Assembly: GCA_944329205.1 (NCBI GenBank)
Contig: CALVHY010000067.1
Span: 1-38,520, forward strand
Direction of reading: 5' to 3'
DNA length: 38,520 nt
From: an uncultured Bacilli bacterium
Lineage (GTDB): Bacteria; Bacillota_I; Bacilli_A; RF39; UBA660
Shown here: one piece after another, positions 1-38,520 of the stretch
Layout of the letters: every line of letters begins with the position of its first letter
How positions within the stretch are numbered: the first letter of the stretch is position 1
Notes under the pieces: generated by a model
What the model saw: the letters and a program-made list of their open reading frames with translations, nothing else
Told to the model about the DNA's origin: nothing
Databases searched by the model: none
Program-made: the position numbers and the translations under genes

Positions 1-119
1 TTACTTATCTGATCTTGAGTAAGCCAAATGTTTTCATTTTCTAAGATAACTTCAACTTTAATATTGTCATCCGATTCATATATCAAAATTTTATTTTCTA
101 TTACACTATTATGTTCCAA
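1..119 (-). CDS. RhuM-family protein, N-terminal fragment (runs off the window)
   Basis: The frame opens with TTG at 119 and continues out of the window at position 1, giving about 39 codons. It is preceded by a near-perfect Shine-Dalgarno sequence (AGGAGGGTGATC, about 123-134). The peptide contains the block NIWLTQDQIS, which aligns with NDIWLTQDLIAELFG in the broken RhuM gene just upstream (262-936); both carry a similar ILIY/FLIY segment before it. In RhuM-type proteins this block starts a predicted DNA-binding helix-turn-helix. The gene therefore looks like a second, tandem copy. Only the start is visible, so integrity and function cannot be judged. Confidence 0.6.
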   Translation of the reverse strand, partial: MEHNSVIENKILIYESDDNIKVEVILENENIWLTQDQIS

Positions 120-133
120 TTTGATCACCCTCC

Positions 134-261
134 TCATATTATAACGGAAATAGCAATAGTAAAATCACTATTCTCTTTTTCATTACACAATTTAATATTA
201 ATATGCTTATTACTAATCTTCCCTTTAAAATAAAACAATTTTTCTATTTTATTATTTCGTG
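134..261 (-). other. Unassigned open tail between the two RhuM-type genes
   Basis: After the recognisable RhuM homology ends at about 262, a different minus-strand frame stays open to a TGA at 134-136, encoding an A/K/I/N-rich peptide ending FTIAISVII. It includes a possible internal ATG but no convincing ribosome-binding site. The peptide does not resemble the usual RhuM C-terminus. It may be what remains after a deletion joined the RhuM gene to another reading frame. The stop lies against the Shine-Dalgarno sequence of the next gene. Confidence 0.3.
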
Positions 262-936
262 TCATTTGGTACAACTTAGCCAATTGGTTAATCCCATATT
301 TTTTTCTGAATCTACTCGATTATATATGATTTCTGCTGCAGTATTTCCAGTTATTGCATAATGCAATTTTTTTGAACTGTTTTAAAAAATTCTTTTGTTA
401 TCTCTGAATCTTTATCATAATCAACACTACAAAGTTGAATATATATCTGTAATTTTTTGATAAAATCTTCTCTCACTTGAACGAATATTTCTAATTCTTT
501 CAAGAGTTTCTTCAAAATAATCTTCGCCAAATATATAATTAGGATTTTTTAATCTTTCATTATCCATAACTACACCCTTAATTATAAATTCTCTTAATAT
601 TTTAGTCGCCCAAATTCTAAAATTGGTTGCTTTTTTCGAATTCACTCTATATCCAACAGCAATAATCATATCAAGATTGTATATTTTGGGCTTTCTACCA
701 CTAGAACTTATGTCGGAAATTCCGACGGAAGTTTCTTCGCTTAATTCACCGCTATTTAATATATTATTAATATGTTCAGTAATTGTACTTCTTCCAACTC
801 CAAACAATTCTGCAATCAAATCTTGAGTAAGCCATATATCATTATTGATTAACATGACCCTAACTTTAACATCATGATCTGCATCTCTATAGATTAAAAA
901 ATCGTGATTTGTTACTTGTAAACTTTTATTGCTCAA
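262..936 (-). pseudogene. Frameshifted RhuM-family protein
   Basis: The gene starts at TTG (936), eight bases after AAAGGAG, and reads 169 codons with an HTH-like block (WLTQDLIAELFGVGRST) and the conserved IYNLDMIIAVGYRVNS and FYQKITDIYST segments before TAG at 427. Family homology then continues in the next frame from 428 (SVDYDKDSEITKEFFKTVQK, stop at 351). It shifts again at a run of seven T on the plus strand (367-373) into LHYAITGNTAAEIIY...EKNMGLTNW (366-262). Restoring one A in that run would give VQKKLHYAI, as expected for the family. The usual roughly 100 further C-terminal residues are not recognisable. RhuM proteins (named from Salmonella SPI-3) are often found in restriction or defence islands; their function is unknown. 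An assembly error could explain one shift but hardly both plus the lost tail. Confidence 0.75.
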
Positions 937-989
937 AGATTATTCTCCTTTCTATTATTTCATTTAAAATCATTTTTACTTTACACTTA

Positions 990-1430
990 TTAATTATTAC
1001 ACTTATATTTCATATAATATCTTGATTCTGTTTCCATAATAATTTGAAATCCCAATTTTTGATACAAAGAAATAGCCTGATAATTCAACTTATATACCCA
1101 TAAGTAAAGAGTAGAATACTTTTGTAATAATTGTTTTAAACAAGAAGTCCCAATTCCTTGATTCCGGTAATCTTCTTCCAAATATATTTCATCAATGAGC
1201 ATGCCATCATCCTTTTTAGTAACAATGAGACATCCTACCGTTTGTCCTTCTAGTAAAATCATTTGTGCCTGTTCTAATTCTGTTTTTATTTCCGCTTGAA
1301 CATAACCCTCAATCTTATCTTGCTCTTCTAATGTAGCACTATTTGCATACTCTAAAATATTAGCTAATTTATAACGTACTAAAATAGGGATATCTTCCCG
1401 GTAAGCCTTCCGCACTTCATACTTGATCAT
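990..1430 (-). CDS. GNAT-family N-acetyltransferase
   Basis: A 146-residue single-domain GNAT protein. The acetyl-CoA binding motif A is clear: strand MLIDEIYLEEDYRNQGIGTS, with the R/Q-x-x-G-x-G element as RNQGIG, followed by the helix SCLKQLLQK. A C-terminal NYQAISLYQKLGFQ segment is the usual motif B region. The substrate cannot be predicted; the length and architecture suit small-molecule or ribosomal-protein N-acetylation. The ATG at 1430 follows GAGG by five bases, and the gene begins 14 bp after the lepB stop, so the two probably share a transcript from the promoter at 1955-1983. Its C-terminal side borders the accessory RhuM region. Confidence 0.85.
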   Translation of the reverse strand: MIKYEVRKAYREDIPILVRYKLANILEYANSATLEEQDKIEGYVQAEIKTELEQAQMILLEGQTVGCLIVTKKDDGMLIDEIYLEEDYRNQGIGTSCLKQLLQKYSTLYLWVYKLNYQAISLYQKLGFQIIMETESRYYMKYKCNN

Positions 1431-1444
1431 ATTTGCCTCAAAAA

Positions 1445-1927
1445 TTATTCTACTTTTCCAATTTTACTAAAGGGATACATAATAAAATTCGTCGTTCCTT
1501 TAATTTCCCTTCGATTAATTTTTCCAAAAGCGCGACTATCTAGGGAAACTATACGATTATCACCCATGATAAAATACTCATCCTCACCTAGTATTGTCTC
1601 TTCAACACTATAGGTGTTTCCATAGCCATATTTATCTTCAATTGCTTCCCCGTTGATGTAAATTTTATTATTAGTAATTTTGATAGTCTCACCAGGCAAA
1701 CCAATAACTCTTTTGATTAGGTTGCTAGTATCGTCATCCAACTCGACAACAACAATATCAAAGCGATCAATTTTTCCAAGCTTATTTAAAAGCATAATCT
1801 CATTTCCTTCTAAAGTAGGATACATGCTTGTACCATTAACTTTTACCGGGGTAATAATAAACGTGCGCACAAATACAACAACAACAATAATGATTATATA
1901 AGGAATTAAACTTTTTAGCAATTTCAT
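1445..1927 (-). CDS. lepB: Type I signal peptidase
   Basis: A 160-residue membrane-bound peptidase that cleaves signal peptides from exported proteins on the outer face of the membrane. One N-terminal membrane segment spans about residues 7-27. The catalytic serine is Ser34 in the box GTSMYPTL, the general-base lysine is Lys72 in LIKRVIGLPGE, and the conserved GDNR...SLDSR box follows near the C-terminus. The short length is typical of Gram-positive SipS/LepB enzymes. It has a strong Shine-Dalgarno (TGGAGG) and its own promoter, separate from rplS by a terminator. A second, more divergent signal peptidase is encoded at 21291-21818. Neighbouring rplS resembles the rplS-lepB association seen in many Bacillota. 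Confidence 0.93.
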   Translation of the reverse strand: MKLLKSLIPYIIIIVVVVFVRTFIITPVKVNGTSMYPTLEGNEIMLLNKLGKIDRFDIVVVELDDDTSNLIKRVIGLPGETIKITNNKIYINGEAIEDKYGYGNTYSVEETILGEDEYFIMGDNRIVSLDSRAFGKINRREIKGTTNFIMYPFSKIGKVE

Positions 1928-1954
1928 TTTTTAGCCTCCATTAATATATAAAAT

Positions 1955-1983
1955 ATAGTAGCACTTTTTTCTTATTTCTTCAA
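1955..1983 (-). promoter_or_regulatory. Sigma-A-type promoter of lepB
   Basis: Minus-strand TTGAAG (1978-1983), a 17-bp spacer and TACTAT (1955-1960), lying between the rplS terminator and the lepB ribosome-binding site. Five of six bases match at -35 apart from the weaker last positions, and the spacing is optimal. Confidence 0.6.
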
Positions 1984-2048
1984 TCTTTTTCTTAAAGCAG
2001 GAAAACTTCATTTCTTTATGTTTTCATGTATATTTTAAATTAACATAG

Positions 2049-2074
2049 AAAAAAACTCATCTTTAAATGAGTTA
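2049..2074 (-). terminator. Intrinsic terminator of rplS
   Basis: On the minus strand a 7-bp stem AACTCAT / ATGAGTT is followed by an uninterrupted T run. The left arm begins inside the rplS stop codon. An almost identical hairpin follows the NrnA-like gene at 10833-10860. Confidence 0.85.
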
Positions 2075-2431
2075 TTCGCCTTTAGCATTAACGTTTCTTT
2101 CTTTAACACGATATTCTTTACGCATACCTTTAATAAAGTTAAGTTTAGCACGTCTAACTAAGCCTTTTCTTACAACGACAATTTTGTCAATAGTAGGTGC
2201 ATTAACAGGAAAGATCCGGGTTACACCAATACCACCAGATTTTTTTCTTACGGAAAAAGTCTCGGATACACCGCTTCCTTTTTTGGCTACTACTAAGCCT
2301 TCAAAAGCTTGAATTCTTTCTTTCTTTCCTTCTTTAACCCATACATCAACACGTACAGTGTCGCCAACACGAAATTCAGGAATATCATTCCTCATATGAC
2401 TTTTATTAATCTTATCAACTAAATTAGCCAT
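2072..2431 (-). CDS. rplS: 50S ribosomal protein L19
   Basis: A 119-residue basic protein of normal L19 length. L19 sits at the interface of the 30S and 50S subunits. Recognisable family segments are FRVGDTVRVDVWVKEGKKER near residue 20-40, RIQAFEGLVVAKKGSG, the SGGIGVTRIFPVNAPTID stretch and the C-terminal VRRAKLNFIKG. The start ATG at 2431 is preceded by GAGAGGATG. In many Bacillota rplS follows rimM-trmD; here it instead lies downstream of greA with its own promoter and terminator, so it appears monocistronic. Confidence 0.97.
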   Translation of the reverse strand: MANLVDKINKSHMRNDIPEFRVGDTVRVDVWVKEGKKERIQAFEGLVVAKKGSGVSETFSVRKKSGGIGVTRIFPVNAPTIDKIVVVRKGLVRRAKLNFIKGMRKEYRVKERNVNAKGE

Positions 2432-2519
2432 ACATACACATCCTCTCTATTTTATTTAACCTATAATCATAACTTTATTGTCATATTGTCAGCGGATTAT
2501 ATTTTCTTGGGTCTTGATA

Positions 2520-2548
2520 ATTATAACATATAATAAGTAAAAAAACAA
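2520..2548 (-). promoter_or_regulatory. Promoter of rplS
   Basis: Minus-strand TTGTTT (2543-2548), a 17-bp spacer ending in TGT (extended -10) and TATAAT (2520-2525). The -35 starts directly at the greA stop codon. This leaves a leader of about 80 nt before rplS; I could not identify a conserved L19 leader structure in it. A second TATAAT-like hexamer nearer the gene lacks a -35. Confidence 0.55.
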
Positions 2549-3016
2549 TTAATTAACACTTTTTAACGTTACTTCATAAGCCCCGTTTGGACTTTCAACA
2601 GAAACTTTTTCACCAGCTTTATGGCCAATGACAGCTTTACCAATTGGGGATTCATTAGAAATTTTATTATTAAACGGATCCGCTTCTAGTGAACCTACAA
2701 TTTTATATTCTTCATCATCACCAGGTTCATATTCTATAACGATGGTGGAACCAACATTGGCAATGTTTTTATCTTTGTTATCGATAATTTCACAATGCTC
2801 TAGTTTGTACTCTAATTCTTTGATACGGCTTTCTAATTGAGCTTGTTCATTTCGAGCGGCATCATAATCAGCATTTTCTGATAGATCACCTAGGGAACGA
2901 GCATATTTTAAAGCATTAATTACCTCTGGTCTTTTATTTAATTTTAAATCATTTAATTCTTGTTCTAATTCTAAATATCCTTCGGGGGTAAGCACAACTA
3001 CGTTTTCGTTTTTCAA
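2549..3016 (-). CDS. greA: Transcription elongation factor GreA
   Basis: A 155-residue GreA that rescues backtracked RNA polymerase by stimulating transcript cleavage. The N-terminal antiparallel coiled coil (to about residue 75) carries the tip motif GDLSENADYDAA with the acidic residues Asp44 and Glu47 that coordinate the catalytic metal. The C-terminal FKBP-like domain includes the SPIGKAVIGHKAGE signature. The start is a TTG codon at 3016, placed about seven bases after GAGGTG; no better start is available. It is the last gene of the ruvX-to-greA operon, as in B. subtilis, where a udk gene lies between trhP2 and greA that is absent here. Confidence 0.96.
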   Translation of the reverse strand: MKNENVVVLTPEGYLELEQELNDLKLNKRPEVINALKYARSLGDLSENADYDAARNEQAQLESRIKELEYKLEHCEIIDNKDKNIANVGSTIVIEYEPGDDEEYKIVGSLEADPFNNKISNESPIGKAVIGHKAGEKVSVESPNGAYEVTLKSVN

Positions 3017-3052
3017 ATTCCTTCACCTCACTTTTGCGTCTACAAAAGAATA

Positions 3053-4240
3053 CTACAAATAATCATTTTTGTCAAATACTTTTAGTCGCATCATCGCATT
3101 TAAATTGATTTTAAAATCAACTTCTAAATAGACAAGCATTCTTGGATGTCTAGCTACATTAATTTCGTGCATGGATTCATCATACATTTTATTTATTTTT
3201 ATGGTTATTGGTTCCATATCAGGGCCAAAAAATTCGACCATATCCCCAACTTTAAAAAGATTGCGTTCCTCAATTAAAACTAAATGATCCTGGTATTCTT
3301 TGACAATGCCTAGAAAATCTTGATTAGACACTTCTTCGCGCCCTAAATAATACTGCTCTTCATGAGTAGGTAATTTATGATAAAATTGAGGGACCGATTC
3401 ACGGTTGGCACAACGATTAATTATATCGTTAGAATATAGTATGTCCTTTTTGGTTAAAGTATTACTTTTAATTTTGTTTAATAAGCGTCGATATTCATAT
3501 ATTATGGTAGCAATGTAATATACCGAACGCATCCTTCCTTCAACTTTGAAAGAATTAACACCAATATCGATCATGTCTTGTAAATAAATTGCCATATTTA
3601 AATCTTTTGGAGTCATACTAAATATTTCTTTTTCCTGATTTATATTAAAAGCCCAACGACATATTTGAGCACATCCGCCCCGATTTGAGTCTCTATTGGT
3701 TGTTACGTTAGATAAAACACATTTGCCACTAAAACTGGTACACATAGCGCCTTGAATAAAGCACTCTAAATCAAGTCCTGTTTTTTGTTTGATAAGCAAT
3801 ATGTCCTCGCGGCTAGCTTCTCTTGCTAAGACGATGCGTTTTACTCCTAAATTTTTATAATATAAAGCAGCTTCGTAATTTAAAATGCTCGCTTGCGTAG
3901 AAAGATGAATTTCCACGGGAATATTATTTTCTTTAATCGTTTTAATAACTACTATATCACTAGCAATAATAGCATCGACACCTATTTGGGCAAGACTAAA
4001 TAAATAGTTTTTTAATCCAACTAAATCTTGGTTGTGAAAAATAATATTTACCGTAACATAAACTTTTTTGTTTAGATTATGAGCGAATACGACGGCTTCT
4101 TTTAACTCTTCTTGGCTAAAATTTATGGCATTAGCCCGTAAGGAATATTCATATCCGCCGATATATACAGCATCAGCACCATAAAGATAAGCTATTTTAA
4201 GTCGCTCCAAGTTTCCGGCGGGAGCAAGTAATTCTATCAC
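3053..4240 (-). CDS. trhP2: U32-family tRNA uridine hydroxylase subunit TrhP2 (YrrO-like)
   Basis: A 395-residue peptidase-U32 family protein. The family signature is complete: ECFIQGAMCTSFSGKCVLS with its two cysteines, followed by NRGGCAQICRW with two more, giving four cysteines that can bind an iron-sulfur cluster in this family. The N-terminal TIM-barrel part starts ELLAPAGNLERLK and includes EIHLSTQAS. In B. subtilis TrhP1/TrhP2 hydroxylate U34 of several tRNAs to 5-hydroxyuridine using prephenate. Position directly after the shorter U32 gene and trmR supports this over a collagenase-like annotation. The gene starts 3 bp after the preceding stop, so translation is coupled. Confidence 0.88.
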   Translation of the reverse strand: MIELLAPAGNLERLKIAYLYGADAVYIGGYEYSLRANAINFSQEELKEAVVFAHNLNKKVYVTVNIIFHNQDLVGLKNYLFSLAQIGVDAIIASDIVVIKTIKENNIPVEIHLSTQASILNYEAALYYKNLGVKRIVLAREASREDILLIKQKTGLDLECFIQGAMCTSFSGKCVLSNVTTNRDSNRGGCAQICRWAFNINQEKEIFSMTPKDLNMAIYLQDMIDIGVNSFKVEGRMRSVYYIATIIYEYRRLLNKIKSNTLTKKDILYSNDIINRCANRESVPQFYHKLPTHEEQYYLGREEVSNQDFLGIVKEYQDHLVLIEERNLFKVGDMVEFFGPDMEPITIKINKMYDESMHEINVARHPRMLVYLEVDFKINLNAMMRLKVFDKNDYL

Positions 4241-4242
4241 TT

Positions 4243-5037
4243 TTATCTCTCCTTTATTCTAACAATAGTTTCCTCTTCGCTTAAATAAGTATAAGGATAA
4301 TCGGTTTGGGGGTTAATTTGGCCATGAAGAATCGCCAGTATTTGTTCATCGCTTAGAAAAAGAGTATTTATTAAATGATACTTTATATTTGCTTCATTAA
4401 GATATGATAACCCATTAAAAGGTAAAGCCGTGTAAATAACCGTTCCATATTCGTTTTCAAGTATTTTAAAATGCTCTTTTAAATCATTAGTAAGATCACT
4501 AATTAAAGGGACATTTTTTTGAAAATAGGCATTATAATTAGTTATTAATAAGCGCCTAGAATACATTATATTTACATGGCCAAAAGTGTATACAACAAGA
4601 GGCTTTTTGGATGCGCGAAGAATTTCTTTTGTTTCCCTAATTGTAATATCCGGGCTTATAACTACACTATCTACATCATCTAAATAGGCATTTATACTTT
4701 CAAAGTTACAATTTAGATGGTTTGAAAAAAGAATAGTTTTTAAATTATTCGATGTAGTTTTTAAGACTTGTAAGATGCCTATATCATCAAAGACGATTCC
4801 TTCAATGTTCGCAGGAAGAGTTTTAAGTAGTTTTTTAAAATGAGCAATACCTTCATTATCAAGGAGGCGATTAAGATAAAGGTAGGCATGCTCTGCTTTA
4901 ATTTCCTTTAAAGAAAATGGGTGCGGAAAACCAACAGTAAAGTCTTTAAGGGGAAAAAGGAAAGTAATATTACTTTCTTCTTTTAGTTTAGATATGATCG
5001 TTTTGGTTGTAACTAATAACAAATAATTATTTTTCAT
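4243..5037 (-). CDS. trhP1: Short U32-like tRNA hydroxylation protein TrhP1 (YrrN-like)
   Basis: A 264-residue protein lacking the U32 cysteine signature but in the right place and size range to be the partner TrhP1 (YrrN). The weak family resemblance lies in a barrel-like run: NIEGIVFDDIGILQVLK, KTILFSNHLNCNF, VDSVVISPDIT and PLVVYTFGHVNIMYSRR, the last matching the usual region before the cysteine cluster. Function is inferred mostly from context: it overlaps trmR by 11 bp and is followed after 2 bp by trhP2, exactly the B. subtilis order. Together they should make ho5U34, which TrmR then methylates. Confidence 0.75.
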   Translation of the reverse strand: MKNNYLLLVTTKTIISKLKEESNITFLFPLKDFTVGFPHPFSLKEIKAEHAYLYLNRLLDNEGIAHFKKLLKTLPANIEGIVFDDIGILQVLKTTSNNLKTILFSNHLNCNFESINAYLDDVDSVVISPDITIRETKEILRASKKPLVVYTFGHVNIMYSRRLLITNYNAYFQKNVPLISDLTNDLKEHFKILENEYGTVIYTALPFNGLSYLNEANIKYHLINTLFLSDEQILAILHGQINPQTDYPYTYLSEEETIVRIKER

Positions 5038-5629
5038 CTTTTTTTACACTTACCGAAAGGCCGTCACCAACATCATAAAAATTGGTTTCAAACTCTTCAT
5101 TGTTTTCTAAAAACGTAATATAATTTTCAATTTTTTCGACTAAACCCCGTAAATTTTTTGATTCTATTTCCTGTGATTTGCCAACATGACCATGAAATTT
5201 TAAATTATCAGTGATAATATAACCACCATCCTTTAAGAAATATTTAAATTTTTCAAAAAACTTAATATATTGACCTTTGGCGGCATCAATAAAAATCATA
5301 TCATATTTAACACCAGTTAGATTTACATCTAAAGCATCTTGAAAAACGACATTTATTTTCTTTTCAAAACCACATTTTTTAACATTTTTTAAACACTCCA
5401 TGTAACGAGACTCATCTCTTTCGATCGTGGTTACAGTAACTTCCTCACCAACACTAGCCATAAGAATAGTCGAATAGCCAATGGCACTGCCTATTTCCAA
5501 TATGTTTTTAATGTTTTTTTCTTTAATAAAACGCATAATAAATTTAATTGACTCTTTTTCAATTATAGGAATATTCTTAAGGGAGGCATATTCCTCCATT
5601 TCAATTATAAGTTGTTTCAAAAAAATCAC
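5027..5629 (-). CDS. trmR: tRNA 5-hydroxyuridine methyltransferase (O-methyltransferase family)
   Basis: A 200-residue class I SAM-dependent methyltransferase. Motif I is ILEIGSAIGYSTI (about residues 43-55), the acidic ribose-binding residue is in TIERDES, and the catalytic/metal region contains FIDAAKGQY and the ITDNL stretch, as in COMT-like O-methyltransferases. In B. subtilis the YrrM protein converts ho5U34 to mo5U34 in tRNA. The tight coupling to the two TrhP-type genes supports that role rather than a caffeoyl-CoA-type substrate. It starts 7 bp after the mltG stop. Confidence 0.88.
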   Translation of the reverse strand: MIFLKQLIIEMEEYASLKNIPIIEKESIKFIMRFIKEKNIKNILEIGSAIGYSTILMASVGEEVTVTTIERDESRYMECLKNVKKCGFEKKINVVFQDALDVNLTGVKYDMIFIDAAKGQYIKFFEKFKYFLKDGGYIITDNLKFHGHVGKSQEIESKNLRGLVEKIENYITFLENNEEFETNFYDVGDGLSVSVKKDEK

Positions 5630-5636
5630 CTCTTAA

Positions 5637-6707
5637 TTAATTATATTCATACCACAAACCATTGTCTTTTAACTGCTGGGAAACAGCTTCGTGTTCGGCA
5701 TTGGTTCTAGTAAAGTAAGTTTTGCCGTTTTTATCAGCGACAAAGAAATAATAATCGTGCTCCTCAGGATTAATTACCGCTTCAATTGACTCCTTACTTG
5801 GAGAGCAGATTGGACCTACAGGGAGACGTCCTGCCATAGCAGCCGGTCTAGTGTTATAAGCATTGACATCATTAATTTCACTCCAATATAAATCTCTGTC
5901 AGTAAAATCAATTTTCGCGGCATAATAAGTTGTAGCATCACTGCCAAGACTCCAGCCGGACTCTAAACGATTGTAAAAGACCCCGGCAACGCCAGCCCGA
6001 TCTGTACTGGTTGCCCCTTCTACTTCGACAATACTAGCAAGGGTTAAAAGCTCATGGATACTATAGTTGCTGGCTGCTATTTCTTCTTCATATTCATTTA
6101 AAACTTCAGCCATACCATCAAGCAATTTTTCAATAATATCTTGAGGAGTACTATTTTGATAAAATTCATAAGTACTGGCAAATAAGTAGCCTTCTAAAGG
6201 ATAATATATTTCTGGATTTAAGATGTCTTCAGATAAAAACCAGTAAGTGGAAATTAGCTCTTCAAGATAAGTAGGATCAGCTAGAAGATTTATAATTTCT
6301 TCTTGAGTAGTATTAGTCGAACTAGCAATAACCTCAGCATAGTCTTTTAATCTTTTTCCTTCAATAAATGTCAAACTATAAGTATTAGTATCCGTTTTAA
6401 TATCTCCGGCATCAAACTTATTTAAAATTTCTTTTAAACTCATGTTGGGACTTAATTCGTAAATTCCCGCTTGTAAATTAAGACCTTGGTGAAGACCTGT
6501 ATAGATGTAAGCCGCAATTTTACTTTTTATTAAGCCAGCATCATCTAAAGCATCTATAATATCTATTTTGCTTTCACCACTAGATACGGTAAAAGTAATT
6601 TTGTCTGTTTCGTTTGATACTTTGGATATCCCATAAAAATATAGAGAGATTAAAAGAATAACGATTACCAAAAGAACCCCGATAATGATAATTAACTTCT
6701 TTTTCAT
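5637..6707 (-). CDS. mltG: Endolytic murein transglycosylase MltG
   Basis: A 356-residue YceG/MltG protein that cuts nascent peptidoglycan strands at the membrane and sets glycan length. A membrane anchor spans about residues 4-27. A LysM-like region follows (SGESKIDIIDALDDAGLIK), then the catalytic domain with LASIVEVEG (the first glutamate of this box aligns with the catalytic Glu218 of E. coli), VAGVFYNRL, LGSDATTYYA, YNTRPAAMAGRLPVGPICSP and the terminal DYYFFVADKNGKTYFTRT, all strong family markers. It sits between the DUF1292 gene and trmR, as in B. subtilis (yrrL). Confidence 0.95.
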   Translation of the reverse strand: MKKKLIIIIGVLLVIVILLISLYFYGISKVSNETDKITFTVSSGESKIDIIDALDDAGLIKSKIAAYIYTGLHQGLNLQAGIYELSPNMSLKEILNKFDAGDIKTDTNTYSLTFIEGKRLKDYAEVIASSTNTTQEEIINLLADPTYLEELISTYWFLSEDILNPEIYYPLEGYLFASTYEFYQNSTPQDIIEKLLDGMAEVLNEYEEEIAASNYSIHELLTLASIVEVEGATSTDRAGVAGVFYNRLESGWSLGSDATTYYAAKIDFTDRDLYWSEINDVNAYNTRPAAMAGRLPVGPICSPSKESIEAVINPEEHDYYFFVADKNGKTYFTRTNAEHEAVSQQLKDNGLWYEYN

Positions 6708-6716
6708 AATTCACCT

Positions 6717-6989
6717 TTATTCATCAGCATCTTCAATACTTGCAAGTAAGTTTTCAATTAAATTCCATTCTTCGCTACTTTCAATGTCTTTTAACTCTAA
6801 AGTATGGCCATCTTTGTTATAAGTGGCGGCATAGGTAATAATACTGCCAGTTTCATCTTTAGTATTATCGGTAAAAACGATGTAACTTTTCTTTGTTTCA
6901 TCAGAATCAAAAGTAAATAGAATTTCGTACTCGATTGTTTTGCCACTTTTATCAGTTACTGTAAAGTAACGATTATTTTCTTCATTCAT
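6717..6989 (-). CDS. yrzB: DUF1292 protein (YrzB-like)
   Basis: A 90-residue acidic protein of the DUF1292 family, function unknown. Visible family features are the FTVTDKSGKTIEYEILFTF opening, the SYIVFTDN segment, ITYAATYNK and the C-terminal WNLIENLLASIED helix. It overlaps the end of ruvX by 8 bp and precedes mltG by 9 bp, the invariant arrangement of this small gene in Bacilli. No transmembrane segment or catalytic motif is visible. Confidence 0.88.
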   Translation of the reverse strand: MNEENNRYFTVTDKSGKTIEYEILFTFDSDETKKSYIVFTDNTKDETGSIITYAATYNKDGHTLELKDIESSEEWNLIENLLASIEDADE

Positions 6990-7407
6990 TTTTTTCCTCC
7001 ATTTTAATAAAAGTTTCTAAGATTAAGACAGCCGCCACCCCATCAATTACACTTTTGCGCCTTTTTCTACTAATATTTGCCTCTAGTAATATATTTTCGG
7101 CCATTACTGTAGTTAACCTTTCATCGACTAAAATAATAGGAATATCAGTAATATTTTCTAACATTTCTTTAAATTTTAAACTTCTTGCGCTTGCAAATCC
7201 TTCTGTACCATCCATGTTTTTCGGAAACCCTAATGCTATTTTAGCAATAGTATATTCAGCTAAAATGCTTTGTAGCTTATTTAAAGCAAGATTATAATCT
7301 TCTTTGGGAAAACGGATTACAGTTAAGGGCCTTGCAATTAAACCGGTAGTATCCGTAATTGCTACACCTAAAGTTTTTGTTCCTAAATCCAAACCTAAAT
7401 AGCGCAT
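6982..7407 (-). CDS. ruvX: Putative pre-16S rRNA nuclease / RuvX (YqgF family)
   Basis: A YqgF-type RNase H-fold protein of about 141 residues. The first strand MRYLGLDLGTKTLGVAITD carries the conserved aspartate; the later VDERLTTVMAE and DGVAAVLILETF blocks hold the remaining acidic residues. The family matures the 5' end of 16S rRNA. The frame opens at GTG 7425, but the ATG at 7407 is preferred: it lies seven bases after AGG of AGGTGAT and starts exactly at the family N-terminus. It is the first gene of the operon that runs to greA, driven by the promoter at 7433-7461. Confidence 0.93.
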   Translation of the reverse strand: MRYLGLDLGTKTLGVAITDTTGLIARPLTVIRFPKEDYNLALNKLQSILAEYTIAKIALGFPKNMDGTEGFASARSLKFKEMLENITDIPIILVDERLTTVMAENILLEANISRKRRKSVIDGVAAVLILETFIKMEEKNE

Positions 7408-7432
7408 TTCATCACCTACAAGCACACGTTAT

Positions 7433-7461
7433 ATTCTAACAGATTTTCCTAAAAAAGACAA
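7433..7461 (-). promoter_or_regulatory. Promoter of the ruvX-to-greA operon
   Basis: Minus-strand TTGTCT (7456-7461), a 17-bp spacer and TAGAAT (7433-7438) preceded by TGT, an extended -10. It lies in the short gap between the 77-codon gene and ruvX, so the operon need not depend on transcription from further upstream. Confidence 0.6.
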
Positions 7462-7470
7462 TACTTACCA

Positions 7471-7704
7471 TCAATTTCCAGTTTGACAAGAACCACGCCA
7501 TACTACAACAGTATCACCATTTTCATCTACATCATAAGCATAACAAAGACTGGCATCTTCATTACATACAGCTTCCCTACAGTATTCACTATTATAATTC
7601 TCCATATTATTATTTGGTCTAAATAAAATAAGCAATATAATTTCTAATACTACTAAAACAATCATGACAATAAAAAATAATTGAAGACTAATTTCTTTTT
7701 TCAT
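7471..7704 (-). CDS. Small membrane protein with extracytoplasmic cysteines
   Basis: A 77-residue protein that I do not recognise. Residues about 7-28 form one strongly hydrophobic segment after a short MKKEISLQ N-terminus. The remaining roughly 48 residues are polar and hold four cysteines (two in YCREAVC, one in SLCYAYD, one in GSCQ), which could form two disulfides outside the cell. The start ATG is one base after the stop of the 38-codon gene, with GGTGGTGG as ribosome-binding site, so the two are co-translated. Both lie downstream of the structured repeat RNA at 7857-8019. Function is unknown. Confidence 0.6.
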   Translation of the reverse strand: MKKEISLQLFFIVMIVLVVLEIILLILFRPNNNMENYNSEYCREAVCNEDASLCYAYDVDENGDTVVVWRGSCQTGN

Positions 7705-7705
7705 T

Positions 7706-7822
7706 TTACCACCACCAAATCCTAAAAATCATAAATACAAATAGTAAAAGGCAGGTGCCAAAAAATATAGCTTCATATAATTTAATTGTTTTATTATTTT
7801 TTTTAACTTCTTTTTTCTTCAT
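7706..7822 (-). CDS. 38-residue basic single-pass membrane peptide
   Basis: A tiny gene: ATG at 7822 follows AAGAGG by about nine bases and the frame ends TAA at 7706. The peptide has a very basic start (MKKKEVKKNNKTIK), a hydrophobic segment of about 18 residues (AIFFGTCLLLFVFMIF) and ends RIWWW. One base separates its stop from the next start. The size, charge pattern and tryptophan-rich end resemble small membrane-active peptides, including toxins of RNA-controlled systems, but also ordinary small membrane proteins; I cannot assign it. Confidence 0.5.
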   Translation of the reverse strand: MKKKEVKKNNKTIKLYEAIFFGTCLLLFVFMIFRIWWW

Positions 7823-7856
7823 AGCTCTAACCTCTTAGAATATTGTAACATAAACC

Positions 7857-7893
7857 AAAAGAAAACTCTATTCTTTTTTAGAATAAAGTTTTC
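7857..7893 (-). terminator. Terminator between the repeat RNA and the small membrane genes
   Basis: A 14-bp stem with one G-U or mismatch position (arms 7861-7874 and 7880-7893, loop of five bases) followed on the minus strand by TTTTCTTTT. The T run is short, so partial read-through into the two small genes is plausible; they have no other visible promoter. Confidence 0.7.
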
Positions 7894-7907
7894 AAACATT
7901 TTCCTTC

Positions 7908-7948
7908 GGAATCATTTATAACTCGCACCATCCGTAAGCGACTAACAT
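7908..7948 (-). repeat. 41-bp direct repeat, copy nearer the terminator
   Basis: 37 of 41 positions match the other copy (7958-7998). The plus strand begins GGAATCATTTATAAC and ends CTAACAT. Two of the four differences are the two halves of one predicted base pair (TCGC/GCGA here). Confidence 0.9.
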
Positions 7949-7957
7949 TTCACGATT

Positions 7958-7998
7958 GGAATCATTTATAACCCGCGCCATCCATAAGCGGCTAACAT
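7958..7998 (-). repeat. 41-bp direct repeat, copy nearer the promoter
   Basis: Second unit, 9 bp from the first; the predicted stem reads CCGC/GCGG on the plus strand, the compensated version of the other copy. Only two units exist and there is no CRISPR-like array. Confidence 0.9.
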
Positions 7999-8025
7999 GT
8001 ACTACATTTCTTTGAATGCAATATA

Positions 8026-8054
8026 AATATACTATATTTTTATGTAAATGTCAA
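8026..8054 (-). promoter_or_regulatory. Strong sigma-A promoter of the repeat RNA
   Basis: Minus-strand consensus TTGACA (8049-8054), a 17-bp spacer and TATATT (8026-8031). It is one of the best -35 matches in the window, although the only products downstream are the repeat RNA and two tiny genes. Confidence 0.75.
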
Positions 8055-8056
8055 TT

Positions 8057-8079
8057 AGTATATTCACCTTTAATATACT
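8057..8079. promoter_or_regulatory. Dyad next to the repeat-RNA promoter
   Basis: A perfect 8-bp inverted repeat (AGTATATT / AATATACT) with a 7-bp centre ends three bases upstream of the -35. The position and symmetry suit an operator for a dimeric regulator. It could instead be a weak ppdK terminator, but no T run follows on the minus strand. Confidence 0.45.
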
Positions 8080-8115
8080 CGATTATTCAAAAATTGATAC
8101 TACTTTTACGGGAAT

Positions 8116-10743
8116 TTATTTGCTAGATTTAATGGTTGCTTGTGCAGCAGCAAGTCTAGCAATTGGAACACGATATGGACTACAAGATACATAATCAAGT
8201 CCTACACTCTCACAGAATTCAATACTAGCAGGATCCCCACCATGTTCACCACATACACCTAAATGAATATCGCCTCTAGTCTTCCTTCCCTTTTCTACAG
8301 CTATTTTAATTAACTCACCAACGCCTTCGGTATCTAATTTGGCAAATGGATCGGATTCAAAAATCTGTTTTGCGTAATAATCATTTAAAAATTTACCAGC
8401 ATCATCTCTTGAGAAGCCATAAGTCATTTGGGTTAAGTCATTGGTTCCAAATGAGAAAAATTCTGCATATTCGGCTATTTTATCCGCAGTTAAAGCAGCT
8501 CTAGGTATCTCAATCATGGTGCCAACATGATAAGTAATATCACTACCGGCCTCTTTAATTAATTTATCTGCTTCTTCAACAACAATATCACGCACGAATT
8601 TAAGTTCTTTCTCATCACCAACTAACGGAATCATAATTTCCGGAGTTACTTTAATACCAACTTTTTCTACATTAATTGCTGCTTCAATAACAGCTCTTGT
8701 TTGCATTTTGGCAATTTCTGGATAAGTAACAGCAAGACGACAACCTCGGTGTCCCATCATAGGATTAAATTCCTTTAAAGATTCAACGCGTTTTTTTAAT
8801 GCTTCAAAACTCATGCCTAAGCTTTCAGCTAACGGTTTAATTTCTTCATCGGTAGATGGTAAAAATTCGTGTAAAGGTGGATCTAAGAAACGAATAGTAA
8901 CACTGTATGGAGCCATAGCTTTAAATAATTCTTCAAAATCTCCTCTTTGATAAGGAAGAATATCTGCTAAAGCTGCCTCTCTTTGTTCAAGCGTTTCCGC
9001 TGTAATCATTTTCCGAAAATTAAAGATTCTATCTTCTTCAAAGAACATATGCTCTGTACGACAAAGGCCGATACCCTCTGCCCCAAATTTACGTGCTTGA
9101 ATAGCATCTCTTGGGGTATCAGCATTGGTACGAACACGCATTCTTCTTGCCTCATCAGCCCAAGTCATAAATGTTTCAAAGTCGCCACTAATACTTGGTT
9201 CTTCTGTCTTAATTAAGCCATCATAAACACGACCAGTAGAACCATCTAAACTAATTTCATCACCTTCATGATAAACTTTACCACTCTTAGTAGTAAGAGT
9301 TTTAGCTTCTTCATCAATAGAAAGTTCCCCACAACCAGATACACAGCATCTACCCATACCACGAGCAACAACCGCAGCATGGCTAGTCATTCCACCCCGA
9401 ATCGTTAAAATTCCTTCTGCATGATTCATTCCTTCGATATCCTCAGGTGAAGTTTCCAAACGAACTAAAATTGTTTTTTCGCCCATTTTAGAGTGTTCAG
9501 TTACATCCTCAGCCGTAAAATAAATCTTACCAGCACCAGCTCCTGGAGATGCAGCAAGACCAGTAGCGATCACTTCACCTTTTTTTAGCGCAGCAGCATT
9601 AAATGTGGGATGAAGTAAACTATCAAGTTGGTTTGGCTCTACTTTTAAGAGTGCTTCTTCCTTGGTAATTAATCCTTCACTTACCATATCAACAGCAACT
9701 TTTAAGGCAGCAGTAGCTGTTCTTTTACCGTTTCTAGTTTGCAGCATAAATAAATGTCCATCTTCAATTGTAAATTCCATATCTTGCATATCTTTATAAT
9801 GATTTTCAAGCGTTTTCGCAATTTTAGCAAACTCTTTATATACCTCTGGCATTGTACTTTCTAGTTTACTAATAGGTTCTGGTGTACGAATACCTGCAAC
9901 AACATCTTCACCTTGCGCATTAATTAAATATTCACCATAAAGTTTAGCCGCACCTGTCGCTGGATTTCTTGTAAAGGCAACACCAGTACCGGAAGTATTA
10001 CCACGATTTCCATAAACCATTTCTTGAACATTTACAGCGGTACCCCAACTAGATGGAATATCATTCATTCTTCTATAATAAATAGCACGCTCATTATTCC
10101 AACTTCTAAATACGGCCGTTACGGCTTCAATTAATTGAACTTTAGGGTCTTGGGGAAAATCTTCACCAGCAATTTTTTTATAAATCTTCTTAAATTCATC
10201 TGTTACTTCAACCATATCATCTGCGGTTAAATCCGTATCAAATTTAGCGCCTTTTTCTTCCTTTATTTCATCTAAGCGTCTCTCAAAACTTGATTTTGGA
10301 TAACCTTTAACAACATCTGCAAACATTTGAATAAATCTACGATAAGAATCATACACAAATCTCTTGTTATTTGTTACTTCAGTAAAACCTTCTGCTACTT
10401 CATCATTCATACCTAAGTTAAGAACCGTATCCATCATACCAGGCATACTAGCACGAGCTCCACTTCTTACACTAACAAGTAATGGATTTTTCTTATCCCC
10501 AAGTGTTTTACCTGTAATACTTTCTAATTCATCTAAATTAGCATAAATTTCCTTTTTAATTTCTTCATCAATTACTTCTTTATCTTCATAATACTTATTA
10601 CAAGCCTCAGTTGTAACTGTAAATCCTCTTGGAACAGGAAGTCCTAAACCTGTCATTTCGGCTAAATTAGCACCTTTACCACCTAATAATTCTTTCATGT
10701 CCTTGTTACCTTCAGAAAAAAGATAAACATATTTTGTTTTCAT
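8116..10743 (-). CDS. ppdK: Pyruvate, phosphate dikinase
   Basis: An 875-residue enzyme, full length for the family, that interconverts pyruvate, ATP and Pi with PEP, AMP and PPi in the cytoplasm. The N-terminal nucleotide-binding domain begins KYVYLFSEGN...LLGGKGANLAEM. The swivelling phosphohistidine domain carries GGMTSHAAVVARGMG, whose His is the phosphorylated residue. The C-terminal PEP/pyruvate barrel contains GIGLCRTEHMF, MMGHRGCRL and the catalytic cysteine in LGVCGEHGGDP. The gene has its own promoter and an AGGAGG site. In organisms using PPi-linked glycolysis it can replace or assist pyruvate kinase; ackA nearby suggests acetate-forming fermentation. Confidence 0.98.
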   Translation of the reverse strand: MKTKYVYLFSEGNKDMKELLGGKGANLAEMTGLGLPVPRGFTVTTEACNKYYEDKEVIDEEIKKEIYANLDELESITGKTLGDKKNPLLVSVRSGARASMPGMMDTVLNLGMNDEVAEGFTEVTNNKRFVYDSYRRFIQMFADVVKGYPKSSFERRLDEIKEEKGAKFDTDLTADDMVEVTDEFKKIYKKIAGEDFPQDPKVQLIEAVTAVFRSWNNERAIYYRRMNDIPSSWGTAVNVQEMVYGNRGNTSGTGVAFTRNPATGAAKLYGEYLINAQGEDVVAGIRTPEPISKLESTMPEVYKEFAKIAKTLENHYKDMQDMEFTIEDGHLFMLQTRNGKRTATAALKVAVDMVSEGLITKEEALLKVEPNQLDSLLHPTFNAAALKKGEVIATGLAASPGAGAGKIYFTAEDVTEHSKMGEKTILVRLETSPEDIEGMNHAEGILTIRGGMTSHAAVVARGMGRCCVSGCGELSIDEEAKTLTTKSGKVYHEGDEISLDGSTGRVYDGLIKTEEPSISGDFETFMTWADEARRMRVRTNADTPRDAIQARKFGAEGIGLCRTEHMFFEEDRIFNFRKMITAETLEQREAALADILPYQRGDFEELFKAMAPYSVTIRFLDPPLHEFLPSTDEEIKPLAESLGMSFEALKKRVESLKEFNPMMGHRGCRLAVTYPEIAKMQTRAVIEAAINVEKVGIKVTPEIMIPLVGDEKELKFVRDIVVEEADKLIKEAGSDITYHVGTMIEIPRAALTADKIAEYAEFFSFGTNDLTQMTYGFSRDDAGKFLNDYYAKQIFESDPFAKLDTEGVGELIKIAVEKGRKTRGDIHLGVCGEHGGDPASIEFCESVGLDYVSCSPYRVPIARLAAAQATIKSSK

Positions 10744-10773
10744 ATTGCCTCCTTAATTTTATGGTATGGAATA

Positions 10774-10802
10774 ATTATATCATGCATAAAGGAGTTGCAC
10801 AA
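10774..10802 (-). promoter_or_regulatory. Promoter of ppdK
   Basis: Minus-strand TTGTGC (10797-10802), a 17-bp spacer ending in TGA (extended -10) and consensus TATAAT (10774-10779), between the upstream gene's terminator and the ppdK AGGAGG site. Confidence 0.7.
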
Positions 10803-10832
10803 GAAAGAGCCTAAAGTTTGACAAAAAATAGA

Positions 10833-10860
10833 CAAAAAACTCATCTTAAATGAGTTTTTA
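10833..10860 (-). terminator. Intrinsic terminator after the NrnA-like gene
   Basis: Stem AAAACTCAT / ATGAGTTTT with loop TTAAG and a T run on the minus strand. It ends the ackA-nrnA unit and closely matches the rplS terminator. Confidence 0.85.
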
Positions 10861-10862
10861 GC

Positions 10863-11846
10863 TTAAATATTACTTATACTAGCACGTTTATATTCTTCAC
10901 AAAGTTGATCTAAATCTTTGATAAATGAGGCAATTTCCTCTTCCCCGGTAAGACGAGCTCCACTGGCATATTTGTGACCACCACCATTGTACTTGCTGGC
11001 AGTTTCATTAATGATGGGGCCATGAGAACGAATGCTTACTTTATAAACATTGTTTTTGGTATCTTCAGTAATAAATGTCCACACAATAACTTCCCGAATA
11101 AAATTAAAATTATTAATTAAATTAGCAGGCGTAGCTAAATCGACATGATATTCTTTGATTATATCACTAGGAATAACAAGATAACCAAGACCGTTTTCAG
11201 TTACTTGCATATTACTAGCTATATACCCTTGAAAACGAACTTCATTAATGCCTCGATCATATAAATAATTATATAAAGATGTAAAATCTATTTTACTAGC
11301 TTTAATTAAGTCATGCACTATAGCAAAAGTTTTATTAGTCGTATAAGGCAGCAAAAAGCGATCACTATCAGAGACAATACCAAGATAAAGATTACCGGCA
11401 ATTTTAGTATCTAGCTTTAAAGGGGTTTTCAATAAGAGTTCTGCGATCATTTGACATGTTGAACAACTTGATTCATCAGTCCAATCAACTAAGCCTTTTA
11501 TGTCTTCGGCGGGATGATGATCAATTTTTAAGATTTCTTGATAAGCTAAGTTTTCTATGCCATCGACCCGCGATATATTGGGAACATCTAAAACGATTAA
11601 TAGGCAATCGGAAAGCTGTTCATTGTCAATTTTGTCTAAAATGCCATAGTATTTAAACTTGGATACCCCAAGCCCTACGGCATAAACTTCCTTGGTAGGA
11701 AAAGTTAGCCTAATGGAATCACGCAGAGCAATAGTTGAGGCGATAGCATCAGGATCAGGTCCGACATGTCTTGCAATAACGATTTTAGGATATTCTTTAA
11801 TTTTCTTATATATTTTTTTGATAATACTATTATTAATGGGAACCAC
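10863..11846 (-). CDS. nrnA: DHH/DHHA1 phosphoesterase, NrnA-like
   Basis: A protein of about 325 residues in the bifunctional oligoribonuclease/pAp phosphatase group. The metal-binding DHH domain shows RHVGPDPDAIAS near the N-terminus, the central ILKIDHHPAED triad and a SDSDRF segment. The DHHA1 domain ends with GGGHKYASGAR. NrnA-type enzymes degrade 2-5-nt RNA and dephosphorylate pAp; a c-di-nucleotide role cannot be excluded, though there are no PAS/GGDEF or membrane segments as in GdpP. The start is uncertain: GTG at 11846 directly abuts AAGGG, whereas an ATT at 11837 has proper spacing. It follows ackA after 5 bp. Confidence 0.88.
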   Translation of the reverse strand: MVPINNSIIKKIYKKIKEYPKIVIARHVGPDPDAIASTIALRDSIRLTFPTKEVYAVGLGVSKFKYYGILDKIDNEQLSDCLLIVLDVPNISRVDGIENLAYQEILKIDHHPAEDIKGLVDWTDESSCSTCQMIAELLLKTPLKLDTKIAGNLYLGIVSDSDRFLLPYTTNKTFAIVHDLIKASKIDFTSLYNYLYDRGINEVRFQGYIASNMQVTENGLGYLVIPSDIIKEYHVDLATPANLINNFNFIREVIVWTFITEDTKNNVYKVSIRSHGPIINETASKYNGGGHKYASGARLTGEEEIASFIKDLDQLCEEYKRASISNI

Positions 11847-11851
11847 CCCTT

Positions 11852-13048
11852 CTATTTAATTAATGCATATGTATCAAGAGCAATCATGAGTTCTTCGTTG
11901 GTAGGAATGACATAAACAGCAACGCTAGATGTTTCTTGGGAAATTAAACCTTCGTTTTGGTCTAAATAGCCAGCTATTTTACTGTTTTTTTCGTGATCAA
12001 CCAAAATATTTAAACAAGCAAGTTTCTTTAATACTTCTTCTCGAAATTCACGCGCGTTTTCACCAAGACCCGCTGTAAAAATAAGAGCGTCTACTTTGCC
12101 TTCTAACTTCACATAATATTTGGCAATGTAATCAACTATGCGATTGATATACATGTTATTAGCAAGTAAGGCATCATGATCCGATTCGGCAATAGCACTT
12201 TCAATGTCACGATGATCGCTATATTTACCACTTATACCTAAAAGACCACTTTTTTTGTTTAAAATAGTATCTACTTCATTTAAAGTAGCCCCGGTTTTTT
12301 CAAGATAATAAGGGATTATTGAGTAGTCTATGTCACCGCTACGAGTACCCATGATAAGACCAGCATTAGGGGTAAAGCCCATTGTGGTGTCAATGCTCTC
12401 ACCGTTTTTGATGCAACAAATGGAACCGCCACTGCCAATATGGCAACTAATTAAATTAACGGATTTTCGATTAAGCTTTTCTTGCATAACTTTGGTGATG
12501 TATTTATGACTGGTACCATGAAAACCGTATTTGCGAATTTGATAGTCTTTATACCAACTAAGAGGTACGGAGTATAAATACTCTTCTTCTTTCATAGTTT
12601 GATGAAAAGCTGTATCAAAAACACCAACCATAGGAGTATTAGGTAATACTTCTTTAAAAGCTTTAACTCCTAAGATGTTAGCAGGATTATGAAGAGGCGC
12701 AAGCGCAGATAACGCACTTACCGTGTTGATAACATCATCATCAATTATGACGCTTGATGCATACTTGTCTCCACCATGAACAAGACGGTGCCCAACACCA
12801 TCAATTTCATCTAAAGATTTAATTATGTTGTTGGCATATAATTCTTCAATTAAAAGGTCAATAGCAACTTTATGATCTTTCATGTCATGTTCTTTTTTGA
12901 TCTTTGTGCCGTTTAATTTAATGCTATAGATTCCACCATTTAAACCTATCTTTTCAAAATTTCCACTAATTAATTCTTCTTCTTCTGGTAATTTAATCAT
13001 ATTAAACTTTAATGATGAACTACCAGCGTTTACTGTTAATATTTTCAT
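11852..13048 (-). CDS. ackA: Acetate kinase
   Basis: A 398-residue acetate kinase making ATP and acetate from acetyl phosphate. Family signatures run throughout: VNAGSSSLKF at the N-terminus, GHRLVHGG, FDTAFHQTM, YGFHGTSHKY, SCHIGSGGS, the TTMGFTPNAGLIMGTRSGDID signature and FTAGLGENA near the C-terminus. No pta lies next to it in this window. A TATAAT box lies just upstream and the ribosome-binding site is GAGGAG. It is co-transcribed with the NrnA-like gene. Confidence 0.98.
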   Translation of the reverse strand: MKILTVNAGSSSLKFNMIKLPEEEELISGNFEKIGLNGGIYSIKLNGTKIKKEHDMKDHKVAIDLLIEELYANNIIKSLDEIDGVGHRLVHGGDKYASSVIIDDDVINTVSALSALAPLHNPANILGVKAFKEVLPNTPMVGVFDTAFHQTMKEEEYLYSVPLSWYKDYQIRKYGFHGTSHKYITKVMQEKLNRKSVNLISCHIGSGGSICCIKNGESIDTTMGFTPNAGLIMGTRSGDIDYSIIPYYLEKTGATLNEVDTILNKKSGLLGISGKYSDHRDIESAIAESDHDALLANNMYINRIVDYIAKYYVKLEGKVDALIFTAGLGENAREFREEVLKKLACLNILVDHEKNSKIAGYLDQNEGLISQETSSVAVYVIPTNEELMIALDTYALIK

Positions 13049-13071
13049 ATATTTCTCTCCTCTATGTTTCT

Positions 13072-13077
13072 ATTATA
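13072..13077 (-). promoter_or_regulatory. Possible -10 of the ackA promoter
   Basis: A consensus TATAAT lies directly after the T run of the upstream terminator and 24 bp before the ackA start. No good -35 is visible, because the T tract and hairpin occupy that space. Confidence 0.35.
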
Positions 13078-13078
13078 C

Positions 13079-13107
13079 AAAAAAAAAAAGAATATTTCTA
13101 TCCTTTT
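13079..13107 (-). terminator. Terminator after the InlB-repeat gene
   Basis: On the minus strand AAAGGATA / TATTCTTT (one G-U pair) with a GAAA tetraloop is followed by about ten T, a compact intrinsic terminator. Confidence 0.8.
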
Positions 13108-13116
13108 TAAGCATTT

Positions 13117-13833
13117 TTATAATTCTTCGTACATAGCGACTAAAGTTATATCTTCAGTGATAGGTTCTAAAAAAGTAAATTCGGAATCATTTAAATACCA
13201 ACCGACAAAGCGAAAATTCTCTTTAGTGGGAGCCATAGGCATTTTAGCAAGGGAACCAATATTAACCGTAAGAGGATCTATTGGGCTTCCTCCTTGGGTA
13301 TCAAAAGTAACTGTAGCCGTTTTAATTACGGCTTCAATTTTTTGATATTTAGCAACTAAAACCATATTATGAGTTATGGGGCTTTTTAGATCTAATTGTT
13401 GATTGTGATACATCCAGGCTATAAATTCATAGCCCTCTTTAGAGGGATAAGCGATATCGCTTAAAAGATGGCCTTCCGTTATTAAAACATCTTCTATAGG
13501 GGTTCCACCTAGAGAATCAAAGCGAAGCGTATAAGTTGGCTCTCTTAGCTGTTCCCAGTGGGCCGTAAGAGTAATATTAGTGGTAACGGGAGTGGTAAAA
13601 TCAAATAATTCAGTATCTAAATACCAACCTAAAAATATATAACCGTCTTTTTCGGGATCGCTTGGTTTGGTAATGTTTTTTTTTAAACCGGTTTTTTGGG
13701 GTGCAATAATACTACCACCATTAGAATTAAATGTTACTTGATATCCATCCTTTTTTAAATAAAAATATAAGCTTCCTGCCACTAAGAAGATGAAAAAGAA
13801 GATAATAACACTATATTTTATAACTTTAGCCAT
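13117..13833 (-). CDS. Membrane-anchored protein with three InlB-type B repeats
   Basis: A 238-residue protein with an N-terminal membrane anchor (about residues 7-26) and an extracellular part made of three repeats of the InlB B-repeat / Listeria-Bacteroides type (about 32-93, 101-164 and 171-237). Each repeat has the pattern VTFxxxGG...P...GY/F-x-F-x-GWY...T...ITLxAxY/W, for example FNSNGGSII, FLGWYLD, RFDSLGGTPIED, FDTQGGSPIDP and FVGWYLNDSEF. These domains are usually adhesive or spacer modules of surface proteins; a partner cannot be predicted. No LPxTG motif is present. AAGGTG lies seven bases before the ATG. It follows ftsW after 45 bp and probably shares its transcript. Confidence 0.85.
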   Translation of the reverse strand: MAKVIKYSVIIFFFIFLVAGSLYFYLKKDGYQVTFNSNGGSIIAPQKTGLKKNITKPSDPEKDGYIFLGWYLDTELFDFTTPVTTNITLTAHWEQLREPTYTLRFDSLGGTPIEDVLITEGHLLSDIAYPSKEGYEFIAWMYHNQQLDLKSPITHNMVLVAKYQKIEAVIKTATVTFDTQGGSPIDPLTVNIGSLAKMPMAPTKENFRFVGWYLNDSEFTFLEPITEDITLVAMYEEL

Positions 13834-13878
13834 TTAAATACACCTTTTATTATTATGTAAAAATAAAGTTTATTCATA

Positions 13879-14961
13879 CTATTTTTTACTTACATTTAAA
13901 ACTAAACCAAGGCTAATTAAGCTGATAAGCAAACTAGAACCACCATAGGAAAAAAATGGGAGAGTTACCCCGGTAACAGGGATTAACCCAACAACTACGG
14001 CAAGATTTAGGGATGCTTGAATAAATATGCCAAAGGCAAGACCAAAAGCTAAGTATTTTTTAAATAAATCGCTTGCTTGCAAAGCTATTTTTAACATTCG
14101 ATAAAAGATGAAAAAGAAAAAACAACAGACAATTATTACACCTAAAAAACCAAATTCTTCACTAATGATTGAGAAAATAAAATCTGTTTGGGGTTCAGGT
14201 AAATAAAAATGTTTCTGCCTTGAATTTAAGAAGCCTTGGCCAAGTAATCCTCCTGGCCCAATTGCATACAGGCTTTGAATAATTTGATAGCCACTTCCTA
14301 AAGGATCACTCCACGGATTTAAGAAAGATACAATTCGGGCCATCCGGTAAGGAGCAGCAATAATTAAAGCTACAATACCAGCTAAACCCAAAACTCCTAA
14401 TTTGACAAAAAAAGATATTTTAAGACCCGAGACGAAAATAAGAGCAATGAGAGTAAGAGCCATAACCATCGCGGTACCAAAATCGGGTTCTAGCATGATA
14501 AGTAAGAAAAACAGTCCAATAACAAGGAAAATAGGCAAAGCTCCTTTTTTGATGTCAGTCATATTTTTTTGGTTACGAGCTAAGTATTTCGCTGTAAAAA
14601 TAATAAGACCTAATTTGGCAAATTCACTCGGTTGTACGCCCAATCCACCAATGCCAAACCAACTTCGGCTGCCATTACGGATCGTACCAATGCCGGGGAT
14701 TAAAACGAGAATAAGAAGAAGAAAACAAAGTCCTAGGATAAGATTAGCTCTTTTTTTTAAAAAATTAAGATCAATCTTACTTGTTAACATCATGATAAAA
14801 ATTCCTACGATAAAAAAAAGGCTTTGCTGTCGCACATATTTAAAAGCATCTTGATACTTAAATTCGGCCCAAATGCTACTCGCCGAATAAATCATAATTA
14901 TACCAAAAATACCGATGATAATTACACTTATTAAAAGATAATAATCGATGTGTTTTTTCAT
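13879..14961 (-). CDS. ftsW: SEDS peptidoglycan glycosyltransferase (FtsW/SpoVE type)
   Basis: A multi-pass SEDS-family protein of about 360 residues that polymerises lipid II together with a class B PBP. Family marks are IYSASS near the N-terminus, GSRSWFGIGGLGVQPSEFAK, the LEPDFGTAMV region with the catalytic aspartate, SFLNPWSDPLGSGYQIIQSL, and TGVTLPFFSYGGSSL near the C-terminus. The frame opens at TTG 14976 but the ATG at 14961 is better placed, three bases after AGGTGAT. The order PBP-mraY-SEDS matches the spoVD-murE-mraY-murD-spoVE section of the B. subtilis cluster, with murE and murD missing. It may serve division, sporulation or both. Confidence 0.93.
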   Translation of the reverse strand: MKKHIDYYLLISVIIIGIFGIIMIYSASSIWAEFKYQDAFKYVRQQSLFFIVGIFIMMLTSKIDLNFLKKRANLILGLCFLLLILVLIPGIGTIRNGSRSWFGIGGLGVQPSEFAKLGLIIFTAKYLARNQKNMTDIKKGALPIFLVIGLFFLLIMLEPDFGTAMVMALTLIALIFVSGLKISFFVKLGVLGLAGIVALIIAAPYRMARIVSFLNPWSDPLGSGYQIIQSLYAIGPGGLLGQGFLNSRQKHFYLPEPQTDFIFSIISEEFGFLGVIIVCCFFFFIFYRMLKIALQASDLFKKYLAFGLAFGIFIQASLNLAVVVGLIPVTGVTLPFFSYGGSSLLISLISLGLVLNVSKK

Positions 14962-14986
14962 ATCATCACCTAACAAATTTTATGAC

Positions 14987-15015
14987 AAGAAAAAAAATGT
15001 AGAACTTCTACATTT
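14987..15015 (-). terminator. Terminator after mraY
   Basis: AAATGTAG / CTACATTT with a five-base loop and eight T on the minus strand, overlapping the mraY stop. Because ftsW starts within 55 bp and has no clear promoter, read-through is likely. Confidence 0.75.
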
Positions 15016-16006
15016 AGAGCCAAACACCATAAGTAATCGCGGCCATCGCTAAAATTAAGCCGGCAACCCAAAAATATCTGACAATATCTTGCTCATTCAT
15101 TCCTAACACTTCAAAATGATGATGCAGTGGGGCTCGTTTAAATACCTTTTTATGGAATTTACGAATGGCAATAATTTGAATTAAACTACTTAAGGTTTCA
15201 ATGACAAATACGCCCCCAATTACCGCTAAAGAAAGCTCGTGTCTGGTAATAATAGCAATTGTAGCTAAGGCTGCTCCTAAAGATAATGAACCTAAATCAC
15301 CCATAAATACTTTGGCAGGATGAGCATTGAAGACTAAAAAGCCAAGAAGGGCCCCCGCGAGAATAAAGCAAAATATAGCAACTTCTTGATATCCATCCAT
15401 CCAGCCAGCATTCCAAGAAATCAGACCAAAAGCAAAGAAAGCAATCGCTGATAGGCCGCCCGCTAAACCATCTAGGCCATCCGTAATATTAACCGCGTTG
15501 CTGCTGCCGACTAGTAAGAAAAGAATAAATAAACCAAAAGTCCAACCAAGAGGAATGGTAATCCCAAGACTTGATATAACTAAATCAGAATTGCCACCAT
15601 TACTCATGAATATGTAGAAAAAGATGAGAGCTATAATCATTTGGATAAGTAGTTTGGCAACAATACTAAGGCCTTTGTTATTATGATATTTTATTTTTAA
15701 GTAATCATCAATAAAGCCTAAGATAGCATAGGATAAAAAGACAAATATTAGAATGATTAAATTATGCGAAATTTCAATACTATCATTAAAATACAAAAGA
15801 ATTAAAGCCACAATAGTTGGAATGATGAAAATTAAACCGCCCATGGTTGGAGTGCCCTCTTTTTTTAAGTGACGTTCACCAATATAATGACTAACATATT
15901 GACCGATATGAAACTTTTTTAAAATAGGAATTAATATTACACCTGTAATAATTGCTAAAATAAAACCTAATAAAATAGCCATCGCCGCTTTAGCAAGTAT
16001 TAACAT
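15014..16006 (-). CDS. mraY: Phospho-N-acetylmuramoyl-pentapeptide transferase
   Basis: A 330-residue polytopic membrane enzyme that transfers phospho-MurNAc-pentapeptide to undecaprenyl phosphate, forming lipid I. The conserved cytoplasmic-loop motifs are all present: EGTPTMGG after the first membrane segment, FLSYAILGFIDDYLK with the paired aspartates, NAVNITDGLDGLAGG, and FMGDLGSLSLG, with HHHFE in the last loop. About ten membrane segments can be seen. A TATAAT hexamer at 16030-16035 lies upstream but no -35 accompanies it. It is downstream of the PBP gene in the reduced dcw cluster. Confidence 0.98.
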   Translation of the reverse strand: MLILAKAAMAILLGFILAIITGVILIPILKKFHIGQYVSHYIGERHLKKEGTPTMGGLIFIIPTIVALILLYFNDSIEISHNLIILIFVFLSYAILGFIDDYLKIKYHNNKGLSIVAKLLIQMIIALIFFYIFMSNGGNSDLVISSLGITIPLGWTFGLFILFLLVGSSNAVNITDGLDGLAGGLSAIAFFAFGLISWNAGWMDGYQEVAIFCFILAGALLGFLVFNAHPAKVFMGDLGSLSLGAALATIAIITRHELSLAVIGGVFVIETLSSLIQIIAIRKFHKKVFKRAPLHHHFEVLGMNEQDIVRYFWVAGLILAMAAITYGVWL

Positions 16007-16092
16007 AACCCACCTCTTCCTTTTAGATTATTATACTACTTATTATGGCAAATTTCCTTACTTTCAGTCTCGTTTTACATTTGAATTGACGT

Positions 16093-17997
16093 TTAAGCTA
16101 AAAGTAACATTATCGTTTCACCCCAAGCCACATAATAACCAGCACTAGGACTCATATATATTACGGTATCACCTTCACCTGAATACTCAATTTTATAATT
16201 TTTTAAAGCTTGGGCTGCTTCTTCTTTTTTTAGGCCAACAACATTAGGGAGAATACTATATTTTTTATCTAGCCAAGTATACTCTTTAGCCATTCCTTCT
16301 TTACTCGGAGCTATATCTAAAATATCAATCGCTGATAAAAGGACATTTCTAGCAATGGGAGCTGAGACAACTCCACCGTATTGGGTTACGCCTTTGGGGT
16401 TATCAATAGCTACATATACAACTATTTCAGGATCATCCGCGGGCATAAAACCCATAAATGATAAAATATAATTGCCATCTAAATAAGAACCATTTTCAAC
16501 TTTTTGAGCAGTACCAGTTTTGCCCCCTACTCGATAATTTTCTATATAGGCATTTTTGCCACTGCCATTTGCCACAACACTTTCCAGGGCATATCTAACA
16601 AGACTACTTGTTTCTTCACTTATAACTTGTCCCGTTAAATTAGGTTCTACTTTTTTTATTAAACTATTTGTTTCACTTTCAAGATAGGCGCTAACAATGT
16701 AAGGAGTATAAAGCTTACCCCCATTTATGGCGGCTGAAACGGCTCTTATTTGTTGAACAGGAGTCACGCTTAGGCCTTGTCCAAAGCTAGTAGTCGCTAG
16801 TTCAACGGGCCCCATGGCAGCAGGATCAAATAATATACCAGTGGATTCGCCATTTAAATCAATCCCGGTTTTAGAGCCAAAACCATAAGCATCTATATAA
16901 TCCATAAGCAGATCAACCCCTAGAGTTTGGCCAATTTTTACAAAACCGGGATTACAGGAGTTTTCAACTACTTCAAGCATAGTTTGAGTGCCATGCCCCC
17001 CACTTTTCCAACAATGAATGGTGGAACCATCAACATTTATGGAACCACTATCGGTAAAAGTATCTTCAAATAAATTTATCGTTTGTTCTTCTAAGGCGGC
17101 CGATAAGGTTATAATTTTAAAAGTGGATCCGGGTTCGTAAGTCATCCAAATTGGTAAGTTACGATTAATTACTTCGGTTGTATAATCTTGATAGTTGTTA
17201 CTATTAAAATTGGGACGACTGGCCATGGCTAATATTTCACCGGTATCAGGATCCATGGCAACAATTAGCCCTTGTTCCGGTTCGTATTTAGCAAAAGCAT
17301 TATCAAGTTCGTTTTCGATGGCCAATTGAAGGTTAATATCAATTGTTAATTGAAGAGTAATACCACTGGTAGGTGCTTCATATACTTCGGTAAGCTCTAA
17401 TTTGTTTCCTTTGCCATCGGAAAAATACTTAATTGCCCCATCGGCTCCCGTTAAGTACTCATCATAATAAAGTTCTAGGCCGGATAAGCCTTGATTATCA
17501 ATGCCAACATAACCAAGAACATGGGATAAAACCGTTTCATAAGGATAATATCTTTTGCTTTCTTTTAATAAATAAACCCCGTCATAGCCTAGAGCATCTA
17601 TTTTTTCGGCGGTGGTATAATCTAGGCCTCTTCCTTCAGGGTGGACTCTTTCAATAGAGGTAGATTTGGTCACATGTTTTAACATATCTTGATAATCAGA
17701 CTCTAAAATATCCGCTAAATCTTTAGCAACATTTTGGGGATCATCAATTTGACCGGGAACGACAACTAAAGAGACAGTAGTAATATTGGTTGCTAATACC
17801 TCACCATTACGATCGACGATTAAACCTCGATCAGCTTTGATCGGAAGTTCTCTACTCCAAAGACTTTCTGCGAGGGTATTTAACTTTTCATAGGCAAAAA
17901 CTTGAATATAAAATACTTTAATAATGACGGCTAATAAAATAATAATACTTATGATAAAAACAAAACGAATTCTTTCATGAATTAGACTAAAAAACAT
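16093..17997 (-). CDS. Class B penicillin-binding protein with PASTA domain (PBP2B/SpoVD-like)
   Basis: A transpeptidase of about 634 residues. A membrane anchor covers about 10-32. The PBP dimerisation domain begins near RGLIVDRNGEVLATN. The transpeptidase domain has SxxK as STFK with the nucleophile at Ser291, SxN as SCN, and KTG in VGGKTGTAQ. One PASTA-like domain (LPNVVGLKKEEAAQALK ...) ends the protein. One PASTA unit fits SpoVD better than PBP2B of B. subtilis, but the gene may be the only division class B PBP here. The frame extends to 18009, yet the ATG at 17997 lies correctly after GGTGA. It should pair with the SEDS protein downstream. Confidence 0.93.
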   Translation of the reverse strand: MFFSLIHERIRFVFIISIIILLAVIIKVFYIQVFAYEKLNTLAESLWSRELPIKADRGLIVDRNGEVLATNITTVSLVVVPGQIDDPQNVAKDLADILESDYQDMLKHVTKSTSIERVHPEGRGLDYTTAEKIDALGYDGVYLLKESKRYYPYETVLSHVLGYVGIDNQGLSGLELYYDEYLTGADGAIKYFSDGKGNKLELTEVYEAPTSGITLQLTIDINLQLAIENELDNAFAKYEPEQGLIVAMDPDTGEILAMASRPNFNSNNYQDYTTEVINRNLPIWMTYEPGSTFKIITLSAALEEQTINLFEDTFTDSGSINVDGSTIHCWKSGGHGTQTMLEVVENSCNPGFVKIGQTLGVDLLMDYIDAYGFGSKTGIDLNGESTGILFDPAAMGPVELATTSFGQGLSVTPVQQIRAVSAAINGGKLYTPYIVSAYLESETNSLIKKVEPNLTGQVISEETSSLVRYALESVVANGSGKNAYIENYRVGGKTGTAQKVENGSYLDGNYILSFMGFMPADDPEIVVYVAIDNPKGVTQYGGVVSAPIARNVLLSAIDILDIAPSKEGMAKEYTWLDKKYSILPNVVGLKKEEAAQALKNYKIEYSGEGDTVIYMSPSAGYYVAWGETIMLLLA

Positions 17998-18025
17998 AAG
18001 CTTCACCAATAAAACATATGCAAAA

Positions 18026-18051
18026 CAAAAAAAGTTAGAATAATTCTAACT
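18026..18051 (-). terminator. Terminator after the PH-like gene
   Basis: Stem AGTTAGA / TCTAACT with loop ATTAT, then seven T on the minus strand, 7 bp past the stop codon. Confidence 0.85.
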
Positions 18052-18057
18052 AAATTA

Positions 18058-18453
18058 TCAGCTTATCTTGAAATTCATCATGGCTATATATACTTTTTTG
18101 ATATTTTCTTTCTTATCATGGTTCATATCAACAAAATTAATATGTAATTGATAACCACTGTCGAAGCTAAATAACAACTCTACTTTTCCAGGTTTAAAGT
18201 TAATGGCACTACTAGATATCGATGTATAAGGAAAAATATGAATCTTCTTATAATAAACAGCTAAAGTGTCCCGATCAAATAAAACCATTTTCTTATTAGT
18301 AAATACCGCATAATCTTTGCTGTTTTTGTAACTCATCAAGATTGTTTCATTACTTTCAATGTATTCTTTGACATAATCAGGAAGTAAATCGGTTGCAACC
18401 TCGGTTTTAAAATCAAAATACTTAGATAATTCTTTAAATTTAATATATGACAT
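18058..18453 (-). CDS. Small PH-domain-like protein
   Basis: A 131-residue cytoplasmic-looking protein without membrane segments. The central part, SNETILMSYKNSKDYAVFTNKKMVLFDRDT ... FPYTSISSSAINF, has the pattern of bacterial PH domains (VFTNKR-L-x-x-D followed by a YxSI segment). I assign it on this pattern only; ligand and partners are unknown. It has a clear AAAGGAG site before the ATG and a terminator behind it, so it seems to be a separate gene between the large surface protein and the wall cluster. Confidence 0.6.
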   Translation of the reverse strand: MSYIKFKELSKYFDFKTEVATDLLPDYVKEYIESNETILMSYKNSKDYAVFTNKKMVLFDRDTLAVYYKKIHIFPYTSISSSAINFKPGKVELLFSFDSGYQLHINFVDMNHDKKENIKKVYIAMMNFKIS

Positions 18454-18494
18454 AGATACACTCCTTTAGATCAAATTTATATAATCAATTTAAT

Positions 18495-18522
18495 GAAAAG
18501 AAGGAATGTATTGCAATTCCTT
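18495..18522 (-). terminator. Terminator of the large surface protein gene
   Basis: Stem AAGGAAT / ATTCCTT with an 8-base loop followed by CTTTTC on the minus strand; the left arm abuts or overlaps the TAA stop (18521-18523). The T tract is imperfect. Confidence 0.6.
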
Positions 18523-21190
18523 AACTTTCAGTATTTAATATGTAGGCACTATTATTTTCACCATATGGAATTTCAGACCAAGCAAGTTCATCTTCAAAGA
18601 TGAAGCGGTTGTCATAATTTACGTAGGTGGCTAATATAGGGCCTTTGATGTCATTATTGGTGGCAATGGTAACGACACTAGCGCTTGGATATGAAGCTAA
18701 ATTATCAGGATTATATTCAATTGTTACGGCAGTTCCCCAACCAGCTAAAGCTAAAGTAGAATTGGTAATTGTTACATTAGAACTAGCAATGGAAACAGAT
18801 TTTCCTCTAGCTTCACTTACATTAACACCATCTATTGTCGCATTTTTTACCCCATGAATGTTAATGCCACTTTTTCCACCAATTACTTTTATATTGCTTA
18901 CTTTATAATCAGTAATGCTGCCTGAAGTATTTCCTGATATTTTTAAAGCATCTAAATCAGTGGAACTAATAATGGTTAAGTCACTAATAGAACCATTTTC
19001 TTTAACATATACACCAGCTTGACCCGAAATAGGATCGCTATTAACTTGTAAAATGGTATTATCAACAGATGTTCCTTTTAAATTAATTTTATTATTAACT
19101 TCTAAGTGTCCTAATTCATAAGTACCATCACTTAATATGACTGTAGTACCAGCTGGTAGAGATGTCAACAACTCATTCATAATACTAGTTAATTTATTAG
19201 ATATAGTAACAGTAAAACCGTTGGCAATTACTTGGGCGTTACCTGTGTTATTAAAGGATGCATAAACATTCCCGTTAGCATCTACGCCTTCAACACTGGA
19301 ACCAGCTAAATCAGCTTTTACATTATTTAAATAGACTATATTGGTATTATCAGTTCCAGTTAAAGTAATTCGGCCTTTATTTAAACTAACATTAGTTAAA
19401 GTCGTGGTAATACCTTTTTTATTAACATAAATAGAACCTGAATAATCATCATTGGCATCTTTAGGATTAATCTCTATATTTGTTAAAGTGGTGTTATCAC
19501 CCATAATTTCAATAGCTTTATTTGTTTCATTTTGAGCTATTAAAGTTAAATTATCAAGTTTTACATTATTACCCCAAATAGTTACAAAGTTTTGGGTTGC
19601 CAAATTACTATTTATAACATCTTCCCCTGCTTTTATAGTTACATTTCCTTCACCAACAATAGTTAAATTACTTGCGGTTATTGGGAAGAACCATCCGGCT
19701 TGGCCACCTTCCGTAATAAACTTATCACCTTGATATAAAGTATAGGTGTTTTCTTTAATAAGCCAGTATTGATTATCAGCTTGGTTATCAATAGCTGCTT
19801 TTAATTCTGTATCATTAGTAATAGTAATGATATCAGCAATATTTTTGTTAACCATAATGGTTACTTCTGTTTTGTTTCCAGCGGCATCAGTGGCAATAAT
19901 GTGTCTTGTGCCATTAGCAATTTTTTGACTGACAGCATTGTTAACTATCTCACCATCAAGGCCTTCAACACTAATTAAATGGGCATCTCTAACTGTGATA
20001 TTTAAATTTTTATTATGAAGATAAATATTTTGTTCACTGTTATAAGTAGCGTTATCTAAACCACTAATTTTAGGAGCTGTCTTATCAACTTCAAAAATTA
20101 GTTCTTCACTTTGATTATAAGCAGCGTCCCTAACTACTAAAGTGTAAGTACCATCAGTTAAAGTATTTTGGGTTAATGCTTCTAAGCTTACTTCTTCATT
20201 ATTTAAGAAAATAGTTACATCGTTTTTATCGGTAATATTGATCAAAGATGTATCGTTAGTGATAGCATTATTTTCAAGACCGCTTACACTTGGAGATTCT
20301 TGATCATCAAGAATGAGGGCAAGAGTAGCTAAAGTATTTGCTAATTCTTCTTTTTTATAACTTTCTTCTAAAGCTTCAACTAAGGCTAAAATTCCTTCGG
20401 TTTCTCTAAATGATCTAGCGTCATTTAAAGTATTGATATCAGTAGCACTTTCGGTTTTTTGCTGTAGGCTTTCAACTAAGGTGGCAGCATCTATAGTGTC
20501 TTGAACAGCACTTAAACTATTTAGTAGATTAGTTTTGGTATCACTATCAACTAAAGAACTAACTAAAGCGCTAGCTATATTGACATCTTCTTGGGTAAAA
20601 GTGGTTTGAGCCTTGGCAACTAAAGCAATAGCATTAATCGTATTTTGAACGGCTTGCAAACGACTCGTCAAACCAGTTTTATCATCACTAGCTTCTAGGG
20701 CATTAACTAAAGTTAAAGCACTATCAACATCCATTTGGTTAAGTGATTCTTCAGCTTTTATAACCGCTTTTAGAGCCTCTTCATATGATGTGTCTATGTC
20801 CGGCTCAGTTGGCGTACTTGGCTCTGCAGGTTCACTTGGAGTGGTTGGCGTACTTGGTTCTGCAGGTTCACTTGGGGTTGATGGAGTACTTGGTTCTGTA
20901 GGCTCACTTGGGGTATCAGAACTTTCTGTTTGATCATTATTCGTGGTGCTACCTACATTACTGCCTCCATTATTACTACCAGTACTTGGTGAGTTTACAT
21001 CTTCACCTTCTTGGCTATCATCATTCGTATTCTCGTTGTCTAAATTTTCATTGTCGTCATTTTGTGTATTATTATTAGAGTTATTATTATCATTTAGACT
21101 CTCGTTACTTGGATTAGCGAATACGAAAATACCTAAACCAACGATAAGAATAATAACAACAGCTAAAATAATACCTTTTTTCTTATCCAT
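18521..21190 (-). CDS. Large cell-surface or secreted beta-helix protein
   Basis: An 889-residue protein. Residues about 5-25 are an uncleaved anchor or a signal peptide (a VFA-N site follows). Next come an Asn/Asp/Glu-rich stretch (about 30-70) and a Pro/Ser/Glu/Thr linker with three 12-residue repeats (about 91-127). Then follow related helical units rich in Ala/Leu/Ser/Thr (about 133-290, resembling FIVAR-type repeats), two Ig-like segments containing DKTAPKISGLDN and NGTRHIIATDAAGN, and a long beta-helix region with repeated NVTITN-, TLTNV- and TIDGVNVS-type rungs (about 470-870). No LPxTG, SLH or catalytic motif is seen. The domain style fits an adhesin or carbohydrate-interacting protein. 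The signal peptidase gene at 21291-21818 precedes it, but a terminator and promoter separate them. Confidence 0.75.
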   Translation of the reverse strand: MDKKKGIILAVVIILIVGLGIFVFANPSNESLNDNNNSNNNTQNDDNENLDNENTNDDSQEGEDVNSPSTGSNNGGSNVGSTTNNDQTESSDTPSEPTEPSTPSTPSEPAEPSTPTTPSEPAEPSTPTEPDIDTSYEEALKAVIKAEESLNQMDVDSALTLVNALEASDDKTGLTSRLQAVQNTINAIALVAKAQTTFTQEDVNIASALVSSLVDSDTKTNLLNSLSAVQDTIDAATLVESLQQKTESATDINTLNDARSFRETEGILALVEALEESYKKEELANTLATLALILDDQESPSVSGLENNAITNDTSLINITDKNDVTIFLNNEEVSLEALTQNTLTDGTYTLVVRDAAYNQSEELIFEVDKTAPKISGLDNATYNSEQNIYLHNKNLNITVRDAHLISVEGLDGEIVNNAVSQKIANGTRHIIATDAAGNKTEVTIMVNKNIADIITITNDTELKAAIDNQADNQYWLIKENTYTLYQGDKFITEGGQAGWFFPITASNLTIVGEGNVTIKAGEDVINSNLATQNFVTIWGNNVKLDNLTLIAQNETNKAIEIMGDNTTLTNIEINPKDANDDYSGSIYVNKKGITTTLTNVSLNKGRITLTGTDNTNIVYLNNVKADLAGSSVEGVDANGNVYASFNNTGNAQVIANGFTVTISNKLTSIMNELLTSLPAGTTVILSDGTYELGHLEVNNKINLKGTSVDNTILQVNSDPISGQAGVYVKENGSISDLTIISSTDLDALKISGNTSGSITDYKVSNIKVIGGKSGINIHGVKNATIDGVNVSEARGKSVSIASSNVTITNSTLALAGWGTAVTIEYNPDNLASYPSASVVTIATNNDIKGPILATYVNYDNRFIFEDELAWSEIPYGENNSAYILNTES
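20811..20918 (-). repeat. Three 36-bp tandem repeats in the surface-protein linker
   Basis: Three consecutive in-frame 36-bp units (20811-20846, 20847-20882, 20883-20918) encode TPSEPAEPSTPT-like blocks. Units differ at a few positions. They form the Pro-rich spacer that lifts the rest of the protein away from the membrane; unit number could vary by slippage. Confidence 0.85.
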
Positions 21191-21219
21191 AATTAAACCT
21201 CCCTAATTTCGACAATTTT

Positions 21220-21247
21220 ATTATATCATTTCCTATCATTTAAGCAA
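21220..21247 (-). promoter_or_regulatory. Promoter of the large surface protein gene
   Basis: Minus-strand TTGCTT (21242-21247), a 16-bp spacer ending in TGA (extended -10) and TATAAT (21220-21225), followed by an AGGGAGG ribosome-binding site. Confidence 0.6.
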
Positions 21248-21280
21248 GAAAATTATGAAATCTTTACAATATCTTGACAC

Positions 21281-21311
21281 AAAAAATAAACTAGAAAGCT
21301 GCTAGTTTATT
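21281..21311 (-). terminator. Terminator overlapping the end of the second signal peptidase gene
   Basis: A 10-bp stem AATAAACTAG / CTAGTTTATT and a T run on the minus strand. The left arm lies in the last codons and the right arm contains the TAG stop, so the terminator is partly coding. Confidence 0.85.
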
Positions 21312-21818
21312 TAAAGGCCATATTCTAAAAGAAATTTTTCCAATTATTTGCTCTTGAGTAATTAAACCAATGGTGCGACTATCTAAGGAATTTTCACGGT
21401 TATCTCCTAAAACGAAATACATACCCTCGGGTATAGTTTCATAACCTAAAGAACTTAAGTCAAAATCTTCATAAACAAAATCTTGGGTAAGATAGTTTTC
21501 AAGGTAAACCTCTCCATTTATATACAAAGTATTATCGCGAATAGAGATTGTATCATTAGGTAGACCAATAACTCTTTTAATTAAATATTTTGTGTCTTCA
21601 TAGCTAAAAGAAATAATATCACCACGATCTATGTCCGTAAAGCGATACTTTAACTTGTTTAATATTAAGACATCACCACTAATTAAAGTATCTTCCATGG
21701 AGTCTCCTACTACTTGGGTAACTGATAGAACATAAAGCATTATTAAAAGAATTATAATAATAACTAATATTAATTTAACAAAATCAATAATAAATTCGCG
21801 AATGCTTAGCCAGTCCAT
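21291..21818 (-). CDS. lepB: Type I signal peptidase, second copy
   Basis: A 175-residue signal peptidase I. A membrane segment covers about residues 14-32; the serine box is VVGDSMEDTL with Ser40, and the lysine box is YLIKRVIGLPNDTI with Lys81. The GDNRENSLDSRTIG box is complete, so the enzyme should be active. It differs clearly from the 160-residue copy at 1445-1927, including an inserted YLTQDFVYEDFDLSSLGYET segment before the last box. It follows the unknown 308-residue gene after 12 bp and lies in the ezrA transcript. Exported substrates could include the large protein encoded next. Confidence 0.93.
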   Translation of the reverse strand: MDWLSIREFIIDFVKLILVIIIILLIMLYVLSVTQVVGDSMEDTLISGDVLILNKLKYRFTDIDRGDIISFSYEDTKYLIKRVIGLPNDTISIRDNTLYINGEVYLENYLTQDFVYEDFDLSSLGYETIPEGMYFVLGDNRENSLDSRTIGLITQEQIIGKISFRIWPLNKLAAF

Positions 21819-21830
21819 TTATTTCACCTT

Positions 21831-22757
21831 CTATTTAGTAAATTCCCTTAAAGTATTTAGCGTATGACCATTATAAATCCATATTGGAAAATGAATACTT
21901 ACCTTTTTAGTTTCCTTAAATAATTCTTCTATAGCCCCACATATATTATTTAAAATATTATCATCTTTAATTTCAAAGCCACAATAAAAAATTAAATCTT
22001 GAAGAAAATAATGAATGTCGGGGGCAAATAGATGACTTTCTAAAAAATTTAAGTATTCAAAAACTTCTTCTTTAAATAAATTGAGATTATATTTACCAAA
22101 ACTAATTATTTCTTCTAAAGAATAAAGATAAAACTCAATTTCTTGTCTTAATTTTAAAACATCTTGATAATAATAGTGCTCAAGAGATATTAAATAATTT
22201 TCTTTTTGGTATTTTATAATTTTTACTTTGTGATTTAATTTGGGACTTTTTTGAATATATTTTTTGATAGTAGGAAAATCATAAGTAAATGAATAATTTT
22301 TTAAAATACTAAGAAAATTAGAGATTGGTAAAGTATTATAGACTCTTGCACAGCCTAAAATGATACTATCAAAAATGTCTTGGGTAGCATATAACTCTTC
22401 ATCTAATAAGTTCATAGCCATTTTGACATAATTATATATATCAGGATAAATATAGTATTTGTTGTTTTCTAGTCCAATTAAATAATTAGCCCTTAAATTT
22501 TCAAATAATAAATAATCAATGTAGCCATTATCCTTTTTTTCTATTTCGCCTTCTAAAAGATTTTTTAAAATATTTATTTCTTCGAGACTACTTAAACGTA
22601 AAATGTGTTCAGGATCTATTTTGTATAAGTAAAGAAGATGATTATAAATTTCTTTTCTAGTTATTTTAGTATATTCTTGAGCAAGAGGCTCTAATCTTTG
22701 ATAAAAGGCATAAACATTTTCTTTGGGACTATTTAATAAGTGCTCTTTTAAAGTCAT
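21831..22757 (-). CDS. Unknown 308-residue protein coupled to ezrA
   Basis: I do not recognise this protein. It is soluble-looking, without membrane segments, rich in Leu, Tyr, Glu, Lys and Asn and apparently all alpha-helical, with recurring leucine/tyrosine heptads. The N-terminal NSPKENVYAFYQRLEPLAQEY and a central ENLRANYLIGLENNKYYIYP region are the most distinctive parts. It starts inside the end of ezrA (4-bp ATGA overlap) and is followed by a signal peptidase after 12 bp. Strict coupling suggests a role with EzrA or the envelope, but that is context only. Confidence 0.65.
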   Translation of the reverse strand: MTLKEHLLNSPKENVYAFYQRLEPLAQEYTKITRKEIYNHLLYLYKIDPEHILRLSSLEEINILKNLLEGEIEKKDNGYIDYLLFENLRANYLIGLENNKYYIYPDIYNYVKMAMNLLDEELYATQDIFDSIILGCARVYNTLPISNFLSILKNYSFTYDFPTIKKYIQKSPKLNHKVKIIKYQKENYLISLEHYYYQDVLKLRQEIEFYLYSLEEIISFGKYNLNLFKEEVFEYLNFLESHLFAPDIHYFLQDLIFYCGFEIKDDNILNNICGAIEELFKETKKVSIHFPIWIYNGHTLNTLREFTK

Positions 22758-24469
22758 GATTGATACTCCTCTAAAAGTTTTTTGTGAATACCAGGTTCAA
22801 CAATATTAATAGCATTAATAGCATTTTCTAAACTAATTTTAAAATTACCTTTATAAAAAGCATTTTCAGCTTTGATTAGGCCTAATTCAACATCTTTGTG
22901 AATTCGATATCTATTGCCATAAACGATAGCTGCTTCCGCCATTTTGGCCGTTTTAACAGCTTCTTTGGTCGTATTATAAACTTTTAGGGTTAAATCTCTA
23001 GCCGTATCAACCCTTGTGTTTAAAGTTTTAATAGAAATTGGTCTTTTATCTAGTTCTTGCATCATTATAGTGATGGCTTCAGCTGCCTCCGATAACTCAA
23101 CATAAAAGTTTTTGGGCGTTACAGGAAGTTTGTAGGATTTTATGTTTTCTTTGGCTTGATTTAAAATGTGTTTGATTTCGTCTAATTGCTCACGAGCACG
23201 TTTTTCGTCTTCTTTTAAGCTGCCTAAACTGCGCAATGTTTGCTCTAGTTTTTCCTCGGTTTTTAAAAGTTTATTATTTAATATTTCCATTTCTTTAGAA
23301 AGACGGGAAAAAGCGTAAAGGTTTTTTCGATGCATTTCAATAATGCGGTGATAATCTTCTTTGATATCCGCGATTTCTTTAGCAATAATATCAAGAATGG
23401 CAATCTCCTCATCACTTAAATCGTAACTGTATTTTAAGTCGTCTATTTTTCGATTTAGATCATTACTTATTTTTTTGAGCTTGGTAACTTTGATTAAAAT
23501 GCTTCTTTGATAATCTTCAAATAAACGTTTAGATAATCTTTCTTTGTCAAAATTGTGATATAAAGAATCAAAATAATCAAGAATAGTTTTTAACTCAAAA
23601 ACACTATCTTCCAAATTAAGAACGTTTAATCTTCCAAAAATATCATTTATTTTCTTTTCTGATTCTTCAATATTATAATCAATATTTAAATAATCTAAAT
23701 TATAACCTTCTTTTTCCATCTTAACAGTAATTTTTTTTATATCTTCAATTTTATCAGGGATAAGTTTTTTACCCATGATAATAATAGATGGAGCTTCTTC
23801 AATGACGACTTTTAAATTGCCCACGGTATCATCAATAGCTTTAACAATTTTCCCGACCTCAGTATACTCGTTTTTATCCATAGCTATTTCAAAAGCACTA
23901 AAAAGTTTATCAACATTTTCAAACTGAAGTTCAATGGGAGTTTGTACTTCACTATAATCAAACTTATTAGCATTGTATTTGGTTAAGATAGAGCGATATT
24001 CACTTTTAAGTTTAGTAATTGTTTCCCGGTTTTTTTCTTCACTTAAAGTAATTTCTTTTATTTCATCTAATAGAAAGTTGGATTTGGTTTTAACATAAGC
24101 TATTTGCAGCTCCAAATGGGCTATTTTGGGTTTTAAGGTTTTATAGTCTTTGTCTTCGAAAGCATTTTCGATTTCAATTAAAGCATCCGTTATTTTGGGA
24201 ACTTCAACTTCTTTGATTTCTTTTAAACGTTTTTGCCAGTTGTCGTATTTTTTTTGCATTGCCTCATTATTAATTAATGCTCCAACTTTGTTTAATTCGG
24301 AAAGAATAGAGGCGCCAATTATGAGGTTTTTGTCTCTTTCAAGATTGGCTATCTCGTCTTTATACTTATTGCGTTCTTTTTTGTTGATTAAGTTTAAAAC
24401 AACTATAATTAAAATAACGGTAAATATATAATAAAGAATACCAATAAAAATAAAAGTAGTTCTTGACAT
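22754..24469 (-). CDS. ezrA: Septation ring formation regulator EzrA
   Basis: A protein of about 571 residues with an outside-in membrane segment near residues 4-25 followed by a long cytoplasmic part of spectrin-like helical repeats, as in EzrA. Near the start, NEAMQKKYDNWQKRLKEI matches the family's typical region just after the anchor. Central coiled coils carry many LxxIxxEI heptads and the C-terminal block resembles the last EzrA repeat. EzrA binds FtsZ and membrane and restricts or organises Z rings in Bacilli. The frame extends to GTG at 24478, but the ATG at 24469 lies eight bases after AGGAAG. Sequence identity to model EzrA is low, so the call rests on architecture and motif. Confidence 0.85.
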   Translation of the reverse strand: MSRTTFIFIGILYYIFTVILIIVVLNLINKKERNKYKDEIANLERDKNLIIGASILSELNKVGALINNEAMQKKYDNWQKRLKEIKEVEVPKITDALIEIENAFEDKDYKTLKPKIAHLELQIAYVKTKSNFLLDEIKEITLSEEKNRETITKLKSEYRSILTKYNANKFDYSEVQTPIELQFENVDKLFSAFEIAMDKNEYTEVGKIVKAIDDTVGNLKVVIEEAPSIIIMGKKLIPDKIEDIKKITVKMEKEGYNLDYLNIDYNIEESEKKINDIFGRLNVLNLEDSVFELKTILDYFDSLYHNFDKERLSKRLFEDYQRSILIKVTKLKKISNDLNRKIDDLKYSYDLSDEEIAILDIIAKEIADIKEDYHRIIEMHRKNLYAFSRLSKEMEILNNKLLKTEEKLEQTLRSLGSLKEDEKRAREQLDEIKHILNQAKENIKSYKLPVTPKNFYVELSEAAEAITIMMQELDKRPISIKTLNTRVDTARDLTLKVYNTTKEAVKTAKMAEAAIVYGNRYRIHKDVELGLIKAENAFYKGNFKISLENAINAINIVEPGIHKKLLEEYQS

Positions 24470-24489
24470 ACAATTCACTTCCTATCATA

Positions 24490-24519
24490 ATTGTATCACA
24501 TAATAGGGTTATTTGTCGA
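24490..24519 (-). promoter_or_regulatory. Promoter of the ezrA operon
   Basis: Minus-strand TCGACA (24514-24519), an 18-bp spacer ending in TGA (extended -10) and TACAAT (24490-24495), immediately followed by the ribosome-binding site region. Confidence 0.5.
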
Positions 24520-24530
24520 GATAGGGAAAT

Positions 24531-24567
24531 TAAAAAAATAAAAAGAAAGTTTAGTTTTCACTTTCTT
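24531..24567 (-). terminator. Terminator overlapping the end of spoIVB
   Basis: An 8-bp stem AAGAAAGT / ACTTTCTT; the left arm is in the last codons, the stop is in the loop, and T-rich sequence follows on the minus strand. Confidence 0.75.
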
Positions 24568-25516
24568 CTAACATCGTAGTAATAAATAGACCATAGCCAG
24601 TTGTAACATTATCAGTAATAACATGAGTAACAGCCCCGATTAATTTTCCATTTTGAACAATAGGTGAACCACTCATGCCTTGAACGATACCACCTGTTAA
24701 TTTTAATAATCTTTCATCTGTTACTTCAAAAGATATGTTTTTGATTTCACTATTTTCATTTATTTTGGTAATTTTAATTTGAAACGGTTCGACTTTTTCT
24801 TTTTCTAAAACAGTATAAATAGTAGCTGTACCAATTTTTACTTCGTCGGGAGTAGCAACCGAAATTAAATTAGTGTCGTCATAAGGATCAGTATAGGTTC
24901 CATATATCCCGTATTTAGTGTTTTTTATGACATCACCATAGGTATAGCCGTAATAAAACTTGGCATTTTTACTTCCAGGATTACCGTTAGTGCTGGCATC
25001 AATACTAGTTATTTCATTTTTAAAAATAGACCCGGTTTTAACTTCAACAATTTTAGATGTATTAGATTCGATGATTTCATGGCCTAAAGCTCCATAAGTA
25101 TTGGTGCTTGGATCAATGAAAGTAAGCGTGCCAATACCTGTGATACCATCTTTGACATATAGGCCAGTTTTATAAAGTCCCTGCTCTAAAAATAAGGATA
25201 TTTGACAAGTTTTTTCTTTGTTTGCCCTTAAATAAGTAATGGTAATTTCATCACTATTTATATAACTTTCTAAAGCTTTAGATAAATCTTCAATTGATTC
25301 AACTTTAATATCTTCAACTTTAGTAATAATGTCCCCTTCTACTAAATCTGATTTATGATACTTACCATTAACTTTATAAAAGCCAATAACCATTACTCCG
25401 TTGGTCTTAATATCAATCCCAATTGTTTTACCACCTAAAATAACCTCTGAGGAATAAGCTAAAACATTTAAAGGACTTAAAAATAATAAACATAAAAAAA
25501 CTATAAATTTTTTCAT
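24551..25516 (-). CDS. spoIVB: SpoIVB-type serine protease (peptidase S55) with PDZ domain
   Basis: A protein of about 321 residues. A signal peptide or anchor (about 1-20) is followed by a PDZ-like domain (about 45-105, KSDLVEGDIITKVEDIKVES) and the S55 peptidase domain. The domain's hallmarks are GIGTLTFIDPSTNTYGALGH, with the catalytic His, and GGIVQGMSGSPIVQNGK, with the catalytic Ser282. In spore formers SpoIVB is made in the forespore and cleaves SpoIVFA to release pro-sigma-K processing. The protein is shorter than the 426 residues of B. subtilis. The frame extends to 25528, but the ATG at 25516 follows GGTGG by five bases. The start region is folded into a large hairpin (25498-25553). 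Confidence 0.9.
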   Translation of the reverse strand: MKKFIVFLCLLFLSPLNVLAYSSEVILGGKTIGIDIKTNGVMVIGFYKVNGKYHKSDLVEGDIITKVEDIKVESIEDLSKALESYINSDEITITYLRANKEKTCQISLFLEQGLYKTGLYVKDGITGIGTLTFIDPSTNTYGALGHEIIESNTSKIVEVKTGSIFKNEITSIDASTNGNPGSKNAKFYYGYTYGDVIKNTKYGIYGTYTDPYDDTNLISVATPDEVKIGTATIYTVLEKEKVEPFQIKITKINENSEIKNISFEVTDERLLKLTGGIVQGMSGSPIVQNGKLIGAVTHVITDNVTTGYGLFITTMLEESEN

Positions 25517-25553
25517 ACTAACCACCATTAATAGTATGGATAATTTATAGTTT
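25498..25553 (-). terminator. Large two-part hairpin across the spoIVB start; likely proS terminator
   Basis: A 12-bp outer stem (25498-25509 with 25542-25553; AAACTATAAATT on the transcribed strand) and a 7-bp inner stem (25514-25520 with 25532-25538; CATACTA / TAGTATG) enclose the spoIVB ribosome-binding site and start codon. T residues follow the outer arm within the first spoIVB codons, as in an intrinsic terminator. A transcript coming from proS would end here or have its spoIVB start masked. Confidence 0.6.
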
Positions 25554-25589
25554 TAAACGCTTACAATAATTGGTTATTGGCAATATTTG

Positions 25590-27011
25590 TTAATACTGCC
25601 GGCCAAAATAAAGACGGTACTTCGCCTCTTTGTTACAAACAACGCAGTTAGTGGTAATTTTTTCATCGGTAATTAAACAACGACTTTTCATACCAAATTC
25701 ATCTTTAATTTTGTTTTCACAAGCTACACTTCCACACCAATTGGCTTTGATAAAACCTGATTTATTTTGGGCAATTTGGGAAAATTCTATCCAAGAATTA
25801 GCTTCATAAATCATGCTATCTCTTCGTTTTAAAGCTTTATTATACATAGATTTTTGGATATCAATAAATAATGGTGCTAAATGAGCAACAACTTTATCTA
25901 TAGGGTATTTAACTTTCGTTAAAAGATCTCTTCTTACAACGGTTACTTCCCCGTTTTCTAAGTCTCTTTTACCTATTTCAATACGAACAGGATATCCTTT
26001 AACTTCAGCCTCACTAAACTTAAATCCTGGAGTTTTATCGCGATCATCAATCTTATAAGATATTTTTTGATCTTTTAAATTGGCGGCAATAGTTTTAGTA
26101 ACGCTTTTTATTTCCTCACTATCTCCAATTGGAATAATCACTACTTTGATCGGAGCAATATTTGGTGGCAAAACAAGTCCTCGATCATCTCCATGAACCA
26201 TGATCAAAGAACCAATCATTCGGGTAGTAACGCCCCAACTGGTTTGATAAGGGGTTTTTAATTGATTATTTTGATCTAAAAATTGGATACCAAAGGCTTT
26301 GGCAAAACCTTGACCAAAATAATGACTGGTTCCATTTTGAAGAGCTACCCCATCATACATCATTGCCTCTAGTGAATAAGAAGCTTCAGCCCCAGCAAAC
26401 TTTTCTTTTTCGGTTTTTTTTCCAACAATTACCGGGATAGCTAAAACATTTCTTTGAAAATCTTCGTAAACATGAAGCATTTTTAAAGTTTCATTTATTG
26501 CCTCTTGTTCGGTTGCGTGCATCGTATGACCTTCTTGCCATAAAATTTCTCTACTTCTAAGAAAAGGTCTAGTTGTTTTTTCCCATCTTACAATTGTACA
26601 CCATTGGTTATAAAGTTTAGGTAAATCCCGATAAGATTTAATTATTTTTTTATAATAATCACAAAATAATACTTCACTAGTTGGTCTGACGCATAGTCTT
26701 TCTTCTAATTTGTCACTGCCACCTTGGGTTACCCAAGCAACCTCAGGCGCGAATCCTTTGACATGCTCTTTTTCGATATTTAATAAAGATTCAGGAATAA
26801 ACATGGGCATTTGCACATTTTCATGGCCTGTTTCTTTAAATTTTTCATCTAATATTTTTTGCATCTGCTCCCATATTGCATAGCCATAAGGACAAATAAC
26901 CATGCTGCCTTTAACACTAGAATAATCAACTAAACCGGATTCTTTAACTACATCGGTATACCATGCAGCAAAGTCTTTATCCCGGGGTGTAATAGCTTTT
27001 ATCTCACTCAT
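25590..27011 (-). CDS. proS: Prolyl-tRNA synthetase, archaeal/eukaryote-like short form
   Basis: A 473-residue class II synthetase that charges tRNA-Pro. It lacks the bacterial-type insertion (editing) domain and is of the short ProS type 3 form. The class II core shows motif 2 in RWEKTTRPFLRSREILWQEGHT and motif 3 in the GSLIMVHGDDRGLVLPP segment. The anticodon-binding domain follows, and the C-terminal extension keeps zinc-type cysteines (CGSVAC, SRCL, CVVC) and ends RLYFGRQY, with a C-terminal tyrosine, as in this subfamily. It follows xseB by 1 bp. A hairpin overlapping the next gene is its probable terminator. Confidence 0.97.
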   Translation of the reverse strand: MSEIKAITPRDKDFAAWYTDVVKESGLVDYSSVKGSMVICPYGYAIWEQMQKILDEKFKETGHENVQMPMFIPESLLNIEKEHVKGFAPEVAWVTQGGSDKLEERLCVRPTSEVLFCDYYKKIIKSYRDLPKLYNQWCTIVRWEKTTRPFLRSREILWQEGHTMHATEQEAINETLKMLHVYEDFQRNVLAIPVIVGKKTEKEKFAGAEASYSLEAMMYDGVALQNGTSHYFGQGFAKAFGIQFLDQNNQLKTPYQTSWGVTTRMIGSLIMVHGDDRGLVLPPNIAPIKVVIIPIGDSEEIKSVTKTIAANLKDQKISYKIDDRDKTPGFKFSEAEVKGYPVRIEIGKRDLENGEVTVVRRDLLTKVKYPIDKVVAHLAPLFIDIQKSMYNKALKRRDSMIYEANSWIEFSQIAQNKSGFIKANWCGSVACENKIKDEFGMKSRCLITDEKITTNCVVCNKEAKYRLYFGRQY

Positions 27012-27012
27012 T

Positions 27013-27228
27013 TTATTCCTCCACTTTAAAATCTACCAATTCTTTATTTTCGGTTAAAATTTTATTTACTTTTTCGGTGGCTTTATTTAATTTTTCACTG
27101 CAATATTTGGCTAGTTTCATAGCTTCCGTATACTTTTCAATGGCTTGATCTAACTCAACATTACCACTTTCTAATTCTTTTACAATTACTTCTAACTCTT
27201 TTAGAGCATCTTCAAATGATTTTTCCAT
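27013..27228 (-). CDS. xseB: Exodeoxyribonuclease VII small subunit
   Basis: A 71-residue helical protein with the XseB signature: FEDALKELEVIVKELESGNV followed by LDQAIEKYTEAMKLAKYCSEKL. It binds several copies per large subunit to form ExoVII, which degrades single-stranded DNA from both ends. It lies 25 bp after xseA and 1 bp before proS. Confidence 0.95.
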   Translation of the reverse strand: MEKSFEDALKELEVIVKELESGNVELDQAIEKYTEAMKLAKYCSEKLNKATEKVNKILTENKELVDFKVEE

Positions 27229-27253
27229 TATTTTCCTCCTCCTTAAGCATATT

Positions 27254-28588
27254 CTAATTAATTTTTTTTATGGTGGCATCAAACTCACCAGCATGTAATC
27301 TTACATGAATTTGATCATTTACTTTTAAGTCTTTACTGCTTTTGATAACTTTCTTATCCTTGGTAACTAAAGAGTACCCTTTTTCAAGTATCCCTAGGGG
27401 ATTAACTAATTTTAAAGTATTAACAAGCATTTTATAATTATGATCACTCTTTAAAATAATATTCTTAATAGAACTATATAACACTTTTTCAAAAAATTCT
27501 AATTTTTCTTGCTTTACTTGATAAAGAGCCATAGGGTTTTTGAGAACATAAGATGATTTAATGCTATTTAAGCGAAGGCTGTAGTTTTCTAGCATCTTAT
27601 GAATAAAATTATTTAAACTATCAAGCATATTATCTAATTTTTGTTCTTTTATTTCATATAAAGATAAAGGGTTTTTTAAAATGTAAGCATTTTTAATATT
27701 GTTTAATCTTAATTGACTTTTATGTAAAAAATTGGCCATAAACTCATTGGTGCGAATTTTGTAGGTATCTATTATATGGATTATTTCACTTACCGTTGGT
27801 ACAGCCATTTCGGCGGCGCCAGTTGGGGTTGGAGCCCGTAAGTCGGCGACAAAATCAGCGATAGTAAAATCTACTTCATGACCTACAGCACTAATTATAG
27901 GTGTTTTAGCATCATATATGGCACGAGCGACTATTTCTTCATTAAAGGCCCATAAATCTTCGATCGACCCCCCACCACGGCCAACGATTAAAACGTCTAA
28001 GGCATATTTACCACTGTCGGCTTCTTTAATTTGTCTTACAATATCGGGTGCGGCATCTCTTCCTTGGACGAGGGCTGGAAAAAGAATGGTTTCGGTAGCA
28101 GGAAAGCGTCTTGCAATGGTAGATAAAATATCTTTGATGGCAGCACCGGTGGGCGCGGTAATAATGCCAACTCTTTTAGGTATTTTAGGAATGGGCTTTT
28201 TATGAGCATCAGCAAACAGTCCTTCCTTTGATAATTTTTCTTTTAATTTTTCAAACTCGATATATAAAGCGCCCAAGCCATCAACTTCCATCTTATCAAC
28301 ATAAATCTGATAAGTTCCCGCCGAAGGATAAGTTGATATGCGGCCTTCAACAAGGACATTCATGCCATCTTCCGGTTTGAAGTTTAGAGTAATAGCACTC
28401 GAATAAAACATGACTGCACTAATTCTTGAAGTATCATCTTTTAAGGTAAAATATAAATGCCCTCTTGTATGATTTTTAAAATTGGATATCTCTCCTTTTA
28501 AATATACTTTTCTTAAAAAGAGGTTTTCATCAAACATACTTTTAATATAGGCATTCAAATCTTTAATACTTAAATATTTATCATTCAT
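27254..28588 (-). CDS. xseA: Exodeoxyribonuclease VII large subunit
   Basis: A 444-residue XseA. The N-terminal OB fold covers about residues 1-105 (LKGEISNFKNHTRGHLYFTLKD). The nuclease domain shows RVGIITAPTGAAIKDILSTI, VGRGGGSIEDLWAFN and AVGHEVDFTIADFVADLRAPTP, all key family motifs. The coiled-coil region (about 280-400) contains three related units with the pattern LRLNxIKxxYxLKNPLxLYxxKxxKL and ends in NPLGILEKGYSLV. It starts 8 bp after nusB, so nusB, xseA and xseB are one operon, as in many Bacillota. Confidence 0.97.
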   Translation of the reverse strand: MNDKYLSIKDLNAYIKSMFDENLFLRKVYLKGEISNFKNHTRGHLYFTLKDDTSRISAVMFYSSAITLNFKPEDGMNVLVEGRISTYPSAGTYQIYVDKMEVDGLGALYIEFEKLKEKLSKEGLFADAHKKPIPKIPKRVGIITAPTGAAIKDILSTIARRFPATETILFPALVQGRDAAPDIVRQIKEADSGKYALDVLIVGRGGGSIEDLWAFNEEIVARAIYDAKTPIISAVGHEVDFTIADFVADLRAPTPTGAAEMAVPTVSEIIHIIDTYKIRTNEFMANFLHKSQLRLNNIKNAYILKNPLSLYEIKEQKLDNMLDSLNNFIHKMLENYSLRLNSIKSSYVLKNPMALYQVKQEKLEFFEKVLYSSIKNIILKSDHNYKMLVNTLKLVNPLGILEKGYSLVTKDKKVIKSSKDLKVNDQIHVRLHAGEFDATIKKIN

Positions 28589-28596
28589 AAAGCCAC

Positions 28597-28998
28597 CTAA
28601 ACATTTTCTTCTTTCACTACTTTATCAAGTATAGCATTAATCATTTTTCTAACGGAATCATCACTATATTTTTTGGCTAACTCGACAGCCTCATTTATGA
28701 CGACAACTAAAGGAGTATCGGTATATTTGAGCTCGTATAAAGCTAGCCGAAGAATAGAGGCCCCGGTTTTATCAATTCGCGATATATCCCAGTTTTTCAT
28801 TTTACTATTAGCTAACTTATCGAGTTTTTCTTGATAAGTTACAACCCCATAGACAATATCTTTTACAAAATCATTTTCTACATCCATATTGTCTTTTATA
28901 ATATCGTCAATATTACATTCAAGGTGATTACTTTTCATCAAATCATATTGATATAAAATAATCATTATTTTTTCTCTTAACTCACTTCTTGAAGCCAC
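28597..28998 (-). CDS. nusB: Transcription antitermination protein NusB
   Basis: An all-helical NusB of about 133 residues, acting with NusE/S10 on boxA RNA in rRNA antitermination. Family segments include SRSELREKIMIILYQYD at the N-terminus, the WDISRIDKTGASILRLALYEL stretch in the middle, and VVINEAVELAKKYSDD near the end. The frame extends to GTG 29007, but that codon is part of AGGTGA, the ribosome-binding site. The second GTG at 28998 starts the family N-terminus with proper spacing. Promoter at 29016-29044. Confidence 0.95.
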   Translation of the reverse strand: MASRSELREKIMIILYQYDLMKSNHLECNIDDIIKDNMDVENDFVKDIVYGVVTYQEKLDKLANSKMKNWDISRIDKTGASILRLALYELKYTDTPLVVVINEAVELAKKYSDDSVRKMINAILDKVVKEENV

Positions 28999-29015
28999 AA
29001 AAATCACCTGTTTTA

Positions 29016-29044
29016 ATTATAGTATAATTTCTTTTAGTTTGCAA
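29016..29044 (-). promoter_or_regulatory. Promoter of the nusB-xseA-xseB-proS operon
   Basis: Minus-strand TTGCAA (29039-29044), a 17-bp spacer and TATAAT (29016-29021). The leader before the nusB ribosome-binding site is very short. The -35 overlaps the loop of an inverted repeat with arms TTTTAGTTT / AAACTAAAA. Confidence 0.7.
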
Positions 29045-29078
29045 GAAACTAAAAACAAGTTTTTTACTACCAAAGAAA

Positions 29079-31613
29079 TTATTTTAACTTTTTAAGTTCA
29101 AAAAGAGTATTTATGGCTTCTAAAGGCGTCATGTTAAGAGGATCAAGAGTTTCAAGTTTGGCTCTTAAAGGATCGGTTTTTTCTTCTTCAAAAGTCATAG
29201 CAAGTTGATGAGTATCCGCTTTTTTAGTTAATTTTTTTTCACCATTTTCATAACTGTCTAAGATATCTTGGGCTCTAGCTAGTAATTCTTCAGGCATTTT
29301 AGCAAGTCTAGCAACATGAATACCATAGCTTTTATCGGCAGGGCCATTTTGGACTTTGTGTAAAAAGGTAATCATGTTCCCCTCTTCTCTTGCAGCAACA
29401 TGAACATTTTTAACATTTAAAAATTCACTTTCTAATCTAGTTAATTCATGATAATGAGTTGAAAAGAGAGTTTTACATCTTATGTTTTTAGCAACGTATT
29501 CCAGGATAGCTTCGGCTAAACTCATACCATCAAAGGTGGCTGTACCCCGACCTAATTCATCAAATAAAATAAGACTTTGTTTAGTGGCATTTACAATTGC
29601 ATTCCTGGCTTCTTTCATTTCAACCATAAAGGTTGATTCCCCACTTACTAAATCGTCGCTAGCACCAATACGGGTAAATATTTTATCTATAATTGGCAAG
29701 TTGGCAGATTTAGCTGGAACAAAAGAACCCATTTGGGCCATAATTATGATAATGGCTAATTCACGCATGTAAGTCGATTTACCACTCATGTTAGGACCCG
29801 TGATTAAAAGAATGTCCGTGGTGTTATCCATGATGACATCATTGGGAACATAAGTATCTTGACTTACAGCTTCAATAACCGGGTGTCTTCCTTCGATAAT
29901 TTCAATTTTTGATTCAGTATTTAAAGTAGGCTTAACTAAATTGTATTCGGTACTGCAAACGGCAAGCGAAATTAAAGCATCAATTTCACTTATCACCTCG
30001 GCTGTTTTTTTAATATTTAATACTTCATCCTTGACTTTATGGCGAATTTCATTAAATAATTCATATTCTAATTCAAATATTTTTTCTTCAGCATTTAAAA
30101 TTAAAGCTTCTTTTTCTTTTAACTCCGGGGAAATATAGCGTTCATAATTAGTAAGAGTTTGACGTCTTTCCCAACCCCAAGCTGAATTTACATTTTCCAC
30201 TTGACCTTTTGACACTTCAATATAATAGCCAAATACTTTATTAAAACCTACTTTTAAGTTTTTAATACCCGTACTTTCTTTTAATTTACTTTCAAACTCG
30301 GCAATAAAATCTTTGCCGCCGGAACGAATGCTTCTAAGTTCATCTAGGTCCTTATTATACCCGTCTTTAATTAAATATCCTTCTTTAACACTAAGGGGAG
30401 GATTTTCATAAATACTTTCGCTTAATAAAGTAAATAATTCATCATGGGTATCAAAAGTATAGTCTAAGTTAATTTCTTTGATAATGTCTAAAATACGGGG
30501 TAAAACACTTAGGGAATTTTTTATTTGCAGTAAATCGCGGGCATTTAAATTACCACAGATAACTTTGGCACATAAACGCTCTAAATCGTATATTTGGTAA
30601 AGAAGATTACGCAGTTCATCAGTTTGCATAAACCAAGTGTTGAAAACTTCAATTTTGTGATAACGATTTAGTATTTGTTCTTTGTTTCTTAAGGGATTTA
30701 ATAACCATGATTTGATTTTTCTTGAACCCATGGCCGTTTTAGTTTTATCAAGTAACCATAAAAGAGAGTAAGTTCTTTCTTTTAAACGGAGGGTTTGGGT
30801 TAATTCTAAATTTCTAATAGTATGAATATCCATTTCTAAATATTCACTTTTATTTACAATTTCTACTTGAGAAATGTGGTTTACATCCTTTAATTCCTTG
30901 ATGACTAAATAATAAAGTAAGTGTCTAATTCCTTGTTTTACTCTTACATCTTCAACAGAATTAATCAAGTGTTCATAACCACTAGTTAGATAATCAGGAG
31001 AAATTGATACTTCAAGGCCATAAGTGTTTTTTAAAGTATGTATTAAGGCAGCATCATTACTGTTTTCTAATAAGACTTCTTTAATGTTTAAGTGTAATAG
31101 TTCATTCGTGAGGCTTTCTTGGTTATGGGCTAGACTTAAACTTTTTAGTTCACCGGTGGAAATATCAGCATAAGTAATTAAATAAAGATAATTTAAATCA
31201 AGAACACTGGCAATGTAATTGTTTTCATGTTCGTTTAAAGATTCTAAATTTATAACCGTCCCTTTTGAGATGACATCTACTACTCCTCTTTTAACCGTGC
31301 CCTTAGCATTTTTGGCATCTTCTAATTGTTCACATATAGCTACTTTATAACCTTTATCAACTAATTTTTGAATGTAAGGTTCAACACTGTGGAAGGGTAC
31401 TCCACACATGGGAACGCGCTCTTTTAAACCGGCATTCTTACCGGTTAAAGTTAGTTCTAACTCCCGGGAGGCAATAATTCCATCTTCAAAAAATAATTCA
31501 TAAAAGTCCCCTAAACGATAAAATAGTAATTCATTTGGATATTGATCTTTAATTTCCATGTATTGTTTCATCATTGGACTTAATTCGTCTTTGTTTACTT
31601 CATTTCTTTTCAT
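29079..31613 (-). CDS. mutS: DNA mismatch repair protein MutS
   Basis: An 844-residue MutS1 that recognises mismatches. The N-terminal mismatch domain starts SPMMKQYMEIKDQYPNELLF, with FYRLGDFYELFFEDG providing the Phe-x-Glu mismatch-contact motif in the usual shifted form. The lever and clamp domains follow. The ABC ATPase has Walker A TGPNMSGKSTYM, signature-region STFMVEM, Walker B ILFDELGRGTATFDG and the FSTHYHEL switch. The C-terminus ends with a short helical tail. MutL is not next to it in this window. It is transcribed from its own promoter downstream of a candidate small RNA. Confidence 0.98.
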   Translation of the reverse strand: MKRNEVNKDELSPMMKQYMEIKDQYPNELLFYRLGDFYELFFEDGIIASRELELTLTGKNAGLKERVPMCGVPFHSVEPYIQKLVDKGYKVAICEQLEDAKNAKGTVKRGVVDVISKGTVINLESLNEHENNYIASVLDLNYLYLITYADISTGELKSLSLAHNQESLTNELLHLNIKEVLLENSNDAALIHTLKNTYGLEVSISPDYLTSGYEHLINSVEDVRVKQGIRHLLYYLVIKELKDVNHISQVEIVNKSEYLEMDIHTIRNLELTQTLRLKERTYSLLWLLDKTKTAMGSRKIKSWLLNPLRNKEQILNRYHKIEVFNTWFMQTDELRNLLYQIYDLERLCAKVICGNLNARDLLQIKNSLSVLPRILDIIKEINLDYTFDTHDELFTLLSESIYENPPLSVKEGYLIKDGYNKDLDELRSIRSGGKDFIAEFESKLKESTGIKNLKVGFNKVFGYYIEVSKGQVENVNSAWGWERRQTLTNYERYISPELKEKEALILNAEEKIFELEYELFNEIRHKVKDEVLNIKKTAEVISEIDALISLAVCSTEYNLVKPTLNTESKIEIIEGRHPVIEAVSQDTYVPNDVIMDNTTDILLITGPNMSGKSTYMRELAIIIIMAQMGSFVPAKSANLPIIDKIFTRIGASDDLVSGESTFMVEMKEARNAIVNATKQSLILFDELGRGTATFDGMSLAEAILEYVAKNIRCKTLFSTHYHELTRLESEFLNVKNVHVAAREEGNMITFLHKVQNGPADKSYGIHVARLAKMPEELLARAQDILDSYENGEKKLTKKADTHQLAMTFEEEKTDPLRAKLETLDPLNMTPLEAINTLFELKKLK

Positions 31614-31637
31614 ATTAACCTCTTTTACTACTTCCCT

Positions 31638-31665
31638 ATTATACCATTGTTAAATTTTTTTGCAA
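31638..31665 (-). promoter_or_regulatory. Promoter of mutS
   Basis: Minus-strand TTGCAA (31660-31665), a 16-bp spacer ending in TGG (extended -10) and TATAAT (31638-31643), placed directly downstream of the preceding terminator's T run. Confidence 0.7.
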
Positions 31666-31666
31666 A

Positions 31667-31697
31667 GAAAAAATGTGGGAATTTAAAGGAATCCCAC
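31667..31697 (-). terminator. Terminator of the candidate small RNA upstream of mutS
   Basis: Stem GTGGGA / TCCCAC with an 11-base loop followed by ATTTTTT on the minus strand. It lies between two promoters, so it does not end a protein-coding gene. Confidence 0.75.
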
Positions 31698-31769
31698 TAA
31701 TGAAAATTGAAACATTCCCGCCCATATATAAAAGAAATAAAGCTATATAGGCAGGATGTAACTATTTAT
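31667..31769 (-). ncRNA. Candidate small RNA of about 100 nt between rpe and mutS
   Basis: A strong promoter (31776-31803) and an intrinsic terminator (31667-31697) bracket about 100 nt without any ORF. mutS has its own promoter further downstream. The RNA has a 12-bp hairpin with two G-U pairs (31744-31755 with 31717-31728; CCTGCCTATATA on the transcribed strand), a short AATG/CATT hairpin and the terminator hairpin. I do not recognise SRP RNA, 6S, tmRNA, a T-box or a known riboswitch in it. Confidence 0.55.
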
Positions 31770-31775
31770 GTAATC

Positions 31776-31803
31776 ATTATAACATAAATATAGGCCGTGT
31801 CAA
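31776..31803 (-). promoter_or_regulatory. Strong promoter of the candidate small RNA
   Basis: Minus-strand consensus TTGACA (31798-31803), a 16-bp spacer ending in TGT (extended -10) and consensus TATAAT (31776-31781). Confidence 0.8.
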
Positions 31804-31830
31804 TAGGTTTTGTTCTTATAGCCTGCATTT

Positions 31831-32463
31831 TTATTGTTTTAATTCGTTAATTTGGGTTTGATAATCAGCTGATTTACAAATGAAGGTGCCACTTACAGCG
31901 ATATCTAGGTTAGGTACTAATTTGATGGTATCAGCATTAATGCCCCCATCCATTTCTATTTCAAAAGTTAAATGATTGGTATTTCGAAAATCTTCTAGTT
32001 CTTTCAGTCTACTTACCGATTCTAAAAGAAATGCTTGACCGCCGGCGCCGGGAGCTACACTCATGATAAGTACTAAATCGACTAAAGCTAAGTAAGGCAT
32101 TAATTCATATAAATCAGTATGAGGTTTAATGGATAAGCCTACCCCAATGTTATGTTCTTTAATTTTCTCAATTGTTTTTACGACATCTTTAGTTGCTTCT
32201 ACGTGAAAAGTAATATATTTAGGCTCTAACTTGGCAAGATCATCGATATAAATAATAGGATCAAATACCATTAAGTGAATGTCTAACGGTTTCTTGTGAT
32301 TTTTTAGTAATTCTAAAACTTCGGTGATAGTAAAGTTTTTTTCGGGAACGAATCCCCCATCCATTAAATCAACATGAAGATAATCAGCTGTAGTTGCTTC
32401 AATCAACTTTATGGTTTGTTCTTTAGAATATTTACTACTTAAATAAGATACTGATATTTTCAT
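31831..32463 (-). CDS. rpe: Ribulose-phosphate 3-epimerase
   Basis: A 210-residue TIM-barrel epimerase of the pentose phosphate pathway, interconverting ribulose 5-phosphate and xylulose 5-phosphate. The conserved segments are DYLHVDLMDGGFVPEKNFT with the metal/catalytic aspartate, LDIHLMVFDP, YITFHVEA, LVLIMSVAPGAGGQAF and EMDGGINADT. The position after rsgA copies the B. subtilis prpC-prkC-rsgA-rpe order. It is the last gene of this operon; the gap behind it holds no protein gene. Confidence 0.95.
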   Translation of the reverse strand: MKISVSYLSSKYSKEQTIKLIEATTADYLHVDLMDGGFVPEKNFTITEVLELLKNHKKPLDIHLMVFDPIIYIDDLAKLEPKYITFHVEATKDVVKTIEKIKEHNIGVGLSIKPHTDLYELMPYLALVDLVLIMSVAPGAGGQAFLLESVSRLKELEDFRNTNHLTFEIEMDGGINADTIKLVPNLDIAVSGTFICKSADYQTQINELKQ

Positions 32464-32474
32464 TTAATCACCTA

Positions 32475-33299
32475 CTACTTTATAAAATTACAATAATTTT
32501 CATATCTTGAAGATAAAATATTACCTTTTTTAACTTGTTTTTTTATCTCGCAATTATTCTCTTTCGTGTGCATACAATTTTTAAATTCACAAGTATAATT
32601 AGAAAACTCTTTAAAGGAATCTCTGATTTCTTCTTTAGAATATTTAGTTAAATCTAAAGCAGAAAAACCAGGAGTATCAGCAAAATATATATTATGAACA
32701 AAGAAAAATTCTGTATGCCTGGTTGTGTGGCGGCCTCGGCCTAAAGCTTCACTGATACTTCCCGTTTTTAAATTTAGCTTGTTATCAATTTTATTAAGTA
32801 AACTGGATTTGCCAGCTCCTGTTTGTCCGGTTAAGACAACAACTTTTCCCTTTAAAGTTTTAAGCAAAGGTTTTAATTTTTGGTTCGTATATACTTGAAA
32901 TCCGAGTTTTTGATAATACTTCATGATTTTCTTTAACGCTTTTAATTCCGCTTTATTTAATAAATCTAACTTAGTAAAGCAAAGGACTGGTTTAACTTTG
33001 GCTAAAATAATATTACTGATTTGTTTATCTAGTAAATATAGGGATAAATCCGGCTTTTTTACACTGGTAATGATTAAGGCAATGTCGACATTGCTAATGC
33101 TGGGCCGGGTAAGTTCGTTTTTTCTGTCTTGAATTGTTAAAATGTAATGTTTTTGCGGATCAATTTGGACTTTATCACCGACAAGAGGGGTAAGATGAAT
33201 ATTTCGAAACTTACCCCGAGCTTTACATTCATAATATGTCTCTTTTACTTTTACTGTATAAGTATCACTGATATTTTTGACAATTATGCCTTCTAACAT
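32475..33299 (-). CDS. rsgA: Ribosome small-subunit-dependent GTPase RsgA
   Basis: A 274-residue circularly permuted GTPase acting in 30S assembly. An N-terminal OB fold is followed by G4 (TKLDLLNK), then G1 (TGQTGAGKSSLLNK) and G3 (DTPGFSALDL), the permuted order typical of the family. A C-terminal zinc site has cysteines and histidine in CEFKNCMHTKENNC. It overlaps the end of prkC by 7 bp, so translation is coupled to the kinase gene; RsgA is a known substrate of PrkC-type kinases in B. subtilis. Confidence 0.96.
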   Translation of the reverse strand: MLEGIIVKNISDTYTVKVKETYYECKARGKFRNIHLTPLVGDKVQIDPQKHYILTIQDRKNELTRPSISNVDIALIITSVKKPDLSLYLLDKQISNIILAKVKPVLCFTKLDLLNKAELKALKKIMKYYQKLGFQVYTNQKLKPLLKTLKGKVVVLTGQTGAGKSSLLNKIDNKLNLKTGSISEALGRGRHTTRHTEFFFVHNIYFADTPGFSALDLTKYSKEEIRDSFKEFSNYTCEFKNCMHTKENNCEIKKQVKKGNILSSRYENYCNFIK

Positions 33300-35044
33300 A
33301 AACCACCACAGTTATCATCATCCTCGGTACTACTAGCGGGTTTGTCGGCAACTCTAATTCTTAATGATTGACCGGCGATGACTCTTTGACCGACTGGTCT
33401 TGATTGATAGTAAATCGTTCCCGGTTCATAATCTTGAGTCTCAACATTTTCAATTTCTAATTCAAGTTCGTAAGTATCAGCAAAATCTTGGATGTCAGAA
33501 ACAGTATATTCTCCATTAGTAAAATCAGGATAATTAGTAACAATATTAGGTATGTATAAAGTTATATTAGTACCCTCACTTACACTTTCACCTGGTTCAA
33601 TAGACTGATCAATAATAACACCATCTTCATAGTCCTGCTCTTCATCTTCTTCAACATCTCGCCTTTCAATTAAGACGTTTAAGCCTAAAGCTTCAAGTCT
33701 TCCCTTTACTTCTAAGTGACTTTCGCCCGTATAATCTTCAATTTCAACTTGGGTATTACCAATCGAGACATATAAAATAACAGTTGTTCCTTCTTTTCTT
33801 TCACTGCCTATTTCCGGACTGGTTCTAACAACTCTGCCTTCTTCAATTTCAGTAGAAGAAATTTCTCTTTGTTCATCAGAGACTACAAAGCCCTCGTTTT
33901 GCAAAGTTTTGATCGCTTCACTGACAGTCATATTAGCTACATCAGGAACTTCAATTTGATTAGCCCCAGTTAAAAGAGGGATAAAAACAATTAAGGCTGT
34001 AATACCGACGATTAAGCCGGTAAAAATAAAGGCTAAAATTATTAATAATTTATTTTGCTTTTTCAAATCATCACCCGTTATTTTCTTGGCAATTACTTCG
34101 CCATTATCATTATTTTTTGGAGTTTGTTCTTTTTTACTTTCTTTAACCATCTTCATGAGTTTAGCATCATCAGTTTCGGTTTCAGGATATTTAAAAGTTA
34201 TAATAGCTTCGTCTTTTCTCGTATCATCAAGACAAGTGAGTAAATCTTCGTGCATTTCTCTAGCATCGCTATATCTATTTTTGGGATTTTTAGCGGTTGC
34301 TTTTTTGATGATATTAACTATACTGTTAGGAACATTAGGTAGTTTTTCTCTAATATCAGGGATGGGTTCTTTTAAGTGCTTTAAAGCTATTTCGACGGCA
34401 TTATCACCTTTAAAAGGAAGTTCTCCGGTTAAGAGTTCATACATGACAATTCCCATCGAATAAATATCACTTTGAAGGGTTGATCCTTGCCCACTTGCCT
34501 GCTCAGGTGGAAGATAATGAACACTACCCATAACCGAGTTGGTTTGTGTTAGTTGAGTGGCATTCATGGCCATGGCAATACCAAAGTCGGTAATCTTAAC
34601 TAAACCATTTTCGAGGATCATAATATTTTGAGGTTTAATGTCACGATGAATAATGTAAGAATCATGCGCCACAGATAAACCATCAGTGATTTGCAGCATA
34701 ATATCAACCGATTCACTAAGAGTTAATTTCCCTCGCTTTTTAAGAAGATTTTTTAAGTGTTTGCCTTCAATATATTCCATGACAATATAATATTCACCAT
34801 TATCTTCTCCAACGTCATAAACCTCCACAATATTAGGATGAGATAAACTAGAGGCAGCTAGAGCTTCTCTTTGAAATCTTCTTACGAATTTTTCATCGTT
34901 CGAGAGATCACCTCGTAAGACTTTGACGGCAACATTACGATCTAGGATCGTATCATAAGCAAGATAAACATTAGCCATGCCACCTTCACCAATAGATTTG
35001 ATGATTTGATAACGATCACTAATTTTTTGTCCTTTCATGATCAT
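33293..35044 (-). CDS. prkC: PASTA-domain Ser/Thr protein kinase PrkC
   Basis: A 583-residue membrane kinase. The kinase domain (about 12-270) shows the Gly loop GEGGMANVY, catalytic Lys41, HRDIKPQN with HRD at 133-135, and DFGIAMA. After a linker, a membrane segment (about 330-355) leads to three extracellular PASTA domains starting IEVPDVANMTVSEAIKTL, VEIEDYTGESHLEVKGRL and YPDFTNGEYTVSDIQDF. PASTA kinases sense muropeptides or lipid II and regulate wall synthesis. The tail ends DDDNCGGLC with two cysteines, which I do not know from other PrkC proteins. It overlaps stp (ATGA) and rsgA. Confidence 0.97.
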   Translation of the reverse strand: MIMKGQKISDRYQIIKSIGEGGMANVYLAYDTILDRNVAVKVLRGDLSNDEKFVRRFQREALAASSLSHPNIVEVYDVGEDNGEYYIVMEYIEGKHLKNLLKKRGKLTLSESVDIMLQITDGLSVAHDSYIIHRDIKPQNIMILENGLVKITDFGIAMAMNATQLTQTNSVMGSVHYLPPEQASGQGSTLQSDIYSMGIVMYELLTGELPFKGDNAVEIALKHLKEPIPDIREKLPNVPNSIVNIIKKATAKNPKNRYSDAREMHEDLLTCLDDTRKDEAIITFKYPETETDDAKLMKMVKESKKEQTPKNNDNGEVIAKKITGDDLKKQNKLLIILAFIFTGLIVGITALIVFIPLLTGANQIEVPDVANMTVSEAIKTLQNEGFVVSDEQREISSTEIEEGRVVRTSPEIGSERKEGTTVILYVSIGNTQVEIEDYTGESHLEVKGRLEALGLNVLIERRDVEEDEEQDYEDGVIIDQSIEPGESVSEGTNITLYIPNIVTNYPDFTNGEYTVSDIQDFADTYELELEIENVETQDYEPGTIYYQSRPVGQRVIAGQSLRIRVADKPASSTEDDDNCGGLC

Positions 35045-35796
35045 GATTCTTCGCTCCCTTCATTAATTATTAAATACGCTATAGATATATTGTCAGTTCC
35101 CCCTCTAGCATTACATTTGCGAATTAATTTACTAATTTTTTCTTCTATTTCTAATTCTGGATCATTTAATACTTTTTCAATTTGCTCGTTAGTAAGCATA
35201 CTGGTTAAGCCATCACTACAAAGTAAGATACTATCAATATTTAAGTAATCAACAACATCAAAAATGTCTAATTCCACTTTTTCAGATGCTCCTAAAGCTT
35301 TCATTAACACGTTTCTTTTAGGATGAAACTTGGCGTCTTCCTCAGTTAAGTTGCCTGCTTGGACTAGGAGGTTTACTAAGGTGTGATCCTTGGTTACTTT
35401 GTGTAATTTTCCGGCTTTCATGACAAATCCGGAAGAATCCCCAATATTACCAAATATTAAATAGTCGTGGGTTAGAAGAGCAATGACGATGGTTGTGCCC
35501 ATGCCGACGGAATCGGGATTGTTCGTGGCATATTCTAAAATATTTTGGTTAATTTCATTTACACTGTCATTTAACCAATTAACCGCATCTAATTTAGAAC
35601 CAATGCTTGATATTTTATTAAAGCGACTACCTAAGGCCGTAATAGCCATGGATGAGGCTACCTCTCCTTTACGGTGACCTCCCATGCCATCACAAACAAT
35701 CATCAAATACTCACCACTAGCATTTTTAAGAATGGTTAGAGAATCTTCATTATGCGTTCTAATTTTTCCAGTATCAGTTAAATAAAATGATTTCAT
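35041..35796 (-). CDS. stp: PP2C-family protein Ser/Thr phosphatase
   Basis: A protein of about 251 residues that reverses PrkC phosphorylation. Metal-binding motifs are all seen: TDTGKIRTHNEDS, MIVCDGMGGHRKGEVAS, GNIGDSSGFVM, SIDSILLCSDGLTSML (read LNIDSILLCSDG) and GGTDNISIAYL. The frame reaches up to 35826, but the ATG at 35796 lies eight bases after GAGGGAG, overlaps the rlmN stop as ATGA and begins at the family N-terminus (MKSFYLTDTG). Kinase and phosphatase genes overlap in the same way, giving coupled expression. Confidence 0.95.
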   Translation of the reverse strand: MKSFYLTDTGKIRTHNEDSLTILKNASGEYLMIVCDGMGGHRKGEVASSMAITALGSRFNKISSIGSKLDAVNWLNDSVNEINQNILEYATNNPDSVGMGTTIVIALLTHDYLIFGNIGDSSGFVMKAGKLHKVTKDHTLVNLLVQAGNLTEEDAKFHPKRNVLMKALGASEKVELDIFDVVDYLNIDSILLCSDGLTSMLTNEQIEKVLNDPELEIEEKISKLIRKCNARGGTDNISIAYLIINEGSEES

Positions 35797-36812
35797 TTTT
35801 TCATACTCCCTCTTAATTGTCCACATGCAGCTTGGATATTAGAGCCAAACTCTTTTCTTATTGTAACATTTATTCCTTGCTTTTTTAATTCATTATAAAA
35901 AGCATTTATTTTCGTTTTACTGCTTCTTTTAAATTCTAAATGATTAGTTTCGTTATAAGGAATTAAATTAATATAAATATTCATTCCTTTAAATAAATGA
36001 GCTAAAGCTTTAGCGCAAGTGATACTATCATTTACATTATTAAGCATAACATATTCTATCGTTACTCGTCTACTCGTAACTTGCAAATAATCAGCAATAG
36101 CTTTAATTAAAGGGGTTATACTATACACTTTGTTTACAGGCATAAGCTTACTACGTAGTTCATCAGTGGGAGCGTGAAAAGATATGGCTAAATTAATTTT
36201 TATAGGTAGTTTAGATAATTCATATATTTGGGGAATTAAACCACAAGTAGAGACGGTAATATGTCTTGCCCCAATACTAAGACCATGAGGGTCATTAATA
36301 ATTTTGATAAAAGAAATAACATTATCATAGTTATCAAAAGGTTCACCAATCCCCATAACAACAACATGACTAATTCTTTTATCTAAATCCTGTTCAATAA
36401 CAAGGATTTGTTCTACCATTTCGTGAACATCTAAATTACGCACTTTCTTAAGACGTCCGGATTCACAAAAAGCACATCCCATATTACAGCCAACTTGACT
36501 TGATATACATATACTTATGCCATAATCATGCATCATCACCACAGCTTCAATATATTCTTCGTCTGCTAGTTTAAATAAATACTTATAAGTAAGATGATCA
36601 ATTTGTTTTTTCTTTATGGCAATCATCGTCATATCAAAATCATGCTTAATTTGTTCTCTAACTTCTTTTTTGATATTACTAAACTCTTCAATATCCCATA
36701 CCCTTTTTTTATATAACCATTCAAATACTTGAATAGCTTTAAACTTTTTTTCACCAATACTTAAGAAATATGCTTCTAAGTCATTTAAGGTCATGCCAAA
36801 TAAATTACGCAT
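35793..36812 (-). CDS. rlmN: Dual-specificity rRNA/tRNA methyltransferase RlmN
   Basis: A radical-SAM enzyme of about 339 residues that methylates C2 of A2503 in 23S rRNA and A37 in some tRNAs. The 4Fe-4S binding CxxxCxxC motif is in SQVGCNMGCAFCESG; the family's SAM-binding GIGEPFDNYDNV follows; the catalytic mono-methylated cysteine is in the C-terminal GSNIQAACGQLRG. The frame extends to GTG 36821, but the ATG at 36812 lies five bases after AGGTGG. It overlaps the preceding unknown gene by 8 bp and stp by 4 bp. Confidence 0.96.
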   Translation of the reverse strand: MRNLFGMTLNDLEAYFLSIGEKKFKAIQVFEWLYKKRVWDIEEFSNIKKEVREQIKHDFDMTMIAIKKKQIDHLTYKYLFKLADEEYIEAVVMMHDYGISICISSQVGCNMGCAFCESGRLKKVRNLDVHEMVEQILVIEQDLDKRISHVVVMGIGEPFDNYDNVISFIKIINDPHGLSIGARHITVSTCGLIPQIYELSKLPIKINLAISFHAPTDELRSKLMPVNKVYSITPLIKAIADYLQVTSRRVTIEYVMLNNVNDSITCAKALAHLFKGMNIYINLIPYNETNHLEFKRSSKTKINAFYNELKKQGINVTIRKEFGSNIQAACGQLRGSMKK

Positions 36813-37512
36813 CAAAACCACCTAAATTATGAAAATTTAAATTATATTCATAACTATTATCTAATCCTGTGATAATAAGACTAGTTATAGATGTAGCATC
36901 ATCACTTAAATTGAGGGTATATCTATTTATTTCATCTAAGGCAGAATAAACAGGATAGGTGCAATCGCAAGTTAAATCTTGGGTTAGGCCAATATTATTT
37001 AGGTGATTAAAAAGATAAGTTAAATCAAGATAAAGAGCATTTAGCCCTTGATAAAAATCGGTGATTAATATTCTTTGATCATCTACTAGTTGATATGTTC
37101 CTGTATCATCAAGATAATATCTTATAATTTCTTGTCCAACCGTTTTATAACCAGTTTCATAAGTTGAATATTTAGTTCCTTCAAATAAATAATTAGTATC
37201 ACCAATTAATATTTCATAAGAATAATCATAAGTTGTATTTAATAATTCCGTTTCTAAATCTTCTAATGTTACTTCTTGATTAGATGGTTCTTGTTCTTGT
37301 TCTTCTTCTAAAGGGGGCGTATCTTGAGGAGTTTTAGTATTGTAATTAGCACTAAAAGATGAAGATATGGCAAGAAAAATAAATAAAGCAATAAAAAATA
37401 TGCCCCAATAAATTAGTTTTAAATAAGCTCGACCTTTAGGAGTTTTTTTCATTTTTTGATGCCAAAGGCTAAGTTTACTAGGTTTCTTTGGCTTTTTTTC
37501 TTTCTTTTTCAT
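36805..37512 (-). CDS. Unknown membrane-anchored protein between fmt and rlmN
   Basis: A 235-residue protein that I do not recognise. The first 30 residues are extremely basic (MKKKEKKPKKPSKLSLWHQK...), followed by one membrane segment (about 34-53), a short acidic Pro/Glu/Gln linker and an extracellular domain of about 160 residues rich in Tyr, Thr, Leu and Asp, with two cysteines close together (TCDCTYP). The topology suggests a cell-surface sensor or a wall-associated protein. In B. subtilis rsmB lies between fmt and rlmN; here this gene takes that place. It is coupled to rlmN by overlap and starts 7 bp after fmt. Confidence 0.7.
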   Translation of the reverse strand: MKKKEKKPKKPSKLSLWHQKMKKTPKGRAYLKLIYWGIFFIALFIFLAISSSFSANYNTKTPQDTPPLEEEQEQEPSNQEVTLEDLETELLNTTYDYSYEILIGDTNYLFEGTKYSTYETGYKTVGQEIIRYYLDDTGTYQLVDDQRILITDFYQGLNALYLDLTYLFNHLNNIGLTQDLTCDCTYPVYSALDEINRYTLNLSDDATSITSLIITGLDNSYEYNLNFHNLGGFDA

Positions 37513-37519
37513 AATTCAC

Positions 37520-38440
37520 CTACTCAATAATACTATTTTTTAATTTTTCAAAGGTAGTACCTCGAAGATATTCACTAGCACTCATCGCGTTTTTGCCAAA
37601 AGGTTTTAGTTTAGTAATGTAATAAATGTTATCAAGACAATTTATGCCTATAGCATTTTTGGTTATATCACTAATAACGCCAACTTGGCCTTTTTTTTGA
37701 GGGCCAATATAACCTTCTAAGACTTTTACTTCCTTTTGATTTAATAAAAAGTAAGCGGAAGGATATACTCCCCTAACCCGATTAAATACATCTTGGGCTG
37801 TTTTTTGAAAATCTAAGTGCTCATCAGCTCTTTTTATGGTCTTGGCATAAGTTGCTAAATTGTCATCTTGTTTAAGACGTTTATTAGTTTTATTAATAAT
37901 TTGAGGAAGGACTTGTTTTAAAAGATCAGCGCCAAGTTGACTAAGAGAATTTTGAAGGGTAGCAACATTATCTGTTGGTAATATATCAAGGCTTAATGTT
38001 TCAATTATATCTCCAGTATCCATAGCTTCATCCATATACATAATGCTTACTCCTGTTTTTTCTTCACCGTTAATTAAAGCATGATGAATAGGAGCTCCCC
38101 CTCGGTATTTAGGTAATAAAGAAGCATGGATATTAATACAACCTAGACGGGGTAAAGTAAGGAGCGGCTTGGGTATTATTTGCCCATAAGCACAAGTTAT
38201 AATTAAATCAGGTTTGTATTTTAATATTTCTTCATAATCTTCTTTAATGTTATAAGGTTGGAAGATGGGAATGTTATGTTTTAGGGCTACTTCTTTAACA
38301 GGAGAAGGTGTAAGTATTCTTTTCCTTCCCACATACCTATCTGGTTGGGTAACTACTAAAACAACTTCTGTTTCTTTTATTAAAGTATTTAAAATGGGAA
38401 CAGCAAACTGGGGTGTACCCATAAATATGGTTTTAATCAT
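37520..38440 (-). CDS. fmt: Methionyl-tRNA formyltransferase
   Basis: A 306-residue enzyme that formylates initiator Met-tRNA using 10-formyl-tetrahydrofolate. The start MIKTIFMGTPQFAVPIL is typical. The catalytic centre is visible as INIHASLLPKYRGGAPIHHALINGE, with the Asn-His pair, and the aspartate in MDTGDII. The C-terminal OB-like domain ends KNAMSASEYLRG. It begins the fmt-rlmN-stp-prkC-rsgA-rpe operon, after a terminator and a likely promoter at 38459-38487. The ATG follows GGTGA by six bases. Confidence 0.97.
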   Translation of the reverse strand: MIKTIFMGTPQFAVPILNTLIKETEVVLVVTQPDRYVGRKRILTPSPVKEVALKHNIPIFQPYNIKEDYEEILKYKPDLIITCAYGQIIPKPLLTLPRLGCINIHASLLPKYRGGAPIHHALINGEEKTGVSIMYMDEAMDTGDIIETLSLDILPTDNVATLQNSLSQLGADLLKQVLPQIINKTNKRLKQDDNLATYAKTIKRADEHLDFQKTAQDVFNRVRGVYPSAYFLLNQKEVKVLEGYIGPQKKGQVGVISDITKNAIGINCLDNIYYITKLKPFGKNAMSASEYLRGTTFEKLKNSIIE

Positions 38441-38458
38441 TTGTTTATCACCAATACT

Positions 38459-38487
38459 ATTTTATCAAATAAAAAGAGTTACGTCTA
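38459..38487 (-). promoter_or_regulatory. Likely promoter of the fmt operon
   Basis: Minus-strand TAGACG (38482-38487), a 17-bp spacer ending in TGA (extended -10) and TAAAAT (38459-38464). The -35 lies in the loop of the upstream terminator, so the call is tentative. Confidence 0.4.
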
Positions 38488-38499
38488 TACTAACTCTTT
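38467..38499 (-). terminator. Terminator of the gene upstream of fmt
   Basis: A 9-bp stem AAAGAGTTA / TAACTCTTT and a T run on the minus strand. The 20 bases beyond it (38501-38520) probably contain the end of the next gene, but all three frames stop there and I cannot tell which gene it is. Confidence 0.75.
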
Positions 38500-38520
38500 A
38501 AGCTTAGTTTAAAAGCAGCC

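What the first reader, a model, noticed from the sequence alone, without database searches (positions are those of the whole stretch)
7857..8019. Tandem structured repeat RNA between a strong promoter and a terminator
A consensus TTGACA-17-TATATT promoter drives about 160 nt without an ORF, made of two 41-nt repeats (period 50) and an intrinsic terminator. The repeats differ at four positions, two of which are the paired halves of one stem position (U-A in one copy, C-G in the other), a small but real covariation signal. A GGAU loop can pair with AUUCC at the 3' end of each unit, giving two tandem H-type pseudoknots. Promoter, short RNA repeats, leaky terminator and downstream gene is the plan of type III toxin-antitoxin loci (ToxIN, CptIN, TenpIN) and also of tandem-aptamer riboswitches; I recognise no known consensus.
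Basis: partly seen in the sequence, partly recalled or inferred. Interest (0 to 1): 0.72.

Follow-up and report, generated by a model that had tools for sequence, protein, structure and literature searches.

The report
Toxin-less CptI RNA antitoxin array
A gut bacterium carries the RNA antidote half of a known type III toxin-antitoxin system (CptIN) with its poison gene deleted, and related bacteria and several phages also carry the antidote without the poison, so it may act as a ready-made antidote or may be a leftover of a lost system.

Summary
On the minus strand, 8054-7861 holds a TTGACA-17-TATATT promoter, two 50-nt units and a terminator. The units are CptI-type H-pseudoknots. Across 80 distinct units from the genus, both stems covary (116 double-changed cells against 40 ± 4.5 in shuffles), and the A-rich loop matches the published description of CptI from E. 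rectale. In at least 10 related species the same kind of array precedes a CptN toxin (NCBIfam CptIN, 151-162 bits, cut-off 90; PDB 4rmo, E 2e-17). In the window the toxin is absent, and no CptN is found in the rest of the 93%-complete genome. The junction reads as a precise excision between two TTTATG-bearing promoter elements. This is a solitary CptI array, not a complete CptIN locus and not a riboswitch.

Solitary arrays recur in the genus: at least 14 loci, including three sites where other species keep the toxin. Their pseudoknots are nearly all intact (2 broken core pairs of 208), though a few promoters and terminators are decaying. Whether they are young relics (the toxin must be lost first) or selected antidotes is unresolved.

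Phage genomes, including the complete Geobacillus virus E3, carry unannotated CptI-like tandems without CptN, some among tRNA genes: candidate RNA antidotes to CptIN.

The parts
8026..8054 (-). sigma-70-type promoter TTGACA-17-TATATT of the array
   Evidence: 11/12 matches; conserved in 18/18 toxin-linked arrays at 10-11 of 12
7949..7998 (-). CptI unit 1 (S1 CCGC/GCGG, S2 UGGA/UCCA, L2 UUAUAAAUG)
7899..7948 (-). CptI unit 2 (S1 UCGC/GCGA, S2 CGGA/UCCG, L2 UUAUAAAUG)
   Evidence: the 50-nt unit is identical to that in toxin-linked relatives G034 and G007
7861..7893 (-). intrinsic terminator, 14-pair stem followed by TTTT
7840..7862 (-). approximate excision junction: CTTTTGGTTTATG (as before CptN in G032) fused to TTTATGTTACAAT (as before the 38-aa ORF in relatives)
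7709..7822 (-). 38-aa membrane-type ORF resident at this site; not the toxin (present also where no array exists)
8116..10743 (-). ppdK (pyruvate phosphate dikinase), upstream boundary of the conserved site
   Evidence: gene name from knowledge of the family
6982..7425 (-). ruvX/yqgF-like gene, downstream boundary of the conserved site
   Evidence: gene name from knowledge of the family

Best explanation
It is a solitary CptI array: the RNA antitoxin half of a type III CptIN locus whose CptN endoribonuclease gene has been excised. Shown here: homology of the array to CptI arrays that precede CptN in relatives; the covarying H-type pseudoknot; an intact promoter, two intact units and a terminator; no CptN in the assembled genome; a junction that reads as a precise fusion of the pre-toxin and post-toxin sequences. 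Inferred: it is still transcribed as a ~160-nt RNA that stops at the terminator, and each unit could still bind and neutralise a cognate CptN if one entered the cell, which would also cut the precursor into single pseudoknots. The likeliest reason it exists is order of loss: the antitoxin cannot go before the toxin, so toxin-first loss leaves a still-functional antidote that can protect against re-invading CptIN until it decays.
For: Array + CptN in relatives at the same ppdK-ruvX site. Toxin family: NF047359 CptIN equivalog, 151-162 bits against a cut-off of 90; CptN 4rmo E 1.9e-17. Pseudoknot: 89.3% of cells paired, 9 of 10 pairs with double changes, 116 double-changed cells against 40.3±4.5, 0/500 shuffles. 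L2 UUAUAAAUG agrees with A29, U30 kink, A31, A33 and G35 of CptI_Er as described in PMC4627078. No CptN in G000; no further units in G000. Excision junction. Solitary arrays also at the dnaB-like and rpsL sites where G019/G031/G035 keep CptN. Same architecture in CptN-linked loci outside the genus.
Against: The genome is a 93%-complete MAG, so a CptN on a missing contig cannot be excluded. No expression data. The relic reading and the selected-antidote reading share most of their evidence. Some other solitary arrays do show decay (G020 lost its -35 box; weak terminators in 3 of 14).
Confidence: 0.8

Rival explanations
1. The solitary array is kept by selection as an anti-addiction or immunity RNA that neutralises CptN brought in by plasmids, phages or recombination, rather than being a relic on its way out.
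For: 26 solitary units have 2 broken core pairs against 28.6±4.3 expected if their differences from the nearest linked unit were neutral (0 of 2000 simulations). Same-site solitary arrays of two species diverge at 0.12-0.21 of the 4-fold rate, like linked ones. 11 of 14 keep promoter matches of 10/12 or better. CptN cassettes do move between species (4-fold 0.19 against 0.50 for core genes). Phages carry toxin-less CptI-like arrays.
Against: Most of those differences may predate toxin loss; the losses look independent and could be recent; the window array is only 2% from a linked array, so its toxin loss may be young. Known CptI are strictly cognate-specific (PMC4627078), which limits a general protective role. 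G007 acquired a CptIN next to an older array, which then decayed.
Confidence: 0.35
2. The array still serves a CptN encoded elsewhere in this genome (split locus), missed because the assembly is incomplete.
For: The genome is 93% complete in 72 contigs; other species carry several CptIN loci.
Against: No CptN hit in G000 with a protein or the family profile. G016, 71% complete, shows the same toxin-less arrangement; G005, G014 and G027 also have arrays but no CptN.
Confidence: 0.06
3. A tandem riboswitch or attenuator controlling the small membrane ORF downstream.
For: Two structured domains followed by a terminator and a gene.
Against: No Rfam match; downstream genes differ completely between sites (rpsL, dnaB-like gene, AddB-like gene, CptN); the 38-aa ORF is present without the array (L098, L099) and has its own promoter-like element.
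Confidence: 0.02
4. A complete toxin-antitoxin locus whose toxin is the 38-aa hydrophobic peptide.
For: A small hydrophobic, lysine-rich peptide lies directly downstream, as in type I systems.
Against: The peptide gene sits at the ppdK-ruvX site with no array or CptN in G029, G006 and others and also behind intact CptIN loci (G034, G009, G026).
Confidence: 0.02

Closest known systems
CptIN type III toxin-antitoxin system (E. rectale CptI/CptN, PDB 4RMO; PMC4627078)
   Same: Tandem ~45-50-nt H-type pseudoknot units with a long A-rich L2 carrying the A29-U30-A31 pattern; promoter before, terminator after; relatives encode CptN downstream.
   Different: No CptN in this locus or found in this assembled genome; the array stands alone.
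Phage PhiTE pseudo-ToxI (PMC3475682)
   Same: Type III antitoxin-like repeats without their toxin.
   Different: PhiTE mimics ToxI, is phage-borne and experimentally shown; this is chromosomal, CptI-type and untested. The CptI-like phage arrays found here (Geobacillus virus E3 and uViGs) are the nearer analogue of PhiTE.
Orphan type II antitoxins / anti-addiction modules
   Same: Antitoxin kept without toxin.
   Different: There the antitoxin is a protein; here it is a structured RNA array.
RNA anti-CRISPRs (solitary repeat units in phages, PMC10651486)
   Same: Solitary copies of a defence system's RNA element in phage genomes, comparable with the phage CptI-like arrays.
   Different: Different system; parallel of logic only.

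Membership tests
CptIN type III toxin-antitoxin locus | tandem structured repeats forming an H-type pseudoknot | tested here: met
   (covariation of both stems, 0/500 shuffles)
CptIN type III toxin-antitoxin locus | promoter upstream and intrinsic terminator after the array | tested here: met
CptIN type III toxin-antitoxin locus | CptN toxin gene directly downstream | tested here: not met
   absent in window and no hit in G000; present in relatives at the same site
CptIN type III toxin-antitoxin locus | RNA is cut into units by CptN and neutralises it | not testable with these tools
   needs a kill/rescue assay and pull-down
CptI antitoxin RNA (as a homologous element, without its toxin) | sequence and structure homology to arrays that precede CptN | tested here: met
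   unit 2 identical to toxin-linked arrays of G034 and G007
CptI antitoxin RNA (as a homologous element, without its toxin) | A-rich L2 with A29, U30 kink, A31, A33, G35 | tested here: met
   L2 UUAUAAAUG in both units, compared with the text of PMC4627078; the CptI_Er letters themselves were not available
ToxIN / TenpIN | toxin of the ToxN or TenpN family beside the array | tested here: not met
   linked toxins score as NF047359 CptIN and no other toxin family
known Rfam riboswitch or sRNA family | match above gathering score | tested here: not met

The most novel reading that the evidence does not exclude
Toxin-less CptI arrays are a selected class of RNA antidote. Gut Bacilli keep them after losing CptN as protection against re-invading CptIN cassettes, and phages (Geobacillus virus E3, tRNA-array phages) carry them to disarm host CptIN, which would make CptIN an anti-phage system, a role not yet shown for it.
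Probability: 0.3. Interest if true: 0.8.

Novelty: new variant of a known kind. Interest (0 to 1): 0.55.

Why it matters
CptIN is a type III family for which no anti-phage role has been observed (two systems tested, PMC5086642). A genus in which the RNA antidote repeatedly outlives its toxin, and phages that carry the antidote alone, give natural material to test what CptIN does. They also show how RNA antitoxins evolve once freed from their toxin. The arrays match no Rfam family and are unannotated in the phage record examined, so they are likely to be missed by standard pipelines.

Tried and rejected
Rfam at gathering and at E up to 10: only low-complexity chance hits. Plain folding of the whole transcript: not significant, because the structure is pseudoknotted. 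Nested short ORFs (MLAAYGWRGL*, MLVAYGWCEL*): not conserved, stop codons in frame in relatives. Riboswitch: downstream genes unrelated. 38-aa ORF as toxin: present without arrays. Array in annotated phages or plasmids by blastn: none for the window array. Weak pattern hits in viral contigs that lack stem 2 (L316, L318-L320, L323, L326, L305, L327) were rejected; L321 is doubtful. Strong selection claimed for the window copy alone: rejected as unproven, since CptIN cassettes move between species and the loss may be recent. Model R2 and its seed A3 contain the two window units besides units from intact or decayed toxin-linked loci, so R2 is not fully independent of the window, though it is independent of the toxin-less phage loci. 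The original classification paper (10.1093/nar/gks231) was not held.

Full report
**The element.** Everything lies on the minus strand between ppdK (8116-10743) and a run of small genes ending in a ruvX-like gene (6982-7425). A TTGACA-17-TATATT promoter (8054-8026) is followed by two units of exactly 50 nt (7998-7949, 7948-7899) and a 14-pair terminator (7893-7861). No Rfam family matches. Plain folding is unremarkable (z -1.3), as expected for a pseudoknot.

**What it is homologous to.** The 204-bp stretch gave long alignments in most of the 35 other same-genus genomes, and only short low-scoring matches outside the genus. In many of them the terminator is followed by a 155-160 aa gene starting MKVKTGYIYHIKDEFFD.... 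This gene is CptN: NCBIfam NF047359 'CptIN family toxin', four proteins at 151-162 bits with a cut-off of 90, and E. rectale CptN 4rmo at E 1.9e-17. CptN loci outside the genus also have the same kind of array upstream.

**Structure.** Eighty distinct units from the genus were aligned. With stem 1 (cols 7-11/26-30) and stem 2 (cols 14-18/43-47) as an H-type pseudoknot, 89.3% of cells pair, 9 of 10 pairs have changes on both sides, and 116 cells are doubly changed against 40.3±4.5 in shuffles (0 of 500); sliding the 3' partners destroys the signal. The loop UUAUAAAUG matches the CptI_Er loop A27-G35 at A29, the U30 'kink', A31, A33 and G35, the loop that paper found essential for antitoxicity (PMC4627078). 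The comparison uses the paper's text; the CptI_Er letters were not available.

**The toxin is gone.** G000 (1.07 Mb, 93% complete) has no CptN by protein or profile search and no further CptI units. At the ppdK-ruvX site the genus shows every state: array+CptN (e.g. G034, G007, G032, G026, G028, G009, G015, G025), broken toxin (G030, G008, G013, G001), solitary array (G000, G016, G020 with one unit, G024), a relic with remnants of both (G023), and empty (G029, G006). The window's junction CTTTTGGTTTATGTTACAATATT joins the sequence found before CptN in G032 (CTTTTGGTTTATGGTATAAT) to the one found before the 38-aa ORF (AATTTATGTTACAATATT), sharing TTTATG. That is what a precise excision of CptN would leave. 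G016 shows a similar toxin-less arrangement in an independent assembly, which argues against misassembly.

**Solitary arrays recur.** Loci with at least 500 nt of CptN-free downstream sequence include G000, G016, G020, G024, G004:C10, G005, G011:C19, G014:C68, G015:C1, G017:C34, G025:C96/C23/C74, G027:C102 and G031:C13. At the dnaB-like site CptIN is kept in G019 (broken), G031 and G035 while G015 and G025 have only the array; at the rpsL site G019 keeps CptIN while G017 and G025 have only the array, of the same distinctive ACUAGA/UCUAGU subtype. G005, G014, G016, G027 and G000 have arrays but no detected CptN. Several of these genomes are 71-93% complete, so some toxins may be missing from the assemblies.

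**Relic or kept?** Units in solitary arrays are almost all intact: 2 broken core pairs in 26 units against 28.6±4.3 if their differences from the nearest linked unit were neutral. Same-site solitary arrays diverge at 0.12-0.21 of the 4-fold-site rate, within the range of toxin-linked ones (0.02-0.21). But promoters have slipped in 3 of 14 and terminators in 3 of 14, against 0 of 18 linked ones. CptIN cassettes move between species (CptN 4-fold divergence 0.19 where core genes show 0.50), and the window units are 2% from G007's linked array. So the window's loss may be young, and much of the conservation may predate it. An order-of-loss explanation (toxin first, antitoxin later) is sufficient; selection as an anti-addiction RNA is possible but not shown. 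In G007 a newer CptIN stands in front of a degenerate older unit, so a solitary array did not stop re-acquisition there.

**Phages.** Pattern scans of viral contigs gave toxin-linked arrays (L217, L221/L224, L223, L313, L314, L325), one with a broken toxin (L220), and toxin-less tandems: L222 and L218/L219 near tRNA clusters (and a drum RNA in L218/L219), L306 (three units), and weaker single units L317, L324, L322. None of the searched records of the toxin-less loci holds CptN (in which nothing rang); in a second run the same search rings in three toxin-linked records and not in Geobacillus virus E3 (complete, 141,298 bp), which has two CptI-like units between its PhoH-like and PolI-like genes (record ~7478-7583), stem 2 UCCAC/GUGGA and ACCCGU/ACGGGU. 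The viral loci were preselected by a pattern on stem 1 and the loop, so their model E-values overstate the case; the independent support is stem-2 complementarity and tandem arrangement. By analogy with PhiTE pseudo-ToxI (PMC3475682) these are candidate RNA antidotes to CptIN; this is inference.

**Verdict.** Observation confirmed; interpretation partly right. It is a solitary CptI antitoxin array: homologous to the RNA half of a known system and failing the toxin criterion for a CptIN locus. The recurrence of toxin-less CptI in bacteria and phages is the new and testable part.

Noticed in passing
L328:2430-2550 (Geobacillus virus E3, KP144388 ~7478-7583): Unannotated intergenic tandem of two CptI-like pseudoknots in a complete phage genome that has no CptN.
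   Followed up: partly
L222:2700-2800 (-), L218:1686-1781 (-), L219:1822-1915 (-): Toxin-less CptI-like tandems in phage contigs rich in tRNA genes (14 tRNAs in L222; drum RNA RF02958 near those of L218/L219).
   Followed up: partly
L306:804-935 (+): Three CptI-like units in a row in a 71-kb viral contig without CptN.
   Followed up: partly
L045:2020-2750 (reverse-complement orientation; G007): Array - CptN - degenerate single unit fused from two units plus a second terminator: a newer CptIN in front of an older decaying array.
   Followed up: partly
L009, L010, L011 just downstream of the array terminator: An extended -10 element (TGGTATAAT) lies between terminator and CptN start, so the toxin may have its own promoter besides read-through.
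   Followed up: no
L057 (G023), L014 (G030), L016 (G008), L077 (G013), L078 (G018): CptN is broken in several ways (internal deletions, frameshifts, stops): the toxin is lost often in this genus.
   Followed up: partly
G000:C8:3529-3798 and G000:C40:1216-1485: Two different dnaB-like genes (87% and 83% identical to the query) in the window's own assembly; perhaps a paralogue or mixed strains in the MAG.
   Followed up: no
window 7471-7704 (-) and 7709-7822 (-): Two small conserved genes of unknown function between ppdK and ruvX throughout the genus.
   Followed up: no

Follow-up and report, generated by a model that had tools for sequence, protein, structure and literature searches.

Between rpe and mutS, the window analysed here (the whole 38,520-nt stretch of contig CALVHY010000067.1 from an uncultured Bacilli bacterium) carries a promoter and a terminator bracketing about 100 nt, which raises the question of what this unit makes and on what its product might act. 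The sequence-only reading had proposed an independent small RNA (sRNA) gene, with a double-consensus TTGACA and extended TATAAT preceding about 100 nt without an open reading frame (ORF). The promoter indeed matches at 12 of 12 positions along with TG-n, on the minus strand, and is the sole such site among nine promoter-like sites in 30500-32500, weaker sites being at chance level there (9 versus a shuffle mean of 10.0). No ORF of at least 60 aa overlaps 31614-31830; a hidden small ORF (ATGTTTCAATTTTCATTAGTGGGATTCCTTTAA) was considered and set aside, its ATG not being conserved in one relative's locus (L040). The features of the locus are as follows:

31831..32463, minus strand: rpe, the upstream neighbour and the more constant flank
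31798..31803, minus strand: -35 hexamer TTGACA of the sRNA promoter
31776..31784, minus strand: extended -10, TG-n-TATAAT (TATAAT at 31781-31776), with a 16-nt spacer to the -35
31668..31769, minus strand: inferred transcript of ~102 nt, its +1 set ~7 nt past the -10 by sequence reading
31716..31756, minus strand: hairpin 1, UCCUGCCUAUAUA (31756-31744) pairing with UAUAUGGGCGGGA (31728-31716) in 13 pairs, with a pyrimidine-rich loop
31698..31713, minus strand: unpaired linker GUUUCAAUUUUCAUUA, the putative seed, complementary to start codons of the surface-protein family described below
31675..31697, minus strand: terminator stem GUGGGA / UCCCAC with loop UUCCUUUAAAU, able to pair with a Shine-Dalgarno sequence
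31668..31673, minus strand: terminator T run
31638..31666, minus strand: separate mutS promoter (TTTGCA, 17 nt, TATAAT), its -10 ending at 31638
29079..31613, minus strand: mutS, the downstream neighbour, outside the unit

The T run abuts the mutS -35 as had been described, with one base between it and TTTGCA, and the 12-bp hairpin with G-U pairs is present with arms CCUGCCUAUAUA and UAUAUGGGCGGG. The region 31771-31655 folds at -30.5 kcal/mol (z = -5.2), with none of 200 shuffles as good, and the predicted fold places the linker mainly between the two hairpins. A terminator scanner listed no terminator, the 11-nt loop exceeding its maximum of 8. Judging from the strength of its promoter, the RNA would be abundant.

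With MutS as the query, we gathered 80 loci from relatives; the genomes are all metagenome-assembled and are labelled uncultured Bacilli, Mycoplasma and similar. It was via these loci that the conserved unit was located, and not via a plain DNA search, which across 145 genomes of the bacterial family returned, outside the window's own genome, only short AT-rich chance matches. A BLAST search of the relatives' loci with the unit as query recovered it at 80-93% identity in L034, L066, L032, L033 and L035; L039, L040 and L041 have a form conserved in part, with only the terminator region kept in L038. The 5′ part of the unit takes two forms among relatives: the commoner has a hairpin of the type CCUGCCUAUAU-loop-AUAUGGGCGGG, and the remaining relatives have unrelated hairpins at the same place. 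In an alignment of hairpin 1 confined to the first form (18 sequences, 16 of them distinct, with the G402 row slightly misaligned), 95.7% of the cells are paired, three pairs show changes in both partners, and the covariation score is higher than in 500 out of 500 shuffles and in all slid versions. The constant part in every form is the linker GUUUCAAAUUUCAU ahead of the terminator, which is nearly invariant while the flanks and loops diverge, 11 of the 12 positions of its core being invariant across nine loci.

A model of the linker and terminator (R2) matched 23 of 36 genomes of the genus at E <1e-3; one of these (G303) has promoterless copies only, so the stand-alone unit is counted in 22, and it is missing from 13-14 of the 36. 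Among 386 genomes of the bacterial family, R2 reached E <1e-3 only in the five sampled members of the genus, with matches in 42 further genomes of that family standing at E 0.016-0.5. A TTGAC[AT] element lies 16-17 nt before TATAAT in 21 of the 22 loci, and rpe lies upstream in 18. Thus, promoter, hairpin, linker and terminator occur together in 22 of 36 genomes with the next gene varying, which bears out both the proposed independent sRNA gene between rpe and mutS and its conservation in sequence and structure among relatives. We are highly confident that this is a conserved, genuine sRNA gene. At the sequence level it has the marks of a trans-acting sRNA, namely its own promoter, an intrinsic terminator, the lack of an ORF, and a seed, unpaired and conserved, that is complementary to translation initiation regions.

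The linker itself points to candidate targets: GUUUCAAAUUUCAU is the reverse complement of AUGAAAUUUGAAAC, and some weak R2 matches in genus-mates are the opposite strand of the start site AUGAAAUUUGAAAC, which encodes MKFET. Across the 36 genomes, there are 48 occurrences of the pattern ATGAAANTTGAAAC, as compared to 10 of a reversed control pattern; 24 are sRNA or 3′-UTR copies and 24 lie elsewhere. When 21 of these 24 non-sRNA sites were inspected, 16 proved to be starts of one paralogous family of surface proteins anchored in the membrane, one the start of another membrane protein, and four unrelated or very short. The family combines a short, basic N-terminus with a single transmembrane stretch and an outer part of ~450 aa with a weak match to DUF6273 (E 0.0005 and 0.078, under the curated cut-off); an AlphaFold model of one member has a mean pLDDT of 45. 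It amounts to 10-77 tblastn segments (E 1e-5) per ~1-Mb genome across the 36 genomes and to 72 segments (E 1e-3) in the window's own 1.07-Mb genome, where segments are not equivalent to genes as one gene may yield two. The window's contig contains no members; several family copies lie at contig ends, which suggests that they break assemblies. The window's genome has no exact 14-nt target, only imperfect sites. Going by this complementarity, the starts of the large surface-protein family are very probably the targets of the linker. The family start sequence is also found in genomes without the sRNA (six sites in G387, five in G399, and one each in G389 and G404), and is thus not maintained by it. 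The six and five family genes of G387 and G399 (L219-L225) have near-identical leaders and exact MKFET/MKIET starts.

In some relatives, related modules are also found in the 3′ UTRs of the family. G303 has five promoterless hairpin-plus-linker copies with differing terminators behind genes with family-type C-termini, and a hairpin-linker model (R3) gave 6-23 matches in each of ten more genomes (G097, G400-G403, G407-G410 and G412), many just behind family genes, along with five weak matches in other genera (E 2e-4 to 0.05). By a simple hairpin finder, the module follows 10 of 15 family genes versus 5 of 139 controls in G402 and 14 of 21 versus 0 of 139 in G412; in G409, which we do not count as a carrier, the finder gave 2 of 11 versus 3 of 142, and the module is seen by eye in most listed 3′ flanks. 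The same finder detected none behind the family genes of G000, the window's genome (0/11), G218 (0/17) and G398 (0/16), and the window's genome has the stand-alone RNA only. The G402 copies include a 3′-UTR motif complementary to a start region, comparable to the icaR type discussed below: the linker GAAACUCCAUGAUAGA forms 16 bp with the start of the family member MEFQTL at -24.3 kcal/mol, the second best of 158 starts reaching -12.9 kcal/mol. AAACUUCAU and AAAUUCCAU, found in the copies of G401 and G415, are likewise reverse complements of possible starts, and the 3′-UTR linkers of G412 show no start complementarity. The MKFETL members of G402 (L289 12207-13802) and G412 (L308 18297, minus strand) are without the module; what follows them instead is a different, shared 3′ flank that includes an inverted repeat (GGTTCAAAATGACTCTTCATTTTGGACC in G402), and downstream of the G402 gene is a ribosomal-protein operon.

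These copies lend some credence to the explanation that the stand-alone unit derives from a surface-family gene now lost, whose 3′ end has decayed or moved and happens to lie behind a promoter, the linker match then reflecting ancestry and not function. The modules behind family genes in G303, G402 and G412 fit such a descent, whereas a near-consensus promoter in 21 of 22 loci and the near-invariance of the linker amid diverging flanks and loops do not; further, the stand-alone copy persists in G000, G218 and G398 although no family gene there has the module. Hence, we consider such a relic unlikely and favor a functional sRNA directed at the family starts.

The pairing of each genome's own linker with start regions (-15 to +20) was compared between family and other genes in parts of six genomes. 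In G000, the 12 family starts have a median of -10.9 kcal/mol versus -5.7 for 155 controls, an AUC of 0.861; the AUC is 0.983 in G218 (18 family starts versus 55 controls), 0.848 in G398 (15 versus 48), 0.899 in G402 (11 versus 147), 0.920 in G409 (10 versus 146) and 0.901 in G412 (24 versus 144). Out of 300 shuffled linkers, none reached the AUC in G000 and G218, three did so in G398, one in G402, two in G409 and one in G412, though the family being homologous, these statistics overstate independence (distinct starts number 9 of 12 in G000, 4 of 10 in G409 and 7 of 24 in G412). A first pass with a wider interval had given AUCs of 0.94 in G000 (0 of 200 shuffles) and 0.62 in G402, the latter owing to miscalling of the frequent TTG starts and rising to 0.899 after recalling. 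The start recall rule was applied to family genes only, with controls retaining their earlier start calls, and family genes with an unplaceable N-terminus were excluded (15 to 11 in G402, 12 to 10 in G409, 20 to 18 in G218 and 16 to 15 in G398). In G402 (L285, L286, L290 and L292-L294), TTG is apparently the start codon of many family genes instead of ATG.

In a scan from -200 to +400, the best site coincides with the start for 35 of 56 family genes (6/12 in G000, 12/18 in G218, 10/15 in G398 and 7/11 in G402), where ~5 of 120 offsets would count as start-site hits. With the linker alone, the best pairs in G000 reach -11 to -12 kcal/mol and four of the 12 members do no better than -6.6. Most members in G409 and G412 show modest pairing (medians -8.0 and -7.2), and medians as low came from 77 and 10 of 300 shuffled linkers, respectively. 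Many of the substitutions among family starts are A-to-G, which G-U pairing tolerates.

The strong pairing of a few non-family starts (e.g., -15.1 kcal/mol in G402, -13.1 in G398 and -12.4 in G412) might be taken to mean that the sRNA has other targets, with the surface family appearing as a by-product of a common AUGAAA-type start. Against this, the control starts, many of them also AUGAAA, pair worse in all six genomes, and the best-separating 17-nt segment along the RNA overlies the linker in G000, G218, G398 and G402 (32-35 segments each), with one over the loop of hairpin 1 separating nearly as well in G000 (AUC 0.863). Other targets of this kind thus appear improbable as the main explanation, and the family starts stand as the preferred ones.

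The linker of the window differs from the common linker by one base (A to U), and the window's family starts with M(K/E)I, not MKF. This substitution, putatively a compensating one, ranks first among 42 single changes, with a mean own-family pairing of -9.34 kcal/mol versus -7.39 for the common linker; the second-ranked change is practically equal at -9.32, and the first rank is a single event. For the families of G218 and G398, the common linker is the better partner, ahead of the window's variant. In linker swaps, the common linker pairs slightly better with the families of G402 and G412 than do the variants of these genomes.

The neighborhood of the unit bears on whether it could instead be a cis-acting leader, i.e., a riboswitch or attenuator of the downstream gene, as the succession of hairpin and terminator ahead of mutS might suggest. 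Across the 22 loci, the next gene is mutS directly in six, a 156-aa protein in eight, a DUF1848 protein in two and none of these in six; the lack of a fixed association indicates that the unit is not a mutS leader, and with rpe mostly upstream it appears to travel as an independent gene beside rpe. Moreover, mutS owns a promoter past the terminator, and this promoter is kept where the unit is absent or elsewhere. A riboswitch or attenuator for mutS is thereby rejected, and a leader of any downstream gene is very improbable. In L034, the 156-aa gene intervenes between unit and mutS promoter, and 21 bp of the window's unit-mutS junction are matched before mutS; hence, the loss or gain of this gene would account for the T run touching the mutS promoter in the window. 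The 156-aa protein (L034 4461-4931) has no Pfam match, separates the sRNA from mutS in 8 of 22 loci and is absent from the window. Lastly, a diverged housekeeping RNA (6S, SRP RNA, tmRNA or RNase P RNA) might be expected to have a strong promoter and ~100 nt, but it is scarcely credible here given that R2 matches at E <1e-3 are confined to the genus among 386 genomes of the bacterial family, that the unit is missing from 13-14 of the 36 genus genomes, and that, in agreement with the sequence-only reading, Rfam 15 gave nothing at gathering score across the entire window and, at lax thresholds, only seven matches below the cut-off within 31600-31850, each at E 3 or more and thus attributable to chance.

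Returning to the sRNA with family starts as its targets, we consider it likely, on the strength of sequence complementarity, that it acts in trans and independently of Hfq to repress many surface-protein mRNAs at the start codon. In such a mechanism, the linker (14-16 nt) would pair over the start codon, covering AUG and ~11 nt, and the terminator loop (CCUUU or CUCC) would contact the Shine-Dalgarno sequence, which is probably covered too. Co-folding with the best targets of G000 and G412 predicts a two-part duplex (net -17.2 and -16.1 kcal/mol), in which the start codon is bound by the linker and the Shine-Dalgarno sequence (AAAGAGG, AAAGGAGUU) by the arm of the opened terminator together with its loop (CCUUU or AACUCC). 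For the best targets of G218, the terminator remains closed and the linker alone pairs. Co-folding separates family from control starts with AUCs of 0.83 (G000), 0.92 (G218) and 0.87 (G412). From these models, we infer that a block of translation at initiation is the likeliest effect: ribosome binding would be prevented, and RNase III may afterwards cleave the sRNA-mRNA duplex. Hfq (PF17209) was found in none of the 36 genomes, as against Hfq-bearing control genomes that do match; hence, the RNA would act without Hfq or with another partner. In the window's genome, most or all members of the family would be damped together.

By analogy, the RNA would act as known sRNAs that block start codons do. 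Among published cases, the closest we found is that of the FopS sRNAs of Bacteroides thetaiotaomicron, which are described as 14 sRNA paralogues with a protein, RbpB, that pair near the start codons of SusC-family mRNAs and block translation (PMC11697453). Compared by description, both systems set sRNAs of a gut bacterium against a large paralogous surface-protein family. However, they belong to unrelated phyla, most genomes here have one stand-alone copy in place of 14 paralogues and RbpB, and in some relatives target-family genes also carry the module in their 3′ UTRs. In the icaR mRNA of Staphylococcus aureus, a 3′-UTR motif pairs with the ribosome binding site to give an RNase III substrate (PMC3868564), which resembles what the 3′-UTR copies of G402, G401 and G415 could do. 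Yet, that pairing is within one mRNA, whereas the 16-bp match in G402 is to the start of another member and the window's copy is a separate gene. In Giardia, miRNAs are described as repressing the whole repertoire of variant-specific surface proteins (PMC3937270), but there the machinery is eukaryotic, with Argonaute, and the target sites are spread along the ORF. The trans-encoded sRNAs predicted in Mycoplasma (PMC5088518, again compared by description) are likewise from small, low-GC genomes and have multiple predicted targets. Searches of the open-access literature for the lineage or for a similar bacterial system turned up no account of this RNA. It would be a new sRNA family outside Rfam, with a known kind of action and an unusual relation to the 3′ UTRs of its targets in relatives.

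An additional element of the window's genome is a locus (L431, G000:C49, 4416-6256, minus strand) coding for a MutS-domain-I-like protein, a bAvd-like protein (PF22296) and a 375-aa reverse transcriptase, a composition as in diversity-generating retroelements (DGRs). RVT_1 is found in 34 of the 36 genomes, and no template repeat was found near the Avd-RT cassette of the window's genome. DUF6273 proteins are reported as DGR targets in phages (PMC10743442). We offer only as a speculation, which we ourselves rather doubt, that a single RNA module silences a variant surface repertoire both as a stand-alone repressor and, in relatives, as copies in the 3′ UTRs of the family's mRNAs, such that one expressed member could silence its siblings. 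If true, DGR-made variants would stay under control by virtue of their constant start site.

The 3′-UTR copies in relatives suggest a route by which such an sRNA may originate in the family it targets, or spread to it. More generally, the unit would provide a new sRNA family recognizable by a covariance model and with a concrete candidate target rule, namely 14 nt over the start codon. It would thus offer a handle on the post-transcriptional, Hfq-free control of the surface repertoire in an uncultured lineage with ~1-Mb genomes and dozens of copies of the family.
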